Source of the DNA: a virus
IMG/VR virus record: IMGVR_UViG_3300017963_000204
Location: 1-64,000 of that record
Direction: 5' to 3' (one strand)
Length of the DNA: 64,000 bases
Below, piece by piece: positions 1 to 64,000 of this stretch. The translations under genes and the position numbers were made by a program. The notes under the pieces are model-generated. The model searched no databases. It had not been told where the DNA came from and saw nothing but the letters and a program-made list of their open reading frames with translations. The stretch's first letter is position 1. Each line of letters begins with the position of its first letter.

Positions 1-72
1 CAAAGGTGCTGCAGCCTTTGCCTCGCCCAAGAACTCCCGGCCCTTCTGGATGGTCTCTGACAACGAACTCAT
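1..72 (-). CDS. Probable internal (packaged) protein, N-terminal fragment
   Basis: The reading frame starts at an ATG at base 72 and runs off the left edge, so only 24 residues are visible. They begin MSSLSETIQKGREFLGEAKA, closely matching the N-termini of the proteins at 536-868 and 1016-1303 and, more loosely, 16896-17753. The shared segment ends in an LGE site, which fits the (L/I)xE cut site of T4-type prohead proteases. The function of the body is unknown because it lies outside the window. Packaging into the capsid is inferred from the shared leader only. Confidence 0.7.
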   Translation of the reverse strand, partial: MSSLSETIQKGREFLGEAKAAAPL

Positions 73-123
73 AGCTTCCTCCTCCAAACAACGACGACAC
101 CGAGCATAGCAACCAGATCACAG

Positions 124-150
124 AAAAGGGATGTCCCTACAGGACATCCC
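124..150 (-). terminator. Rho-independent terminator
   Basis: Read on the minus strand, a 9-bp perfect stem (128-136 with 142-150, loop of 5) is followed at once by TTTTCTG. It lies 11 bases after the stop of the gene at 162-431, so it ends that short transcription unit. Confidence 0.8.
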
Positions 151-161
151 CTACGAGCAGA

Positions 162-431
162 TCATTTCTCGATGACCTTGTAGGACCCGTCCCGCTGCTT
201 GCAGGCGCAGGCGACCATCCCGAAGAAGTGCTCGTGAGAACCGTCCCACCAGGAACAGTTCACCCAATAGAGCCGGTCAGCCCCATCGTACTCGATGGAA
301 TCCACGTGGAGCCCCTGCTTCTGGAAATGGCACCCGATGGCCTTCGCCGCCTCGTGCTTCGTGTAGTGGCAGCGCAGCGCGAAACTGACTTCGGGAGTCT
401 CGATCGTGGTCTTGGTGGTGTCGGTAGTCAT
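162..431 (-). CDS. Small hypothetical protein
   Basis: 89 residues, no recognised family. It contains His, Cys and Trp residues in its second half (CSWWDGSHEHFFG, then CACK), which could bind metal, but this is not established. The gene stands alone: it has its own sigma-70-like promoter (476-503), a leader with a hairpin presenting the Shine-Dalgarno sequence (435-452) and its own terminator (124-150). This same cassette occurs in front of accessory genes at 52.7, 53.4 and 56.5 kb, so the gene is probably expressed early with them although it sits among late head genes. Confidence 0.75.
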   Translation of the reverse strand: MTTDTTKTTIETPEVSFALRCHYTKHEAAKAIGCHFQKQGLHVDSIEYDGADRLYWVNCSWWDGSHEHFFGMVACACKQRDGSYKVIEK

Positions 432-434
432 CGT

Positions 435-452
435 GTTCCCCTCCGTTGGAAC
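435..452 (-). promoter_or_regulatory. Shine-Dalgarno hairpin leader
   Basis: On the minus strand the sequence GTTCC-AACGGAGG-GGAAC ends three bases before the ATG at 431. The arms are complementary and the purine-rich ribosome binding site occupies the loop. The same element is found at 52712-52729, 56253-56270 and 56502-56519, and with a compensating base change at 53391-53408. Confidence 0.7.
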
Positions 453-475
453 GTTGTGTCCGTCAACTGAAGCTA

Positions 476-503
476 AGCATACACCCTCTGACGCCTATGT
501 CAA
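476..503 (-). promoter_or_regulatory. Class I promoter (TTGACA-N16-TATGCT)
   Basis: The -35 box is at 498-503 and the -10 box at 476-481, spacing 16. An A/T-rich tract (GATCTTTTTT on the minus strand) lies just upstream, as at the sister promoters near 52.8 and 56.7 kb, and may act as an UP element. It drives the gene at 162-431. Confidence 0.75.
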
Positions 504-535
504 CAGGGAAAAGCAAAAAAGATCAGAAAGGGGAT

Positions 536-868
536 CTACAGAGCTTTCAACTTCGCGAGCACAGCCTTCTCGATCTTCATCTGAAGGCTCATGGGAACGC
601 CAAGACGAGAACCCGCCCCCGGAGAAGTCTCTCGGTGAAGCTTGGTATCGGGAAGAACCTGTCGCACCAGCCCCAGATCAATTTTGTCCAACTCGAGGTG
701 TATCGGAAGGGTCTCCCCCCACACGCGAGTCTTCCTGTAGATCGTCTCAATCCCGACCTTGACCGTGGGACCGTGTTTCGACCGGATGACAGTCAACTTG
801 ATCCCTCCAGCTTTCGCTTCGTCGAAAAGCTCTCGACCCCGGTCCACTGCTTCCGACAATCTGCTCAT
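536..868 (-). CDS. Probable internal (packaged) protein with capsid-targeting-like leader
   Basis: 110 residues. It begins MSRLSEAVDRGRELFDE and then AKAGG, sharing this leader with the proteins at 1-72 and 1016-1303. The LFDE end is the same as I recall at the end of the T4 Alt capsid-targeting leader, and fits cleavage by a gp21-type protease such as the one encoded at 3813-5462. The remaining ~93 residues are basic at the C-terminus (KIEKAVLAKLKAL) and match no family I know. It lies downstream of the ancestral end of the capsid gene. Role in the virion or after injection is inferred, not shown. Confidence 0.75.
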   Translation of the reverse strand: MSRLSEAVDRGRELFDEAKAGGIKLTVIRSKHGPTVKVGIETIYRKTRVWGETLPIHLELDKIDLGLVRQVLPDTKLHRETSPGAGSRLGVPMSLQMKIEKAVLAKLKAL

Positions 869-924
869 GCCTCGACCCTCCTTCTACGCCCCATCTTGCC
901 GAGAGGCCCCCCTACCCGTCAAGA

Positions 925-957
925 CGAAGAAAGGCCGCCCCCAGAAGGAAGCGGCCT
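925..957 (-). terminator. Probable terminator, ancestral end of the capsid transcript
   Basis: On the minus strand AGGCCGC (951-957) pairs with GCGGCCT (932-938) and is followed by TTCTTCGTCTT. It lies about 30 bases after the duplicated last codons of the capsid gene (987-1010), so it probably terminated the capsid operon before the homing-endonuclease segment arrived. Confidence 0.6.
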
Positions 958-986
958 AGTGTCGAGCCCGAAGAGAAGATCAGCGC

Positions 987-1010
987 TTACAGGTTCTGCA
1001 CTCGCAGCTG
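987..1010 (-). repeat. Duplicate of the capsid gene 3' end
   Basis: These 24 bases are identical to 2278-2301, the last seven codons and stop of the major capsid gene (QLRVQNL-stop); the glycine codon before it is also kept with a silent change (GGA for GGG). The copy follows the gene at 1016-1303 and is not part of a longer capsid frame. It marks one edge of a ~1.29-kb segment that carries the homing endonuclease. Confidence 0.9.
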
Positions 1011-1015
1011 TCCGG

Positions 1016-1303
1016 TCACATATCCTTGCCCGGTTGCGGTCGCAACACGCCTTGCTTTCTCGCTTGCGCCTCAATCTGCTCCCATGCCACCGAATGAGGT
1101 AGACCAGAGGCCTTCACCACCTTGGTAACCGCCTTCGTGGCCCTTTGATAGAAACGTTCCTCTTGACGAGGCGAAGCATAACCGACAGACCCTAGATACA
1201 AACGCATCGCCTTGACTGCCGCATTCAGTACCCCCTTCGGAGGCATCTTCACCTCACTCAACAGCTCCCGCCCTCGTTCCACCGCTTCTGATAGCTTACT
1301 CAT
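1016..1303 (-). CDS. Probable internal (packaged) protein with capsid-targeting-like leader
   Basis: 95 residues, beginning MSKLSEAVERGRELLSE followed by VKMPPKG. The 17-residue leader matches those at 1-72 and 536-868 and ends in LSE, a fit to the T4-type protease site. The body is helical and basic with no known family. It sits inside the segment bounded by the duplicated capsid tail, next to the LAGLIDADG gene, so it may have arrived with that element or been pulled in from the neighbouring internal-protein genes. Confidence 0.75.
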   Translation of the reverse strand: MSKLSEAVERGRELLSEVKMPPKGVLNAAVKAMRLYLGSVGYASPRQEERFYQRATKAVTKVVKASGLPHSVAWEQIEAQARKQGVLRPQPGKDM

Positions 1304-1352
1304 GCTCCGCCCTCCTGTTGCGCTTCATACTGCCGGGCACATCCCAGAAGCG

Positions 1353-2195
1353 TCAAGCACAGGCTCTGCGCTTCCGCGTGTAACACGCCGAGCACAAGCC
1401 CTTCGCCAGCACCGGCTTCTCGTTACATTCTTCACAGAGCGTCCCCTTGCCCGTCTTCCGCCGCCCCTTCCACCAGCAGGCCTGACACTGGTCCTCGCGC
1501 GTGACCGGCCGCCCGCACGCGCACAAGGCCATCTGAACGTCCAAGTAGTGCTCTCTGGCTTCCCGGTAGACCTGATACTTCGTCTCGTTCCTGATATGCT
1601 CGGGCGCCTCGAGGTACAGATAGTCGAGCACGAGGATCGCCTTCGAACCCGTCCACTTCACGGAATACCAAAAAGAGCGGCCCTTACACTGCTCCACGAT
1701 CGCCGCCCTAGACACCCCTGTCCAGCGCATCAACCGCACACGCATGGTCTGGAGAAACGTGCGACACGCGCTCGAATACATAGCCAGAGGGTAGTCGTTG
1801 CCCTGCCCCTTCCCCCTCTTCGACAGAGACACGTGGCCATCGGCATCCCAGAGACCACGGAAGAAATGCGGCTCCAGCTCCCGCGGCAACTCCAGGGGCC
1901 ACCGGAGGTCATGCGTCTTCGGCCCGCAGATCCCAAAGCGCTCTTCCACAAGCTCTACGAGCTGCTTCGAGTCCGCATAGGCCTGAACAGCCCTGACGCC
2001 CTTCCTGATGCGCTTCGGCGTCTTCTCCGGGGCAAACAACGCCAGCCAACGCTCGGCTGTGGCGCGGTTCCCAACCATGCTGACACGGTAGGTTCCGCGC
2101 TTCGCGTAGACGTTCCCGTCCCCGTAGAGCACCCCGAGCCACCACGCCAGCTCAGGCGACCACCCTTCGAAAAAGCCCCAGTTGATCACCGCCAT
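1353..2195 (-). CDS. Free-standing LAGLIDADG homing endonuclease with C-terminal zinc ribbon
   Basis: 280 residues. Two LAGLIDADG helices are visible: WLGVLYGDGNV near residue 20 and FFRGLWDADGHV near residue 112, each ending in the catalytic Asp/Gly. After the nuclease core there are two Cys-rich zinc-ribbon-like units near the C-terminus (CACGRP...CQACWW and CEECNEK...CSACY), likely adding DNA contacts. Enzymes of this family make double-strand breaks at long target sites and spread themselves by repair. The gene has its own promoter (2237-2265), is not inside any host frame, and lies between the capsid gene and a copy of the capsid gene's last codons. The natural target is therefore probably the capsid 3' end of a related phage. 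Confidence 0.92.
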   Translation of the reverse strand: MAVINWGFFEGWSPELAWWLGVLYGDGNVYAKRGTYRVSMVGNRATAERWLALFAPEKTPKRIRKGVRAVQAYADSKQLVELVEERFGICGPKTHDLRWPLELPRELEPHFFRGLWDADGHVSLSKRGKGQGNDYPLAMYSSACRTFLQTMRVRLMRWTGVSRAAIVEQCKGRSFWYSVKWTGSKAILVLDYLYLEAPEHIRNETKYQVYREAREHYLDVQMALCACGRPVTREDQCQACWWKGRRKTGKGTLCEECNEKPVLAKGLCSACYTRKRRACA

Positions 2196-2198
2196 AAC

Positions 2199-2234
2199 GA
2201 AAAATCCCCACGCCGCAGTTACGGGACGTGGGGA
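2199..2234 (-). terminator. Rho-independent terminator after the capsid gene
   Basis: On the minus strand TCCCCACG (2227-2234) pairs with CGTGGGGA (2205-2212), then TTTTTC follows. It ends transcripts coming from the capsid operon. Its first arm coincides with the expected start point of the promoter at 2237-2265, so transcripts begun there lack a full stem and can read into the homing endonuclease gene. Confidence 0.75.
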
Positions 2235-2236
2235 CT

Positions 2237-2265
2237 ACTTTAGCTTCTTCGCGCGGGGGCGTCAA
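2237..2265 (-). promoter_or_regulatory. Promoter of the homing endonuclease gene
   Basis: TTGACG at 2260-2265 and TAAAGT at 2237-2242, spacing 17, directed at the gene at 1353-2195. Its placement just before the capsid terminator hairpin isolates the endonuclease from strong late transcription. Confidence 0.6.
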
Positions 2266-2277
2266 CCCCCGTCGTTA

Positions 2278-2301
2278 TTACAGGTTCTGCACTCGCAGCT
2301 G
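2278..2301 (-). repeat. Capsid gene 3' end, copy within the intact gene
   Basis: Last seven codons and stop of the major capsid gene, identical to 987-1010. The pair brackets the homing endonuclease gene and the small gene at 1016-1303. Confidence 0.9.
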
Positions 2302-3780
2302 CCCATAATATTCCGATCGGAGCAATTTCTTCGCGTATCGCGTGCGAAGACCCTTGCGGAAGCTCATGTCGTTCGGATCGAGGAAGGTCGGAGTTACCTG
2401 CAGCGGAATGTAGGGAGCCCACACGAACCCACTGTCGAGGTAGCTGGCGCCCTTCAGCCCGATCAGGGCCATGTCGCTCTGGAAGAAGGGGTCGATGTAG
2501 ACGACCCACTTGTTCATAAGCGTGCCGTTCTTGTACACGCCGAACTGACCGTGCTGCGTCATGGGACGCGGCATGTCGAGCGGCGCACCGAACTGCGGAC
2601 CCGAACTCCAAATGGGCCGGAAGTCGCCGTGGGTGGTCAGCTGCTCGATGAGCGCGCTGATCTCGGGCGAGGTGACGATCCAGTTGGCCGGCGCACGCAG
2701 CGTGGCTTTGTGGATGCCGTTGGACACCCGGCTGAAGCTCGTGATGATGCTCCGCAGGTGGTCGACCTCGCTGATCCCGGCGGGCGGGATGCGATCGAAG
2801 ACGTCGGTCGTCCCGGTGCTGGCCAGAAAGAGATCCGTGATGATCTCACGATCGATCTCGAGCGCCATCTCCTGGGCGGCGGCGGAAACGAGCTCGGCCT
2901 CGGCCTCGATACCCTGGAGCGCCCGGAGGTCCTCAGCGGCCTCGCTGGACCACAGAGCCTTCAGGCGACGGCTCTCGGCCTCGATGACGGCCTTCTTGAC
3001 GTCGAGCTTCATCCTCGGGAGGAGGGTGTTCAGCTCACCGTCGTAGCGGTAGTACATCTTGATCTGGTTGCCGTTGAGCGGCGCAGCATCGAAGAAGACT
3101 CCCGCAATCGCACCGTTCGAGTAGTTGAGCGTACCCGCAGTGAGATTGCTGGTGGCACCGGTGTCGGCGGTCCCGTCCGCAAGGAAGAAGCCTTCCTGCA
3201 CGGTGCTTCCGTCCGCAGCACTGATCTCACGGATGATCACCTGGATGCCGCGATCGGTGCTGGGCTTGTGGACCGGGGTGAACGACAGGCTGACCGACAG
3301 AGGCGTCTGACCAGACACGTAGTTGATGCCGTCACCAACTGCCAGAACCTCGCCGTCCACATACTCGGACGTGTAGTTCTGGTTGAAATCGCGCGGGAAG
3401 ATCTCCCCTGCCGTGACCGCACCCTTGGTGGTCGCGTACACGTAGTCCAGATAGAAGACTGCGCCTTGCGGTGCGGTCATCGGCTGAACAGAGACGATCT
3501 CGTTCGCGATGAGATTGGGGAACACCCGGGTGAGCACCGGGAAGATGAACTTGGTGAAGTAGCCCACGTTGATGGCGCGGGTCTCTTCCGACATGGCACG
3601 GAGGTGACGGGCCTGATTCTCGAACAGCATCGCCAGGCAGCCCTTGCGATACATATCGAAGGGCGTGCGGCCGGGCATGCCCTCCATCAGGTCGTCCCAC
3701 TTCTCCACCAGGACACTGACCAGTCGCTGGTCGGCGATCGTCCCCGTGCTGTCTTCGATGATCATTCGACGAGCTTCCAC
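2278..3780 (-). CDS. Major capsid protein, T4 gp23-like
   Basis: About 500 residues from a GTG at 3780, chosen because AAAGGAGGG lies five bases upstream; an upstream in-frame start at 3807 and an ATG at 3765 lack such a site. Hallmarks of the gp23 family: LFENQARHLRAM near residue 55, NEIVSVQPMTAPQGAVFYLDY near residue 95-115, and a C-terminal GFVWAPYIPLQVTPTF then DPNDM and an RY-containing tail. The protein forms the hexameric capsomers and is normally trimmed at its N-terminus by the prohead protease encoded directly upstream. Its last codons are duplicated at 987-1010, and its C-terminal motif recurs in the chimeric protein at 59738-61342. Confidence 0.93.
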   Translation of the reverse strand: MEARRMIIEDSTGTIADQRLVSVLVEKWDDLMEGMPGRTPFDMYRKGCLAMLFENQARHLRAMSEETRAINVGYFTKFIFPVLTRVFPNLIANEIVSVQPMTAPQGAVFYLDYVYATTKGAVTAGEIFPRDFNQNYTSEYVDGEVLAVGDGINYVSGQTPLSVSLSFTPVHKPSTDRGIQVIIREISAADGSTVQEGFFLADGTADTGATSNLTAGTLNYSNGAIAGVFFDAAPLNGNQIKMYYRYDGELNTLLPRMKLDVKKAVIEAESRRLKALWSSEAAEDLRALQGIEAEAELVSAAAQEMALEIDREIITDLFLASTGTTDVFDRIPPAGISEVDHLRSIITSFSRVSNGIHKATLRAPANWIVTSPEISALIEQLTTHGDFRPIWSSGPQFGAPLDMPRPMTQHGQFGVYKNGTLMNKWVVYIDPFFQSDMALIGLKGASYLDSGFVWAPYIPLQVTPTFLDPNDMSFRKGLRTRYAKKLLRSEYYGQLRVQNL

Positions 3781-3812
3781 CTCGCCCTCCTTTGGTGAGA
3801 ACAACAAACTGG

Positions 3813-5462
3813 TCAGGCCCCCGGGGGCAGCAGCGGCCTGAGATCCTCAAGTGAACATGATAATCCGTTGTAGCCCCCGGAATCCTCGGAGACGAGTTGA
3901 CGCCCGCCCCTCGGCTTCGGCCACGGCTCCTCTTCGTCGCGCGGCGTGCCTCTAAGACCACCGCCGAACTCTTCGCTCAGCCGTGCAGCAAGCTGCCGCA
4001 CAGACTCTCTTCCTCTCTTCTTCGGCCGACTCTCCTCGATGAGAGCATCGACCTCTTCCTTGGAGTCGATCGACTGGACCGACTCCAGGATGGACCGGAT
4101 CTTGTGCGCGTGCGGATTCGTATGCAGACGCTGCTCGGCGTACAGGCGAAGACCTGTGACCTTCAGGGCCTCCAGAGCCTTCTCCAGAGCCAACTCGAGC
4201 TTCCCACTGCGCTCAATGAGCTCGGCCCTCTCTTCCTGCGCCTTCTCGTGCCGCGCTTCCTGCAGAGACGCGAGGTCCCCCAGCTCAGCCAGCGCTGCGT
4301 CCACACGCTCCTGGAACTCTTCCACGGAAGCGTACTCCGTGACATCCCCGACTAGCCGCCTCACGCGATTGGCCTGTGGGTGCCCAGAGACAGCCCGCTC
4401 GAGGTAGCAGAGATAGCCGGCCACCTGGGCGGCCTCCATCATCTCTTCCACCTCCTCCTGGAGCTCCTCGATCCGGGCATCCCGCTCTTCCAGCTGCGCC
4501 CGGAGGTCCGCCAGCTCTGCGTCCTTTGCAGCCAGGACATCCACGGACTCCTCGGACAGCATGAACGGACTCAAGATTTGGGAGATCTGCTCGAGCGCCA
4601 GGGCCTTCTGCGTCTCCGCCGGGTCCGCCGAAAACTCCTCCCGGACCTGCTCCTCGACCTGCGCCCGAATTTCGCCCATGCGGGACAAGAGCATCTCGGA
4701 GAGCTTCGCCTCCATCTCGTCCCGGACCTGGACCTTCGCGATCTCGAGGGTGTCGTCATCGACGCCCTCGACGTGCACATCCGGCACCTCTTCGGTCAGC
4801 GGCGTCACCTTGAGCTCCACGCCCTCGAAGAGGAACCTGCCGGAACCGGTATCGACATCTTCGCTCACGAGCTCGGGGTAGGCATCCTGGTCCGCAGGAT
4901 CCGCAACGAAATCGAACGCGACAAGCCGGTAGTCCTCCTGGACCACGTCCTGCCCGCGCTGGTTGGGCTTGGTTGTCCCGTAGCCCCTGGAGCTGACGCC
5001 CACGCGGCAACCGCTCCTGAGAAGAGCCGCGAGGTCCTTGCCCCGGCTGGTGGGAAGAATCTCGGCTTCACCGTAGATCTTCCCGTCCTGGCCAACGGTC
5101 AAGTTGGTGATGATATGAGATACGCGGGAGAGCGCGGTCTTTCCATCGGAGGGGTGATCGAGCTCTCCGAACACCTTCCGCTGACCGAAGCTGCTCTCGA
5201 GACGCTTGATCTCACGCTCCCAGAGGGGCAGCGGGTAAAGGCGCTTGTTCTCTGTCGCCTCGTCATACCGCCCGAACTCTCCACGAACACGAACACGACC
5301 AGTACGCTTGTCCTCCAGAATCTCCAGAGGGGCCAGCTCGTCCAGAAACTCGCGAAGTACGGGAAGGTCGCCGTTGATGGCAACGGAGTCCTCTGTCAGC
5401 ACCTTGTCCGCCATTTGTCCTGCCTCCGAAACCGGCAAGCTGGTTTGTTGGACGCCCGCCAT
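3813..5462 (-). CDS. Prohead protease (T4 gp21-like) fused to a coiled-coil scaffold-like region
   Basis: 549 residues. Residues ~60-220 carry the gp21 protease signature: NKRLYPLPLW, FGELDHPSDG (catalytic His), GVSSRGYG (catalytic Ser) and DFVADPADQDAY. Residues ~240-510 are strongly acidic and predicted coiled coil, rich in Glu, Leu and Ala, as in phage core (gp22-like) scaffolds. In T4 protease and scaffold are separate genes, so this looks like a fusion or a long C-terminal extension. The protease matures capsid, core and packaged internal proteins at (L/I)xE sites. Start: ATG at 5462 (GAGGG six bases upstream); an in-frame ATG at 5414 with GGAGG is an alternative. Confidence 0.9.
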   Translation of the reverse strand: MAGVQQTSLPVSEAGQMADKVLTEDSVAINGDLPVLREFLDELAPLEILEDKRTGRVRVRGEFGRYDEATENKRLYPLPLWEREIKRLESSFGQRKVFGELDHPSDGKTALSRVSHIITNLTVGQDGKIYGEAEILPTSRGKDLAALLRSGCRVGVSSRGYGTTKPNQRGQDVVQEDYRLVAFDFVADPADQDAYPELVSEDVDTGSGRFLFEGVELKVTPLTEEVPDVHVEGVDDDTLEIAKVQVRDEMEAKLSEMLLSRMGEIRAQVEEQVREEFSADPAETQKALALEQISQILSPFMLSEESVDVLAAKDAELADLRAQLEERDARIEELQEEVEEMMEAAQVAGYLCYLERAVSGHPQANRVRRLVGDVTEYASVEEFQERVDAALAELGDLASLQEARHEKAQEERAELIERSGKLELALEKALEALKVTGLRLYAEQRLHTNPHAHKIRSILESVQSIDSKEEVDALIEESRPKKRGRESVRQLAARLSEEFGGGLRGTPRDEEEPWPKPRGGRQLVSEDSGGYNGLSCSLEDLRPLLPPGA

Positions 5463-5471
5463 TTCAATCCC

Positions 5472-5648
5472 TCAGTACCTTCGCCACCGGAAGACCCCCT
5501 TGAAGGGCGTGTAGTCAAGAGCCGATTTCGACTTCTTTTTCACCTTCCGGGTTTTCCGTCGCTTCGACGATTCGAAGCCGATGAGCTCCTTCCGTCCGCT
5601 GCTGTACGCCGACCGCCTTCTACGCCAAGACTTGGCGCGACGGCCCAC
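5472..5648 (-). CDS. Small very basic protein of the prohead region
   Basis: 58 residues from a GTG at 5648, with GAGGAGGG upstream at the end of the preceding gene, ending 10 bases before the protease start. Over 40 percent Arg/Lys (for example KRRKTRKVKKKSKS), with an aromatic C-terminus (FRWRRY). No family recognised. It lies between the acidic core-like gene and the protease gene, where T4 has its small head-core genes, and its charge suggests contact with DNA or with the acidic core proteins. Support is position, tight spacing and ribosome binding site; no homology is claimed. Confidence 0.65.
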   Translation of the reverse strand: MGRRAKSWRRRRSAYSSGRKELIGFESSKRRKTRKVKKKSKSALDYTPFKGVFRWRRY

Positions 5649-5650
5649 GG

Positions 5651-6688
5651 TCAGTTTCCCTCCTCGTCCTCCTCGTTCTTCTCACCCTCGTCGTCGTGGC
5701 CCTTGCCGCACTTCTCGGCCAGGCCGGGATCGCCCGTGAGGCTCTCGTAGAGCTCCGCGCCATCGAGGAGGTGCTTCATCTGACGCTGGAACGCCTCGAC
5801 GATCTCAGCGTCTTCGGCAGAGAACTCCTCTTCCTCGAGGCCTTCCGCGAGTGACCCCGCTGCCACGCCAAGCTTCGCATACGCAGCTGCGAGCTCATCG
5901 TAGCGTTGCCCCTTGTCCTCCTGATGGAACTGGGCGAACGCCTCGGAGAGCAACCCCGAGATCTCCTCGATGAAACGGAAGCTCTTGATCGCGTCGTCGG
6001 ACCGACCATCGTCCACTTCGCCCACGAGGCCTTCGATCCCCTCGATGAGGTTCGCAACCTTCGTGTCCGCGGACATCCCGAGCACGCCCGTGAGGCGCTT
6101 CTTGCCCTTCTTCAGGACGTCGCCGAACTTCTTCTTGATCTTCGCGTACTTCTTGGCAAATCGACGACCGAGCCCGGACTTGCGGAACTTCTTGGAAGCC
6201 CGCGCCAGAGCGGCCTTCTTTCCACGACGTCCTTTCTTGCGCTCACGGGCCTTCTTGCGCGCTTCGGCACCGAACATCTTCTTGAGGAACTTGAACTCCA
6301 CCAGGGGCAGTTCATTGTCCTCACAGAAGCTCTTGAGAGCACGCCCCATGTCCTCTTCACTGAGGTCATCGGGATCGATGTCGGCTTCTTCGAAAGCCTC
6401 GAGAACACCGAGTGCCAAATCGAGGCGCTCTTCGGTGTACTCCTCCTCCTGGAAGAGATCCATGAGGTCTTCGACGACCCTATCTTCCTCTTCCCCGAGG
6501 TACTGCTGGAGCTCCTCCTCGGTGAACTCGGCACCCTCGCCTTCGAAGTCCTCCGCGGTCTGCGCCTCGACATCGTCGTCTTCATAGTCAGAAGCGTTCC
6601 CCTCCGCGAGGACTTGTTTCCTCGGGAGTTGAAGCCCCAGCGCTTCGAAGTCTTCCTTCAGAGATGGCACCACGATGTTGGTCGGCAT
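5651..6688 (-). CDS. Putative prohead core/scaffold protein
   Basis: 345 residues with a striking charge pattern: residues 1-140 very acidic, ~145-200 very basic (KARERKKGRRGKKAALARA and KKYAKIKKKFGDVLKKGKKR), then an acidic C-terminus ending in EDEEGN. A possible protease site VLAE is near residue 28. No named family is visible. Between portal and protease genes of a T4-type head, an acidic helical protein is most likely part of the internal core that is digested during maturation. Strong ribosome binding site AGGAGG before the ATG. Confidence 0.7.
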   Translation of the reverse strand: MPTNIVVPSLKEDFEALGLQLPRKQVLAEGNASDYEDDDVEAQTAEDFEGEGAEFTEEELQQYLGEEEDRVVEDLMDLFQEEEYTEERLDLALGVLEAFEEADIDPDDLSEEDMGRALKSFCEDNELPLVEFKFLKKMFGAEARKKARERKKGRRGKKAALARASKKFRKSGLGRRFAKKYAKIKKKFGDVLKKGKKRLTGVLGMSADTKVANLIEGIEGLVGEVDDGRSDDAIKSFRFIEEISGLLSEAFAQFHQEDKGQRYDELAAAYAKLGVAAGSLAEGLEEEEFSAEDAEIVEAFQRQMKHLLDGAELYESLTGDPGLAEKCGKGHDDEGEKNEEDEEGN

Positions 6689-6697
6689 TCTGTCCTC

Positions 6698-7603
6698 CTA
6701 CTCTCCTGCGGCCTCCCACCTCTGCGCGACCGCTGCGATGAACTGTACTGCTACATCAAGGTCGGGGAGTCTCTCCGCCGTTGCTTTGCAAAGCCTACTG
6801 AGAGCCGCTTCTTCCTGCAACTGCTGCGAGGCCTCTCGGAGAGAGCGACGAACGTCATCGAGGTTCAAAGCCAGGTCCTCACAGAACGCTTCGAAGGAGT
6901 CCTCGAGACCGCCCGAAAACGCTGCCCTTTCGGACAACTGCTCCAACGAGCATCCCACCGTGGCTAACAACTCGTCAAGACCTTCGACCAGCTTTTCAGC
7001 ATACTCAACTACCGAAGTATACTCGCTTTTTCCTGCAATCCCCCGGAAATACTTGATTTCGGACGCTTCGCACTCGTCAAGTCCGTCCGAAAGAAAGCTC
7101 TCGATGGCTCCCCTCTTGTCTTCGATGAGGGACAACCAGGGGCGCTCGGACCCTAGATGTGCCTCAATGAGGCCTTCCACGAGCTCCATCTCCGAAGGAG
7201 GCTTCGGGGGCACCAATGACGCCACTTCCAGGAGGCGGTCGAAGGCTGCCTCCGAGTCCCCCTCCAAAAAGGAAGAGACCGCTTTCCCAACCTCTTCTTC
7301 GACGTGCTCCCACACGTTCTCTTCTTTCACCACTGGGAGGTCAACCTCTGACCAGCGCTGTACGACCAGCTCACCGTCATTCCTCTCGAGCATGACCAGC
7401 CCGAAGCGCCCGTCCTCGGACACGACAAAGACGTGATCCTCGAACGTCGCCACTCGACTGAAGCGGACACCGTCCTCGAAGACCGCCTCTTGAGACGACC
7501 GAAGAGCGTTGTCCACGGCGGCCAGATGCCTCTCGTAACTCTTCCCGTTGAGATGGAGAGTTTCGAGCACCTCCGACTTGACGAAGAACTTGTTTGAGCT
7601 CAC
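6698..7603 (-). CDS. Hypothetical head-region protein
   Basis: 301 residues from a GTG that overlaps the end of the portal gene. The protein is acidic and mostly helical, with a short beta-like start (RFSRVATFEDHVFVVSEDG). No family recognised. Tight coupling to the portal gene upstream and the core gene downstream suggests a head assembly role. Confidence 0.7.
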   Translation of the reverse strand: MSSNKFFVKSEVLETLHLNGKSYERHLAAVDNALRSSQEAVFEDGVRFSRVATFEDHVFVVSEDGRFGLVMLERNDGELVVQRWSEVDLPVVKEENVWEHVEEEVGKAVSSFLEGDSEAAFDRLLEVASLVPPKPPSEMELVEGLIEAHLGSERPWLSLIEDKRGAIESFLSDGLDECEASEIKYFRGIAGKSEYTSVVEYAEKLVEGLDELLATVGCSLEQLSERAAFSGGLEDSFEAFCEDLALNLDDVRRSLREASQQLQEEAALSRLCKATAERLPDLDVAVQFIAAVAQRWEAAGE

Positions 7604-9363
7604 CGGGCAGCCCTTCCACGATGAGAGTAGTGCAGATCTTGGACGAGACCCCGGAGTTGATTCACCTTCCGGGAGATAGCGTAGTTGCTACGGAGCATCT
7701 GGTCAATTTGGCCCTTCGCCCGCCGCTCGGCGGCCCGATTCCCGGCCTCCAACTCCTGCAAAGTGATACCAGGCGACACAGGACTGCGCAAACCCAGCAG
7801 CGACGGGACTTGCGGGAGGGGCCGCGACATCATCATGCCGCCACCGCCCATTCCCATAGTATGCTTCTGCATCGTAGCATCAGCCCGACCCTGCACATCT
7901 GACTGCTGAATGAGCTCGTGCTCACGCTCCGAAACAACCGTCTTGATCTCGTCTTCGTTCAGATTGTAAACGTTCTCGAGCACCCACCTCAGACTCACGT
8001 GCTCACGCACTCTCGAAGCGAAGTCGGCCCGGGCGTTCTTCACCTCGAGCTGCGCCAACTCGAAGATCGAAGAGGGCACCGTGAACCGAACATCGAACTC
8101 CACCGCATCCGGCGGAATACCAATTGCAGCCAGGTGCACGCGGAAAATCTTCTCCACGCCCAGCCGCAAGTCCTGCTGAACCCGCAGGATCGTCCGAGCA
8201 AAACGGACATCCTCGCTCGATAGAATGGCCCGGTTCACGCCCTCTTCCTGAGAGAGGTACGCTTTCGGCACGTGGAGAGACCCAAAGAGCTTGTTCAAGA
8301 AGTACTCGATGTCCTCCATGTGCTGCCACGAGGGGCCCCCGAGAACTTCCACGCGCGTCGCTTCCGCACCATTCACCACCGGGATGAAGATGTCCTCGTC
8401 CTGGGCCAGCATGTCCAGCTTGAGATCCAGCTTGTTCGTCCGGGGGTTGATGTACTTCTTCTTCTTGTACTGCTGCCGCACCGTGTGGAGCAATCTGAGC
8501 GCTTCGTTCAGCGGCCGGTTCCCAACATCCACGTAAAAGGCGTAGCGCTCAGGAGCTCTCTGCAGACGGTAGATCAGAGCGGCGTCTTCCAGCAGGATGA
8601 GCCGCTTCCAGATCCAGCGGGCGGGCTCGAGTACGGAATATCCGTACACGGACCTACGGTGTTTCCCTCTGTGCCTGAAATGAGCGACCTGCCACGGCTC
8701 GAACGGGATGACACCCTCGTAACCCACCGTCTTCGTCGGCCCGAAACGGTCCGAAGAGCCCTTCGTCTGAAGGCGCTTCGTGACCAAATCGTGGAACTCT
8801 TTCGGGGTGTAGCCCACTCTCCGGTTGAAGTCCTGAACGAAGCCGTAGAGCTCGCCGCGGGGACCTTCCACGCGCCGCACTGTGTGCGTCGGAAGGTGGT
8901 TCAAGGCCACCACGCCGTCATCCGGGTGTACCACGATCTCCTCGTAGTCGTTCCCCATCTTGCACATCTGGCGCGAGATCGACCACGAATCCTCCTCGAA
9001 CCGGAGAACCCGGTGGAGGAAGTCGTTGCCGAGCTGTTGCAGGTCACGGTCCGGGCTCTCGATCCAGATCCGCCGATTCGTCGGGGTGTCCGGCTGGGTG
9101 GAGTCGTCCCCGTAGATGTTCAGGATGGCCGCGACCTCGCCGTAATCGTCCATCGACTCGTAGTCGACGAAACGGCTCATGAGGTCCTGCTCGAGGCGCA
9201 GGTAGTCCGCGACCACATCGAAGCCGTAGCTCTGGAGAAGGTCGAAGGAGCTCCCGGGGAGGAACGACGACGTCGCCCCCTGGGAAAGGCGCAACTGCGC
9301 CTGCTCCTTGTCTCGGACGAACAGTCTGCGCACGCGCTGTAGCGTGTCCCCGAGTGTGCTCAT
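7600..9363 (-). CDS. Portal protein, T4 gp20-like
   Basis: 587 residues. The gp20 family is recognised by IYRLQRAPERYAFYVDVGN followed by KKKYINPRTNKLDLKLDMLAQDEDIFIPV, and by GGPSWQHMEDIEYFLNKLFGSLHVPKAYLSQEEG. It forms the dodecameric vertex ring through which DNA is packaged and ejected and which nucleates capsid assembly. Ribosome binding site GAGGGG precedes the ATG at 9363. It lies between terminase and core/protease/capsid genes, the usual T4 order. Confidence 0.93.
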   Translation of the reverse strand: MSTLGDTLQRVRRLFVRDKEQAQLRLSQGATSSFLPGSSFDLLQSYGFDVVADYLRLEQDLMSRFVDYESMDDYGEVAAILNIYGDDSTQPDTPTNRRIWIESPDRDLQQLGNDFLHRVLRFEEDSWSISRQMCKMGNDYEEIVVHPDDGVVALNHLPTHTVRRVEGPRGELYGFVQDFNRRVGYTPKEFHDLVTKRLQTKGSSDRFGPTKTVGYEGVIPFEPWQVAHFRHRGKHRRSVYGYSVLEPARWIWKRLILLEDAALIYRLQRAPERYAFYVDVGNRPLNEALRLLHTVRQQYKKKKYINPRTNKLDLKLDMLAQDEDIFIPVVNGAEATRVEVLGGPSWQHMEDIEYFLNKLFGSLHVPKAYLSQEEGVNRAILSSEDVRFARTILRVQQDLRLGVEKIFRVHLAAIGIPPDAVEFDVRFTVPSSIFELAQLEVKNARADFASRVREHVSLRWVLENVYNLNEDEIKTVVSEREHELIQQSDVQGRADATMQKHTMGMGGGGMMMSRPLPQVPSLLGLRSPVSPGITLQELEAGNRAAERRAKGQIDQMLRSNYAISRKVNQLRGLVQDLHYSHRGRAAR

Positions 9364-9364
9364 A

Positions 9365-9700
9365 TCAGCCCCTCATAGACAGTTGCCGCACAAACGCGAC
9401 CACAAACTCATCCGAGTTGGCCCGGATGGCTTTCGACAGCTTGTTCGCGACGATCCCCGGCAGCTGCTCCATCTCGCCGTAGTCCGCCGGCCGAAGCCCG
9501 ACCGACTCCAACCCGGCCGCGACAGCCTGCGCCGCCAGAACGGCCGACTGCCGGACCACGTCGTCATACGGCAGAAGAGAAGCCACCTCCGCCGCCCTGT
9601 CCGCATCGACCTTCGCCGGGGACAAAGCCCGGAAGCCAGCGTGACGGACGCCGAAAACGCCTTCGAGGACCTGCTTCACATCTTCAGGTGGACCAGCCAT
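9365..9700 (-). CDS. Hypothetical protein between terminase and portal
   Basis: 111 residues, Ala/Val-rich and helical, no known family. It starts within the last codon of the terminase gene and ends two bases before the portal gene, so it is translated with them and may be a packaging or head accessory protein. Function not known. Confidence 0.65.
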   Translation of the reverse strand: MAGPPEDVKQVLEGVFGVRHAGFRALSPAKVDADRAAEVASLLPYDDVVRQSAVLAAQAVAAGLESVGLRPADYGEMEQLPGIVANKLSKAIRANSDEFVVAFVRQLSMRG

Positions 9701-12700
9701 CAGAAAGGTATGTCCGTTCCGCTTTGGATGAAGAAGTCCAGCACCGGGTCATTCTCCAGACTCGGCGACCGCAACTCCTCGTTCGCCAGCGCCGCTTGGT
9801 AGCCGGCTTCCAGTGCATGTTGCTGCTCTGCCATCCAGGGCATCGCATCAGGGTCGGCGTGGGTTGAGATGCCCTTGAGCATCGCGATCGGCATCTGCAC
9901 AGGCTGCTGCAGCAGAGAGTACAAGCACCCCGCAAGTGCATCGGACACATCCTTCGACCCGCCGTCCGGCTTCGTGACCTTCCGCCTCTCCCAATCCGCC
10001 TCGAGACCACGCAGCTGAGAGAACAACGGTTCATAGTAGTAGCAAGACACCCGGTCTTCGTACAGGGCCGACTTCACATTCTGGTAAGGATCCCAGGTTC
10101 TGTCCATGCTGACCTGGCTCGTAGAGAAACCAGCCTTGTCCAGCTGCTGCAGACTCTCAATAGCCTGCCACTGGTCCATGGACACGCTCCGCACCGGATA
10201 CCCGTGCTCGACGAACTCGTAGATCAGCTTCCGGTACAGCGCAAAGTCCAGCTCTCCTCCGACCGGGGGCACGATCTCGAGAACGAAGTCCACCACGAAC
10301 AGAGGGGCCTCGTCCGGGTACGCCGCCAGCTTCGAATCCCTGCGCTGGACCCGCTTCGTCCCCGCGATGTGGCCCATGCAGAACCCGGCAGAGCAGTTGT
10401 TGAGAGCGGGGTCGATGTGCACGTGACGGACAGCGTGGGGGTTGAGCTTCGGCTGCAACACCGTCACCCAGCGCCCCTTCGGATCCCGAACCTTCACCTT
10501 CTCGACCAGCTTCGACCAAACGACCCCGCCACCCTTCGACGGGTCCAAGACCTCGTGCGTAAAGGGGTGCTCGCGGGTGTCGTCCTTCATACCCAAAATC
10601 TTGTGGATCCGGTGAATGAACGGAGACATCGCGACCGTGGCCACCCCAGCGAAGTCCCGGATGCCGCCCTCCAAGTCGCCTTCGAAGTCCAACCGGAAGT
10701 CGTCCGGCACCTCGATGAGGACCGTCCGCTCTGGGGTGTTCTCCTGCAGGACCTTGAGCTCGAACTCGTCCTCCACGAACTTGCTCGGAATCTGCTCGTT
10801 CCCGCACAAGACAAAGAAGCTGTTGTCCATGCTGTGGTCTGGCTGCACATCCCAGAGGGAATAGTCCCGAACAAACACAGTAGGATCCGCCTTCGCCTTC
10901 CCGATCCGCTTCGCGAGGAAAGAGTCCCGGGTCGACTTCGACGACGGCAGGAAGAGCTTCCACTGCCTGCGATACCGAGAGATGAGCCGGCGCCGCAGGT
11001 TGTCGTAGATGTCCTTCGCCATGTTCACCACGCCGAAACGGTTGTCGTCCTTGCGGGAACGCCGCTTCGGCATGAAATTGGTCTCGTCGATGAGCGCCGC
11101 GATGGGAGACATACCCAGGGCGCTCCGGGGCGTCGTGGCCTTCGCGACCACCAGAACGTTGTTCGGGAACCGGATGTTCTTCTGCGTGGCCCGAAACGGG
11201 AAGTGCTCCGCGAAGTAGGGCGAAGCAGCGATCTTCCCGATGACGTTCTTGAGCACGACCTCTTTCGCGAGGTCCTCACTGGCGGAGAAGCCTGCCACAG
11301 ACACAGGCGTGTCCGCGCCGACACCCAGGGCTCTCTGAGGATCGTGCATGCACGAGAGCTCGTAGAGCACCCGACAGATGCCAATAGAACTCACGAAAGT
11401 GTTGTGAATGACCACCCCGTTCGCTACGAAGTTGTGGTCTCCAGGAACACTCAGGTCGAACACCTCCCGAACACCTGAATCCTCAACGCTCCGAACACGC
11501 TCCCATAGAATGTCCGACCCTGCATACCAGGCCCACTCCCCCGAGTATCCGGTAGCGTCCACAAACGCCTCAAAGCGACTGCGACTGCTGTGACGCCCTC
11601 CCAGAGCGAACCGCTTCTTCAGCCCGCACCCCCGATCTCCAAGTTCTTCAAACGCCGCAGATAGGCGCGCCTTGTCGACAGGCACCACATCCGTATTCGT
11701 CGACTCCCGAACGGAAGACACCGAAAAGCAGGCGTCCCGTAGAGCCGCGCTAGCGCTCTCCTTCCCCTTGATATCCCCGAGGCGCTCCAGAAACCTCAAA
11801 ACGGCCGAGCGACCACTGACGCTGAGCCGATAGGCCATCGAAGACCGCTTCTCCCCGAGATGCGTGTAAGTCTTCCGACAGGGCGCATGACGGGAAGGAA
11901 TACCCAAACGAAGGAGAAGAAACTGGATGTCCCGTACCATGCGCTCCGAGGCAAGCGTTATCTCCGCCGTCCTGTTGTGCAGGTTCAGATGACCATCACA
12001 CGACCAGATCCGGTTGAGGAACAGCGCTAGCTGGTCCTCCGGTAAACCGTAGAAAGCGGCCGGAACGCGCTTCCCCGCAGCGGTGTGCGCGAGATCGTAC
12101 CTCTCTACAATCCACTTCATGCCGCGCGAACGATACGTAGTCGCCTGACCCGAGTTCGCATCCTTGACCGGAACAGCCGAGGAAAGAGAGGGGTCGGTCA
12201 TCCGGGCTCGATCCGCGAGGCGCTCCGTACACTCCGCGTACTCTTTCAACACTTCCGGCTGCATATTCGTGAACGTGGGCATCGGACCCGTACACCCGCC
12301 GTCCGCCAGGAGATAGCCCACCACCTTCACCTCGTCGTCCGATACCGTCGGACCACTATCCGGGGAGGGCAAGGAGCGCGGGGTCGCAACCAGATCCGAC
12401 ACAGATATCGACTCGGCAGGGAGCCACCCACGCCCTGTCAATACGGGGTGATCTGTACTCAGAACAAGGGACTGCCCACTCATCAACCGCAGTGTCACGC
12501 ACGGCTTCCTGCCCGAAGGGAACGCGGTAGCGTCCGACACTCGAGACCTTCCCTCGGCGGAAAAAGACTGCACCTTGAGCGCCTCCAGGTCGCGGACGCG
12601 GGAGCGCCGCCCTGTAGAGACGTCGAACACTTCCGTGTCCCCATCGACACACTTCCCGTACCCGATAGCCCCCGTGAAGATGATCTCGTTGTAGTCGCCC

Positions 12701-13014
12701 TGGAAAATCTCCACGAGATCGTCATAGAGCTTCGGATAGAGGACGTCGCAGGTCTCCCCGAGGTAGTAGGGGTCGTAGACGAAAGTGTGCATGTCGACCA
12801 GAGGGCGCTTGTAGTGCGCGCTGGTCATCGAATCAATCAGCCGGTCGCCTTCCCCGAGGAAGTCGAACTCCGGATCGGACGTGGCCTCTTCCAGGATCTT
12901 GAACAGGACCGCACGCTCCTCCTCGGAGAAACTCTCGAGGTCCTTCATGATGAGCCCTTCCAGCTCATCAACGGTCTGCGTCGACCACGCCCTTCCTTGA
13001 CCCTCGTGAATCAT
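9700..13014 (-). CDS. Terminase large subunit interrupted by an intein
   Basis: 1,104-residue precursor; after removal of the 417-residue intein the enzyme is 687 residues. Walker A is GAIGYGK-intein-T, then FVSSIGICRVLYEL. Later motifs include ALIDETNF-type Walker B (IAALIDETNFM) and, in the nuclease half, VRHVHIDPALNNCSAGF and KDVSDALAG, as in T4 gp17-like terminases. It is the packaging motor ATPase and the headful nuclease. It begins at an ATG overlapping the stop of the upstream gene (ATGA). The mature C-terminus ends SGTDIPF, resembling the acidic-PF tips of SSB proteins. Confidence 0.93.
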   Translation of the reverse strand: MIHEGQGRAWSTQTVDELEGLIMKDLESFSEEERAVLFKILEEATSDPEFDFLGEGDRLIDSMTSAHYKRPLVDMHTFVYDPYYLGETCDVLYPKLYDDLVEIFQGDYNEIIFTGAIGYGKCVDGDTEVFDVSTGRRSRVRDLEALKVQSFSAEGRSRVSDATAFPSGRKPCVTLRLMSGQSLVLSTDHPVLTGRGWLPAESISVSDLVATPRSLPSPDSGPTVSDDEVKVVGYLLADGGCTGPMPTFTNMQPEVLKEYAECTERLADRARMTDPSLSSAVPVKDANSGQATTYRSRGMKWIVERYDLAHTAAGKRVPAAFYGLPEDQLALFLNRIWSCDGHLNLHNRTAEITLASERMVRDIQFLLLRLGIPSRHAPCRKTYTHLGEKRSSMAYRLSVSGRSAVLRFLERLGDIKGKESASAALRDACFSVSSVRESTNTDVVPVDKARLSAAFEELGDRGCGLKKRFALGGRHSSRSRFEAFVDATGYSGEWAWYAGSDILWERVRSVEDSGVREVFDLSVPGDHNFVANGVVIHNTFVSSIGICRVLYELSCMHDPQRALGVGADTPVSVAGFSASEDLAKEVVLKNVIGKIAASPYFAEHFPFRATQKNIRFPNNVLVVAKATTPRSALGMSPIAALIDETNFMPKRRSRKDDNRFGVVNMAKDIYDNLRRRLISRYRRQWKLFLPSSKSTRDSFLAKRIGKAKADPTVFVRDYSLWDVQPDHSMDNSFFVLCGNEQIPSKFVEDEFELKVLQENTPERTVLIEVPDDFRLDFEGDLEGGIRDFAGVATVAMSPFIHRIHKILGMKDDTREHPFTHEVLDPSKGGGVVWSKLVEKVKVRDPKGRWVTVLQPKLNPHAVRHVHIDPALNNCSAGFCMGHIAGTKRVQRRDSKLAAYPDEAPLFVVDFVLEIVPPVGGELDFALYRKLIYEFVEHGYPVRSVSMDQWQAIESLQQLDKAGFSTSQVSMDRTWDPYQNVKSALYEDRVSCYYYEPLFSQLRGLEADWERRKVTKPDGGSKDVSDALAGCLYSLLQQPVQMPIAMLKGISTHADPDAMPWMAEQQHALEAGYQAALANEELRSPSLENDPVLDFFIQSGTDIPF
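11401..12651 (-). mobile_element. Intein in terminase large subunit (LAGLIDADG)
   Basis: 417 residues, precursor positions ~122-538, placed between the Lys and Thr of Walker A. N-terminal block CVDGDTEVF with Cys1, block B with a TDHPVLT motif, endonuclease helices VGYLLADGG and FLNRIWSCDGH, and C-terminal block FVANGVVIHN followed by Thr as +1 residue. All splicing residues (Cys1, His-Asn, Thr+1) are present, so it should splice. It resembles the DnaB-type helicase intein (36953-38125) along its whole length. Confidence 0.95.
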
Positions 13015-13724
13015 GCCGCGCTTTCATCCTGGACGATCGAGCTGTCCTCCTCGGCCGCTTGTTCACGCTTCACCCCCAGGGCCAGCATCTTCTGCGCCAT
13101 CCCGAGGACCCGCTGCCGCGACTTCGGATTCGATATGATCTCGGCCACAGGTGCGGGCTGCTGGTGCACCGCGACCTCCGCTGTGCCGAGGTTACGCTTC
13201 ACAAGCCCGAAGTCCATCTGCACCTCGGCATAGGTCGCCAAGATCTCCCGGGCGCCCTTCACCTCACGGTGCGTTCCCGGAAGGAGCTTCCGAACGTTCT
13301 GCTCGATCTGGAAGTCGATCTCCACCCGCTTCATCTGCAGCGTGTACAGCCTCTTGAGCTCCTCCAGAACATCCAGGCCTTCTGTCACAGTCTCCACCGC
13401 CTTCTTGTGCAACGAAGGAAGCGCCTCCCGAACCAGCTCCTCTTTGGGGATGCTGTTCCGAACCTCCCGGAGAGCCCCCTCCAGGTGGCTGGGGTTCACA
13501 TCGTTGAACAACCCGAGCCGCTCCTGAACGTACTCCACGGTCTTAGCCAAAGAGAAGCCCCGCACCATCGGCTCCTTGATCTTGGCGTACTCGGGATGCT
13601 CTGCAATCCGTAGCGCCAAGTGGTGCTCGATCTCATCCGGGCGGGTCGTCCGACTGATCGGCTTCATCGGCTTCGGGAGCCCGTCGATGAGCGGAATGTC
13701 CGAAATGTCTATGTTTCGAGGCAT
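13011..13724 (-). CDS. Putative terminase small subunit
   Basis: 237 residues, helical; its stop overlaps the start of the large terminase gene (ATGA). Contains coiled-coil-like segments (LEELKRLYTLQMKRVEIDFQ) and an N-terminal part that could bind DNA. I do not recognise a specific family signature; the assignment rests on gene order. The ribosome binding site AAAGGAGGG is strong but partly enclosed in a small hairpin (13735-13750). Confidence 0.5.
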   Translation of the reverse strand: MPRNIDISDIPLIDGLPKPMKPISRTTRPDEIEHHLALRIAEHPEYAKIKEPMVRGFSLAKTVEYVQERLGLFNDVNPSHLEGALREVRNSIPKEELVREALPSLHKKAVETVTEGLDVLEELKRLYTLQMKRVEIDFQIEQNVRKLLPGTHREVKGAREILATYAEVQMDFGLVKRNLGTAEVAVHQQPAPVAEIISNPKSRQRVLGMAQKMLALGVKREQAAEEDSSIVQDESAA

Positions 13725-13734
13725 TGCAACCCTC

Positions 13735-13750
13735 CTTTGCTATCGCAAAG
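13735..13750 (-). promoter_or_regulatory. Hairpin overlapping the ribosome binding site of the packaging genes
   Basis: CTTTGC-GATA-GCAAAG: a 6-bp stem whose 3' arm overlaps the AAAGGAGG site of the gene at 13011-13724. It could limit translation of the terminase operon; it may also be chance. Confidence 0.35.
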
Positions 13751-13784
13751 TGTACGGGTTACTCCGGCCTCTGTCGAATCGACC

Positions 13785-16646
13785 TCAGTGGATAGAGGCC
13801 CACGTCGGCCCCGCTTTCGCGTCCACCTCTACGGGAACATCCGGCAGGAAGGGAACGATCCCCTCGATCATGCCCTCTTGCAGTTCGTGCTTCACCTCGG
13901 CCACCAAATCAGGATCGTCCTCGACCTCGGTGATGATCTCGTCATGGACCATGTGCACCATCTGGACCCTGGACCCGAAGCGCTTGAGGCGGTGCCAGAC
14001 GTACCAGAGCGCGTTCTTCAGACCGTCCGCGCCAGTGCCCTGCACAGGAGTGTTGCCCGTGATGTAGACCTGGCCCTCTCGACGTGCCACGAAGTAGGTG
14101 TTCTTGACGATCGGACACCACACGAAAAAGTCCTCCACCTCCCTGTCCTCCCGATGCCCCTGGAGCACCTGCGCATGCGTCCGCTTCAGCAGGTTGACCA
14201 CGTAGTACGTGCCGCCCTTCGGAACATTCTGAAGCTTCTCCGACTTCGGCGTGTACTTCGACATATCCCGTTCAGCGCACGTCGTCGCTACACCGGCAAG
14301 CACACACAGAGCTTGGAAAGCGTCGGCTGCCTCCTTCGAACGGCAGCAGAAACGCTGACGGCCCCCCTTCTCTGTCCAGCCATCCCCTCGAAGCATCGTC
14401 TCCATCAGGAGCACCGCCTGATCCCTGTTGAGGTAGCCCAAGAACTCCGCCGACAGCAAACGCCCCGGGAACAAGCGGTGCAACCGCTCCGCCAAGTCCC
14501 GCTTGAGTTCCCACGTGACCCGGTCCGAATGCTGCGGGTAATGATACCTACCCGTAAGACATTCCACATCGATACGCTCGAAGAGCGCGTCGATGCGTTC
14601 CACATTACCCGCATTGGCTCGGGCACTCTGATAGATCCTCGCAATCTTCCGCCCCCGCTGCTCACACAGCGTACCGTCCGTCAGCAACCAGCCAACAAGC
14701 TCCACCGAAGTGTCCGAAACGCAGGACTCACTAACCGAGTACGTCCCGGTTCTGTGGATTCGATAGTCCCCCCACTGCGACAGTTGGTCGCTCATGCGGC
14801 ACACGTCCTGTCCCGAATGTTTGTCCTTCACGAGCCACCGATGTTGCGGAGTCGTCACCGCGTTGAACGACCGAGACCGGAAAGACACGATCCGACCTTT
14901 GTAGTCCGAGAAAGTCTTCAGGTCATCCATGTCCTGCCACTCCAACTCACCCGTATCCGCGTTCTTCGTGAGCAGAGTGTCGTCTCTTCGAAGATCCGGA
15001 CCCTTCACCCACCCTCTCCTCGTGAGGGCTTCCGTCTCCGCATCCACACAGTTGTAGTAGTTGTTGTAGTCGGTATGGCTCTCCAGGTACCGCTTCCGAC
15101 CCGAGAGCGTCCGGGAGAACCCGCGCGGGCGGTGCACGCGCATGACGAACTGCTGCCAATCCCTCACGCCCTCGTACCCATCGAAGTAGCGCCGGTGGAA
15201 CTGGACCGCTTCCTTCTCGGTCATCCGAACGCCGTAGTTCGCCCAGGCGTAAGAGACCAGGCGCTTCGGCATCAGACCATAAATCAGCCCAAAATTGATG
15301 GGCTTCGCCATCTGCCTCTGTTCGCCCGTCACCCCCAGGAGCGGAACCCCCATGACGATGCTGGCGGTCATCTTGTGCGGGTCGTGCCCCTCCCGAAAGA
15401 GCTGCAACAGCACGGGGTCCTGGGAGAGCTGCGCCATGATGCGGAGCTCGATCTGGCTGTAGTCGGCCCCAACTAGGACAAACCCGGGTCGAGCCCGGAA
15501 ACAATTGCGATAGTCCGCCGTCCGAGGGATCTGCTGCAGGTTCGGATCGCTGTTCGAGTACCTGCCCGCGCCCGTGAAGGGGAAGAAACTCGAGTGGACT
15601 CGCCCTGTGAGTGGGTGCTGGAAGCGCTGGTACTTAGGCCCGAAAGACGACCACCTCTGCTTCGCTTCCCGGAAGTCCACGATCTTCTCGATGATGGGAT
15701 ACTTCAGGGACTGCTGCTTCAGGGTGATCGCGTTCGTGTCCGGGACTCGGATCCCATACCGAGCCAGAGCGCTCTGCATCTGCTGGGCAGAGTTCAGGTT
15801 CCAGGGAGCCCCGATATCCGCGAAGAGCCCGAGCTGTCCCCCAGGGTGCGGGAGCTCCCGCATAAGCTCACCCCGGAAGCGATCCCGTTTGTCTCTGTAA
15901 CCCCTCGCGACCCGGTTCCACTCGTCCCAGTCCACCCAGAACCCGTTCCGTTCAATGACGGCCTCCGGGAGTACCGCCTGGAACTCGATGAGCGCGACCT
16001 TGTTGAGCTTCTGCTCCCGCAGCTGCTCCCGCAGTGTCTCCCGGAGGTCAGGGAGATGCGTCACGTCCTCCGTGGCATAGTCCAGCTGCTTCTCGGAGAG
16101 CTCGTTCTGCGACCAATCCGACTTCCCCATCGCCTCGACGCGGGTCTCGAAGCCTAGATCACGCTCGTAGAGCTTCTCTAGCTTGTGCCCCTTCCGGCTG
16201 TCCCCGCGACCATTGTGGACGAGACACGAAGCCCGGTACGTGTCGAAGACCGGCCACCACGCCATGTCGTAGTGGTGCAGCGCCATCTTCTGGTCGAACT
16301 GCAGGTTGTGCCCGATGATGATCGGACGCCCCTTCCCGACCTCCGCCTCTGGGTTGTGAAGCGCATCTCGAATCGGCCCGGGCCCACCCGTCTTGAAGAG
16401 GTCCACCACGAAGACCTCTTTGCACCCATCCGGGTTGAGCGATAACAGACGAGGACGACCAAGGTGCGGATCGAGTGCCGTTCTCCGGATCTGCTTCGCC
16501 GTCAGCCCCGACAGGCTGCAGGGCGGATTCTCCGTGTCCACCCGGGCGACCTCGAAGTCCAGCCCAATGGTCCGAGAACCCCGGCACGCAGCTGCCACCG
16601 TTTCGAGATCCCCAGCGTGCTCGATATAGACCGACTCATACTGCAT
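13785..16646 (-). CDS. Family A DNA polymerase interrupted by an intein
   Basis: 953-residue precursor, 620 residues after splicing. A 3'-5' exonuclease domain is intact: LDFEV (motif I), GHNLQFDQ (II) and LDYATEDVTHL (III). The polymerase domain shows motif A VGADYSQIELRIMAQL, motif B RQMAKPINFGLIYG, and motif C VHMVHDEIITEV. No 5'-3' nuclease domain is present, as in phage replicative enzymes. The intein interrupts the conserved NTPVQGTGAD segment. Ribosome binding site AAGGAGGCGGG; a class II promoter (16668-16693) lies just upstream, so this gene heads the packaging/head operon. Confidence 0.95.
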   Translation of the reverse strand: MQYESVYIEHAGDLETVAAACRGSRTIGLDFEVARVDTENPPCSLSGLTAKQIRRTALDPHLGRPRLLSLNPDGCKEVFVVDLFKTGGPGPIRDALHNPEAEVGKGRPIIIGHNLQFDQKMALHHYDMAWWPVFDTYRASCLVHNGRGDSRKGHKLEKLYERDLGFETRVEAMGKSDWSQNELSEKQLDYATEDVTHLPDLRETLREQLREQKLNKVALIEFQAVLPEAVIERNGFWVDWDEWNRVARGYRDKRDRFRGELMRELPHPGGQLGLFADIGAPWNLNSAQQMQSALARYGIRVPDTNAITLKQQSLKYPIIEKIVDFREAKQRWSSFGPKYQRFQHPLTGRVHSSFFPFTGAGRYSNSDPNLQQIPRTADYRNCFRARPGFVLVGADYSQIELRIMAQLSQDPVLLQLFREGHDPHKMTASIVMGVPLLGVTGEQRQMAKPINFGLIYGLMPKRLVSYAWANYGVRMTEKEAVQFHRRYFDGYEGVRDWQQFVMRVHRPRGFSRTLSGRKRYLESHTDYNNYYNCVDAETEALTRRGWVKGPDLRRDDTLLTKNADTGELEWQDMDDLKTFSDYKGRIVSFRSRSFNAVTTPQHRWLVKDKHSGQDVCRMSDQLSQWGDYRIHRTGTYSVSESCVSDTSVELVGWLLTDGTLCEQRGRKIARIYQSARANAGNVERIDALFERIDVECLTGRYHYPQHSDRVTWELKRDLAERLHRLFPGRLLSAEFLGYLNRDQAVLLMETMLRGDGWTEKGGRQRFCCRSKEAADAFQALCVLAGVATTCAERDMSKYTPKSEKLQNVPKGGTYYVVNLLKRTHAQVLQGHREDREVEDFFVWCPIVKNTYFVARREGQVYITGNTPVQGTGADGLKNALWYVWHRLKRFGSRVQMVHMVHDEIITEVEDDPDLVAEVKHELQEGMIEGIVPFLPDVPVEVDAKAGPTWASIH
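14052..15050 (-). mobile_element. Intein in DNA polymerase (LAGLIDADG)
   Basis: 333 residues, precursor positions ~533-865, between NYYN and TPVQGTGAD. Cys1 in CVDAETEAL, block B near TTPQHRWLV, endonuclease helices VELVGWLLTDGT and LMETMLRGDGW, C-terminal block FVARREGQVYITGN with Thr +1. The penultimate residue is Gly instead of the usual His, a variation known in some inteins; splicing is still likely because the insertion disrupts an essential motif. Confidence 0.93.
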
Positions 16647-16667
16647 CCCGCCTCCTTCACCGAGATG

Positions 16668-16693
16668 CTATAGAGTCAAACCGCAATGGTCAA
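16668..16693 (-). promoter_or_regulatory. Class II promoter-like element (TTGACC-N14-CTATAG)
   Basis: Boxes at 16688-16693 and 16668-16673 with AT following the first box and GAC before the second, as in six other sites. It sits 22 bases before the DNA polymerase start codon. Confidence 0.6.
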
Positions 16694-16899
16694 GACCGAG
16701 GTCCGAACACGTACACCTTGTCGGAGTGCGCCTTCCGTTTCTTGGCCGCGATGGCGTTGGCTTCTTTCTCGGTGTCCACGTGCGCGATGAGGTAGAGCTC
16801 TTCCCCCGGCTTCTCGAACGAGTCGACACCGACCACGTTGTAACCGCTCTCCGGGACGAACTGCTTCTTCTGCGCCAGGCGCTTCGACATGCTGCTCAT
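16690..16899 (-). CDS. Small hypothetical protein
   Basis: 69 residues. After a basic start (MSKRLAQKKQF) it has a short beta/alpha unit (YLIAHVDTEKEANAIAAKKRKAHSDKVYVFG) like small single-domain proteins of unknown role. Its start overlaps the stop of the RelA/SpoT gene (ATGA), so it is coupled to it and might be a partner or antidote; this is only a positional inference. Confidence 0.65.
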   Translation of the reverse strand: MSSMSKRLAQKKQFVPESGYNVVGVDSFEKPGEELYLIAHVDTEKEANAIAAKKRKAHSDKVYVFGPRS

Positions 16900-17753
16900 T
16901 TCCGTCTCCTTAGTCGGACCTTCTCGGGGTTGATGCAGCCGAAAAAGTTCCGAGCCACATCAGGACAAGGCGGCGGCTCCACGGGGTCTTCCCCCTTGTC
17001 CGCCTTGAAGATGAAGTCGCTCATGTCGGCAGAGTACTTGTCCAGCTCTCCCGACCCGTGCTCGAGCGCAACCTCCTGCTCGGGAGTCTGCGGCTTGTAG
17101 ACATCGTGCGACCACTCTGCAAAGTCGTGCTGCCCCGGCGTCCGGATCTGGAGCTCCTTGGTCATCCCGTCTTCGTCGACCACGGTGAAGTGGTAACTCC
17201 GATAGTCACCGCGCGGGTTGTTGACGTAGTCGTCGTCGAAGACCACCTCATAGTTCTCCTGGACCTTCTTCGCCGTCTCGAAGACCTGCTCGAGGTCGTC
17301 CACCTCGATCCGGATGCCCGTGGCATCTGTGATCATGCCCGGACGGGGATACTTCCAGTCTTCCCACTTGCCCGGGTTGCGCACGATCTTCCCCAGGATG
17401 CTCTCCATGGTTTTCACACGCCCCGTGATCCGGGCTCCTTCCGGCGCCATCGCGCTGAGACGCTTCTTCGCCTGGTCGAAGCCCGCTGCGTGCTTCTGCC
17501 GGAGCTCTTGCGCCTCGGCAACATGATCGGCCAAAGACATCCCGGGCTCGAGAATCCCGGAATCGACGATCTTCCCGAGCTCCTTGATGACAGAAGAATG
17601 GGCCTCCCCGCCCCCGGTCCTGCGCTCCTTCACACGAACCCACGTCCCGTCCGGTAGTTTCATGTGCGGGCCGCGCTTACGTTGTCGGACCGTCCACGGA
17701 GGGTAGGTGAGCTCTTGCAGGATCTTCCGGCCTTCCTCGATCAAGCGCTTCAT
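16896..17753 (-). CDS. RelA/SpoT-domain nucleotidyltransferase with packaged-protein leader
   Basis: 285 residues. Residues ~100-222 match the RelA/SpoT synthetase fold: RVKTMESILGKI, TDATGIRIEVDD (DxxGxR), DDDYVNNPRGDYRSYHFTV (substrate loop) and KELQIRTPGQHDFAEWSHDVYK (ExQIRT and AE). No hydrolase, TGS or ACT domains, so it is of small-alarmone-synthetase type; products could be (p)ppGpp, ppApp-like nucleotides, or pyrophosphorylated tRNA as in toxic members. The N-terminus MKRLIEEGRKILQE resembles the leaders at 1-1303 and ends in an LQE cut site, suggesting packaging in the capsid and injection. It follows the giant protein gene and one 128-residue gene, all with overlapping stops and starts. 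Confidence 0.85.
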   Translation of the reverse strand: MKRLIEEGRKILQELTYPPWTVRQRKRGPHMKLPDGTWVRVKERRTGGGEAHSSVIKELGKIVDSGILEPGMSLADHVAEAQELRQKHAAGFDQAKKRLSAMAPEGARITGRVKTMESILGKIVRNPGKWEDWKYPRPGMITDATGIRIEVDDLEQVFETAKKVQENYEVVFDDDYVNNPRGDYRSYHFTVVDEDGMTKELQIRTPGQHDFAEWSHDVYKPQTPEQEVALEHGSGELDKYSADMSDFIFKADKGEDPVEPPPCPDVARNFFGCINPEKVRLRRRK

Positions 17754-18136
17754 ACTCCGCCCCTTGCGTATGGAGCGAACTCCTCGAAGAAGTGGTTCTC
17801 GAGGTCCACACCTCTAGGCAGCTCCATCGAGAGGGCGTTGTACCCAATCATCACACCCTCGAACACTCGGAACGTCTCCGGCGTCAAGCGCCGGAACTCC
17901 CACCTGGTCCCGCTCCGCTTCTCTTCGACTACCAGTAGCCCCTCACCAGCGTCCTCCACGGACCCTACCACCCGGAACCCGGAATCCTCGAAGCTGTTGG
18001 TGACAAACTCCCACGCCTCCCCTTCTTCTTCAGAGTACTGCCGAACGGGGCCAATGGCCAAGAAGGGCAAGTTCAGGCCCCCCTCCCTACGGACAGGCGT
18101 CACAACATACACACGGTTCTTATTGAGCTTTGCCAT
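17750..18136 (-). CDS. Hypothetical protein between giant protein and RelA/SpoT genes
   Basis: 128 residues, mixed alpha/beta (VYVVTPVRREGG, FRVVGSVEDAGEGLLVVEE). No family recognised. It starts over the stop of the giant gene (TGATG) and its own stop overlaps the RelA/SpoT start (ATGA). A regulator, chaperone or immunity role for either neighbour is possible but unsupported by sequence. Confidence 0.65.
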   Translation of the reverse strand: MAKLNKNRVYVVTPVRREGGLNLPFLAIGPVRQYSEEEGEAWEFVTNSFEDSGFRVVGSVEDAGEGLLVVEEKRSGTRWEFRRLTPETFRVFEGVMIGYNALSMELPRGVDLENHFFEEFAPYARGGV

Positions 18137-21100
18137 CAGTAGTACCCCATCGGCTTGACATACTTCGAATAGACGTCCCCGACTTTTCTCTCAGAAACAA
18201 CGAAGTCTTCGATAGGCACACCGTTGACATCCTCGATCCCGGCGTCCCGGAGCCTCTGGATGACATCCTTCCGAATCTGCCCCGAGGGGTCTGCGCTCGG
18301 GAGAATGTTGATCCGTGCAATGTAGTTCGGACCAATCGCCTGGTTCGCGATAATCTCTGCCCGATTCCCCTTATGCCTACCGCTGATCTTCTTCAAGGCT
18401 TTCGGAAGAGCGGCCCGGTCCGTCCAGGAGCCCGCTACCGTGCTGCCGAACGTATCCTCCCCAACCTGGACAAGGTCCAAACGATCCAGGATGTCCGGGG
18501 CCAGAATGATGTTGATGGGGTGTCCACCGCTCGTCCCCACTCCTCCGTAATCCAGACAGTCCTTCCAGCTGTCCTGCGTGCTGAACGACGTTCGAAACGT
18601 GATCTTATCCGCCCCTCCTGTTCTCATATCGTTCGTGTAGCCGGAGATCACCGACTCGCCCTTGGCACCGAGCCCGCCAAAAATCCGACCGTTCGGACCC
18701 TTCTGCCCCGTCTGCAGAATGTTCACGAGGTGCTTCGGGTTCGAAAGGGCCCACGAACAGTAGCGCACAAGCGGCTCCCCGTCATCGTCCCGAATCTTAC
18801 TCCAACGCCCTCGCTGCACCGGACCCGTGAGCCCGGGGGCTATCTCAGCCTGCTCCGTAGCATCGATCTCTTCTTTCTTCACCCCCACAGCAGAGAGACG
18901 CTTCCGAAGTAGCTTGATCGCCTCGGCTGTGTCCGAAGAAGTGGGATTCGACTTCCGAAGTAGAGTGCCCAGCTCCGCAATGTCTCCCGCATGCTTCTTC
19001 CGAGCCGCGGACAAACCATCGAAGGTATTGGAGTACAGACTCAAGGCCACGTTCTCCTTCGTCAACGTCCCCGTCGAGGCCGTCAGAAGGTCCGCTTCTT
19101 GGGGCGACTTCGCCCACAAGAGCGCCTGCATACGCAGCTTGTCCTTGTCACTGTCCGAGGGGTTCCTGAGCACCTTCGAAGCATCCGACCCGAAAACCTT
19201 CTTCGTCATCTCCTCGAAAGCGGCCTTGAAAGACTGCCCCGACTTGGGACGGACCTTCATCACCATGATGTCCTTCACGGCTCGTGCATTAGGCTCCGTG
19301 CCCTTCCCCGGGACGTTCACTTCGCCAGTCATCATGAAAGCTTCCGAATCGCCGGTCTCCCACTTGTTCGAAGTCATGTGGGCAATCGGGACTCCAATCG
19401 GAGGCTCCTCCTGAAACACCCCCGTGCTCTCATCGAAAGGCGCCCACGGGGCGGTGTAGGTGGTTCCGAAATCGTCTGGCTGCTCCAACGCCTTCTTGTC
19501 CCGCACACGGAATTGCACGGTGTAGTAATCCTTGCCTGCCTGGTCCCGGTTCTTGCGCACACGAAAAGTGTGGCTCTTGATGAGATCCGCATCGCCTGTG
19601 ATGGCGAAACCGCCCCAGCCGACCCCCGCCCAATCCGTGGTGTCGTTGATTAGTTTGTCCAGCTGCTCCATGTTCCCGGGGGCCGCCGGAGGGGGAGGGC
19701 TCGTAGACAGGTAGGTTGCCTGACCAGGGTGCGGGTGAATGGGGACCGCGTCCTCGGGCTGCGTCGTAACAGTCTCGGTCGTGGTCACAGAAGCCGCCTC
19801 CCAGTCCGACTTCTTCACCGGGGTGAGGGTGTAGTAGCTCCCCTTGATCGTAGGCCCCACAGGAGAAATCCCCAGCTCGGCCAAGCAACCATTGATCTGG
19901 GACTTCGCATGTGCCGGGTCGCTTCCGTTCGTATGGCGCACCATGATGAGAGTGTCGTCGTTCTTGTGCTCCGCTGTGTTGCAACCGTACTTGTCCCAAG
20001 CAACCTCCTCGGCCGACTTCGTAGTCGTAAAGGTCTCCGTGGTAGGACCGGCCGCTGCGGTACTCGGCTTCCACCCATCCTTGAACGTGAACGTCCCCTT
20101 GGAATCGTTGTGCTTCGTCCGGGCCAACCCCGTCAAAAACACCTCGAAATCCCTTCGGACCGAAGTCTTCCGACCGAGCATCTTCTGGATGAAAGCCTCC
20201 TGTTTAGCCTTGTCTCCAGGGAAACGCTGCTCCGCATAGGGACGAACGGACTCCCGGAACTCGTCGGGCTTGATCGCTTCGACCTTCTCGATGGCCCCAG
20301 CCATCTCCTTCGGGTCGAACTCGAACTTACCCTTCGACCAGTCCCCCCAGAACTTGTTGTAGAAAGGCGTCTCGTAATTCCCCGAGGGCTTCCAGTTCGC
20401 GTCCAGGCGCTCCTCACCCGAGATCATGTAACGCCAGCCCTGCTCCTTGTCGATGCCGATGACCTTCCCGCTCTCGAGGACCATGAAGTTCTCAGCATGA
20501 GAATCGTGCTGAGACATGCACCAGTCGAGGACATGCTCCGACGCCACATCGGCCTTCTGTGAATCCGTGAGCGACGCCGGCGAATGCTGCATGGGGAGCA
20601 AGCTCCCCTGTACACCCGGCAACCAGGGCTGAAGGGTCCCGTACTCAGTCGCCCCTCCCTTCTTGCGCTTCACCATCCCCACATTCGGATGGTCTGGCTT
20701 CACCTGCTTCGCAATCTTCGCAAAAGCGTCCTGAGCAGCCGCCGCGTAGGGCTTGTCCTTACCCCCGTATCCCTTCGTCTTGGCCAGCTTGAACATCCAG
20801 ATCTGGCCGTTCTGGTCCTCGTAGAACTCCTTGATCCCAGCTCCTGCAGTGCCCCCAGGGGGCGTCTCCGTGGGCGTGAGGTCCTTGAGATCCGGCACGG
20901 GAAGCTCGTGCGCAGGCGTCCCCGGAGACACCGAGGGCTTCTTCTTCTTGAACTTGAACGCAACCTCCCCACGGGCTTCGCGAAGGCGCGTGAAGAAGTC
21001 CTCGAACTCCTGCCGAATGCCGTTCTTGCGCTTCAGAACTGCCTGGCGCTTCGCTTCGAGCTGCGACGCCGTCCACCCCTGCTCGGCCGCGTGCGCACTC

Positions 21101-24100
21101 AAGTAGGGATCCACCGCCTCCATCCACTTCGAATCGGGGATGTTCTCAATGCGGGAAACGTAGGGCTCCACCGAATTGAAATCCAGCTCGACCTTCTGCC
21201 CCACATACGCCTTGAACAGCTGGTCGTAGATAGACGGCGTCGGATTCGGTTTCGCCTGATGCCCCAGAGCCAAGATACTCTGATCCAGGTGCAGGAACGC
21301 CTGCTCCTTGTCGATCCCGATGACCCGATTGCCGGCGTCCAGCAAGAAGTTCCTGCCCTTCGTATCCTGGTTCGCGAATGCCCAGTCCATGACCCGCTCA
21401 CGGAGCAGATCCCGCAGCTGGTCGTCGCTCATGTTCTTGATGGTCGACACCGGGACCTGCTTCCCACCCTCGCCCGTGCCCGCGGGCGCGACCGACCCGA
21501 GGTTCGGAATCAGAGCCTGGACAGCGCCGGTCTTCCCGCCGATCGTACAGGCCTTCGACGACACGAAGTGCTCCGACTCGACCACAAGCGACGACAGATC
21601 CGACGCAGCCTGTGCTGCCAAGCCCTTCACCTTGCCCGGCTTGAAGAGAAACTTGTTTGGCTGGCCCGGGGCCGACACAAAGAACTTCGGCTTGTTCCCT
21701 CCGAGCTGAGCCTGCGCATTCGCGCCGAGCGTCATCGCCTCGATCGGAGGAATGTCCGGGACCTCGAACCCGACCGGCGGCACGCTTGAACCGGACTGAG
21801 CCGGCACGGGGTTCATCCAGTGCCCCTCGACCTTCGCAGCCTTCTTGAGCTTCTTCTTGACCGCTTGGACCTCTCCGGCCGCCGCCGCAGCCATCATGCC
21901 ATTCAACGCACCGATAGTCTTCAGACCATACTTGTGCTTGAGCTGCTGCTTCTGCGCCTTGAGCCAGTTGGGACTGACCTGGAGCTCCGCTATGGATGCT
22001 GCGGCCATGAGCTCGTTCGTGAGCATCGCAGCCGCGACATGCTCCTTCCAGTCCTCGCCGAAGAGCTGCTGGTAGCTGCTCGCCGGCATACCACCGGAGA
22101 TCGTCCCCGTGGAAGGATCCAAGTAAGAACCGGCGAGCACGACAGCCGCCTGGTCCTTCTGGCCCATCGAGAGCACACCAGCCTTCTTCGCAGCTTCCAT
22201 CAGCGTGGGCGTGGCGCCGAAAGAGGGCACCAAAGCACCGGACTTGGACTTCGAGACCTGCTCCGAGAGCACGTAGGCAAGGGTGTTCTTATGGGCAGGG
22301 AAGTCCTGGATCGCCGCCGTAGTGGCGTAGATCTTCCCGACGCTGTACTGCGTCATTCCGAAGCCGGCCCCGATGGCGCGATCCTTCGAAGCCCCCAGCA
22401 GGCCTTCGCCCTCGAAGTTGTCCTGGATGTGCTTGACCATCGCCGCAGTCGCCAGACCGTCGAAGAGATCCTTCCAGTCCATGCTCTGCGATGAAATCTC
22501 CCCCTTCGCCGTCGCGATCGCATGCGTAAACGGGTTCTCCGTCCCCGGATACCACAGACTGTCCGCCATCTGCGTCGCGAAGAACTGCTTCTGCTTCTCC
22601 CTCTCATCCTTGATGAACTTCTTGAGATCGCTGAACGCGGTCTGCTTCTCGATCGCAACCTGCGACATCGCCATCGCAGAAACAAGGCCTGCAACCTTGG
22701 AACGCACAGCAGGCGTCGGAGCCAGCCCGGCTGCAATGATCAGGTCGTTTGTGACAGCTTTCGTAGGATCGTCTTCGAAGTGCTCCACCAGCTTCTTCGA
22801 CACCTCAGTCGCCAGGATAGCGGCCTGGGTGTCCAGATACTTCTCAGGCGTCTCCCCAGCATTCGCCAACGTCTCGGCTTTCCCGGGCTGCCACTTCATC
22901 GCGTGCATCACACCCGCAAGGTTCGGCGGACCCGCTCCAATAGGGAGCACCTTGTTTGCACTCACCGCTTCTTTGATCTTATCCAGCGGCGTCTCCGCGA
23001 AGTCCTTGGCCCCCTTCTCGTAGTAGCCCGCCATCATCTTGATGCGGCTCTCTTTTAGGTCTTCTGTCGAACCTGGCAGCGCCGCCCCATGCCTGTACAC
23101 GAACCGCAGATACTTCGCCGAAACCTCGAGCTCGGGCTCGAGCTCTTCCGACGCCGCTTTCACTGTGGGACCCGTCCAGTCGAACTCTGTCCCTCCGACC
23201 TTCTGGAACATCGCCATGGACGCCGTAAGACTGCCCGCCACGTTCTTCCAGTCGTCACCGAAGTGCTCCTTGAAAAACTCATCGAGCTCCTCATTCTCCA
23301 GAGCTCCCCCGACACCGCCCTCGAACTCGTTCAAGGTGTCGAGCATGACCGCGTACTTCTGCGGGAGCCCCGGGAAGTCGACCGTTTCATCCAGCTTCGA
23401 AAGCCCCTCGAGCGACTCAAAAGCCCCGCCGGTCTTGTCCTTGAACTTCCCCAGGAAATTCGCCTCGGCCCCGGGCTTGAGATCATGAACCTCCACGATG
23501 TCCTCGAACAGGTCGATGACGTCGTCGTGGTCCAACCCGTACTTCTCCGCCATCTCGGGAGAGTCCATCTGGCTGTACGCATCGTAGGCAAAATGCAACG
23601 CCGCAGCCGTGCTCTTCCAGCCCTTGCCGAAGTGCTCGCTCAAGAGCTCGTCGTCTTCTTCGTCCATGTAACCGAAGCCGCCGGCCTCGTCCGCCAGGTC
23701 GAAGAGGATCTTGTGCTTCCCCGAGAAGCCGATCAGGTTCTTGCCGGGCCCGGGTTCCTCGTCCTCGTCATAGGGGTCCTCGTCCACGGGATCGGGCACC
23801 GGCTCCACCGGCTCAGGTTCGATCGCAGCCGAGGGCATCACAGCCACGGGAAGCTCGCCCTTCTTCTTCTCGACCTTCTTGTGCTGCGCCACGAGCCCAT
23901 TGATCAGGGCCATCTGGGTGCCCTGGTAAGGCGGCTGTCCCAACCTCCACGCCGTAGCCGCCAGGGTCCGGGCCTCCTTCGCCGGATAGCCCGTGAGCTC
24001 CTTCAGCTTCGGCAGCGCGGCCTCGATCTCATCCTTCGGCGGCAGCGTACCGTTCGGTTTGGCCTCCATGGGGAGCATCTGGGCCGCCGTGACAACAGCC

Positions 24101-24807
24101 TTGGCGACCTTGTACTTGGCCTTCCAATCGGGCCCGAAAGCGTTCTTCGCCAGCTGCACGGTCTTCTTGGGAAGCTGGTCGAGCCCACCCTCCCCGTCGA
24201 TGCCGTCCATGAGGTCGCCGATCGTCTGGGGCAAGACCTTCCCGGCTACCACGCCGAGCTCGGGCGGGCCCTCCGGCTCGGGCTCGGTCTTCGACGGCGG
24301 CACTTCTCCGGCGGCCGGTCCCGTCGCCGTGATGCCTTTGTCCTTGGCGGCCTTGTACTTTGCCTTCCAGTCATTGCCGAAAGCCACCTCGAAGGCCGTG
24401 TTCATCCCCGTATGCTTCGACTTGAGCACGTCGAAGCCCTGACCGGAGACGAAATTCACGAGGTCCTGATCTCCGAGGGCGTCGCCCTCCTTCAGCTTCT
24501 TCTGGATCGTCATCGCGAGCTCGGCCGGAGTCCCGGCCTCGATCTCGACCTTCCCAGAAGTCGGCTGCAGGTCGTGCGGACCCTTGTAACCAGGGGGCAC
24601 CTTCCCCTTGACCATCTCCGCCCACTTCGAATCTGCGGGCGGGTCGATCAGATCCGGGTAGTGCTTCTGAACCTGGTCGTGGGTGATGAAGACCGGTTGA
24701 ACCTTGGTCTTGTCTTTCTTCGACCACTTGAAACAGAACAACCTGTTCGGGGTGGCCTTGTAGTAGGATGCCTCACACAATTCGAGAGGAACCAGGGTGC
24801 TCGACAT
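18136..24807 (-). CDS. Giant multidomain protein: FGxDWK repeats, two kinase-like segments, ADP-ribosyltransferase-like C-terminus
   Basis: 2,223 residues from an ATG at 24807 (a GTG at 24891 is possible). Residues 1-~1000 are helical with a recurrent motif FG-x-x-WK followed by a helix, near 139, 222, 392, 515 and 915. Residues ~1020-1290 and ~1300-1565 each contain a kinase-type catalytic pattern: DWAFANQDTKGRNF then VIGIDKEQAF, and DWCMSQHDSHAENF then VIGIDKEQGW, like the DxxxxN and ID elements of HipA/phosphoinositide-kinase folds. Residues ~2010-2223 show NPKHLVNILQTG and NRAEIIANQAIGPNYI, reminiscent of DarT-like ADP-ribosyltransferases. Size, position beside head genes and the RelA/SpoT protein suggest a virion-carried, injected effector. 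Domain calls are by eye and tentative; activity is unknown. Confidence 0.75.
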   Translation of the reverse strand: MSSTLVPLELCEASYYKATPNRLFCFKWSKKDKTKVQPVFITHDQVQKHYPDLIDPPADSKWAEMVKGKVPPGYKGPHDLQPTSGKVEIEAGTPAELAMTIQKKLKEGDALGDQDLVNFVSGQGFDVLKSKHTGMNTAFEVAFGNDWKAKYKAAKDKGITATGPAAGEVPPSKTEPEPEGPPELGVVAGKVLPQTIGDLMDGIDGEGGLDQLPKKTVQLAKNAFGPDWKAKYKVAKAVVTAAQMLPMEAKPNGTLPPKDEIEAALPKLKELTGYPAKEARTLAATAWRLGQPPYQGTQMALINGLVAQHKKVEKKKGELPVAVMPSAAIEPEPVEPVPDPVDEDPYDEDEEPGPGKNLIGFSGKHKILFDLADEAGGFGYMDEEDDELLSEHFGKGWKSTAAALHFAYDAYSQMDSPEMAEKYGLDHDDVIDLFEDIVEVHDLKPGAEANFLGKFKDKTGGAFESLEGLSKLDETVDFPGLPQKYAVMLDTLNEFEGGVGGALENEELDEFFKEHFGDDWKNVAGSLTASMAMFQKVGGTEFDWTGPTVKAASEELEPELEVSAKYLRFVYRHGAALPGSTEDLKESRIKMMAGYYEKGAKDFAETPLDKIKEAVSANKVLPIGAGPPNLAGVMHAMKWQPGKAETLANAGETPEKYLDTQAAILATEVSKKLVEHFEDDPTKAVTNDLIIAAGLAPTPAVRSKVAGLVSAMAMSQVAIEKQTAFSDLKKFIKDEREKQKQFFATQMADSLWYPGTENPFTHAIATAKGEISSQSMDWKDLFDGLATAAMVKHIQDNFEGEGLLGASKDRAIGAGFGMTQYSVGKIYATTAAIQDFPAHKNTLAYVLSEQVSKSKSGALVPSFGATPTLMEAAKKAGVLSMGQKDQAAVVLAGSYLDPSTGTISGGMPASSYQQLFGEDWKEHVAAAMLTNELMAAASIAELQVSPNWLKAQKQQLKHKYGLKTIGALNGMMAAAAAGEVQAVKKKLKKAAKVEGHWMNPVPAQSGSSVPPVGFEVPDIPPIEAMTLGANAQAQLGGNKPKFFVSAPGQPNKFLFKPGKVKGLAAQAASDLSSLVVESEHFVSSKACTIGGKTGAVQALIPNLGSVAPAGTGEGGKQVPVSTIKNMSDDQLRDLLRERVMDWAFANQDTKGRNFLLDAGNRVIGIDKEQAFLHLDQSILALGHQAKPNPTPSIYDQLFKAYVGQKVELDFNSVEPYVSRIENIPDSKWMEAVDPYLSAHAAEQGWTASQLEAKRQAVLKRKNGIRQEFEDFFTRLREARGEVAFKFKKKKPSVSPGTPAHELPVPDLKDLTPTETPPGGTAGAGIKEFYEDQNGQIWMFKLAKTKGYGGKDKPYAAAAQDAFAKIAKQVKPDHPNVGMVKRKKGGATEYGTLQPWLPGVQGSLLPMQHSPASLTDSQKADVASEHVLDWCMSQHDSHAENFMVLESGKVIGIDKEQGWRYMISGEERLDANWKPSGNYETPFYNKFWGDWSKGKFEFDPKEMAGAIEKVEAIKPDEFRESVRPYAEQRFPGDKAKQEAFIQKMLGRKTSVRRDFEVFLTGLARTKHNDSKGTFTFKDGWKPSTAAAGPTTETFTTTKSAEEVAWDKYGCNTAEHKNDDTLIMVRHTNGSDPAHAKSQINGCLAELGISPVGPTIKGSYYTLTPVKKSDWEAASVTTTETVTTQPEDAVPIHPHPGQATYLSTSPPPPAAPGNMEQLDKLINDTTDWAGVGWGGFAITGDADLIKSHTFRVRKNRDQAGKDYYTVQFRVRDKKALEQPDDFGTTYTAPWAPFDESTGVFQEEPPIGVPIAHMTSNKWETGDSEAFMMTGEVNVPGKGTEPNARAVKDIMVMKVRPKSGQSFKAAFEEMTKKVFGSDASKVLRNPSDSDKDKLRMQALLWAKSPQEADLLTASTGTLTKENVALSLYSNTFDGLSAARKKHAGDIAELGTLLRKSNPTSSDTAEAIKLLRKRLSAVGVKKEEIDATEQAEIAPGLTGPVQRGRWSKIRDDDGEPLVRYCSWALSNPKHLVNILQTGQKGPNGRIFGGLGAKGESVISGYTNDMRTGGADKITFRTSFSTQDSWKDCLDYGGVGTSGGHPINIILAPDILDRLDLVQVGEDTFGSTVAGSWTDRAALPKALKKISGRHKGNRAEIIANQAIGPNYIARINILPSADPSGQIRKDVIQRLRDAGIEDVNGVPIEDFVVSERKVGDVYSKYVKPMGYY

Positions 24808-24907
24808 GCGACGACTCTTCGGCTGGAGGGGGTGGCGCGGGGGGCTTCCCCAATCTTGACAGCCCCCAGCGTATCCCTCGAGCGCCGCCACGACAAGACC
24901 CGCTCAC

Positions 24908-25711
24908 TCAGAACGGTGCGTCGTCCTCGTCCAGGTCGTCACCCCGGGCCGCCTGCTGCAACTCGAGCTCGGCCCGCTTCCCAGCTTCTTTCAGCACAGG
25001 CGCCAGGAAGTCGTTGATGTCCTTGTTCGCGAAGGCACAGTACCGAAGCACCACGTCCATGGCGCGGCGGCCCTTCTGATTGAGCCGCACGTAGATGTGC
25101 TTCTTCGCCCCGTACACGAAGACCATGAAGCTCTTGTCGAGGGTGTCCCCGTACTCGTTGAAGAGCTCCTGGAGGATCACCGCGAGGTCGTCCATGGACT
25201 TCGCGTTCTTCGCCTTCTGCTCGAACTTCTTGCTCTGCTCGGGAGTCAGAGACTTCTTCACCTGCGACCCAATCTCCCCGATGATCCGCTTGAACGCGCG
25301 CTGGTCCGTGAAGGCGAACATCTCCTGCAAGGGCTCCTTGCCGTACTTCTCCGCCATCCGGTTGTAGAGTTCGATCATCTTCTCCGCGTTGAGCTTCCCA
25401 GCCAGCACGTTGAGCCGAACGACCTCGAACTCCTGGAGGTCCTCGTCCCACTCATCCAGGGGGAGGATGAGCGCAGGGACCGCATCGAGCTGCGCCTCCT
25501 TGGCAGCCCTCCACCGGTGTTCGCCGCCGATGATGCGATAACGACCGTTCTGGAGGTCCACCACTGTGATGGGAGATATGAACCCGACCCCCTCCCGACC
25601 GATCTCCTTCACGAGGCGCGTGAACGTCGGGTCGTCCATGCTCTGGGGATTCGACCTCGTCGGGACCAGAACGTCCACAGAGAGGTACTCGAGCGGGTAA
25701 CGCCGGGCCAC
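24908..25711 (-). CDS. ParB/Srx-fold protein
   Basis: 267 residues from a GTG. N-terminal ParB-like nuclease/CTPase fold: ISPITVVDLQNGRYRIIGGEHRWRAAKEA, with the GEHR box at residues ~59-62. The C-terminal part (residues ~100-230) is helical and not the usual ParB helix-turn-helix. It ends DEDDAPF, an acidic-PF tip like that of SSB. Phage ParB-like proteins act as DNA-binding partition or as nicking/regulatory factors; no ParA is near, so partition is unlikely. Confidence 0.85.
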   Translation of the reverse strand: MARRYPLEYLSVDVLVPTRSNPQSMDDPTFTRLVKEIGREGVGFISPITVVDLQNGRYRIIGGEHRWRAAKEAQLDAVPALILPLDEWDEDLQEFEVVRLNVLAGKLNAEKMIELYNRMAEKYGKEPLQEMFAFTDQRAFKRIIGEIGSQVKKSLTPEQSKKFEQKAKNAKSMDDLAVILQELFNEYGDTLDKSFMVFVYGAKKHIYVRLNQKGRRAMDVVLRYCAFANKDINDFLAPVLKEAGKRAELELQQAARGDDLDEDDAPF

Positions 25712-25712
25712 G

Positions 25713-25961
25713 TCACAGCCCCCCTTCTTCCATGACCGAAATCAGGGTCGAGAGCATGCTCTCCACAACCGTGAATTCCGCAACCATTTGCTTCACGAAC
25801 TGATCGTAGTGCATAGCGTCCTTGAACTGGAACCCGGAAACCGAGAGCTCCTTCATCTTCATCTGCCACATCTCAAGGATCTGGTGGCAGTTCTGGATCT
25901 GCCCGCACAGAATGTCAGGCATTATCGGAAAGGTCAGAAACTGTCCCTGCTGAATCGGCAT
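25713..25961 (-). CDS. Small hypothetical protein
   Basis: 82 residues, helical, Met-rich. Start at 25961 chosen for GAGGAA upstream; a later ATG at 25922 lacks a site. It overlaps the end of the gene at 25915-26853 by 47 bases. Function unknown. Confidence 0.6.
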   Translation of the reverse strand: MPIQQGQFLTFPIMPDILCGQIQNCHQILEMWQMKMKELSVSGFQFKDAMHYDQFVKQMVAEFTVVESMLSTLISVMEEGGL

Positions 25962-26853
25962 TGTCTTCCTCGTCGTCGTACATCTGGGCCATGCGCTGCA
26001 GCGTTCTGGCCCCGTACAAGAGATCCATCCCGCTGCCCTGCGTGTCCATCACAATCATACGCACCCCGAACAGGTTCTCGAGGTTCGCCAGGTAAGCCAG
26101 GAACTCATCGCTGCCCGGGGGACACGATCCGTTCGTAGCCAGGTAGTCCATACAGACCAGGGTCAGAAGGTGCCCTCGCTTCGCGCTCTTCGCAATGAAC
26201 TCACAGCAAGACAGCGCTTCGTTCACGATCGCCTTCTGGTCCGGGTAGAGCCGGAAGCGCACCCAGTCGCTCTCCGGGATCTCCTCCACGGTCGGCTCTT
26301 CGTAGGCCTCCTCCGGGGTGTCCGCCTTCCCCGTTTCCACGGCCTTCTCGGCTTCCTTCTGCGCCTCCTTGAGCGCGTGCCGATACGCCCGGATAGCATC
26401 GGAGAGGTCCTCGTAGCGACAGTTCTCGGCCTTCTCCACCCACGCCGCCACGTTGGTGGGAGTCAAGACCCCCACGAGCTCCCGCGTCTTCGAATAACCC
26501 AGCCGGATGATACGCTTCTTCAGATCCGGATCCAGCTCGGACAGGTCGTCTACCTCCAGACGATAGAAGATCCGCCGAAGAAAGCGCACCTTCCGGTCCC
26601 GCATCCCGAGCACGTCGTAGGCGAACTGCTCGACGTTGTCGTACCCCCAGAAGGTACACACAGGAGGCTTCGTAGGGTCGTTGTCGATGGGGACATCGTA
26701 GAAAGTGTAGAGGATCCGCCCTAGCTCCAGGTAGCCGGCATCCAGGTCCTCCTGCAGCCGCACCGCCCTGTTCCGAAGCTCCTCGGCCCAGGCTCTCGAG
26801 CCCACCGGAAACTCACTCGGAAACGTCACCCGCAACGTGTTGCCCTCTTGCAT
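25915..26853 (-). CDS. Hypothetical protein
   Basis: 312 residues from ATG at 26853, with GAGGG upstream. Predicted mostly helical; the N-terminal third (AGYLELGRILYTFYDVP, CTFWGYDNVEQFAYDVLGMRDRKVRFLRR) resembles DNA-binding helical regions of some phage and plasmid proteins. A long Glu/Lys helix follows, and an acidic C-terminus. Coupled to the RusA-like gene upstream. No family named. Confidence 0.65.
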   Translation of the reverse strand: MQEGNTLRVTFPSEFPVGSRAWAEELRNRAVRLQEDLDAGYLELGRILYTFYDVPIDNDPTKPPVCTFWGYDNVEQFAYDVLGMRDRKVRFLRRIFYRLEVDDLSELDPDLKKRIIRLGYSKTRELVGVLTPTNVAAWVEKAENCRYEDLSDAIRAYRHALKEAQKEAEKAVETGKADTPEEAYEEPTVEEIPESDWVRFRLYPDQKAIVNEALSCCEFIAKSAKRGHLLTLVCMDYLATNGSCPPGSDEFLAYLANLENLFGVRMIVMDTQGSGMDLLYGARTLQRMAQMYDDEEDNADSAGTVSDLSDNA

Positions 26854-26860
26854 CACACCC

Positions 26861-27463
26861 TCACAGTCGGTACAGCCGCACCACCACCATCGAGCCCTCG
26901 TACTTCGCCGCGTAGCAGCCCCGAATCGACCAGGAAACGATCTGCTTGTCGTTGCCCAGCACAGACTTGTCCAGGGCGTCCCCCACGGTCTTGAGCACGT
27001 TGTCGCCGTCCGGGATCGTCTCCCGCCAGATCCGGCCCTCCGGGTCCTTCTTCCGGTAGAGCCTCTTCGGCCGGTCCGCGATCGCCTCGACCTTGAGCAC
27101 CACCGGGCCCGTGATCAGCTGCACTCTCTCCGTGCTCTTCCGCAGCTGGTTCTTGAACAGGAAAGCCGCCGCCTGCTCCCACTCCGAAGTCTTCGTGGGC
27201 GTGTAGGTGTGCGGGATCGTCCTCCCGTCCTTGGTCTTGATACGCACGCTCTTCGGGCGCGCCTTCCCGATCGGCGGACCGAGGATCTCCACTCGGAAGA
27301 ACAGTGGCAAGAACCGCGTGATCCAGTCATCCAGGATACAGAACGCCGCGTACTGAACGTGAGCCTCACCCCTCCTGGAAGCCGCCTGGAACACGGCCCC
27401 GACGTCCTCGATATCAAGATCGGAAAGGCGCAGCACCTTCCGCCTATACTCCTCACCGTCCAT
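26861..27463 (-). CDS. RusA-like Holliday-junction resolvase
   Basis: 200 residues from ATG at 27463. RusA features: FRVEILGPPIGKARPKSVR (PxxKxRPR-like), HTYTPTKTSEWEQAAA, and IPDGDNVLKTVGDALDKSVLGNDKQI with the conserved aspartates of the PDxDN...K..DAL...xDD motif. RusA dimers cut four-way junctions, here probably resolving recombination or packaging intermediates. It follows a zinc-binding gene and a Cas4-like nuclease in the recombination operon. Confidence 0.88.
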   Translation of the reverse strand: MDGEEYRRKVLRLSDLDIEDVGAVFQAASRRGEAHVQYAAFCILDDWITRFLPLFFRVEILGPPIGKARPKSVRIKTKDGRTIPHTYTPTKTSEWEQAAAFLFKNQLRKSTERVQLITGPVVLKVEAIADRPKRLYRKKDPEGRIWRETIPDGDNVLKTVGDALDKSVLGNDKQIVSWSIRGCYAAKYEGSMVVVRLYRL

Positions 27464-27776
27464 CGGGGACCCCCGCAACGAACATCCGACCGGTGAGAAC
27501 CACGGCCGCCAGGATCGTGTCCGCGTCCTCAATCCGGTACAAACGCAGGTCCTTCGTCAACCGGATCGACCTGTTCTTTCGCACCTCCCGGCACAGCTGC
27601 CGGAACTCTTCGGAAACCCCCACAGAGGTGTCTTCGTACAGATAGCAGAGCGAACAGACAGCATCGTCTTCCGGGCCGACTCGGAGCTTCCATCGAGCCC
27701 GCTCCTCGCCGCAGATGTTGCACTCACAGGTGTTCCTCGGGGTGAGTTTGTCCGGGAGCTGTACGGGGTGCTTCAA
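27453..27776 (-). CDS. Small zinc-binding protein
   Basis: 107 residues. Two CxxC pairs, CECNICGEE near residue 18 and CSLCYLYED near 41, form a likely zinc ribbon of HNH-like or treble-clef type, followed by a helical region. No catalytic HNH residues are evident. Its end overlaps the RusA-like gene and its start the Cas4-like gene. Confidence 0.7.
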   Translation of the reverse strand: MKHPVQLPDKLTPRNTCECNICGEERARWKLRVGPEDDAVCSLCYLYEDTSVGVSEEFRQLCREVRKNRSIRLTKDLRLYRIEDADTILAAVVLTGRMFVAGVPDGR

Positions 27777-28744
27777 AACGGCATCTCCTCTTTCTTGGGC
27801 TTCTCACACTCGAAGCAGGTATCCAGCACAGCGCACTCCTTAGCGCGCGGCGCGCGGGCGCTCTTGCACACACGATCAGGAAGCGGTCCACCCTCCACGC
27901 CGTCCCAGAGCGACGACAACGCCCCCCTCATCCGGGCAAGGAAGTCCTCGTCCCGCTCAATGTGATGCTCCACCAGGGACCTCGTTCCGAAAGTCCCTTT
28001 GGCCCAGTACAGGATGCACGCCCACTTGAGCCCGGTCGCGAGCAGGTACACATGCGCCTGTGCGACGTGCTTGATGTCAGGCCGATCACGGACCTTGTAA
28101 GCCCCGTTGTTGCTGATGCTCTTCACCTCGAGCAGCCCGAGGTCCTCCCTCCACGGCACCTTCAGGAAGCCGTCCGGGTGCCCGCCGATCCGGAGCTCCG
28201 GGACACCGAACCACATCTCCTCGTACTCGAAGTTCGACCACTCGTCCTCGGCTTCGAAGCCGCACTCACAGCAGCTGTCCGGGCGGGGGACAACCGAGCG
28301 CATCTGGTCCTGCATGAACTCCGCGAAAGGGATCACCGAGTTGCTCAGGAGCTGAGTTCGCGTCAGCTCCTTGAGCCTCTCCAGACGCGCCTTGTCGTCG
28401 TCGGAGAGCCCGCCATAGAGAGCCCCGCACAAGCAGCAGCGCCAACTCCCGAGGAGCAAATCGAGCTCCGGGAGGAGTCTGTTCTGCAACCCCCAATGCA
28501 AAGAAGTCCCGTGCAGAAACGTCAAGAGCAAGTTCGCATTGACCGCGTCCACCCGGGGGAGCTCCATCCGATGCAAGTACACGTAGGCCCGGGGACAGAT
28601 GTATGGGATGCTCGAAGCCCTCAACCACTCTGCCTCTGTGAACGGCGGCTTTATCTCATTCCTGACATAACCCCGCTCCACGAGCTCTCGAATCGTCCCG
28701 CCTGCCTGTGAAGCAATCAGCGAGGTAGTAGTCTTCGCACCCAT
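27773..28744 (-). CDS. Cas4/RecB-type PD-(D/E)XK nuclease
   Basis: 323 residues. Nuclease core GGHPDGFLKVPW then LGLLEVKSISNNG (D...ExK), followed by HVAQAHVYLLATGLKWACILYW. A Cys in SIPYICPR near the N-terminus and three or more Cys at the C-terminus (VCKSARAPRAKECAVLDTCFEC) fit the iron-sulphur cluster of Cas4-like exonucleases. A CCLCG/CCECG pair lies in the middle. In a phage recombination operon it most likely resects DNA ends for RecA-mediated repair. It ends KKEEMPF, an SSB-like acidic tip. No CRISPR array is present. Confidence 0.85.
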   Translation of the reverse strand: MGAKTTTSLIASQAGGTIRELVERGYVRNEIKPPFTEAEWLRASSIPYICPRAYVYLHRMELPRVDAVNANLLLTFLHGTSLHWGLQNRLLPELDLLLGSWRCCLCGALYGGLSDDDKARLERLKELTRTQLLSNSVIPFAEFMQDQMRSVVPRPDSCCECGFEAEDEWSNFEYEEMWFGVPELRIGGHPDGFLKVPWREDLGLLEVKSISNNGAYKVRDRPDIKHVAQAHVYLLATGLKWACILYWAKGTFGTRSLVEHHIERDEDFLARMRGALSSLWDGVEGGPLPDRVCKSARAPRAKECAVLDTCFECEKPKKEEMPF

Positions 28745-29076
28745 GATAATCTCCCCCTCCTGGGCTTCAGGAAGTCTCTCAGAGCCGTCATCACGCCCAC
28801 GTACTGGTCGATGAGCGCCACCGCTTCGTCGCTGTAGAAAACAAACTCACAGTCCCGGCACGTCCACGAGCTGTCTTTCCACTCGAAGAGGTCTTCACAG
28901 CTCACGCACATGAAGCACACTTTTGGCTCCCCGGAATCGGGGCTCTCGAAGAAGTACGGGCGCACTTTCCCCGACAAAACCGATGTAGCCGAGACCGCCT
29001 CGGGCTTGTAACCCCCTTCCAGAAGCCGCTGCGCCTCCTCGAGCCTCTTCTCCTGCCCTCTACTCAGCATCGACAT
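28717..29076 (-). CDS. Small zinc-ribbon protein
   Basis: 119 residues. CFMCVSCEDLFEW and WTCRDCEFVFY supply two CxxC pairs near the middle. The N-terminus is a helix, the C-terminus basic (KPRRGRLSWVRRLLPR). It overlaps the Cas4-like gene by 28 bases. Probably a DNA- or protein-binding accessory of the recombination operon; function not known. Confidence 0.65.
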   Translation of the reverse strand: MSMLSRGQEKRLEEAQRLLEGGYKPEAVSATSVLSGKVRPYFFESPDSGEPKVCFMCVSCEDLFEWKDSSWTCRDCEFVFYSDEAVALIDQYVGVMTALRDFLKPRRGRLSWVRRLLPR

Positions 29077-29530
29077 TGATCAACCTCTCGAACACCTCGA
29101 GCGGGAGCAATACCCAATCTTGGTAGGGGGTTGCCGCCCGCATGGCTCCTCGCCCTGACGCCCCTTCGAACGTGACGACCAGAGCCGGCTTCTTCCCCTC
29201 CTGAGAAGCTCCCTCGGACACCTTCGCCAACCACTCCTTCTGGAGCCGTATCGACCTCGCCTTGGTCCGCTTGTGCTCCACGTGAAACCCGGGAACTGTC
29301 AGGTCTCCTTTCCTCGTCACCCTCTTCCCCTTTGACCGAATGACCGTCTGGTCCCCTCTCCCGAGCCGCACCATTCCGAACCTGGAGTGCGCCCCCTGCC
29401 ACTTCGAGAACGTACCCGCCCCGGAAGCAGGAAGCCTATACCCCCCGAGCCGTTCCGCGACACGATCCTCGTGCTTCTTCGTGTTCTCTGCATCGCGCCT
29501 CTTCCGGCTCTTGGGCTTCGGGATCTTCAC
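29060..29530 (-). CDS. PD-(D/E)XK resolvase/nuclease-like protein
   Basis: 156 residues from GTG at 29530, which overlaps the stop of the zinc-ribbon gene upstream (GTGA) and has GAGGAG in front. Archaeal-Hjc/VRR-type pattern: HEDRVAERLGGYRLPASGAGTF, KGDLTVPGFHVEHKRTKA (D...ExK) and KKPALVVTFEG. Enzymes of this fold cut branched DNA. Two resolvase-type enzymes (this and the RusA-like one) in one operon is unusual. Confidence 0.75.
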   Translation of the reverse strand: MKIPKPKSRKRRDAENTKKHEDRVAERLGGYRLPASGAGTFSKWQGAHSRFGMVRLGRGDQTVIRSKGKRVTRKGDLTVPGFHVEHKRTKARSIRLQKEWLAKVSEGASQEGKKPALVVTFEGASGRGAMRAATPYQDWVLLPLEVFERLINVDAE

Positions 29531-29661
29531 CTCTGCTCCTCGTGACCGCAGCCACGGCACCTCCACTGAAAAGGAGGGGGAAACGCTCCCACCGAGCCCT
29601 CGATGACCATCCCGCCACCACACTTCGGACAAAGGTCCGACTCAGGCGCTACGGGCGGCAC
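29527..29661 (-). CDS. Very small zinc-ribbon protein
   Basis: 44 residues with CPKCGGGM and WRCRGCGHEE, a clear rubredoxin-like zinc ribbon. The GTG start at 29661 lies inside the RecA gene's last codons, and the stop overlaps the GTG of the nuclease gene, which supports it being translated as part of the chain. Start is uncertain because the ribosome binding site is 16 bases away. Confidence 0.55.
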   Translation of the reverse strand: MPPVAPESDLCPKCGGGMVIEGSVGAFPPPFQWRCRGCGHEEQR

Positions 29662-30740
29662 ATCACCGTCGCCAATACCTCCCTCACCTTCCACCAGAAA
29701 GGGAGGTCCTGCTGCATCTGCTTCGTCGCATCCTTCTGGATCCGGAACTCTTCCCCTGCGAGTACCCACGGCTTCCCCTTCTTCTTCGACTGCTTGAGAA
29801 GTCCGAACTCCTTCAACCGATCCACCGGCCACCCACCGTCATCGAAGTCCCCGCGGCAGAGGTCTTTCGAATTCTTGAACAGAAGCCGGAACTCACCGGC
29901 ACGACGGGGGTCGAACGTCTTGTTCTTGTGCACACGGAACTTCACCACCGCACAGTCCGGCTCGTTGGCCCCGGCGCCCTTCTTCGGCTCGTACCCGACC
30001 GGAGAGAAGCGGGTCTCCGTACACGCCGCGTACTGGGGCATGGACCCGCCCGGCTTCACCTCAGGGGAACCGAACATGACAGAGGGATCGACCCGGGTGT
30101 GGTTCGTCACCAGCACCGTGGGATACCTACCGAACTCCGCATAGCAGCCCCGGAACGCCATCGCGATCTTCTGCGTGCCCTTCGACAGCAGCCGAGCCTG
30201 CACAGCCATGTGGTCCTTCCCGGAAGACTCCTCGATCACGGTAGTCGGCACGAGAAGCGCCAGGGAATCGATGACCAATAGGTCCAAACTGCCGCTCCGG
30301 ATCAGAGCTTCCGCGACATCCAGGCCCATCTCCCCGTGAGTAGGCTCACAGAACACGAGCGCATCGACATCCACGCCGAGGGTCCGGGCCCACCGCTTCT
30401 CGAAATCGTTCTCCGTCGAGATCAGAGCCGTCACAGAAGGCTTCTGCTTCCCGCAGACGCACACCTCCAAAGGCACAAAGCAGCTGGAACAGCACTTCTG
30501 CGCCATCGCGATGCCCTTCAGAGTGGTCGCCGTCTTTGCCGAGGACGGGGGACCGAAAATCGTGTGGAAGCGACCTATGGTCCAGCCCCCTCCGAGAGAA
30601 ATGTCCAACCGCAGTGAACCCGACGACCAGCGGGGCATGTTCTCAGCTCTGGCCTCGGCAGCCAACTGGATGGCCCCCTCGCCGAAGTCCTCCACGAGCT
30701 TGTCGACCGCCGCTTTTCCCAAGATGTCCTTGAGGTCCAC
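29649..30740 (-). CDS. RecA/UvsX-type recombinase
   Basis: 363 residues from GTG at 30740. Walker A FGPPSSAKTAT (~62-72), Walker B LDLLVIDSLALL (~153), and VTNHTRVDPSVMFGSPEVKPGG in the L2/C-terminal region. An insertion with five Cys (QKCCSSCFVPLEVCVCGK, residues 81-98) after the Walker A helix probably binds zinc, which is not usual in RecA but known in some phage UvsX-like proteins. It forms filaments on single-stranded DNA for strand exchange. It lies between the MerR-like regulator and several nucleases. Confidence 0.92.
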   Translation of the reverse strand: MDLKDILGKAAVDKLVEDFGEGAIQLAAEARAENMPRWSSGSLRLDISLGGGWTIGRFHTIFGPPSSAKTATTLKGIAMAQKCCSSCFVPLEVCVCGKQKPSVTALISTENDFEKRWARTLGVDVDALVFCEPTHGEMGLDVAEALIRSGSLDLLVIDSLALLVPTTVIEESSGKDHMAVQARLLSKGTQKIAMAFRGCYAEFGRYPTVLVTNHTRVDPSVMFGSPEVKPGGSMPQYAACTETRFSPVGYEPKKGAGANEPDCAVVKFRVHKNKTFDPRRAGEFRLLFKNSKDLCRGDFDDGGWPVDRLKEFGLLKQSKKKGKPWVLAGEEFRIQKDATKQMQQDLPFWWKVREVLATVMCRP

Positions 30741-31555
30741 TACACCACCACCGCCCCGAGGAGACCCGACTCTTTCCAGGCCTCCTTCACCTTGCCCGCG
30801 AAGACAGGCCAGCTCTTCTTCTCCGCCACACCGCCGAGGTCATCCACGATGTCCCGGGCCGCGACAATCATCCCGTAGCTGTAGAGGCGGTGATTCCCAC
30901 CCGTCCGCAACGTCGTCTTCGGCAGATACCCGTTCTTCTCCATCCTGAGCACGGCCGACGTCGTCCGGCCCATTGCCTCAGAGAGCACGCCCACGCGGTA
31001 GAGCCTCTTCAAGCTCTCCTCCCCAGAAGACAAGCGGACCTTCACCACGAATTTCTTCGCCTTGGCAAAGACCTGCTTCTCGTCCTCCTTGATGAGCCCC
31101 GACGCGATGGCTACATCCCGGATCTCGGCAATCAGCTTCTCAGGGTAGAGCCGGTCTCCACGCCGAGCTCGGCGCAGATCCGTGGTCGGGATCTTCCCCT
31201 TCTTCTCCCAGATCCGAACCGTCTGCACAGACCTCCGCAAAACCAGCGCCACCGCCCCGATCGTGTAGACACGGCCCCGGTAAGTCCTGCCGTCTGCGAG
31301 CTCAGGATTCACCAGGCACTCGAACCCCGCATCCGCAATGACCTTGATGGCCCTGCGACGCGCCTCCTTCTCCTCCCGGGCGGCAATGGCCTCCGGCGTG
31401 TTCGCACGCTTCTCCCGAGAAGTCCTGTTCTGGTCCAAAACCCGCTTCCTGTAGACCGGGTTCCTCTTGTACCGCTCACGGCGGTCCAGGTTCCGCTGTG
31501 CCTTGTTCTCTTCCCACCACTGCTTGAAGCTCCAATCCGAGCTGTCTCCTAACAT
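30740..31555 (-). CDS. Tandem MerR-like DNA-binding regulator
   Basis: 271 residues from ATG at 31555 (GGGAGG five bases upstream). A basic N-terminus (LDRRERYKRNPVYRKRVLDQNRT) is followed by two MerR-type winged helix-turn-helix units: YTIGAVALVLRRSVQTVRIWEKKGKIP...DRLYPEK and YRVGVLSEAMGRTTSAVLRMEKNGYLP...HRLYSYG. The pair is likely to bind two half-sites without dimerising. It is the first gene after a class II promoter and heads the recombination operon, so it may autoregulate. Confidence 0.75.
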   Translation of the reverse strand: MLGDSSDWSFKQWWEENKAQRNLDRRERYKRNPVYRKRVLDQNRTSREKRANTPEAIAAREEKEARRRAIKVIADAGFECLVNPELADGRTYRGRVYTIGAVALVLRRSVQTVRIWEKKGKIPTTDLRRARRGDRLYPEKLIAEIRDVAIASGLIKEDEKQVFAKAKKFVVKVRLSSGEESLKRLYRVGVLSEAMGRTTSAVLRMEKNGYLPKTTLRTGGNHRLYSYGMIVAARDIVDDLGGVAEKKSWPVFAGKVKEAWKESGLLGAVVV

Positions 31556-31580
31556 GACAACCTCCCCGTGCACCTTCCCT

Positions 31581-31606
31581 CTACCATGTCGCGCTGAAAT
31601 AGTCAA
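31581..31606 (-). promoter_or_regulatory. Class II promoter-like element (TTGACT-N14-TGGTAG)
   Basis: Boxes at 31601-31606 and 31581-31586; AT follows the first, GAC precedes the second. Placed in the 59-base gap between the SF2 helicase stop and the MerR-like regulator start. Confidence 0.6.
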
Positions 31607-31614
31607 GCAAACCC

Positions 31615-34044
31615 TTATCTCTCGCGGACTTGCTCGTAGTAGTCATCCCGGTTCCGGCCCCACCGTGCATACATCGGGATGTAGTCGTCCCGGAGATCCA
31701 CGACGATCGGGGCCTTTTTTCCCGAGTGCTCTCTGAGTATTCGACCCCACGGCTGCTCGGGGTCGTAGATCGGCGTTGCCATGACGAGTGTGTCGAGCCT
31801 CGGAACATCGAAGCCCTCGCTCGCGAACTGATAAGTGGCGAAAATGACCTGCGCCATCTTGGCCTCCACGAGGGCGTCCCCGCGCACCCCTCCAACGCAG
31901 AAGCTGGTCGTCGGCGTCTTCAGCCCGTGCCGCTCTTTCCACTTCAAGAGCTCGAGCTCGGCCTTCGCATCCCCCGCCTGCACCAGCTTGAGCAGGCGCC
32001 CGGCGACGGGGTGCCCTTTCGGCAGAATCGTCTTCCAGCCCTCACGGAACTGCTCCTCCAGAAGGCTCAAGTGCTTGAGCCGCTTCGACAACACCAGAAT
32101 GTACCGCCCTGCCTGAACAGCCCTCGTGATCTGGTCCACGATGATGCGGTTCCGCCTCGGGTTCGCACACACGAGCCGAAGCAGGAGAGCCTCGTTCTCG
32201 GTGATAGCCGGCTTCGGAGGCACGACATCAAACTCTGTCCACACCCTCTTGAGCGTGGGCTTCATGGTGGACTGGTGCGCCGCATGGAGCATCTTCCCCA
32301 GGTGGAAGAAGAACACATCCTCGGTGCCGTCCGCCCTGCGCGGCGTCGCCGAAAGGCCCACCCTCCAGCGGGCTTTGAACATCGGAGGGATCTGGGAAAA
32401 CGTCGGCGCGGAGACCCGGTGCACCTCGTCGAAAATGAGCAGCCCAGGCCAATCGTAGAGGGTGTCCGGGTAGTTGCGCCGATGGACCGACTGCATCATC
32501 GCCACGGTCACGTGGTAGCCGTGGTGATCGCAGCTGTCGCCCTGGATCGTGCCCACGCGCGCGTCCGGGAGAAACACCTCGAAGCTCTCCCGCCACTGGT
32601 CCACCAGGGCTTCGTTCTGGACGAAAACGATGGTCGGCACACCCATCTCTGCGATGAGTGCGCACGCCCAAACGGTGTTATGCGTCACCGTGAAGTCGCC
32701 CAACAGGAAGCGTCCGTCCCCGTCGAGAGTAAACCCGGCCCACGCGCCTTCCCCTATGGGCTCCACCGAAAAGCCTGTCCGCGTCGCGACCTTTTTCTGC
32801 CTCCTCGGACCCGGGTCCTTCCGGGCCAACCGGAAAGGAACCTCGGAAAAGTCTCCTGACAGGCCCACGCGCCAATAGGACACCCCATCGACTACCTTCT
32901 CACAGACAGAAGCCCTGAACCCGAGGGACCGGCCCAGAAAAGCAATGTCCTCCGCCCACTGCTTCCTCTTCTGACAAACCCGAAGCACACCCGCGTTGTG
33001 GTGCCCATCCGAGTCGAGAAGTCCCGCCAGGAACGCCAAGCGGGTCTTGCGAGTACCACGGAGATACATCGCGGGGAGCCTTGAACCGTCCCCATACACC
33101 TCCCGGAGCTCTCGGAGGAGAAGGTTACGGACACCGGCCTGCCCGGCCAAATGATAGGTAGGACAACGCCCACCCGTCGTATCCGCACGAACCCGAAGCC
33201 CCCAGCTTGCCGCCACCTCCTCGCACAGCGACACGATCTCCGGATCCGCAGTCGTCACCGCCGCCCGAACAGGGGACTTCGAACCGTCCCCGTACCACAC
33301 TCCGAGAAAGTAAGGGTCAATCCCCCACGCAGGAGGACCCTCCAAGTATCCAGGATAGAACTCCACTCCGTTCTCGGGGGCGAATTGCTTCCACAAATGC
33401 TTCTGTGTCTTCGACCACCCCAGCCAGTCCTCCACGCACACATCCTTGACCTCATCCGTCTGCGTGTTCACCAGAGTCAGTATGTGCGCATCGTTGCACT
33501 CCCAGGGTTCTCCGTTGACGGGCACGATCCGATACATCGGACCCGACCCCCGCGTCGTCGACAAGACCTCCCTCGAGCGGCTGTCCGGTCCAAGCAGGAA
33601 ATCCCCCTCTCGGACATCCTCCACCGCCACCGCTTCCCCGTCCGACTTGAGGACCTTGGTTCCAAGGGCCAAGCACTTCCCCCATCCGGTCGGCGCTCGG
33701 ACGATGCCCCCGTAGCCCGTCTTGAGCTTCGGCACCACATCGCGGATTGCGAGCTCTTGCCCCGGACGCAGCTGCCCCTCGAAAGCCAGCCGCTCCCCCC
33801 AATCCCCTGTACCCAGGGTGGTCAGGTCCTCGACCTCGTTGTCGAGGCGGGCGTTGTCGAGGAAGAAGGCCCGCGGAACTCCGAACCACTCAGGCGCCGA
33901 GTCCCAGAGGTGCAGCGTCGCGGGATCGGACTGCGGGTGGAGCCGTCTCTGATGGATTGTCAGGGACCGCTCGAGCCGGACGCACTTGGCAAACGTGAGC
34001 GCGCTCCGGTCCAACCAGGCCCATGAGTCGAGGCGAACCTTCAC
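31615..34044 (-). CDS. SF2 DNA helicase (UvsW/XPB-like) interrupted by an intein
   Basis: 809-residue precursor, 476 after splicing. Q-motif-like LRPGQELAIRDVV, Walker A APTGWGK-intein-T, Walker B LLIFDEVHRV (DEVH), motif III VGLSATPRR, and C-terminal lobe with FATYQFASEGFDVPRLDTLVMATP and WGRILRE (motif VI). Helicases of this type unwind branched structures and R-loops, steering T4 replication from origin- to recombination-dependent mode. GTG start overlapping the upstream stop (GTGA). Confidence 0.92.
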   Translation of the reverse strand: MKVRLDSWAWLDRSALTFAKCVRLERSLTIHQRRLHPQSDPATLHLWDSAPEWFGVPRAFFLDNARLDNEVEDLTTLGTGDWGERLAFEGQLRPGQELAIRDVVPKLKTGYGGIVRAPTGWGKCLALGTKVLKSDGEAVAVEDVREGDFLLGPDSRSREVLSTTRGSGPMYRIVPVNGEPWECNDAHILTLVNTQTDEVKDVCVEDWLGWSKTQKHLWKQFAPENGVEFYPGYLEGPPAWGIDPYFLGVWYGDGSKSPVRAAVTTADPEIVSLCEEVAASWGLRVRADTTGGRCPTYHLAGQAGVRNLLLRELREVYGDGSRLPAMYLRGTRKTRLAFLAGLLDSDGHHNAGVLRVCQKRKQWAEDIAFLGRSLGFRASVCEKVVDGVSYWRVGLSGDFSEVPFRLARKDPGPRRQKKVATRTGFSVEPIGEGAWAGFTLDGDGRFLLGDFTVTHNTVWACALIAEMGVPTIVFVQNEALVDQWRESFEVFLPDARVGTIQGDSCDHHGYHVTVAMMQSVHRRNYPDTLYDWPGLLIFDEVHRVSAPTFSQIPPMFKARWRVGLSATPRRADGTEDVFFFHLGKMLHAAHQSTMKPTLKRVWTEFDVVPPKPAITENEALLLRLVCANPRRNRIIVDQITRAVQAGRYILVLSKRLKHLSLLEEQFREGWKTILPKGHPVAGRLLKLVQAGDAKAELELLKWKERHGLKTPTTSFCVGGVRGDALVEAKMAQVIFATYQFASEGFDVPRLDTLVMATPIYDPEQPWGRILREHSGKKAPIVVDLRDDYIPMYARWGRNRDDYYEQVRER
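32677..33675 (-). mobile_element. Intein in SF2 helicase (LAGLIDADG)
   Basis: 333 residues, precursor positions ~124-456, between Lys and Thr of Walker A. Cys1 in CLALGTKVL, block B around CNDAHILTLV, endonuclease helices YFLGVWYGDGS and FLAGLLDSDGHH, and C-terminal FLLGDFTVTHN with Thr +1. All splicing residues present. Confidence 0.95.
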
Positions 34045-34265
34045 CGAACAAATGGTCGGGGTATGCCGCCTCGAGCCACTCTACCCTCTTCGCCCTGGAC
34101 GAAGACGACCTCACCTCGAGCGGCCTCGGCCCACCTCTTGGGAGGGAGGTCCCCCGGCTCCTTTTCGAACCAGCTGAAATTGATCTCGTGCACCAGGCCC
34201 TTGGCCTGGACATTCACGACCATCTTCTGCTTGCCGAGAAGCAGGGTCACGTCTTTGATATCCAT
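34041..34265 (-). CDS. Small hypothetical protein
   Basis: 74 residues, ribosome binding site GGAGACGG, stop overlapping the SF2 helicase start. Beta-rich (VTLLLGKQKMVVNVQAKGLVHEINFSW). Function unknown; position between SSB and helicase suggests a replication accessory. Confidence 0.65.
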   Translation of the reverse strand: MDIKDVTLLLGKQKMVVNVQAKGLVHEINFSWFEKEPGDLPPKRWAEAARGEVVFVQGEEGRVARGGIPRPFVR

Positions 34266-34305
34266 TTCCGTCTCCTGCTATCGAACCAGGGAACCGGCGG
34301 CCGAA

Positions 34306-35145
34306 TCAGAAGGGAATTTCGTCCTCGGCCACCTCACCACCGGAGTTGCTGACGCTGCTCGAACCGCTCTTGGGAGAGCTCGAGCCCCCACCCGACCCCA
34401 TCGAGATCAAAAGGTCTTCAATCTCATCGTTCGTCGGAGGTGCGAGGAGCTCGTCATAGTTGAAAGGCGGCACCCGTCGCACGAGCTTTCCTTCCTCATC
34501 GAACTCGACCTGGAAAAGCCGCTGGAGATTGACCATCTTCTCGGCGTTCGCCTCGGCCTCGTTGTACCACTTCGAGAGCTTCTTCCCGCGGTACATCGCC
34601 TTCTCGAAAAGCGCGTCGTGATCCGTCACCTCCTGCAAGAGCTCGTGCTCGCCGCCGATATCCGGGTCGCTCCGAGTGGAGTCTCGATAGGCCTCGATCA
34701 CCCAGCCCGCGAAACCGCCCTTGCGCTGCCGCTTTGTCTCCAGGCGGTCGAAGCTGTTGTAGAGCGCCGCCATGAACTTCATCTCGAACTCACGGACATT
34801 GCCACGCTGGTCCGTCCACGACCGCATGTCTACGACCGTGTAGAAGTAGCGCGTCCACCGACCATACCCGCGCCGCTTGTCGTAACGCCTCCCCAGCTTC
34901 TTACAACAGATAGAGTTCGGCGTGTTCGGGCAGGAGAAGTGGTTGTTCCAGCCTTGGCCCGGGAGGCTGGGATTGTGCTCGTAGGCCGGCTGAGGATCGT
35001 CATCGACAGCGACATAGCGCCGGCGTTCGTCCTTTGGCACCCAGAACCTGTCCGGGAGCTGCATGCGCTCCCGAGCCCTCTTGTCCTTCGCTGCTGCCTC
35101 TCTCTTGTCCAGTTTCCAGCTCGGTCTGCTCTGCTCTTCGCTCAT
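34306..35145 (-). CDS. Single-stranded DNA-binding protein, gp32-like
   Basis: 279 residues from ATG at 35145 (AAGAAGGGGAA upstream). N-terminal basic segment (KLDKREAAAKDKRARERM), then a zinc-binding-looking core HFSCPNTPNSICCKKLGRRY with aromatic residues (WTRYFYTVVDMRSW) for DNA stacking, a helical part, a Ser/Gly linker and an acidic tip EVAEDEIPF typical of SSB C-termini that recruit partners. It would coat single strands and organise helicase, primase and recombinase. Preceded by a ~115-base leader containing a palindrome (35232-35247) and a class II promoter. Confidence 0.82.
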   Translation of the reverse strand: MSEEQSRPSWKLDKREAAAKDKRARERMQLPDRFWVPKDERRRYVAVDDDPQPAYEHNPSLPGQGWNNHFSCPNTPNSICCKKLGRRYDKRRGYGRWTRYFYTVVDMRSWTDQRGNVREFEMKFMAALYNSFDRLETKRQRKGGFAGWVIEAYRDSTRSDPDIGGEHELLQEVTDHDALFEKAMYRGKKLSKWYNEAEANAEKMVNLQRLFQVEFDEEGKLVRRVPPFNYDELLAPPTNDEIEDLLISMGSGGGSSSPKSGSSSVSNSGGEVAEDEIPF

Positions 35146-35231
35146 CTCGCATTCCCCTTCTTCAACAGCGGATGTTGCTTCTATCCCGAGGCCCGCCTTC
35201 ACCCCGGCACCCGGCACCGCCCATCCCGAAT

Positions 35232-35247
35232 TGGATCGGACGATCCA
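35232..35247. promoter_or_regulatory. Operator-like palindrome TGGATCG-GA-CGATCCA
   Basis: Perfect 7-bp inverted repeat around a 2-base centre, 14 bases downstream of the second box of the SSB promoter, a typical repressor position. The same palindrome occurs at 47905-47920. Each copy holds two GATC sites. Confidence 0.6.
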
Positions 35248-35260
35248 GACATACCCTAAT

Positions 35261-35286
35261 CTAACAGGACGAGCTTTGATAGTCAA
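35261..35286 (-). promoter_or_regulatory. Class II promoter-like element (TTGACT-N14-TGTTAG)
   Basis: Boxes at 35281-35286 and 35261-35266, AT after the first and GTC before the second. Drives SSB and the SF2 helicase; the first box overlaps the end of the Prim-Pol gene. Confidence 0.6.
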
Positions 35287-36248
35287 GCCCCGCCAACCGC
35301 CAAAGCACGATTGTGCCAGCTGCCGCCCGTGGACTCTATCGACTGCAGCCGATCCGGGTCCCAACCCTGCCTCTTCGCAAACTCGAAAAGGGTCCCGAGC
35401 CCCAGGCCCCCCGACTGCTTGCGGAAGGAGTTCCACTTGGTCTTCAGCTCTTTCGTCCCAGGATACTTGGAGCTTCTCTGCGACCACTGGTCCCAGATCC
35501 GAAAGCCCCTCCCATTCCCGTTCCCGACATCGTCCCAGGTCTGCAGCGCGAAGCCGATGTGCAGCCAGAGCTCGTACTCCTCGGGCTCGATGAAAGCCAA
35601 AGCAGAGTGAATGACAGGCGGGTCCGCATGCCCCTCCTCGAACTTCCGGGAAGGTGGCCGGAATCCCTTCGGGAGCATCCATGCGGGTCGGGGAAGGAGC
35701 TCCCGCGCCCACTTCGGCACATCCGGCAGCTCCGACACAGGCCTCCCGCTCCACACGTAGACTCTTCCCGAAGCGTGGATAGACGGAGGCGCCACCACGT
35801 AGCCCTTCGAGAGCACATCGATGAGCCGACTCTCCCCCCGCTGCGTCGCTCGGCCCACCGAGCAGTTCTTCGGACGTCGGTAGTAGTAGTGCCAGCCCTT
35901 CCCGGTCTCCACCGAGAGTGTTTCCGGCAGCCCGTAGCCGTGGGCCTCGTCGAGAGCGTCTCTCCCGTCGATGTCGACAACCACGAGCTCACTGGGCTCG
36001 AGCAGCAACGCAACGTTTGCATCGGGCCGCCACGACCACCACCGCGCGGCCTTTTTCGCCGTCACGAGCCGGTCCTGGTAGCCACTCCTCGCCAGGGGAG
36101 CCTTCCCAATCCCATGCTCGTGGTGCCCCCGGCCACAAGCACACAGACCCAACACAGTAGGCCAACAGAGCGGGATCGGGTGCCACCCGAGGTCCACATA
36201 GCTCCGCACCATCGTCCCAGGGTCCGTGAACGCAAGCTCTCGTCTCAT
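35283..36248 (-). CDS. Prim-Pol type primase
   Basis: 321 residues, ribosome binding site GAGGGAGGG. N-terminal bifunctional primase-polymerase fold: YVDLGWHPIPL, KAPLARSGYQD, WWSWRPDANVALLLEPSELVVVDIDG (catalytic DxD) and TLSVETGKGWHYYYR. A PriCT-type C-terminal region follows (FIEPEEYELWLHIGFALQT, FRIWDQWSQRSSKYPG). A CACGRGHH element may bind zinc. It lacks a helicase domain; that function is in the next gene upstream (36260-38680). It makes primers for lagging-strand synthesis. Confidence 0.85.
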   Translation of the reverse strand: MRRELAFTDPGTMVRSYVDLGWHPIPLCWPTVLGLCACGRGHHEHGIGKAPLARSGYQDRLVTAKKAARWWSWRPDANVALLLEPSELVVVDIDGRDALDEAHGYGLPETLSVETGKGWHYYYRRPKNCSVGRATQRGESRLIDVLSKGYVVAPPSIHASGRVYVWSGRPVSELPDVPKWARELLPRPAWMLPKGFRPPSRKFEEGHADPPVIHSALAFIEPEEYELWLHIGFALQTWDDVGNGNGRGFRIWDQWSQRSSKYPGTKELKTKWNSFRKQSGGLGLGTLFEFAKRQGWDPDRLQSIESTGGSWHNRALAVGGA

Positions 36249-36259
36249 GCTACCCTCCC

Positions 36260-38680
36260 TCAGAAGATCGGCTCTTCCTCGAGCCCGTCGTCCACGGTGT
36301 CGTCGTCAATTTCGCTGAAGTCCATCAGCTCGAAGTCCCAGTGGGTATCGAACGGCGGGATCAGGGTCTCCCGGCCCTTCATGGGAATCACACCCATCCG
36401 GCGGCTCTTCACCATCTCTTCCGTCTGAGTCAACGCGAAAGCGAGGTCCGCGTTCCAGCCGACCACGTCGGAGAGCCCTATGTTCTCCAGCACATTCGAC
36501 TGCGGCTTACCCTTCTTCGCCTCCCGGTTGAACTGCGTCGAAGCCGCCAGCGCGACCTCCCTCGATATGCAGATCCGCTTGAACTCGTTGAAGACCTCGG
36601 CCATGCGCTCCGTGCGCGTCTTCCCCTCTGCCCGGAGCAGGTAGGCCCCATCCACGATCGCGAGCTCGCAATCGGCTTCCTCGATGGCCCCGTCGATGGA
36701 CTCGAGACGGAAGTCGAACTGGCCACCGATGATGTCGAGCCCCACGGCATCCTTCAGCTCCTCGACGCCTTCGAAAAAGCGCTGCTCGTCCATCTTGGGG
36801 AGCTTCCCACGCCGCAGCATCCTGTACGGGAGACGGAAGTACATCGCGGCGAAGCGCTGCAGGATCGTCTCTTGAGCCATCTCCGTCGTCAGGAAGAGCA
36901 CCCGATGCTTCTTCTTCCAGGCCTTGAGCGCCAGGTTGATCAGAACCCAGGTATTGTGCACCACCACATCGTTCGCGACGAAGCACTCCGTACCAGGAAC
37001 TGTCAAGTCGAACACCCGTCGGAAGCCCGCTTCCCGGATCTCAACCACACGATCCCAGACGAGCCCAGAAGACCACCACCAGGGCTCCGAACCTCGCACC
37101 CCCTTTTCGTGTATGTGGCAACGCTTATAACGACGGATCCTCTCTCCGTCCCAACACCTCGGAGACCCTGTGTTCGGGTTCCTCCTCTTCGCCAAGAGCG
37201 CCTTCATACGAACCGCTTTCGGCCCCCACAAAGAGAGCTCCCTATCGAAGGCCTCCCAACTCTCCGCGTACACCCGCAAGCGCCAAGCGTCAAACACAGC
37301 CCCCTTCAACCGGGTGGGCTTGTAGTGCACCGAGGACCGAATTCCAAACCGAAGCAACAGGTGAGAAATCTGCCGAAGCATCTTCCCACTTGCAAGCACA
37401 ATCCCCGGACCGTTGTCCACATAACCATCGCACATCCAGAAAATCGACAAGAAACGAGCTAGCTGTTCCCGGTCCAACCGAAACACCGCATCCGGTATCG
37501 CCTTGTCCCTGGATAGAGTCCTGTCAATCCCATGTTCCCGTAGGAGCTCTCGAACCGGATTGACCCTGCGACGCAAGTCCCCGCCACCCGTGAACGTGTA
37601 ATCATAACGGCTCACACGACGAACCGCGGCACCTTTCACCTCGGCCGCCTCGGTAGCCACCCGAACAACCTCCGGATCGCCCTTCGAAAAGGACACGTGG
37701 TGCCCTGTATAGCTGCCGTCCGCAAGGAGCACTGCCAAGAGATCCACATCCTCCGGGGACAAGGCCTCCGGCATCTCAGGGAAGCCCATTCTACTAGGGG
37801 TTCCAACGGTTTCCCCGATGCGGACTCGGTCCGCCCGGCGCCACCCATCCGGCAATATGAAAGGGTGCTCTGGAGTGACAATCACCCTCTTTCCGCTTTC
37901 GAGAACGAACTGCAGACACCGCTTCGTCCCCGTGTCCACCTTGGCCTGAATGGACCGCGTAACCAAACCACCCGACTTCGACCAAGACCGAACGTCCTTG
38001 AAGGGATCGAGCCCCGTCCGCTCCGAACCCAAGTGTATGTCCGCCAGCGAAGCCTCGCACACCTCCCGGATGGTCCGAACCACACCCGTTTGTGGATCCA
38101 TCAACTCCGTCCGAGCTTCAACACACTTCCCCACGCCCGTGCGCGCGACGAACACAATCAGGTCCTTCGGCCACATCCCGAGGGTCTCCCCCGTGACAGT
38201 CTTCCACGGGAATGGGATCCCCCGCTTGCCGTCCTGGATATCCTTGTAGCGCTTCTTCGCCAGCGGCAGCTGTCCCCACAGAGGAACCACGGGCTGGATG
38301 ATGAGGTGCTGCTCCCGAAGGACCTTCTGCGTGTTGTTCAGGGCACTGATCCCTTCATCGACGTCCTTCTTCATCACGGCGGCGCCGAGCTTCTGCAGCC
38401 CGGTGTTCAGGTGGCCCAGCGTGCGGAGCTCCTTGGTCTTCTCCATCCAGAAGTCGAAGGGCTCCGGCGGACAAGCCGGAAGCACCACCCCCGTATCGCC
38501 CTCGATCGTGGCGCGCGTCGGGAGACCCTCGTAGTCCTTGATGTAGCCGACCAGGTACTGGTAGACCGTCGCCGCATCGGCGTCGTGAAAGTGAACAGGC
38601 TCGAGACCGGTCGAGATCGCTTCCCGGATGCGCTCCCGGCCCCCTTCCAGCATGCTGGATACGAACTCCATGAAAGCCAT
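36260..38680 (-). CDS. DnaB-type replicative helicase interrupted by an intein
   Basis: 806-residue precursor, 415 after splicing. RecA-fold helicase core: PKDLIVFVARTGVGK-intein-T, then WVLINLALKAWKKKHRVLFLTTEMAQ, DCELAIVDGAYLL (Walker B), and AASTQFNREAKKG (sensor/Q-loop). The short N-terminal domain is smaller than in bacterial DnaB, as in T4 gp41-like enzymes. Ends GLEEEPIF. Its start overlaps the stop of the loader gene. Confidence 0.92.
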   Translation of the reverse strand: MAFMEFVSSMLEGGRERIREAISTGLEPVHFHDADAATVYQYLVGYIKDYEGLPTRATIEGDTGVVLPACPPEPFDFWMEKTKELRTLGHLNTGLQKLGAAVMKKDVDEGISALNNTQKVLREQHLIIQPVVPLWGQLPLAKKRYKDIQDGKRGIPFPWKTVTGETLGMWPKDLIVFVARTGVGKCVEARTELMDPQTGVVRTIREVCEASLADIHLGSERTGLDPFKDVRSWSKSGGLVTRSIQAKVDTGTKRCLQFVLESGKRVIVTPEHPFILPDGWRRADRVRIGETVGTPSRMGFPEMPEALSPEDVDLLAVLLADGSYTGHHVSFSKGDPEVVRVATEAAEVKGAAVRRVSRYDYTFTGGGDLRRRVNPVRELLREHGIDRTLSRDKAIPDAVFRLDREQLARFLSIFWMCDGYVDNGPGIVLASGKMLRQISHLLLRFGIRSSVHYKPTRLKGAVFDAWRLRVYAESWEAFDRELSLWGPKAVRMKALLAKRRNPNTGSPRCWDGERIRRYKRCHIHEKGVRGSEPWWWSSGLVWDRVVEIREAGFRRVFDLTVPGTECFVANDVVVHNTWVLINLALKAWKKKHRVLFLTTEMAQETILQRFAAMYFRLPYRMLRRGKLPKMDEQRFFEGVEELKDAVGLDIIGGQFDFRLESIDGAIEEADCELAIVDGAYLLRAEGKTRTERMAEVFNEFKRICISREVALAASTQFNREAKKGKPQSNVLENIGLSDVVGWNADLAFALTQTEEMVKSRRMGVIPMKGRETLIPPFDTHWDFELMDFSEIDDDTVDDGLEEEPIF
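36953..38125 (-). mobile_element. Intein in DnaB-type helicase (LAGLIDADG)
   Basis: 391 residues, precursor positions ~186-576, between Lys and Thr of Walker A. Cys1 in CVEARTELM, block B VTPEHPFIL, endonuclease helices DLLAVLLADGS and FLSIFWMCDGYV, C-terminal FVANDVVVHN and Thr +1. Shares IxLAS-K/R-M, LLLR-GI and VFDL-VPG segments with the terminase intein, indicating common recent ancestry. Confidence 0.95.
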
Positions 38681-39300
38681 CAGTTACCTCCCCCGACAAC
38701 GTCGCCCTTGATCTCTCGGGCCAGAGCCTCCGACATATCGGGACCGATGACATTGAAGGCCAGGAAGCAATCGGCCGCCCCCTTCAACTGCTTCGCGAAC
38801 TCCGACCGCAAACCGAGGCGGGTCGTGAGGAGGGTCGTCCCCATGTTCATGGACCGCTGCTTCACCAACGACAGCATCTCCGATCCGCCATAGTAGCGGT
38901 CGTCCAGGTCCTCCTGCGTCACATCGTCCAGAACTAGGAGCTCCACGTCCCGGCACCTGGCAAGGAGGGTCTGCTCTGTGTCGAACTTCTCCCCCTCCCG
39001 TCTGAGATGCCTAAGCTCCCAGACACGGAAGAAGTGGACGGTCTTGTCGAACGTCCTCGCGCGCCTGCACGCGAGGGACGCCATCGCGGACTTCCCGACC
39101 CCCTGGGGTCCAGACAACAGCAGGGTCGGTCCCTTCTCCATGTGCTCCCAGAGCCCCTTCAGGAACCTCCGATAGGGCGCCTGCACGCTCTCCGGGATCC
39201 GGGCTGCGCTCATCCTCCACAGCCTGCGGGGAAGTCCCATGTAGTCGAGCTCCACCCACTCGAGCTTCCTCGGTTCATCCGGCTTCTTCTTCTTCCTCAT
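38680..39300 (-). CDS. DnaC/IstB-like helicase loader ATPase
   Basis: 206 residues from ATG at 39300 (GAGGAGG upstream; an earlier GTG at 39327 has none). AAA+ features: LLLSGPQGVGKSAMASLA (Walker A), VELLVLDDVTQED (Walker B), TTLLTTRLG (sensor 1). It would deliver the DnaB-type helicase, encoded directly downstream, onto SSB-coated DNA. Basic N-terminus. Confidence 0.85.
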   Translation of the reverse strand: MRKKKKPDEPRKLEWVELDYMGLPRRLWRMSAARIPESVQAPYRRFLKGLWEHMEKGPTLLLSGPQGVGKSAMASLACRRARTFDKTVHFFRVWELRHLRREGEKFDTEQTLLARCRDVELLVLDDVTQEDLDDRYYGGSEMLSLVKQRSMNMGTTLLTTRLGLRSEFAKQLKGAADCFLAFNVIGPDMSEALAREIKGDVVGGGN

Positions 39301-39323
39301 TGCATCCCGCCTCCTCGGTTCGG

Positions 39324-40922
39324 TCACATGATGCCAAGCTGCTGCCCCAGCTTGCGCGCCTCTTCATATGGCTTCTCGAGCTCCGCCGGCGCCTCCACGT
39401 CGTGCGGGTTGTCGTCCAGCCAGCTCTCCCGGGCCTTCACTGCGTCCGCCGCGTCGCCCCACTTCAGCGCGTCGTTGACGACCTCGTCGGCGAAGTACAT
39501 CAGCAGTCGGATGGACGGGGTCGCCCCCTTCCAGCGCCGCTGCGTCGATACCTGCTCCCAGTAGCGGAGCATGAAGCGCATCCCGACCTCGAGCTCCTCC
39601 ACAGTGAAATCTGTAAGGAGCTCCACGAAGTGCCCGCAGACATTCTTCGAACGGAAAGGCCGCCCGGCACGCTCCCCCCGCGCCTCCATCCCCTCGGTCC
39701 AAACCTCCTGCAGACGGTCCATCACCGCCCCCGCGCCAGGAGGAAGGGGCTTGCCCTTGGCGTTCGAGCGCGCCCGGTCCCGCTCCAGCCGCTTCTCGGT
39801 CCGCTTCTCCACCGCATCCCGAGACCGAGCCTCCGCCTTCTCCTTGACTTCGAGCACCTTCTCCCGTTCCTGTGCCGCCAGAAGGGAACCCGCGAACGGC
39901 ACGTCCACATTGGAAGGCGGCGCCGGGATCGGCTTGTACTTGCGCTGCTTCTTCTGCTTGCTCCCGCGTCGCCACCCACGGACCTCGTCTTTGTCGTCTT
40001 CGGTGTAGGCGTAAGTAGGAGAAGGGGGCGAGGGCGCCGGCGGAATTCCCTGATCTACTTCCAGCTGTTCGGTTGTTCGTTCTCCGCCCTGCTGGTCGAT
40101 CCCCCCTGCCCTATCTCGTGGATGACCCCCACAGTCAGACCCCGGTGTGTTGCGCGCGGGCGCGACAGCGCCCTCAGACGTTCGACTCTTTTTTTCTTCT
40201 TCTTTTTCTTCTTCCACTTCTTCTATTTCTGTGGGTACCCCGGGATCCAAAACCGGGGAGCTCGTGGTCCGGTTCTGGGGCAGGCCTGATCCGGGGGTGG
40301 ACTGTGGAGCGCCCGGGGGTAGCCGATTATTGGCCACCTGAACAGGTGTACCGAAAATCGCCTCTACTGTAGACAGCGCCTTGTTTTCCGCCGCTTCCTG
40401 GAGGATCTCGGCCCGGAACACCTGCACGTAGTTCTCCACGATGGACACCCTCTTGGCTATGGGCATCTCACAAGGGAGCATGTAGCTCTTTTCACCCTCT
40501 TTCTCGAGGGCAGACCAAGCCAGAGAAGCAAAGCGGTCCGCGAAGAACACCTCGTGTGTCTGGATGGCGCCTTCCTCTTGGTGGTCCTCCGTGTAGCCCA
40601 GGATGTAGACGGTGCTCTGGCCCTTCGGGGTCCCTGGACGGAGGACGAAGCCGAGTTCTTCCAGGAACTGGAGCTGCACTTTCAAGTGGCTCCTCGACAG
40701 CCCGGATAGAGCCGCGAGGCGCCGTTGCGAGACTCTGACAGCCAGGATACCTGCTCTGTGGAGCTGCTTCAGGCGGATGTGGCCGTGTTCATCGGTTCGC
40801 CAGACGAAGCGGCGGAGAGCCAGGTAGGCCATCTGGGCGGACTTTCCGAGCATCACCGGGATGCCCGTTTCGAGGTAGTCGTGCCCTACCGGGGTGAACA
40901 GATCGTCGGGTCCTACTCTCAT
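39324..40922 (-). CDS. Replication initiator/organiser-like protein with winged helix
   Basis: 532 residues. Residues ~25-110 form a winged helix like RepA/DnaD-type initiators (GILAVRVSQRRLAALSGLSRSHLKVQLQFLEELGFVL). The middle (~210-340) is low complexity, with a Glu/Lys run (EEVEEEKEEEKKS) and Pro-rich linker. The C-terminus (~400-532) is helical (FTVEELEVGMRFMLRYWEQ). Directly upstream of the loader and helicase, it likely binds the origin and recruits them. The exact family is not certain. Confidence 0.65.
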   Translation of the reverse strand: MRVGPDDLFTPVGHDYLETGIPVMLGKSAQMAYLALRRFVWRTDEHGHIRLKQLHRAGILAVRVSQRRLAALSGLSRSHLKVQLQFLEELGFVLRPGTPKGQSTVYILGYTEDHQEEGAIQTHEVFFADRFASLAWSALEKEGEKSYMLPCEMPIAKRVSIVENYVQVFRAEILQEAAENKALSTVEAIFGTPVQVANNRLPPGAPQSTPGSGLPQNRTTSSPVLDPGVPTEIEEVEEEKEEEKKSRTSEGAVAPARNTPGSDCGGHPRDRAGGIDQQGGERTTEQLEVDQGIPPAPSPPSPTYAYTEDDKDEVRGWRRGSKQKKQRKYKPIPAPPSNVDVPFAGSLLAAQEREKVLEVKEKAEARSRDAVEKRTEKRLERDRARSNAKGKPLPPGAGAVMDRLQEVWTEGMEARGERAGRPFRSKNVCGHFVELLTDFTVEELEVGMRFMLRYWEQVSTQRRWKGATPSIRLLMYFADEVVNDALKWGDAADAVKARESWLDDNPHDVEAPAELEKPYEEARKLGQQLGIM

Positions 40923-41377
40923 CCCCCCGCCTCCTTACGTGCCAGGATGCGCTTGAACGCTTGCTCCGCCCAGGCGTCTCTTGGGCGGGGATATCGTTGA
41001 TCGAACACCAGTTTGATGCCTTCGAGGAGGGGGGTGCCGTCCTTGGCCGAGTGGCAGCAGAGGTCCCCGATGATCAGGATGCTGTTGCCGTTGTTGCCCC
41101 GGATGCGGATCCATTCAAACTCCGCCAGAAGGTCGATGGCTTCTCGAATGTCCTCCTCTTTGAGCTGCAATGCGTCCCCGATCATCACGGCGTCGTACAG
41201 CACGTGAAGCGTTCCGCTTTCTGTGGGGTCCAGCAGGCCTGTGCCCTCGCCCCCCTGGATGGATCGGTACACCAGAAAGTGGAAGACCTCGAAGGCGACC
41301 GCTCCGATCTCTCGGAGCAGCCTCTTCGCCAGGATGCGGTCGGCCACTCGGTTCCATGTTTGTTCAGCCCACGACAT
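40919..41377 (-). CDS. Hypothetical protein, possible winged helix
   Basis: 152 residues; overlaps the initiator-like gene (ATGA). The segment ALQLKEEDIREAIDLLAEFEWIRIRGNNGNSILIIG looks like a winged-helix unit with a beta wing, similar to replication initiator accessory proteins. No family named. Confidence 0.6.
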   Translation of the reverse strand: MSWAEQTWNRVADRILAKRLLREIGAVAFEVFHFLVYRSIQGGEGTGLLDPTESGTLHVLYDAVMIGDALQLKEEDIREAIDLLAEFEWIRIRGNNGNSILIIGDLCCHSAKDGTPLLEGIKLVFDQRYPRPRDAWAEQAFKRILARKEAGG

Positions 41378-41552
41378 CGTCTCTCTCCTGTTGGTCTTCG
41401 AGGATGAATCCGCGCTCCTCGTTGGTCAGTCGCAGCCAGAGCTCGTCCAGCTGCTCCCTAATCTTGTCGGCTGCGGGACTGTTCCCTCTGCCGACCCCGA
41501 CAAGCACCCGGAGTCGCTCCCGGGTCTCGAGGTAGCTCTCATACGCGGCCAT
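41364..41552 (-). CDS. Small hypothetical protein
   Basis: 62 residues, helical and acidic. First gene of the replication operon, after a ~290-base leader holding a stable RNA fold. Ribosome binding site GAAGGTGGAAGG. Function unknown. Confidence 0.6.
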   Translation of the reverse strand: MAAYESYLETRERLRVLVGVGRGNSPAADKIREQLDELWLRLTNEERGFILEDQQERDDVVG

Positions 41553-41577
41553 CCTTCCACCTTCCCCATAAACGAAA

Positions 41578-41656
41578 AGCGCCTGGGGTCGACACGGGCA
41601 TCGGGGACCTCCACAGGAGCTTTCGCCACCCGATCCCCACGCCCATCCCAGGCGCT
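41578..41656 (-). ncRNA. Structured leader RNA, possible attenuator or Y-like RNA
   Basis: On the minus strand a perfect 10-bp stem, AGCGCCTGGG (41647-41656) with CCCAGGCGCT (41578-41587), closes a 59-base interior that can form GGGC/GCCC, GGGGA/UCCCC and CUCC/GGAG stems around GGCGAAAG. UUUUCGUUU follows, so the fold could also end transcription ahead of the replication genes. It lies between the promoter at 41818-41844 and the gene at 41364-41552. The rest of the 41553-41817 gap shows no gene. Confidence 0.5.
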
Positions 41657-41817
41657 CTTCTATCGGACTCTCGTCCGAAGGTCTGTTCAGTTGTCACATG
41701 CGGGCATACCGCAACGCATAACGCCATCGGCGTGTCCTGTGGAGTTTTGGTGGTGGCATTGTGCGGTTTGGTCCCGGGTCGACTTCGGGACCACCCAACC
41801 GCGGGTTTGTCGAAACG

Positions 41818-41844
41818 CTACCAGCTCGGATCCGGAGCTGTCAA
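41818..41844 (-). promoter_or_regulatory. Class II-like promoter (TTGACA-N15-TGGTAG), replication operon
   Basis: Boxes at 41839-41844 and 41818-41823. The first 17 bases (TTGACAGCTCCGGATCC) are identical to the element at 42373-42399, so the two were duplicated or share a regulator. Spacing is one base longer than in the other class II sites. Confidence 0.6.
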
Positions 41845-41851
41845 CTTCTTG

Positions 41852-42340
41852 TCATCCTCGGGTCCGGTAGCGGTCTTGGATCATGGCCGCCATGTCGTTT
41901 GCGAGCTCGGCGGCGCGTTCTTTGTTGGCAGAGGGTGACTTCGCTATGTCTTTCTCTACCCATTTCGCAAGGGCACTCTGGTCTCCCATTGCCACCTTCG
42001 CCACTAGAACGGCATCCCCCTTGGTCTTGGACTTCATCAGGTGGACGCTCTTCACGCCGCGAAACGAGGATCCAGGACGGTGCGCCGTGATTGTGTCCCA
42101 CACGCTGCGGTTCTTGTAAACGGCGATTTCGTTGGCCGCATCGACATAGACCGTTGCAACACTTTTCGGGATCGAACCGAATGGTTCCAGGTGCTTCCCG
42201 AGGCCAAACTTCGCGGGTCCGAGCGTGGAGGTCTTGACGGCTTTGAGCTGCACTTTCGAGGTCGTTTCGTGCAAACCACTCATGCGCTCGTACACTTGTT
42301 CCAGACTTCGACGGTGCTTTTTCCAATCTAGACTTGGCAT
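41852..42340 (-). CDS. Hypothetical protein
   Basis: 162 residues with an own promoter (42373-42399). Basic, mixed alpha/beta. No family recognised. It stands between regulator genes and the replication operon. Confidence 0.65.
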   Translation of the reverse strand: MPSLDWKKHRRSLEQVYERMSGLHETTSKVQLKAVKTSTLGPAKFGLGKHLEPFGSIPKSVATVYVDAANEIAVYKNRSVWDTITAHRPGSSFRGVKSVHLMKSKTKGDAVLVAKVAMGDQSALAKWVEKDIAKSPSANKERAAELANDMAAMIQDRYRTRG

Positions 42341-42372
42341 CGTGTTCTCCTCCGCTTATGTCCGTACAAGCG

Positions 42373-42399
42373 TTACCAGCCAGGATCCGGAGCTGTCAA
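42373..42399 (-). promoter_or_regulatory. Class II-like promoter (TTGACA-N15-TGGTAA)
   Basis: Boxes at 42394-42399 and 42373-42378, sharing 17 identical bases with 41828-41844. It directs the gene at 41852-42340 and begins right after the stop of the sigma-like gene. Confidence 0.55.
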
Positions 42400-42822
42400 C
42401 TACTTTTCGGGTTCGTCACCCTTGCAGAGGTGAATGAAGATCTTCCTCAGAGCGTGGAATTCGATCTGGCGAATGCGTTCTCTGGAGAGGTTGAAGATCT
42501 TCCCGATTTCTTCCAGGGTCACGCCGTGTCTGTCCGCGACATCCAGAGCACAGGTCTCCTGCATATCCGGGAGCTCTGTGCAGGGAAAGCACTCCCGGAG
42601 GGATCCGCTGGCAGTCACCTCGTAGGCGAGGTGGTAGCGGCAGCTCACCCAGGGACAGGGGCGAATGCCTTTCCGGCATTGGATCCGGTTCGTTGGTCTG
42701 ATGAGGCCTTTCGGCTTGCGGTAGGATTTTTCAAAGCGGCGGGTCGTGGGAATAATCCGACCGCGGACGTGTCCGCGGCGAGTCGCACGGCCCTGAGACC
42801 GCTTCCGAATGGGCCTTTCCAT
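42400..42822 (-). CDS. Sigma-70 region-4-like DNA-binding protein
   Basis: 140 residues. The C-terminal part, HGVTLEEIGKIFNLSRERIRQIEFHALRKI, is a clear sigma region 4 helix-turn-helix, which in sigma factors contacts the TTGAC box. Before it lie four Cys in a metal-binding-like array (IQCRKGIRPCPWVSCRYHL and CFPCTELPD). The N-terminus is Arg-rich. No region 2 is present, so it cannot melt a -10 box itself; it may act as a transcription adaptor or activator on the class II sites. Similar proteins are, as I recall, common in Myxococcota chromosomes. Confidence 0.75.
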   Translation of the reverse strand: MERPIRKRSQGRATRRGHVRGRIIPTTRRFEKSYRKPKGLIRPTNRIQCRKGIRPCPWVSCRYHLAYEVTASGSLRECFPCTELPDMQETCALDVADRHGVTLEEIGKIFNLSRERIRQIEFHALRKIFIHLCKGDEPEK

Positions 42823-42825
42823 GGC

Positions 42826-43050
42826 TCAGTCTTTGACGCGCGCTGGTTTCGGGATGGCTCGGATGTAGAGCTCCCAGACCTCTCCTACGCCCCCGCGCGC
42901 GTGCCCGAAGAGGGGGTCGTCGAGACGCTGCTCCCAGTGGGGGAGCGCTTCCTGAGCTTTCTGCATAGTCTGGTAGGACTCCATCAGCACTCCGCTGGAG
43001 ATGCTGTCTTTCTTCCTGTGATAAATGCCGTAGCGAGTGGACTTGTTCAT
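42826..43050 (-). CDS. Small hypothetical protein
   Basis: 74 residues, start overlapping the stop of the repeat-protein gene (ATGA). Possibly a short single-domain fold ending in a beta strand (EVWELYIRAIPKPARV). Function unknown. Confidence 0.6.
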   Translation of the reverse strand: MNKSTRYGIYHRKKDSISSGVLMESYQTMQKAQEALPHWEQRLDDPLFGHARGGVGEVWELYIRAIPKPARVKD

Positions 43051-44351
43051 TTTGGCGGGCTATTCAGAGTCGTTTTCACGGAGCACCAGGGACAAACGGA
43101 CCCTCGTCTATGAGAGGAGCATTCAGGGCAAGGGGTGGATGTCATTATTTCTTCCACGGACCAGCCCCTCTTCGCACAATGCAGGATCTGGTACGGCACG
43201 AAAAAAGGGCATCGGTCGTCTCGAGCCCACTCTGTGATGGACTTGATTTCACCGAAAGCTACCAGGGGGTGTCCTATGTTCGAGGGTGTTGTAGCCGCTT
43301 TTTCGAAAGGCCAGTTCCTGCAAAGGCGTTCGGCAAGAGCAGTTTCAGAAACGATGACTCTGGGGTCTTCCAGCCACTCGTGAAAGGCTTTGGTTTCGCC
43401 CCAGGCTTCGATCTCGGACGTTCTACGCCTATATATACGGGGCCGCTTGGAAGCCGAGGACCCGGGTCGGCGACCGCGCGGTTGAGCTTTCATAGCCTGT
43501 TCCAGGGGCTCGCCGGCTTTCAATTTCCTCCGAAGGGTATTCTCGGTAATTTCACATCGAGGGTCTTCGACCCACTCTCGGAGGGTTCTCTCTTCACCAA
43601 AGGCTTTCCATTTACGAGGGGTTCTGCCTTTCTGGGGAGGAGCAAGCAAGGCTTCTCCTCGGAGTCCTTTTCGAAAGCGGTTTTGTATGGTGGTGTGACT
43701 CACATGGGCGCGGGGGTCCCGCGCCCAATCCAGAGCCGTTTTTGATTCCCCAAAGGCTTCGTACAATGGCGCTGTGCGTTTCTGGACGTTCGGTTCGAAG
43801 GAACGCTTTTTAAGCAGAGCTTCCCCTTTCAGACCTTCTTTGAGGCGGTTCCTGACGGTCCTTTGCGAAACTTCGCATCGGGGATCTCCGGCCCATTCCT
43901 CGGCGGTCTTCTGTTCTCCGAAAATTTCATACAGCGGGCTTTTCCGTCTCGGTACGCGCTTCAGTAGAGCCTCGCCCTCTACACCCTCTCGGAGACGATC
44001 TCGGATGGACTTCTGTAACACTTCACACCGAGGGTCCCTTGTCCATTCCTTGATGGTTTTTCGTTCTCCAAAAATCTCCACGATTTGGGTGGTTCTGCGT
44101 CTGACCAGGTCTGTCCCGGTGATACCTTTTCGGAGTCTTCGTATGAGGAGATCGAGGTTGACCTGGCATCGAGGGTCCTCTGCCCATTCTTTTAGGGCTT
44201 TGGCTTCTCCGAAGACTTCGACCACAGAGTTTTCTTCAAGGGTGCTCTCTGGTTTGTCGACATACGATAGGGCCGCATCGTAAGTGACGAACAAGCGTCC
44301 GTTCGCTTTCCAACGGATCACCTTTTCAATTTTCGATTTGGTGGTTTTCAT
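43047..44351 (-). CDS. Seven-repeat modular (putative DNA-binding) protein with zinc ribbon
   Basis: 434 residues. Seven units of about 48-65 residues follow the pattern FGExKTxxEWxxDPRCxVsxxtixxRLrkG, starting near residues 45, 92, 142, 198, 249, 315 and 364. Each could form a three-helix unit with a helix-turn-helix (EW helix, then SxxTxxxRL helix). Single or few copies of this module are, as I recall, found beside HNH homing endonucleases as DNA-reading modules. The C-terminus has CPECSSHRRGSVCPWC, a zinc ribbon. No nuclease domain is present. Modular DNA binding is inferred. It is coupled to the VWA gene upstream. Confidence 0.75.
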   Translation of the reverse strand: MKTTKSKIEKVIRWKANGRLFVTYDAALSYVDKPESTLEENSVVEVFGEAKALKEWAEDPRCQVNLDLLIRRLRKGITGTDLVRRRTTQIVEIFGERKTIKEWTRDPRCEVLQKSIRDRLREGVEGEALLKRVPRRKSPLYEIFGEQKTAEEWAGDPRCEVSQRTVRNRLKEGLKGEALLKKRSFEPNVQKRTAPLYEAFGESKTALDWARDPRAHVSHTTIQNRFRKGLRGEALLAPPQKGRTPRKWKAFGEERTLREWVEDPRCEITENTLRRKLKAGEPLEQAMKAQPRGRRPGSSASKRPRIYRRRTSEIEAWGETKAFHEWLEDPRVIVSETALAERLCRNWPFEKAATTPSNIGHPLVAFGEIKSITEWARDDRCPFFVPYQILHCAKRGWSVEEIMTSTPCPECSSHRRGSVCPWCSVKTTLNSPPK

Positions 44352-46492
44352 CGTCGTACCAGGTAACTGATGAAGCTGTTGGAGACCAGCTTGATGAGGT
44401 CTCTGCCGAGGGATTCCGGGCTGACCCTCTTCCAGAGCTTGCTCGGACCGAACATCTTCCGCATGTCTTCAGGGGTCAGGTCGTAGCGGAGCTCTCTCCG
44501 CTGCCCCCACCCCAGGTAGGATCCAACAAAGACCGTCGTGACGTGTACACCTCTGCTGCGGGCCTTGGAGACGGTCTGGGCGACGTAGCGCTTCAGCTGG
44601 TCGGTGCTGTAGCTGCGGCCCTTCCAGGACTGGAAGTAGGGCATCCCGTCCGTTAGGACAATCAGATGTCGGTCCTGGGAGCTGTCCTGGAGCTGTCGGA
44701 CTGCGAGGCGCAAAGCGATGTGGAGCGGGGTGCTACCCTTGACGAAAGCCCGCACGGAGGGGTCCGTTTCCAGGCGATTGTAGCGGAAGAGGTTCACCGT
44801 CCCTCCGCTGGGAGAAGAGAACCCCCAGACACGCACGTCGCAGAAGGGGAACCGAAGAGCTCGGGTGATGATGCGAGCCGCTCTCTCGACCTGTTCAGCC
44901 TTATCTCCCATCATGCTCGAGGAGAGGTCCACCAGGACGATGGCTTCGAAGCCCATCCCACGTTCTTCGTGGGAGAAACAGTCGATCGGGGTCTTGCTCA
45001 CCCTTCGTTGGATGTGGGCCTGTACGTCGGCTTCGGTGCCCGTGTCCCGCAGAGAGAACTTCCGGCGTCCGAGGACGCGCATGAAGGTAGCCCGCAAGCG
45101 CTTCACTGCGGTTCGGTCTTCGGGGGCCAGGGGGACCACCATGGTGGATTTCGGAATGTCGACGAAGTCCACCTTTGCCCGGGCGTCCTTTTTCAGCCAC
45201 TCGTCTCGTTCTACGATGGGAGTCTTCGCCAGGGAGACCAGGGCTTTGTCGACCAGGTGCTCGGTGTCCTTCTGCGAACGGGCCAGAGCCCTCTCGACCA
45301 GATCGCCTTTGTTGATGTTGGCGTTAGTGATGCTCCCGGCGAGGCCCCGGGACTTCGCCTTCTTCCAGTCCGGCGTGTATTCGTCGGATTGCACCGAATT
45401 CATCGACTGCTCGGCTCTCTGAGGGAGCTCCCCGAGGCGATCAAGGAGGTCGCTCAGCGCCTGTGCGCGCGTCTGAAGGTTCGCAGACACAGGGGGAGGT
45501 TCCCATGGTTTCTGCTCTTCGGGGTCCTCCTCGGGGCTCTCCGGGCTCTCTTCGGGTTCTTTTTCGTCTTCTTCCGAGGGCTCGGACTCCCCCGACTCTC
45601 CGTTCTCTTCGTCTTCGCCCTCGGAGTCGCCCTCTGGGCTCTCCTGGTCGCCGGGATCCCCGGTTCCCCCGCCTCCTTCCCCTTCTTCTTTTTCTTGGTT
45701 TTCGTCACCGTCCTTGTCGGGGTCTTCATCCCCGCCCAACCCCAGCATCATGGAGAGAAACTCTTCGGCTTCGTTCGGGCTCATGCCCTGGGAGTCCGGC
45801 GGGTCTTCTCCCTTGGATTCACGGATGAGCTCGTTCACGAGCTTCGTGATCAACCACTTCGCGATCAACAGGGTGGCGTCGAAGCCGCGGCGTTCGACCT
45901 TCTTCATGGCCTCCACGAAGTAGGGACGGAAGCGTTCGAGATGTTCGACTTTGATCTCGTCCACCCCGAGGCTCAAGAGCAGGAAGTATCCGAGGAGGTT
46001 CTCGTCTTCTCCTCTGGAGAGGAGCTTCTCGGCATCCACGATGTCCAGGAGTCGCAGGTGTAGATAGTTCCCCGGGTAGAGGAGTCCCCACAGGGACGTC
46101 ACGCGGTACACTTCCAGGATGTTGACCAGTGTTCGGAGCTTCTGAGCCAGGAGCGCGTCATCGATGTTGATATGAGCTTTCCGGGCGTACTCAGAGGCAC
46201 GCTTCGTGTAGGCGAACAGGAAGGCGTCTCGAGCGTCGGGATCCGTACCGAACAGGATGTGCGACAGCTGCCTGGCGACGCGGAGGTACACTTCGGGATC
46301 GTTGAACGGAACCGTGATGACATTGAAGGTCGAAGAGGGCACTCCTGGTTTGCTTTTCAGGTAGAGCTTCCGACCGACGATGCCGCCGAAGGTGTGGACG
46401 GTCTTGTAGCAGATGTCCAGCTCCTGCTGTATCTGCTGCTCCTCTTCCGGGGAGCGGAACTTGTGAGCTCTGCCGAGGCGGGGCATGACCAT
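44348..46492 (-). CDS. VWA-domain protein (CobT-like partner of a MoxR ATPase)
   Basis: 714 residues from ATG at 46492 (GGGAGGAAGTAGGC upstream). N-terminal helical half, a very acidic linker (~250-330, Glu/Asp/Pro/Ser), then a VWA domain with a complete MIDAS: VLVDLSSSMM, KGSTPLHIAL and IVLTDGMPY. Architecture and adjacency to a MoxR-type ATPase match CobS/CobT-type chaperone pairs that insert metal or remodel complexes. Its substrate in the phage is unknown. Confidence 0.85.
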   Translation of the reverse strand: MVMPRLGRAHKFRSPEEEQQIQQELDICYKTVHTFGGIVGRKLYLKSKPGVPSSTFNVITVPFNDPEVYLRVARQLSHILFGTDPDARDAFLFAYTKRASEYARKAHINIDDALLAQKLRTLVNILEVYRVTSLWGLLYPGNYLHLRLLDIVDAEKLLSRGEDENLLGYFLLLSLGVDEIKVEHLERFRPYFVEAMKKVERRGFDATLLIAKWLITKLVNELIRESKGEDPPDSQGMSPNEAEEFLSMMLGLGGDEDPDKDGDENQEKEEGEGGGGTGDPGDQESPEGDSEGEDEENGESGESEPSEEDEKEPEESPESPEEDPEEQKPWEPPPVSANLQTRAQALSDLLDRLGELPQRAEQSMNSVQSDEYTPDWKKAKSRGLAGSITNANINKGDLVERALARSQKDTEHLVDKALVSLAKTPIVERDEWLKKDARAKVDFVDIPKSTMVVPLAPEDRTAVKRLRATFMRVLGRRKFSLRDTGTEADVQAHIQRRVSKTPIDCFSHEERGMGFEAIVLVDLSSSMMGDKAEQVERAARIITRALRFPFCDVRVWGFSSPSGGTVNLFRYNRLETDPSVRAFVKGSTPLHIALRLAVRQLQDSSQDRHLIVLTDGMPYFQSWKGRSYSTDQLKRYVAQTVSKARSRGVHVTTVFVGSYLGWGQRRELRYDLTPEDMRKMFGPSKLWKRVSPESLGRDLIKLVSNSFISYLVRR

Positions 46493-46494
46493 GC

Positions 46495-47358
46495 CTACTT
46501 CCTCCCAGCCTTGGCTTTGGGCTTCTCTTTCACGACCACGACGCCGAAGATGTCCTTGATCCATCTTCCCACAGTCCGGCGGTCGTCGTCATCGAACTTG
46601 CCGGAAAGAATCCAGAGGGCCCGTTTCGCCCCGAGCCTGCTGAAGTGCATGCCCAGCTGCACGAGGTCCCGCGTGGACAGGGCGTAGTCGATCTCCCCCT
46701 TCCGGGTATGCTGCGCCAGACGGAGCATCGAGTTCACCACCTTGTTATCGAGGCAAGGACCGTCTTTGACGAGCACGGCCTCCAGGATGGTCTCTTCGCG
46801 TTCGGGATAATCGAGGGGAATGAGGTGGAAGCGACTCTTCAGGTCTTCGTTGAGTTGATACGTGCCGCCATAGACCGCGGTATTCATCGTACCGACCACC
46901 CAGAGCTTGGCCTTCCCGTGCAGCCGGAACACCCGCTTTGCTTCGGGTACTTCGATCTTCTTGCGGAAATCGGAGGCGGGGTTCAGCACCTTCTGCATCT
47001 GCGGCGTCAGAGCGTTGACCTCTTCCAGGCAGAGGATGCAGTGCCCGCACTCGTTCGCGATCTCGAACGCTGTGGTGAGAGGTCCTAGAACGAAAGGCGT
47101 CTCATCACCCCGGATGATGAAGTTGCCGAGCAGGTGAGAGCGTCGCACGTCTTCGGAGCAGTCGAACGTGACAATGGGGTACTTGTGTGTGTAGGCGAAG
47201 GTGGCGACCGAGAGGGACTTCCCGATGCCCTTGGGCCCCACCAGGATGACGTTCGCTTCGAACGAGAGCTGTTCGTGCACTCCGAGCAGGTCATGAACGT
47301 CCAGGTACAGGGGGGCCTTCAGGGGCATGTATTCTTCGGTGGGCAATCGTTCGATCAT
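46495..47358 (-). CDS. MoxR/CobS-type AAA+ ATPase
   Basis: 287 residues. Walker A NVILVGPKGIGKSLSVA, Walker B CILCLEEVNAL, sensor 1 WVVGTMNTAV and arginine-finger region LNEDLKSRFHLIPLDYP. These define the MoxR family, which works with VWA proteins; here the VWA gene starts two bases after this gene's stop. Ribosome binding site AGGAGGGATAG. Confidence 0.88.
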   Translation of the reverse strand: MIERLPTEEYMPLKAPLYLDVHDLLGVHEQLSFEANVILVGPKGIGKSLSVATFAYTHKYPIVTFDCSEDVRRSHLLGNFIIRGDETPFVLGPLTTAFEIANECGHCILCLEEVNALTPQMQKVLNPASDFRKKIEVPEAKRVFRLHGKAKLWVVGTMNTAVYGGTYQLNEDLKSRFHLIPLDYPEREETILEAVLVKDGPCLDNKVVNSMLRLAQHTRKGEIDYALSTRDLVQLGMHFSRLGAKRALWILSGKFDDDDRRTVGRWIKDIFGVVVVKEKPKAKAGRK

Positions 47359-47360
47359 AG

Positions 47361-47843
47361 CTATCCCTCCTGGGTGATGCTGGTGATGCGTCTCTTCAGG
47401 TTCCTCGACGGGGTCACTTTCAGAGCTTCGCTCTGTTTGTGCAAGGCGACCACGTCTTCTCTTTCGAGCTTTCCGATTTCGATCAGGTACTCGATCTTCG
47501 AAGGGTTCATCTGCAGGGTGCGCACGACGTCGAAAGCCTCCTGGAGCTCGATGCCTTCTTCGTCCAGCTTGTCTCGGAGCGCGTTCACGTCCGGCAGCTT
47601 CGACACACGGAGCTGCTTTTCTACCGTGAGCTCTCCTATGTCTAGCGCCCGCCCGGTCTTCGTGTGGAAGCCCTCTTCAGTGGCTTCCAGGAGGCCGTTC
47701 CGAAGGCTCTTCAGACGCTTGGTGCACAGGTCCGACAGCGCCTTGAGCGCCACGTGGTAGACCGCGGTCTCCCGCAGGTCCTCCGGGGGCGTCTGGAACA
47801 GTGTCAGTGCCATCGCTTCCTTCAACAGTTCTTCGGCAGTCAT
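47361..47843 (-). CDS. Hypothetical helical protein, first gene of the MoxR/VWA operon
   Basis: 160 residues from ATG at 47843 (GAGGAG upstream). Predicted all-helical with a coiled-coil-like middle. No family recognised. It directly precedes the ATPase and VWA genes and is probably a third component. Expressed from the class II promoter at 47875-47900. Confidence 0.65.
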   Translation of the reverse strand: MTAEELLKEAMALTLFQTPPEDLRETAVYHVALKALSDLCTKRLKSLRNGLLEATEEGFHTKTGRALDIGELTVEKQLRVSKLPDVNALRDKLDEEGIELQEAFDVVRTLQMNPSKIEYLIEIGKLEREDVVALHKQSEALKVTPSRNLKRRITSITQEG

Positions 47844-47874
47844 TGTCGCTCCTCGGGCTTGTTGCAAAGGGACG

Positions 47875-47900
47875 CTATCAGGACATGCCTCGATTGTCAA
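47875..47900 (-). promoter_or_regulatory. Class II promoter-like element (TTGACA-N14-TGATAG)
   Basis: Boxes at 47895-47900 and 47875-47880. It directs the ATPase/VWA/repeat-protein operon. A perfect palindrome (47905-47920) lies five bases upstream of its first box. Confidence 0.65.
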
Positions 47901-47904
47901 GGTG

Positions 47905-47920
47905 TGGATCGTCCGATCCA
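47905..47920. promoter_or_regulatory. Operator-like palindrome TGGATCG-TC-CGATCCA
   Basis: Same palindrome as 35232-35247, in the divergent region between the minus-strand operon and the plus-strand gene at 48008. Contains two GATC sites that the phage Dam-type enzyme could methylate. Confidence 0.6.
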
Positions 47921-48007
47921 GATCAAGAAAGTGCATCGAATTGTCCCGAAAGGCACCTTCACCAGCATGAAGGGTAGAGACCCTTTGGTATGCTGTAAGG
48001 AGGCCTC

Positions 48008-48295
48008 GTGAGACCTTGGAAAGACCGGATACAGGACCCGGAGGTACGAATGCGTTTCGAGATGGCGGACAGGATGGAACGGGACAAGTCTTTCGTGGTC
48101 CGCCCCATGCGAGCATGCGAGCGCGATCCCGATGCGTCCAGGATGGTAGTGATCTCACCGCCCAAGCACGAGATGCCTGTGGACGTTCGCCTGGAGCAAC
48201 TACAGAACTATCGCTATGTCCCCATGAGGTACCGGAACGAACTATGGTACGCCCCCGGGAGGGTCCCAGGGAGACCTTTCATGGACGATGGTTAG
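48008..48295 (+). CDS. Only plus-strand gene: small hypothetical protein
   Basis: 95 residues from GTG at 48008, four bases after AAGGAGG. Arg-, Met- and Pro-rich (RMRFEMADRMERDKSFVVRPMRA, then QLQNYRYVPMRYRNELWYAPGR). It is divergent from the MoxR/VWA operon and its end overlaps the next minus-strand gene by 17 bases. A weak TATGCT lies upstream (~47989) but no good -35 box was seen. Start site and strand make it credible; function unknown. Confidence 0.6.
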   Translation: MRPWKDRIQDPEVRMRFEMADRMERDKSFVVRPMRACERDPDASRMVVISPPKHEMPVDVRLEQLQNYRYVPMRYRNELWYAPGRVPGRPFMDDG

Positions 48296-48734
48296 CGCCC
48301 CCCTGATAGTACTGCTGGGCGTAGTAGGAGCACTGGGGCGCCTGTCCCGAGCTCCAATGGCAGGGCTTCCCTGCTGTTTTCGGGTTGGCGCAGGTCCCGC
48401 GGCACTGGTTCGGGCCGAGGTGCCCGGGAAAGATCCTTCTCAGCCAAGCGCAGGAGTGTTCGGTTACTCGAGGTGCGTCGAAGAGGGTCCGCTGGTCGTT
48501 GTTCAAGTCGGGCTCGGACTGCTCCTGTCGCCCCAAATCTTGAGGGGGGCCGATCCGGAGCCGCTGTCGCACGACCTCTGGCGGAAGGGCTGCGATCAGG
48601 ACTTCCCGGGCCCAGCCCGATAGGGACTTCCCCTGGTTGCGAGCCCAGGCCTCGAAGAGATCCCGTTCATCGTCGCTGAGGGAGATCACGATCTGGGGGC
48701 GATTCGTTCCCTGGTCTTCGGTTTCGTTACTCAT
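48279..48734 (-). CDS. Ribbon-helix-helix-like protein with Cys-rich tail
   Basis: 151 residues from ATG at 48734. Residues ~10-50 (QIVISLSDDERDLFEAWARNQGKSLSGWAREVLIAAL) fit a ribbon-helix-helix DNA-binding fold. The C-terminus has six Cys/His in CAWLRRIF, CRGTCANPK, PCHW and CSYY, likely a metal site. Possibly a regulator of the accessory region. Confidence 0.6.
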   Translation of the reverse strand: MSNETEDQGTNRPQIVISLSDDERDLFEAWARNQGKSLSGWAREVLIAALPPEVVRQRLRIGPPQDLGRQEQSEPDLNNDQRTLFDAPRVTEHSCAWLRRIFPGHLGPNQCRGTCANPKTAGKPCHWSSGQAPQCSYYAQQYYQGGANHRP

Positions 48735-49002
48735 CAGGAACCTCTCCAATAATCCGCGCAGCCTCCGCATCTTTCTGCCCTTGTTGCATTCCAGCCGCGA
48801 AGGCTCGGGCTCGTTCGTTTCGAAGGTGCTTCTTCGCGAGCTCGCAGTGGTCGAAATATTCGCACGAGAAGCACGCGGAGACTGCTTTCATCTCCTGGCA
48901 CTTCTCCACATGCCGCTTCGTGAACTCCACCTCGAACTGGACGGAGCCCCGCTTCAGTCCGCGCAGGTTGAGCTCGAATTCGATGTCTTCAAGAACACTC
49001 AC
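48727..49002 (-). CDS. Small Cys-containing hypothetical protein
   Basis: 91 residues from GTG at 49002 with GAGGAGCTC upstream. Contains CQEMKAVSACFSCEYFDHC, four Cys that could bind a metal or iron-sulphur cluster. Overlaps both neighbours. Function unknown. Confidence 0.6.
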   Translation of the reverse strand: MSVLEDIEFELNLRGLKRGSVQFEVEFTKRHVEKCQEMKAVSACFSCEYFDHCELAKKHLRNERARAFAAGMQQGQKDAEAARIIGEVPDE

Positions 49003-49213
49003 TGCCGAGCTCCTCCAATATGAGCTCCGGGGAACGCACAGCTCGAAGAAAGCACACCCTGTGCATTACACCCCAGTGAGGACCGGATACGAGGAGCTTG
49101 CCCCCTTGCATCTCGAGCTCTCCCATGGACACGCTGGCTACCTGTTCCCCTCCGGCGAGGGTCTCACCACAGCCGGCGCAGCGGTGGAGCTTCTTCTGTC
49201 GTCTCGTGGCCAT
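48989..49213 (-). CDS. Small zinc-binding protein
   Basis: 74 residues from ATG at 49213 (GGAGG upstream), three bases after the uracil-DNA glycosylase stop. CAGCGETLAGGE and HRVCFL give a PARP-type or treble-clef-like zinc site. Function unknown. Confidence 0.6.
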   Translation of the reverse strand: MATRRQKKLHRCAGCGETLAGGEQVASVSMGELEMQGGKLLVSGPHWGVMHRVCFLRAVRSPELILEELGSECS

Positions 49214-49215
49214 CG

Positions 49216-49815
49216 CTACCTCCAAGTATGCAGCCCCAGGCACCGCATCACCGCTTGCAAGTCCTCCCAGGTGTCGCGCTTCGCTGGTGTGTACCGCAAC
49301 AGATACGCGGGGTGGTAGGTGACACGAAGAGGTAACCCTTCCCAGGTGTGCCACTCCTCCCGCAGCTTCGAAATGGATTGGTTGGTCCCGAGGAGAGCTT
49401 GCGCGGCAGCGCCACCGAGAGCCACGAGGACAGGTGGACGCACCGCATCGAGCTGTCCGAGTAGGATTGGATGACAGGCTTCCTGCTCTTGGACAGACGG
49501 CGTTCTGTTCCCAGGGGGCCTGCAGCAGACAGTGTTGCAGATGTAGACGTCGCCCCGGCTCAGCCCCATCGCTCGGATCATTTTCCCGAGGAGCTTCCCG
49601 GAGGGCCCGACAAAGGGCACACCTTGATCGTCCTCTCGAGCCCCGGGCGCTTCACCCACGAACGCCAACTGCGGCGTCTTGGAACCAACACCGAAGACAA
49701 CGTTCTTCCGACCCTCGTGGAGGACACATCGCGTACACGCCTGCGCCCGCGCGCGAAGCGTGCCGAGGTCCAGTGTCCCTATGGAGCCGGGTTCGCGGAA
49801 AAGCGATCCCTGCAT
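49216..49815 (-). CDS. Family 4 uracil-DNA glycosylase
   Basis: 199 residues. Family-4 motifs: CTRCVLHEGRKNVVFGVG (first two cluster Cys), LAFVGEAPGAREDDQGVPFVGPSGKLL, YICNTVCCRPPGNRTPSVQEQEAC, VLVALGGAAAQALLG and VTYHPAYLLR. These supply the 4Fe-4S ligands and uracil pocket. It removes uracil from phage DNA, arguing that the genome does not use uracil, or it acts on host DNA. Start overlaps the preceding stop (TGATG). Confidence 0.93.
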   Translation of the reverse strand: MQGSLFREPGSIGTLDLGTLRARAQACTRCVLHEGRKNVVFGVGSKTPQLAFVGEAPGAREDDQGVPFVGPSGKLLGKMIRAMGLSRGDVYICNTVCCRPPGNRTPSVQEQEACHPILLGQLDAVRPPVLVALGGAAAQALLGTNQSISKLREEWHTWEGLPLRVTYHPAYLLRYTPAKRDTWEDLQAVMRCLGLHTWR

Positions 49816-49952
49816 CAGCCGTTCAAGGGCTTTTTCGGTTGTGGTCGACTGTCGAGCAGCTTCTCTTTCGGCTCGGTGTCGCCGATGACCTCGCGGATCA
49901 TCGGAGGTCGTTTCGGCTTCGGCTTCGGCTGCTTCGGGTCGTTCTCGTTCAT
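49815..49952 (-). CDS. Very small Pro/Lys-rich protein
   Basis: 45 residues from ATG at 49952, AGGGG five bases upstream, stop overlapping the glycosylase start. Pro/Lys-rich and likely disordered. It has its own promoter-like element (49983-50012). Function unknown. Confidence 0.55.
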   Translation of the reverse strand: MNENDPKQPKPKPKRPPMIREVIGDTEPKEKLLDSRPQPKKPLNG

Positions 49953-49982
49953 GTCGTCCCCTCGGAGTCCCTGGTCACACTC

Positions 49983-50012
49983 TGTATAATCAGGGCGGAG
50001 GGGGATTGTCAA
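49983..50012 (-). promoter_or_regulatory. Sigma-70-like promoter (TTGACA, TATACA)
   Basis: TTGACA at 50007-50012 and TATACA at 49983-49988 (spacing 18; TTATAC gives 17). Drives the small gene and the glycosylase. Confidence 0.55.
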
Positions 50013-50332
50013 ATCAGAGCTCTGTAGGCTTCACACTCTTCGAGGCGCTCTTCCAGCCAGGAGGGGCCGAAAAAACGCACGATGCTGTCTTTCCACCACT
50101 CCTCCGAGAACGTGAAGATCCGCAAGGACTCCATGAGCTCCGAGAAGTAGAGCCTGGGCCCCAACGGCTCGAGCTCCTTTTCCTTCCGTTTCTCCAACCA
50201 GTCAGGGTAGAACTGGAAGACGTTTTTCACCCAGTAGGGAATGAAAACGTGTGTTGGGCAGGACTCCCATGTGTCGCACGGGAGGGGTACGTGGATGTCT
50301 CCGACAATTAGTTGCCAACGTTCTTCTTTCAT
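50009..50332 (-). CDS. Hypothetical protein
   Basis: 107 residues from ATG at 50332, overlapping the previous gene by a few codons. Rich in aromatic residues (PYWVKNVFQFYPDWLEKRK, FSEEWWKDSIVRFFGPSW). No family recognised. A weak ribosome binding site suggests coupling. Confidence 0.6.
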   Translation of the reverse strand: MKEERWQLIVGDIHVPLPCDTWESCPTHVFIPYWVKNVFQFYPDWLEKRKEKELEPLGPRLYFSELMESLRIFTFSEEWWKDSIVRFFGPSWLEERLEECEAYRALI

Positions 50333-50336
50333 GTCT

Positions 50337-50612
50337 TCAGTAGCCACGGAGAGAGTCGTAGATGCGCCCGGCGTACATCTTGGCCATTTCGACGGCTTTC
50401 TCTCTGGAGACGGGATTGCCCTCCGCATCGGTAGCCCTGAAGCGAGGACGGTCTTCGGTGCTCTTGTAGCGGATCTCCCACCAATCGCCGTTCGACCTCT
50501 TTCGAAGTGTCACCCAGGCTTCGCCGAGGACTGTGTCCACCGGGATCGGTTTCGTGACGATTGCTTTCTTCGGGGACAAGGTGTCGGGGTCCATGATTTC
50601 GTTGCGTCTCAT
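50337..50612 (-). CDS. Hypothetical protein
   Basis: 91 residues from ATG at 50612, start overlapping the phosphatase stop (ATGA). A beta-rich core (AWVTLRKRSNGDWWEIRYKSTEDRPRF) followed by a helix. Function unknown. Confidence 0.6.
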   Translation of the reverse strand: MRRNEIMDPDTLSPKKAIVTKPIPVDTVLGEAWVTLRKRSNGDWWEIRYKSTEDRPRFRATDAEGNPVSREKAVEMAKMYAGRIYDSLRGY

Positions 50613-51223
50613 GACTGTTCCCCCCAGGTACGAACGAAGTTGACCTGGCAACCGCGCTCAATGGCGCCTGGACGCGCCGCTCGAGTGGCCAGAATGGCCT
50701 GCTGGGCGTTCATCCCGTTCTGGACGAGCAAGCAGGCGATGTAGGTTCCGGTTCGGCCCAACCCGCCGCGGCAGTGCACGAGCACGTTGCGGCCCTCTCG
50801 AAGGGCTCCCAGGGTGCGATCGATGTGCAGACGGTAGGAACGCTGCTTCCCGGGCCTCGGGATGTACATGTCCTTCACGGGGAACCAATCGACGCCGATC
50901 CCGTAGTGCGGGGCGATGTCGAAGAGGTTCACGCAGTTGCAACGCTCGTATTCGAAGTCCTCCATCAGGGACACGACGCGCTGCACCTTGTGGACGTCTC
51001 GGAGGACCCGGAGGTCTTCGTCGAGGTCCCGGTGCCAGAGCCCGGTCCAGCCGTCGTACTGCTTACCGGGCACGATACCGGCGCCGATACGTCCGGGTGT
51101 GTCGAGCGCTTCCCTCGATACCCAGTCGGCACGGAAGGGGTGCGACTTCGAGGTCTTCGGGGTGCGCTTCGCGGCTCGGGCGCCGCGTCGAAATGCGTCA
51201 ACGTAATCGTCGGGGTTGAACAT
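50609..51223 (-). CDS. Dual-specificity protein phosphatase
   Basis: 204 residues. The signature VLVHCRGGLGRTGTYIACLL (Cys nucleophile and Arg of CX5R, near residue 148) marks a cysteine phosphatase of the dual-specificity or CDKN3-like type. An upstream VVSLMEDFEYERC and DWFPVKDMYIP region supplies the fold and general acid. It would remove phosphate from protein (or RNA 5' ends in some relatives). It could counter host kinases or regulate the phage's own kinase-like giant protein. Ribosome binding site GGAGG. Confidence 0.88.
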   Translation of the reverse strand: MFNPDDYVDAFRRGARAAKRTPKTSKSHPFRADWVSREALDTPGRIGAGIVPGKQYDGWTGLWHRDLDEDLRVLRDVHKVQRVVSLMEDFEYERCNCVNLFDIAPHYGIGVDWFPVKDMYIPRPGKQRSYRLHIDRTLGALREGRNVLVHCRGGLGRTGTYIACLLVQNGMNAQQAILATRAARPGAIERGCQVNFVRTWGEQS

Positions 51224-51238
51224 GGTGAGCCTCCGTTC

Positions 51239-51466
51239 TCAGGAGGCGTTGAGCTCCGCCGCGAGGGCTTCGTACCTGGCGGCGTCGAGCTCGGACGCCT
51301 CTGCTTCGATGTTGTTGGGGGTGCCTGAGCCACTGCGGATAGCTGTCGCAGGCTCCGTTCCGACACGCACCCTGTCCAGGTGCCGGGCGAAGAAGAGCTT
51401 GGTTGCGCCCTGGTCGATGAAGGGCTGGGCAAGTCGTTTGAGAACTTCCGCGGTGACTGGGATCAT
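51239..51466 (-). CDS. Small hypothetical protein
   Basis: 75 residues, ribosome binding site AGGAGACG. N-terminal half resembles a short helix-beta unit (LAQPFIDQGATKLFFARHLDRVRV). Function unknown. Confidence 0.55.
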   Translation of the reverse strand: MIPVTAEVLKRLAQPFIDQGATKLFFARHLDRVRVGTEPATAIRSGSGTPNNIEAEASELDAARYEALAAELNAS

Positions 51467-51475
51467 GGTCGTCTC

Positions 51476-51748
51476 CTACGCCTGTCCGACCGTCTTCAGG
51501 ACCAGAACAGGCTTGTCAGTGCCTGCATCCATCACGTGCGCTTCACGTGCTTCGGCCTGCAGAGCCAAGATGAAATCGTCGAAGAGCACTTGGGGGTACA
51601 CGCCCGAAGCGATAGCAGCGCGGGCCGCCAGCCTCATGTAGGTCCGGCACAGCCGGTACGTGTGTTCGGGGTCCACCGGGACTTCTTTCTCTACCAGAGC
51701 GGTTGAGACGGCTTCGTCGATGATGGGCTGCATTTCACGGCGTTTCAT
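51476..51748 (-). CDS. Small hypothetical protein
   Basis: 90 residues, helical. Leader contains AACGGAGGGG as in the hairpin leaders, but here flanking bases do not pair well. Driven by the class II element at 51770-51795. Function unknown. Confidence 0.6.
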   Translation of the reverse strand: MKRREMQPIIDEAVSTALVEKEVPVDPEHTYRLCRTYMRLAARAAIASGVYPQVLFDDFILALQAEAREAHVMDAGTDKPVLVLKTVGQA

Positions 51749-51769
51749 GGTTCTCCCCTCCGTTGGTTC

Positions 51770-51795
51770 CTATCAGGTCAGGTGCGGGTTGTCAA
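51770..51795 (-). promoter_or_regulatory. Class II promoter-like element (TTGACA-N14-TGATAG)
   Basis: Boxes at 51790-51795 and 51770-51775, GAC before the second box. Directs the phosphatase group of genes. Confidence 0.65.
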
Positions 51796-51817
51796 GCGAG
51801 GCCGAAGCCCCGGAGCG

Positions 51818-52708
51818 TCAGGCAGCTTCAGCGTCCTGTTCGAGGTGGCTGCAGGGGATCCACTTCCCGTTCCAGGGAAGGAGTCCCTCTTGGCACTCCT
51901 CTTTGGTGGTGCAGTGTGCGCAGTGTGCGCAGAGCGCTTCGTCTACAGCGAGCTCTTCCAGGAAGGTAGCGGTGATGCCGGCGGCGATGTTCGAAGCACC
52001 GGTGCTGGTCGTGGTCTTGGGGGTGTCTTCGGTCTCGGCGTTGAAGGTGTCCACGATGCCCGTGGCAACGCTCGAGGCCGCTTCTTCGTGGGAGGGCTCG
52101 GGAGTAGGCGCGGTGTCCGTCGCAAGGTCCAGAGCGTCGTTCTCGGGACCTTCGGCGTTCCACTCAGCTTCCATTTCCGCCATGGCTTCGTGTAGGGCGC
52201 CCGGGTCCTTGGTTTCTTCGGCTTCCGCCTGGGCCTTCGCCTCGGCCTTGAGCTGCTTGTCGAGAGCCTTCCAGGAAGCGCCGCCACAGTGGGGGCCCAT
52301 GCCGAGGTGCACGCTCACAGGGTGCGTGAGGTCTTTGTTGCAGTGGCTGCAGGTACCTTCCAGGAGGTACTCGAGCCCACTCTTCGTGCCCTTGTCGGTG
52401 TTGTTCAGGAGGGCCGCCATCTTCAAGAGGCTTCCGTCCTTCTTCGCCTGGGAAGTCCAGACGCGAACCTTGCCGTCTTTCACCCAGCCGAAGCGGCGCC
52501 AGTGCGTCCAGTTTTCACGGTCGGGGCCGATGAGAAGGGAAACGACGCGCTCGCCCTTCAAGTAGTCAGGAGCGCTGGAATTCTTCTTCACCACCGCGAT
52601 CTTGAAGGTCCGGTGCTGACCTGACTTGGTGTTGTTGATGGTGATGTAGCCGTTGTGAGTGGCGAGAAGAGCGGTCGTGAAAGCGATATGGTTGATGGCG
52701 GCGTTCAT
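51818..52708 (-). CDS. Hypothetical zinc-binding protein (DUF6011-like N-terminal half)
   Basis: 296 residues. The segment GTCSHCNKDLTHPVSVHLGMGPHCGG matches a small CxxC...C type zinc element seen in many phage and actinobacterial hypothetical proteins (as I recall, DUF6011). A long acidic, Ala/Thr-rich linker follows, then CAHCAHCTTKEECQEG and a CSH motif near the end. It has the class I promoter and hairpin leader. Function unknown, probably expressed early. Confidence 0.7.
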   Translation of the reverse strand: MNAAINHIAFTTALLATHNGYITINNTKSGQHRTFKIAVVKKNSSAPDYLKGERVVSLLIGPDRENWTHWRRFGWVKDGKVRVWTSQAKKDGSLLKMAALLNNTDKGTKSGLEYLLEGTCSHCNKDLTHPVSVHLGMGPHCGGASWKALDKQLKAEAKAQAEAEETKDPGALHEAMAEMEAEWNAEGPENDALDLATDTAPTPEPSHEEAASSVATGIVDTFNAETEDTPKTTTSTGASNIAAGITATFLEELAVDEALCAHCAHCTTKEECQEGLLPWNGKWIPCSHLEQDAEAA

Positions 52709-52711
52709 CGT

Positions 52712-52729
52712 GTTCCCCTCCGTTGGAAC
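52712..52729 (-). promoter_or_regulatory. Shine-Dalgarno hairpin leader
   Basis: GTTCC-AACGGAGG-GGAAC immediately before the ATG at 52708, identical to 435-452. Confidence 0.7.
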
Positions 52730-52752
52730 GTTCGTCGTGTCAGCTGTCCCTC

Positions 52753-52780
52753 AGTATAGCCCCCTCGACGTGAGTGTCAA
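52753..52780 (-). promoter_or_regulatory. Class I promoter (TTGACA-N16-TATACT)
   Basis: Boxes at 52775-52780 and 52753-52758. A/T-rich tract with two GATC sites (GATCTTTCTTCGATCTTTTTTC) upstream. Confidence 0.8.
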
Positions 52781-52816
52781 CCGGTAAATGAAAAAAGATC
52801 GAAGAAAGATCGACTC

Positions 52817-52918
52817 GACCCGGGGAGCCCATCCAGGTGGGACGTTTTGGAAAAGTGCCGAGGGGCTTCGGGTGGGCATATCAGGCGGGCCGCACAACGG
52901 CGGGAAGCTCCCCGGGTC
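52817..52918. ncRNA. Structured RNA candidate closed by a 12-bp stem
   Basis: A perfect 12-bp inverted repeat, GACCCGGGGAGC (52817-52828) and GCTCCCCGGGTC (52907-52918), encloses 78 bases that can form further stems (for example GCCG-CACAA-CGGC and CCGA/TCGG). It lies between the stop at 52926 and the next promoter, so on the minus strand it is the 3' end of the upstream transcript and may serve as a terminator or stable RNA. No gene is seen here. Confidence 0.5.
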
Positions 52919-52925
52919 GGTCTGA

Positions 52926-53387
52926 CTACAGAGAGTAGACAGGCTGATACTGTGCCTCTTCTACTTCTTCTGTGTCCAGGGTGAACTTCTTCGTTCCGGT
53001 CTTCACCGTCACGTTAGAGAAGTCGTCCTCGAGAGACCACTCCTGCTCATCGACGCTCAGATCGGCGTCGACCTCGACCTCGACCTCGACCTCGACCTGG
53101 CCGGACACCTCATCGACACCGACGGCCTCTTCCCAGGCGTCGCGGTCGATGATCGCAATCCACTTGTAGCGGCCTTTGATGAGTGTGGCGTCGCCGGAAA
53201 CTCCGATCATAGAGAGGTATGTTTCCAGGATCTGGCGGTCGAAGCGGTGGTACAGCTTCACCACGATGAAGTCCTCGGGGGACTTGCGGTGGGGGCGGTA
53301 GTGGATGCCCTTGATCCCTTCGATGAAAGAGATCACGGCGTTCTGGGTGTTGATGTCGGCGATGGCGTTGGTGGTGATGTCGTTCAT
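52926..53387 (-). CDS. Hypothetical protein with a slippage-prone VE repeat
   Basis: 153 residues, acidic. A beta/alpha start (FIVVKLYHRFDRQILETYL, YKWIAIIDRDAWEEAV) is followed by VEVEVEVEV encoded by five 6-base repeats (53068-53097). Class I promoter and hairpin leader. Function unknown. Confidence 0.65.
   Translation of the reverse strand: MNDITTNAIADINTQNAVISFIEGIKGIHYRPHRKSPEDFIVVKLYHRFDRQILETYLSMIGVSGDATLIKGRYKWIAIIDRDAWEEAVGVDEVSGQVEVEVEVEVDADLSVDEQEWSLEDDFSNVTVKTGTKKFTLDTEEVEEAQYQPVYSL
53068..53097. repeat. Hexanucleotide tandem repeat (TCGACC x5)
   Basis: Five exact copies inside the gene at 52926-53387. Changes in copy number keep the frame (two residues per unit). Confidence 0.9.
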
Positions 53388-53390
53388 AGT

Positions 53391-53408
53391 TCTCCCCTCC
53401 GTTGGAGC
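53391..53408 (-). promoter_or_regulatory. Shine-Dalgarno hairpin leader, compensatory variant
   Basis: GCTCC-AACGGAGG-GGAGA: relative to the standard arm pair TTCC/GGAA this has CTCC/GGAG, so both sides of one pair changed together and the stem is kept. This supports a real RNA hairpin. Confidence 0.7.
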
Positions 53409-53445
53409 GGGGCCTGAAGCGGCCTCCGTCGTGAAGACAACCCGG

Positions 53446-53473
53446 AGTATACTCCCCCTGACGCGAGTGTCAA
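53446..53473 (-). promoter_or_regulatory. Class I promoter (TTGACA-N16-TATACT)
   Basis: Boxes at 53468-53473 and 53446-53451, A/T-rich sequence upstream. Drives the gene at 52926-53387. Confidence 0.8.
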
Positions 53474-53487
53474 GAGGGGAATACGAA

Positions 53488-54522
53488 TTATTTCACTTTG
53501 TACTTCCGGGCCCCTGGATCGTCTCCTTCTCCTCGAAGGAAGGGCTGTAACCAGGTACGCCTTCTGGGGCGCTCAGAGAGCGGTACAGAGCGAGGACCGT
53601 AGGGCACGTCTCTCCAGTGGCCCCGAACCCAGTGGCGCTTCACGGCGCTCCTGGGGCCTTTTTCGGGGCTGTTCGAAGGCTCTCGGTCGATGGACGCTCC
53701 TACCACAGTTACGATGGACGGTACGGGTAGATGATCGAGCCGTTCGAGCAGGGAGAGCCGCACTCGTTCGTTCTTCGCCTTCTGGAGCTTCTTTTCGATG
53801 CGGGCTCGTTGCCGGGTCCGGGTCCGGTCGACGCGCTTCGAGGTCTCCGCTCCCGCGCTCGAGAGGTACTGAGCCAGGTTGAAGACCACACGGACCACAC
53901 CGGCGGAAGTCTGAAGTGTCTCCCGCTCGACTTCGGGATCGTCCATCCCGGTCACTTCCACCAGGTGCTTTTTCGTGTCGGTCAGCAGCTGCTGTAGGTA
54001 GTGCTCGAGGTCTTCGAAGTCCGCCACAGCGTTCTTCATGTCGATACGCCACCAGCGGATCGCATCGTCACCATGGTCCGTGCCGTGAGGGCGGCCCCAA
54101 CAGGCGAAAAGGATACGACCATCTTCTTCAACCGACACGTAGACACCGTCGATCCGGTGCCAGCCGCTGCTCCCTCCCCAAAGCTTCCAGGGGCAATCCC
54201 GGAGCGCCAAGTAGAAGGCGTCGTAGGGCAGACGGAGGTCCTCGAAGTCGATGCCCCGAAGGGACGTCGCCGAGAGCATCTCCTGGAGGCGAGGACCAAT
54301 CTCGAAGGCCTGACGCCCATGGTGGATGTAGCGCATCACACTCACGGCCAAGGCCTGGGTGGCGAAGCTGGAAGGGAGCAGACCACCAACGGTTGGGAAC
54401 AGCTTTACTACGGTGTCCAGGTACGTTTCTGGGGAGAGCTCCTGCGCAGCCGACTCGAGGAGTAGGCCAATCGAGGGCAGGTTCTTGTGGACGAACTCGA
54501 GGTGTAGCGTGGCTTTCTTCAT
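53488..54522 (-). CDS. Hypothetical protein with AcrVA2-like C-terminal motif
   Basis: 344 residues from ATG at 54522 (AACGGAGGGGG leader). Helical N-terminus, then a middle part (IDGVYVSVEEDGRILFACWGRP), and a basic C-terminus with VKRHWVRGHWRDVPYGP followed by RRRTWLQPFLRG. The H-x-VRGHWR...W-x-PF-x-RG pattern resembles the conserved tail of a widespread phage/plasmid family that includes the Cas12a inhibitor AcrVA2. Whether it inhibits any CRISPR system is not known; most relatives have no tested function. Confidence 0.65.
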   Translation of the reverse strand: MKKATLHLEFVHKNLPSIGLLLESAAQELSPETYLDTVVKLFPTVGGLLPSSFATQALAVSVMRYIHHGRQAFEIGPRLQEMLSATSLRGIDFEDLRLPYDAFYLALRDCPWKLWGGSSGWHRIDGVYVSVEEDGRILFACWGRPHGTDHGDDAIRWWRIDMKNAVADFEDLEHYLQQLLTDTKKHLVEVTGMDDPEVERETLQTSAGVVRVVFNLAQYLSSAGAETSKRVDRTRTRQRARIEKKLQKAKNERVRLSLLERLDHLPVPSIVTVVGASIDREPSNSPEKGPRSAVKRHWVRGHWRDVPYGPRSVPLSERPRRRTWLQPFLRGEGDDPGARKYKVK

Positions 54523-54550
54523 GTCCCCCTCCGTTGGGTGTGTCGACGTT

Positions 54551-55657
54551 CTACAGGGTAGACTCCGCCGGTTCCTCGCTGCTGACAGCTCGAGGGGCAC
54601 AAACGTGTTCGGCCAGATAGAAAAGGTGCTGCGGGTGGTACTTCGTGGCGAAGACCTCTCCCCGAACGGGCTTGCAGGTCTCCACAGCTTCGGCCCAGCG
54701 CTCGGGGATGTCGTTCAAACCGAAGTAGGCGCCGAGCAAAGCTCCAGCGATAGCGCCGTTCGTGTCGGAATCTCCTCCGCGATTCACCGTGTCGAGGAGC
54801 CCGTCTTCAAAGCTCTCCGCGTGCAGCAGCTGGTAGAAGGCCAACCGGAAGCTCGTTCGCACGAAGCCGTTCGGACGCTCGATCTTCGGATCGTCGTCCC
54901 GGGCAGCCGTCAAGTCGTCCTGGAGGTCATAGAAGCAGCGCACGATCTCGGGGTCCTTGGGATAGATCGTCGGGTCGACGTTCTCTCGGCGGTACTTGGC
55001 GAATTCGCCGAGCTCCACCACCGCCCTTCGCAGACCATTCCAGGCGGCCCTCCACATCTCTTGGCGAGTGCCGCCCTTGACGCCGCACGCGATGGCGGAG
55101 TTGAAAGCCGCACACGCCATCGTGCAGTACGGATGTGCGTGTGTGATAGCACTCTCCTGGAGAGAGGCGAGTCGGACCAGCGCTTCGTCTTCTTCATCGG
55201 CGTAGAAGACGCCGAGGGGGCTGGTACGCATCAGGGAGCCGTTTCCGGCCGCGCTGCGCCCGCTTTTGTGCCACCCGAGGTAACCGCCCATGCGCGGGTC
55301 CTTGGTCTCCTGGTAGCCGCGGATGCCCCCGATGGTGGTCCCTCCGATGTCGAAGGTGTGTTCGCGCCACTCGACGTAGCGATCCGCGATGTCTTTGGCG
55401 TCGAAGCCGTCGTGCTCGACCAGGGAGGCCGCGATACAACACGCCAGGTGTGTATCGTCTGTGACTTGACCGGCTGCCAAACGGAAGGGCCCCTCCCCGA
55501 TGATCTCCGTGTGCGGTCCTTTCATCCTTTCGGGCCACTTCGGAGCGTTCGAGACGTGGGAGAACTCAAGTGTTGTACCGAGGGCGTCGCCCGTGGCCTG
55601 GCCCATCATGGCGCCCATGGCCTTGTCAGCGATGATGTTGCTTTTCTGGTAGTCCAT
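54551..55657 (-). CDS. ADP-ribosylglycohydrolase (DraG family)
   Basis: 368 residues from ATG at 55657. Motifs: MMGQATGDALGTTLEF, AAGQVTDDTHLACCIA, GRSAAGNGSLMRTSPLG, and VNRGGDSDTNGAIAGALLGA, which carry the Asp/Thr ligands for two Mg ions. These enzymes remove ADP-ribose from Arg or other acceptors, or process related nucleotides. In this phage it may reverse modification by the ADP-ribosyltransferase-like part of the giant protein, or defeat host ADP-ribosylating defence. Confidence 0.92.
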   Translation of the reverse strand: MDYQKSNIIADKAMGAMMGQATGDALGTTLEFSHVSNAPKWPERMKGPHTEIIGEGPFRLAAGQVTDDTHLACCIAASLVEHDGFDAKDIADRYVEWREHTFDIGGTTIGGIRGYQETKDPRMGGYLGWHKSGRSAAGNGSLMRTSPLGVFYADEEDEALVRLASLQESAITHAHPYCTMACAAFNSAIACGVKGGTRQEMWRAAWNGLRRAVVELGEFAKYRRENVDPTIYPKDPEIVRCFYDLQDDLTAARDDDPKIERPNGFVRTSFRLAFYQLLHAESFEDGLLDTVNRGGDSDTNGAIAGALLGAYFGLNDIPERWAEAVETCKPVRGEVFATKYHPQHLFYLAEHVCAPRAVSSEEPAESTL

Positions 55658-55668
55658 GGTTTGTCTTC

Positions 55669-55956
55669 TCAGTCCCACCCGCGGGCGGCGTATTCGGCGT
55701 CGATGAGCTGATTCAGGGCGAGCTCCAGGAGCTCTTCTTCCAGGTCTTCTCGGTTTGTGTCGAGCGCGCAGAGGGCTTCGTCCAGGGAGACCTTGACTGT
55801 CTCCCCTTCGTGGTAGAGCTCCACCTTGTCGAGCTGCACTTCGGGCGGGTCGCCCGGGTAACAGTTCTCCGGGGGTCCCGAGAGCTTGGGCGGACAACCG
55901 GGGTCGAAGTCGACGGTGAAGAGAAAGTCTTCGATCTCGAGTTCAAGGCTGGTCAT
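55669..55956 (-). CDS. Small acidic hypothetical protein
   Basis: 95 residues from ATG at 55956 (GAGGAG upstream). Very acidic, beta-rich start and helical end. Function unknown. Confidence 0.6.
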   Translation of the reverse strand: MTSLELEIEDFLFTVDFDPGCPPKLSGPPENCYPGDPPEVQLDKVELYHEGETVKVSLDEALCALDTNREDLEEELLELALNQLIDAEYAARGWD

Positions 55957-55967
55957 CGGAAAGCTCC

Positions 55968-56249
55968 TCAGCAGTAGCACGTGTCGGCGGGGTTGAGGGG
56001 TTGCTCGGTGAACTCGAGCCCGAAGGGCGCACCCGAGAACTCGGTGGCCTTCCCCTCGGGCCCCATGATGTCGAACCACTCGGGCGGGTCCTGGCGGAGC
56101 TCGCGAACGATCTTGATGAGACGGGCGTTTAGGAGCACAGGCTGCGTAACCGCATGGTGTGTGATCACGAAGTTGTGAAGGATCAGGTAGACTACGCGGA
56201 CCGAAGCTCCGCTGAGAGGCTCGATGTGGATGGTGATTTCGCGGTCCAT
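55968..56249 (-). CDS. Small hypothetical protein
   Basis: 93 residues. Beta-alpha pattern (ITIHIEPLSGASVRVVYLILHNFVITHH). Hairpin leader at 56253-56270. Ends CYC. Function unknown. Confidence 0.6.
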   Translation of the reverse strand: MDREITIHIEPLSGASVRVVYLILHNFVITHHAVTQPVLLNARLIKIVRELRQDPPEWFDIMGPEGKATEFSGAPFGLEFTEQPLNPADTCYC

Positions 56250-56252
56250 GTT

Positions 56253-56270
56253 GTTCCCCTCCATTGGAAC
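56253..56270 (-). promoter_or_regulatory. Shine-Dalgarno hairpin leader
   Basis: GTTCC-AATGGAGG-GGAAC before the ATG at 56249; the stem is identical to the others, one loop base differs. Confidence 0.65.
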
Positions 56271-56303
56271 AGGCTGTGAATAAGAACGTGAGCTCAATCT
56301 TGA

Positions 56304-56501
56304 CTACTCATCTTCGATGATGCGAAGGTTCTCGACCGGCTCACTCCATCGAAGCGCATTTCCGTTCCACAGCGTGCCTTCGACGTCGACGACTGTGCCA
56401 CCAGCGATGCGGCGAGGGCGTCGCAGGATTGTCACGATGCCGCAATGGATCGCGAGGAACTTCGAGCCGGGCTGGATCTGAGTGCATTTTGGGCGTGCCA
56501 T
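56304..56501 (-). CDS. Small hypothetical protein
   Basis: 65 residues from ATG at 56501, directly after a hairpin leader. SH3-like beta-barrel pattern (KFLAIHCGIVTILRRPRRIAGG, VVDVEGTLWNG). Function unknown. Preceded by a 182-base structured leader. Confidence 0.65.
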   Translation of the reverse strand: MARPKCTQIQPGSKFLAIHCGIVTILRRPRRIAGGTVVDVEGTLWNGNALRWSEPVENLRIIEDE

Positions 56502-56519
56502 GTTCCCCTCCGTTGGAAC
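56502..56519 (-). promoter_or_regulatory. Shine-Dalgarno hairpin leader
   Basis: GTTCC-AACGGAGG-GGAAC abutting the ATG at 56501, identical to 435-452 and 52712-52729. Confidence 0.7.
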
Positions 56520-56533
56520 AGGGTGTTGTGATT

Positions 56534-56715
56534 GCTCAGGGCGGGACTCGAACCCGACATCCAGAGGACGCCTCCAGAGAGAGAGCCGCAACCTTCTCCC
56601 TCGACGGCACCGGCTTCAGCCTTCAGGACCGACGTTTGATTGGTCCTGGGGGAATCGAACCCCCCGCTCGATGGCGTCGACTCTTTCGGTCGGCGTCTGC
56701 CTGTGCCCCCCGAGC
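56534..56715 (-). ncRNA. Candidate Y RNA / tRNA-like RNA with two T arms
   Basis: Transcribed from the class I promoter at 56724-56751. The ends pair as GCTCGGG (56709-56715) with CCTGAGC (56534-56540). Inside are two T-arm-like hairpins with tRNA loop consensus: GGGGG-TTCGATT-CCCCC (56648-56664) and CGGG-TTCGAGT-CCCG (56542-56556), and a 7-bp hairpin CAGGACC/GGTCCTG (56624-56648). No normal acceptor, D or anticodon arms could be drawn for either, so these are not ordinary tRNAs. Bacterial and phage Y RNAs bound by Ro60 carry tRNA-like domains and are usually near the Ro60 gene; one lies 5.3 kb upstream here. Degenerate tRNAs are the alternative. Confidence 0.5.
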
Positions 56716-56723
56716 TGTCTCCG

Positions 56724-56751
56724 AGTATAGTCCCGCTGACGCTAGTGTCAA
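56724..56751 (-). promoter_or_regulatory. Class I promoter (TTGACA-N16-TATACT)
   Basis: Boxes at 56746-56751 and 56724-56729 with GATCTTTTTTCATTT upstream. The expected start is within ten bases of the structured RNA. Confidence 0.8.
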
Positions 56752-56779
56752 GGGGAAATGAAAAAAGATCGGTCTTTCT

Positions 56780-56992
56780 TCAAACACGGTCGGAGAGGCG
56801 CACTTCTTCCAGGGCTCGGCCTGCCAGAATGCCGGGGTTATTGACGGAGCCGGTGTAGAACTTCGCCAGCAGGCGTTCGCCTTCGGCCTGGAGCTCCACG
56901 AGTTCCCAGCACTGTTCCTCTTCGCACTTTCGGAGGTAGACGCGGTCACCGCGTACCCTGGAGGTCCGTTTGGGCCAGCGTGCGGCCATCAC
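56780..56992 (-). CDS. Small hypothetical protein
   Basis: 70 residues, beta-rich (DRVYLRKCEEEQCWELVELQAEGERLLAKFY). Overlaps the methylase stop. Function unknown. Confidence 0.55.
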   Translation of the reverse strand: MMAARWPKRTSRVRGDRVYLRKCEEEQCWELVELQAEGERLLAKFYTGSVNNPGILAGRALEEVRLSDRV

Positions 56993-57849
56993 AACCCCGA
57001 ATCGGTGAGAGCCTCCACGTCTTCCGGGGGATCGTAACCGGCCAGGACGATGAGCTCGTTCACAGGGCCTCGTTTGTTCCCCTTCGAATTGATGCTCCTG
57101 CGCGCTTGTACGCGCACACGCGGAAAGCGTCGGTACAAGCCATGACAGAAAGGCGTGTCCGAGTTCGACACCATGACTTGCACCCCGTTCTCCACCAGTT
57201 CTTCCACAGCAGCAGCGAGGGCTCTTTGGTGGTCTTCCCCGAAGCCCTCCTTGGTGAAGGACGTGAAGCTCGAGGTGGGATTCAAGGGCACGTAGGGCGG
57301 GTCCAGGTACACGAAGTCTCCAGGGTTCGTCTTCATCAGAAGACCCATGTAGTGGTCCGAGACGATCTCCACATCCTGCAGGACTACAGAAGCTTCCCGC
57401 AAGAGTTCTTCCCGAACGATCTTCGGGCTCTTGTACTTCCCGTAGGGCACATTGAAGCCGCCCTTCCTGTTCACGCGCCAGAGTCCATTGAAGCAGGTCC
57501 GGTTCAGGAAGAGCATCCGGGCAGCTCGGTGCACCGTGTTGTCCCGGTCGGCGTTGAACAGCTCCCGAATGTCGTAGTAGGTCTGTTTCGGGTCCATCCA
57601 GTAGAGGGCGTCCAGCTGCTTCAGGGCTTCAATCAGGTTGTCCGGGCGATCCCGGATCTCCCGGTAGACATTGACCAGTGCGTGGTTCAGGTCCCCAATC
57701 TTGGCGGGCTTCGGCTCGAGGTCGAAGAACAACGCGCCGCCCCCGACCATGGGCTCGACATAGGTCTTCCATGAGGGCGGCTTCAGTCGGAGGAGCTCCG
57801 GGAGCAGCTGGCGCTTGCCGCCGGGCCACTTCATCACGGGGGTTGCCAT
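56989..57849 (-). CDS. Dam-type DNA adenine methyltransferase
   Basis: 286 residues. MKWPGGKRQLLPELL, YVEPMVGGGALFF (SAM motif I, ~30-42), and FVYLDPPYVPLNPTSSFTSF (DPPY catalytic motif IV, ~181) are typical of Dam/DpnM adenine-N6 enzymes, most of which act on GATC. It may protect phage DNA from host restriction; GATC sites lie in the phage's own operator palindromes and upstream of class I promoters, so regulation by methylation is possible. Confidence 0.92.
   Translation of the reverse strand: MATPVMKWPGGKRQLLPELLRLKPPSWKTYVEPMVGGGALFFDLEPKPAKIGDLNHALVNVYREIRDRPDNLIEALKQLDALYWMDPKQTYYDIRELFNADRDNTVHRAARMLFLNRTCFNGLWRVNRKGGFNVPYGKYKSPKIVREELLREASVVLQDVEIVSDHYMGLLMKTNPGDFVYLDPPYVPLNPTSSFTSFTKEGFGEDHQRALAAAVEELVENGVQVMVSNSDTPFCHGLYRRFPRVRVQARRSINSKGNKRGPVNELIVLAGYDPPEDVEALTDSGL

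Positions 57850-64000: not shown

Follow-up and report, generated by a model that had tools for sequence, protein, structure and literature searches.

A LAGLIDADG endonuclease gene bracketed by a duplicated capsid gene end: a likely homing element carrying its own capsid tail

A LAGLIDADG endonuclease gene lies directly downstream of the major capsid gene in the DNA of the T4-like phage described here. Judging from the sequence, the segment that contains it is very likely a free-standing homing element that is aimed at the capsid 3' end and carries its own capsid tail. The window, that is, the whole stretch of DNA analyzed, comprises the first 64 kb of a viral record of 128,887 bp. A capsid 3' end that occurs twice and brackets an endonuclease gene was found in the window and again at the loci L019/L020, and a related clade contained near-identical genomes with and without an endonuclease gene at this place.

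Results

The capsid gene end is present twice in the window

The sequence TTACAGGTTCTGCACTCGCAGCTG (24 bases) is present in two exact copies in the window. The first-pass annotation had reported that the last capsid codons, QLRVQNL-stop, at 2278-2301 are repeated without change at 987-1010, and this identity was confirmed. It had also described the glycine codon before the repeat as conserved. The residue is indeed kept but the codon is not identical, and the match is 26 of 27 bases once this codon is added (the mismatch CCC/TCC reads GGG/GGA on the minus strand). The upstream copy completes the capsid reading frame with its own stop, and the remnant copy sits past the stop of the preceding gene. 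We found three exact direct repeats of at least 24 bases in the 64 kb, among them the capsid-end pair; one of the other two was a 6-base tandem run. By our estimate, about 1e-5 such repeat pairs would be expected by chance in 64 kb, and based on this survey and this expectation a chance repeat was rejected. The features of the segment are listed in Table 1.

Table 1. Features in and around the duplicated capsid end, in window coordinates
Feature	Position	Strand	Remarks
Major capsid gene, gp23 family, 509 aa; putative target gene of the element	2278..3807	-	ORF; Pfam Gp23 PF07068, E=3e-67
Last 16 capsid codons KLLRSEYYGQLRVQNL; presumed element-borne tail	2281..2328	-	More A/T-ending than the gene body
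Repeat copy 1	2278..2301	-	Capsid end QLRVQNL-stop in use; exact repeat
Sigma-70-like promoter	2237..2265	-	TTGACG-17-TAAAGT; directly past the capsid stop
Hairpin with T-run	2203..2236	-	-21.1 kcal/mol, z=-3.1; just ahead of the endonuclease ATG
LAGLIDADG homing endonuclease (predicted), 280 aa, intact	1353..2195	-	PF14528 (LAGLIDADG_3), 2.2e-6
95-aa gene with leader MSKLSEAVERGRELL / MSKLSEAVERGRELLSEVK; presumed cargo	1016..1303	-	ORF; leader recurs in neighboring genes
Repeat copy 2	987..1010, GGA Gly codon to 1013	-	Putative stranded original capsid end; starts 2 nt past the stop of the 95-aa gene
Intrinsic terminator past the stranded end	932..957	-	11-pair stem and T-rich tail

Two further repeats were observed in the window. 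A direct repeat of about 28 bases occurs upstream of a small gene at 428-455 and at 52705, about 19 bases of which are also present at 56501; these sites probably have a promoter or a ribosome-binding leader in common. A short 6-base tandem repeat (CGACCT) is located at 53068-53098.

Content of the segment between the two copies

The contents earlier proposed for the segment were found except in one point. A promoter-like site, a hairpin, the LAGLIDADG gene, and the leader-bearing 95-aa gene are all located between the two copies, but the strongest intrinsic terminator (957-932) lies beyond the second copy. We presume that it was the original capsid terminator. The T-run of the hairpin at 2203-2236 extends nearly to the start codon of the endonuclease gene.

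The endonuclease scored 28.3 bits against PF14528, above the curated cut-off of 22.5. It contains the motifs LYGDG and LWDADG as well as a C-terminal Cys-rich segment. Both acidic motifs are conserved in A2, and the aspartate is invariant in LYGDG and in LWDADG. Modeling of the 280-aa protein with AlphaFold2 gave a mean pLDDT of 81, and the top Foldseek matches of the model in the PDB were I-Tsp061I, E-DreI, I-AniI, and I-DmoI (E about 1e-7 to 1e-6). By its domain, motifs, and modeled fold, the protein thus fits a LAGLIDADG homing endonuclease. No named phage relatives of it were found.

The leader of the 95-aa gene has the form MSxLSExIxxGRxLLxEA and is common to five genes, three in the window (1247-1303, 812-868, and 16-72, all minus strand) and two in L004 (near 11930 and 12285). 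It contains an LxE or FxE motif, which we take to resemble the cleavage rule of the T4 prohead protease. Perhaps the leader directs internal head proteins to the capsid.

A second placement of the duplicated end

From the capsid searches, 69 distinct loci were obtained in which the capsid end could be read. A downstream copy of at least 8 capsid-end codons was found in two unrelated placements among them, the window (with L004, which has the same element) and L019/L020. Between the two, the capsid proteins are 61% identical and the endonucleases about 45% identical. The endonuclease gene of L020 begins 39 nt past the capsid stop. There is no 95-aa gene in L020; this additional gene of the window counts against the homing model. 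After the TGA of the endonuclease gene the sequence reads GGTACGGGAACCTCCGGGTCGTGAACCTCTAG, which encodes YGNLRVVNL-stop again, starts 1-2 nt past the endonuclease stop, and is followed by a terminator-like hairpin. There are seven differences between the two YGNLRVVNL-stop copies of L019/L020, and all of them are synonymous. Measured in the capsid frame, the right-hand junctions of the window and L020 lie no more than about 3 nt apart. Thus, a layout with an endonuclease gene and a second capsid end recurs independently of the window. Relatives carrying the duplicate without an endonuclease had been named beforehand as evidence against an inserted element, but an 8-codon capsid-end duplicate without an endonuclease was present in none of the 69 loci.

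Codon spelling of the capsid tail in the window

Six of the last 16 capsid codons in the window end in A or T, compared with 16% in the gene body (p=0.035). Relative to L001, synonymous changes were found in 10 of 15 tail codons vs 31% (p=0.005), a value that 13 of the 389 windows compared also reached. The codons just upstream of the repeat are AAA TTG CTC CGA TCG GAA TAT TAT GGG. These data are weak signs of recoding upstream of the 24-bp repeat. A divergent and mostly synonymous tail, as in the fungal type of mobile ORF discussed below, is clear in L020 and in L009-L013 and weak in the window. Moreover, the 24 bp are identical in both window copies, and so they would give no protection if the last codons belong to the target. 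Since the signs of recoding are weak and the last 24 bp are identical, import in the window is argued from the layout and from the comparison with L020, and we infer that copy 1, not copy 2, is the imported one.

Alternatively, the phage could have duplicated its own end in place, a broken end having been copied during repair with no import, and foreign tails would be confined to other clades. The identity of the window copies over 24 bp, unlike the situation in L020, is what such a duplication would give. However, the codons just upstream are more A/T-ending than the gene body, the glycine codon differs (GGG/GGA), and the homologous element in L020 has a divergent tail. We therefore regard in-place duplication as unlikely and an imported tail as the better reading of the window.

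Filled and empty sites in a related clade

In a related clade, L008 has an empty site, while the sites of L009, L012, and L023 contain genes of a second LAGLIDADG family, whose proteins have HTH-like segments at the N-terminus. L008 is about 99% identical to L009 and L012 in the capsid body and 97-99% identical in the downstream flank. L008 and L012 are 98.6% identical in the region that leads up to the end of the capsid gene; downstream of it the identity is 99.1% over 764 bp, and the insert in L012 relative to L008 is about 1.06 kb. In the last 300 nt of the capsid gene, the differences between these two are confined to the final 43 nt and are all synonymous. The last 15 codons of L008 differ from those of L009 and L012 at 10-11 synonymous positions. 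At the other end, the native CCTCTGA forms the end of the endonuclease ORF; in L009, L010, and L012 this ORF closes with the CTC TGA of L008 as its final codon and stop. The first-pass annotation had predicted that in element-free relatives the capsid gene would run straight into the flanking sequence, and the comparison of L008 with L009 and L012 bears this out base by base.

In intronless homing of the T4 Seg/Mob type, the target would be in the adjacent gene and the element-bearing allele would resist cutting through its different sequence. Recoding of the adjacent gene was seen in close pairs as a synonymous excess in the tail. In L008/L009, 11 of 14 synonymous codons differ in the tail vs 1.7% in the body (p=1e-17), and in L010/L013 13 of 14 differ vs 1.9% (p=6e-22). 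Over 19 close pairs the synonymous difference per codon is about 0.45 in the last 15 codons vs about 0.05 along the gene, and the excess starts just past a conserved TAC GCG AAG AAG. Outside the affected clade, no tail excess was found in the close pairs L073/L074 (0/14), L076/L078 (0/14), and L001/L003 (0/15), and most close pairs elsewhere in the tree also lack it. General hypervariability of the capsid tail was ruled out by these control pairs. In the L009/L012 family, recoding begins some 40 nt before the point of insertion. This is more than one LAGLIDADG site needs, and it counts against the homing model.

No empty allele was found in the lineage of the window itself; L001-L003 have no endonuclease gene and have unrelated DNA after the capsid gene. 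In these three loci a tRNA-like cluster, recognized by eye, lies on the opposite strand directly beyond the capsid terminator. In viral_contigs the 24-mer was present only in the contig carrying the window's element, and a motif search returned only contigs that were already known.

Possible relics, variants, and a third copy

L064 is empty, and its tail differs from that of L130 only in the last 5 codons and the stop. L130 has a second-family endonuclease gene after the capsid gene (3923-4891) that is broken by a frameshift, and by its sequence it is a decaying element. L013 contains a short scar that retains the element start and is similar to L130. The tail of L011 combines two spellings as a mosaic, and a 358-aa protein with similarity to DUF5872 and PAP2 replaces the endonuclease. 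L013, L130, and L011 look like later stages or relics of insertion.

L004 extends beyond the start of the window and contains a third, partial capsid end, GTGCAGAACCTGTAAGCGC, at 9863-9881. This copy is joined to a 73-bp duplication (9794-9866) that is 98.6% identical to a gene at 11003-11075. GCGC comes directly after both downstream copies of the capsid end but not after the copy in use. The third copy fits successive insertions at one place, each pushing the previous end downstream, although an assembly error in L004 is possible. The history is thus more complex than a single insertion. The contig of the window ends in the 73-bp repeat.

In L065/L107, which have no endonuclease gene, the tail spelling differs at 7 of 14 codons and the 30 bp past the stop are different; the tail is possibly a further scar.

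These cases bear on the view that the endonuclease is a passenger of recombination. The capsid 3' end would then be an ordinary recombination boundary where foreign DNA is joined through short homology, with the duplicate as a by-product and the endonuclease gene carried along. The third copy in L004 with its joined duplication of another gene, the swapped tail and PAP2/DUF5872 cargo gene of L011 without an endonuclease, and the differing tails of L065/L107 all speak for it. However, the endonuclease-free cases can also be explained as relics, and two LAGLIDADG families occupy exactly this point in many lineages. Furthermore, the swaps are limited to the last 5-15 codons, and the flanks on either side are almost identical; repair of a local break would be expected to give this pattern. 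We thus consider the passenger view improbable, to about the same degree as in-place duplication, and prefer a homing element.

Separately, L045 (+112 to +1960 after the capsid gene), L108 (+240 to +2067), and L040 (+166 to +2413) each contain a single ORF with a LAGLIDADG domain related to that of the window and a DNA methyltransferase-like part. The latter matched Pfam N6_N4_Mtase in L045 (1e-4) and L040 (3e-6) and was recognized by eye in L108. The L040 ORF also has a GIY-YIG-looking N-terminus. These fusions could possibly provide self-protection by methylation.

Discussion

How the element would spread

Introns and inteins are safe from their own enzymes, since insertion splits the recognition site and splicing rescues the gene. 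Without splicing the gene must be rebuilt in the DNA, and so loss of the site would require synonymous changes or a shift of its other half downstream. We propose that the uninterrupted allele would read YYG-QLRVQNL-stop straight into GCGCTGATC and that the LAGLIDADG enzyme would cut it near these codons. Repair from an element-bearing phage would then copy in the endonuclease gene together with replacement last capsid codons and a stop, leaving the capsid protein unchanged. The element-bearing allele would escape cutting either through its synonymously different tail or because the insertion interrupts the site, and the recipient's last codons, stop, and terminator would be stranded downstream (987-1013 and 932-957). 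Cleavage at the capsid end, repair-driven copying, and protection by recoding are inferred steps. The proposal that an element entered at the capsid 3' end and rebuilt the frame with its own copy of the end is supported mainly by relatives (L019/L020, and L008 vs L009/L012). Donor and recipient DNA may pair at the short conserved block that precedes the tail, and such pairing would account for the left boundary being shared.

A broader idea, which we put forward only tentatively, is that roughly the last 15 codons of the capsid gene might form a standing homing hotspot in these T4-like phages. Distinct endonuclease lineages would alternate there, each with its own synonymous tail spelling as an immunity tag against the others. 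Cargo genes (leader-bearing small proteins, PAP2-like proteins) would enter too, and the endonuclease-methyltransferase fusions may use methylation rather than recoding to protect themselves.

A group I intron or intein, with the capsid gene spliced onto the second copy and an intron-encoded endonuclease, is highly implausible and was rejected: a gp23-type capsid gene of Bacillus phage SP-15 is interrupted by an endonuclease gene and annotated as joined, but the region of the window matched no group I or II intron model of Rfam even at E up to 5, the first copy finishes the protein with its own stop and makes splicing unnecessary, and the capsid ORF stops before a separate, unfused endonuclease ORF with its own start.

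The homing model suggests that a selfish gene with neither intron nor intein can settle in an essential viral gene by synonymous replacement of its last codons. Because filled and empty sites occur in near-identical pairs, the model can be tested directly. Since gp23 is a standard phylogeny marker, capsid trees should leave the tail out, and the stranded capsid end should not be annotated as a gene.

Comparison with known systems

The tail-carrying layout was not reported for phages in the literature searched, the coverage of which was incomplete. We also found no duplicated ends at other genes beside homologous endonucleases in about 40 loci scanned. A version that recurs in phage capsid genes and has a sharply bounded recoded tail looks new.

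In phage Aeh1, the homing endonuclease gene mobE splits nrdA, an essential gene that remains functional, as here. Unlike the capsid gene of the window, nrdA is presumably split into two parts that are both used, rather than rebuilt with a replacement tail. Bacillus phage SP-15 (KT624200) resembles the window in having an endonuclease associated with its capsid gene, but there the endonuclease is in an internal interruption and no end is duplicated.

In T4, segD is located between genes 23 and 24 in antisense orientation, and its target is not known (PMC2988022). Intronless homing by SegD and the other Seg and Mob endonucleases is similar to the window in that a free-standing endonuclease gene is next to gene 23 and the usual target is a neighboring essential gene (PMC2988022). 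In contrast to the window endonuclease, SegD is a GIY-YIG enzyme encoded in antisense. Compared with slur03, gene 23 of T4 had no significant tail recoding (2 of the last 25 codons), and no duplicated gene 23 end was seen. Thus, segD was ruled out as a mirror case.

The closest known kind is probably the mobile ORF of fungal mitochondria with a foreign C-terminus, and by our analysis the phage case appears to work likewise. In atp6, atp9, cox2, and nad3 of Glomus sp. mitochondria, an endonuclease ORF is present with an imported C-terminus, and the native one is stranded, as in atp6 of Allomyces macrogynus (PMC3630166). A DNA change that was only synonymous has been reported at an atp6 C-terminus (PMC3630166). 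As in the fungal ORFs, where the endonuclease is of the LAGLIDADG or GIY-YIG type, the phage segment has a free-standing endonuclease gene after the host gene, a presumably imported in-frame C-terminus, and the putative native end downstream. It differs in that the host gene is a capsid gene, the tail is only about 5-16 codons, and the right-hand junction abuts or uses the stop of the element gene. Moreover, in the phages several endonuclease types occur at one site, and empty and filled alleles are found in near-identical genomes. The segment would be a phage counterpart of a layout that, in the literature searched, has so far been reported from fungal mitochondria.
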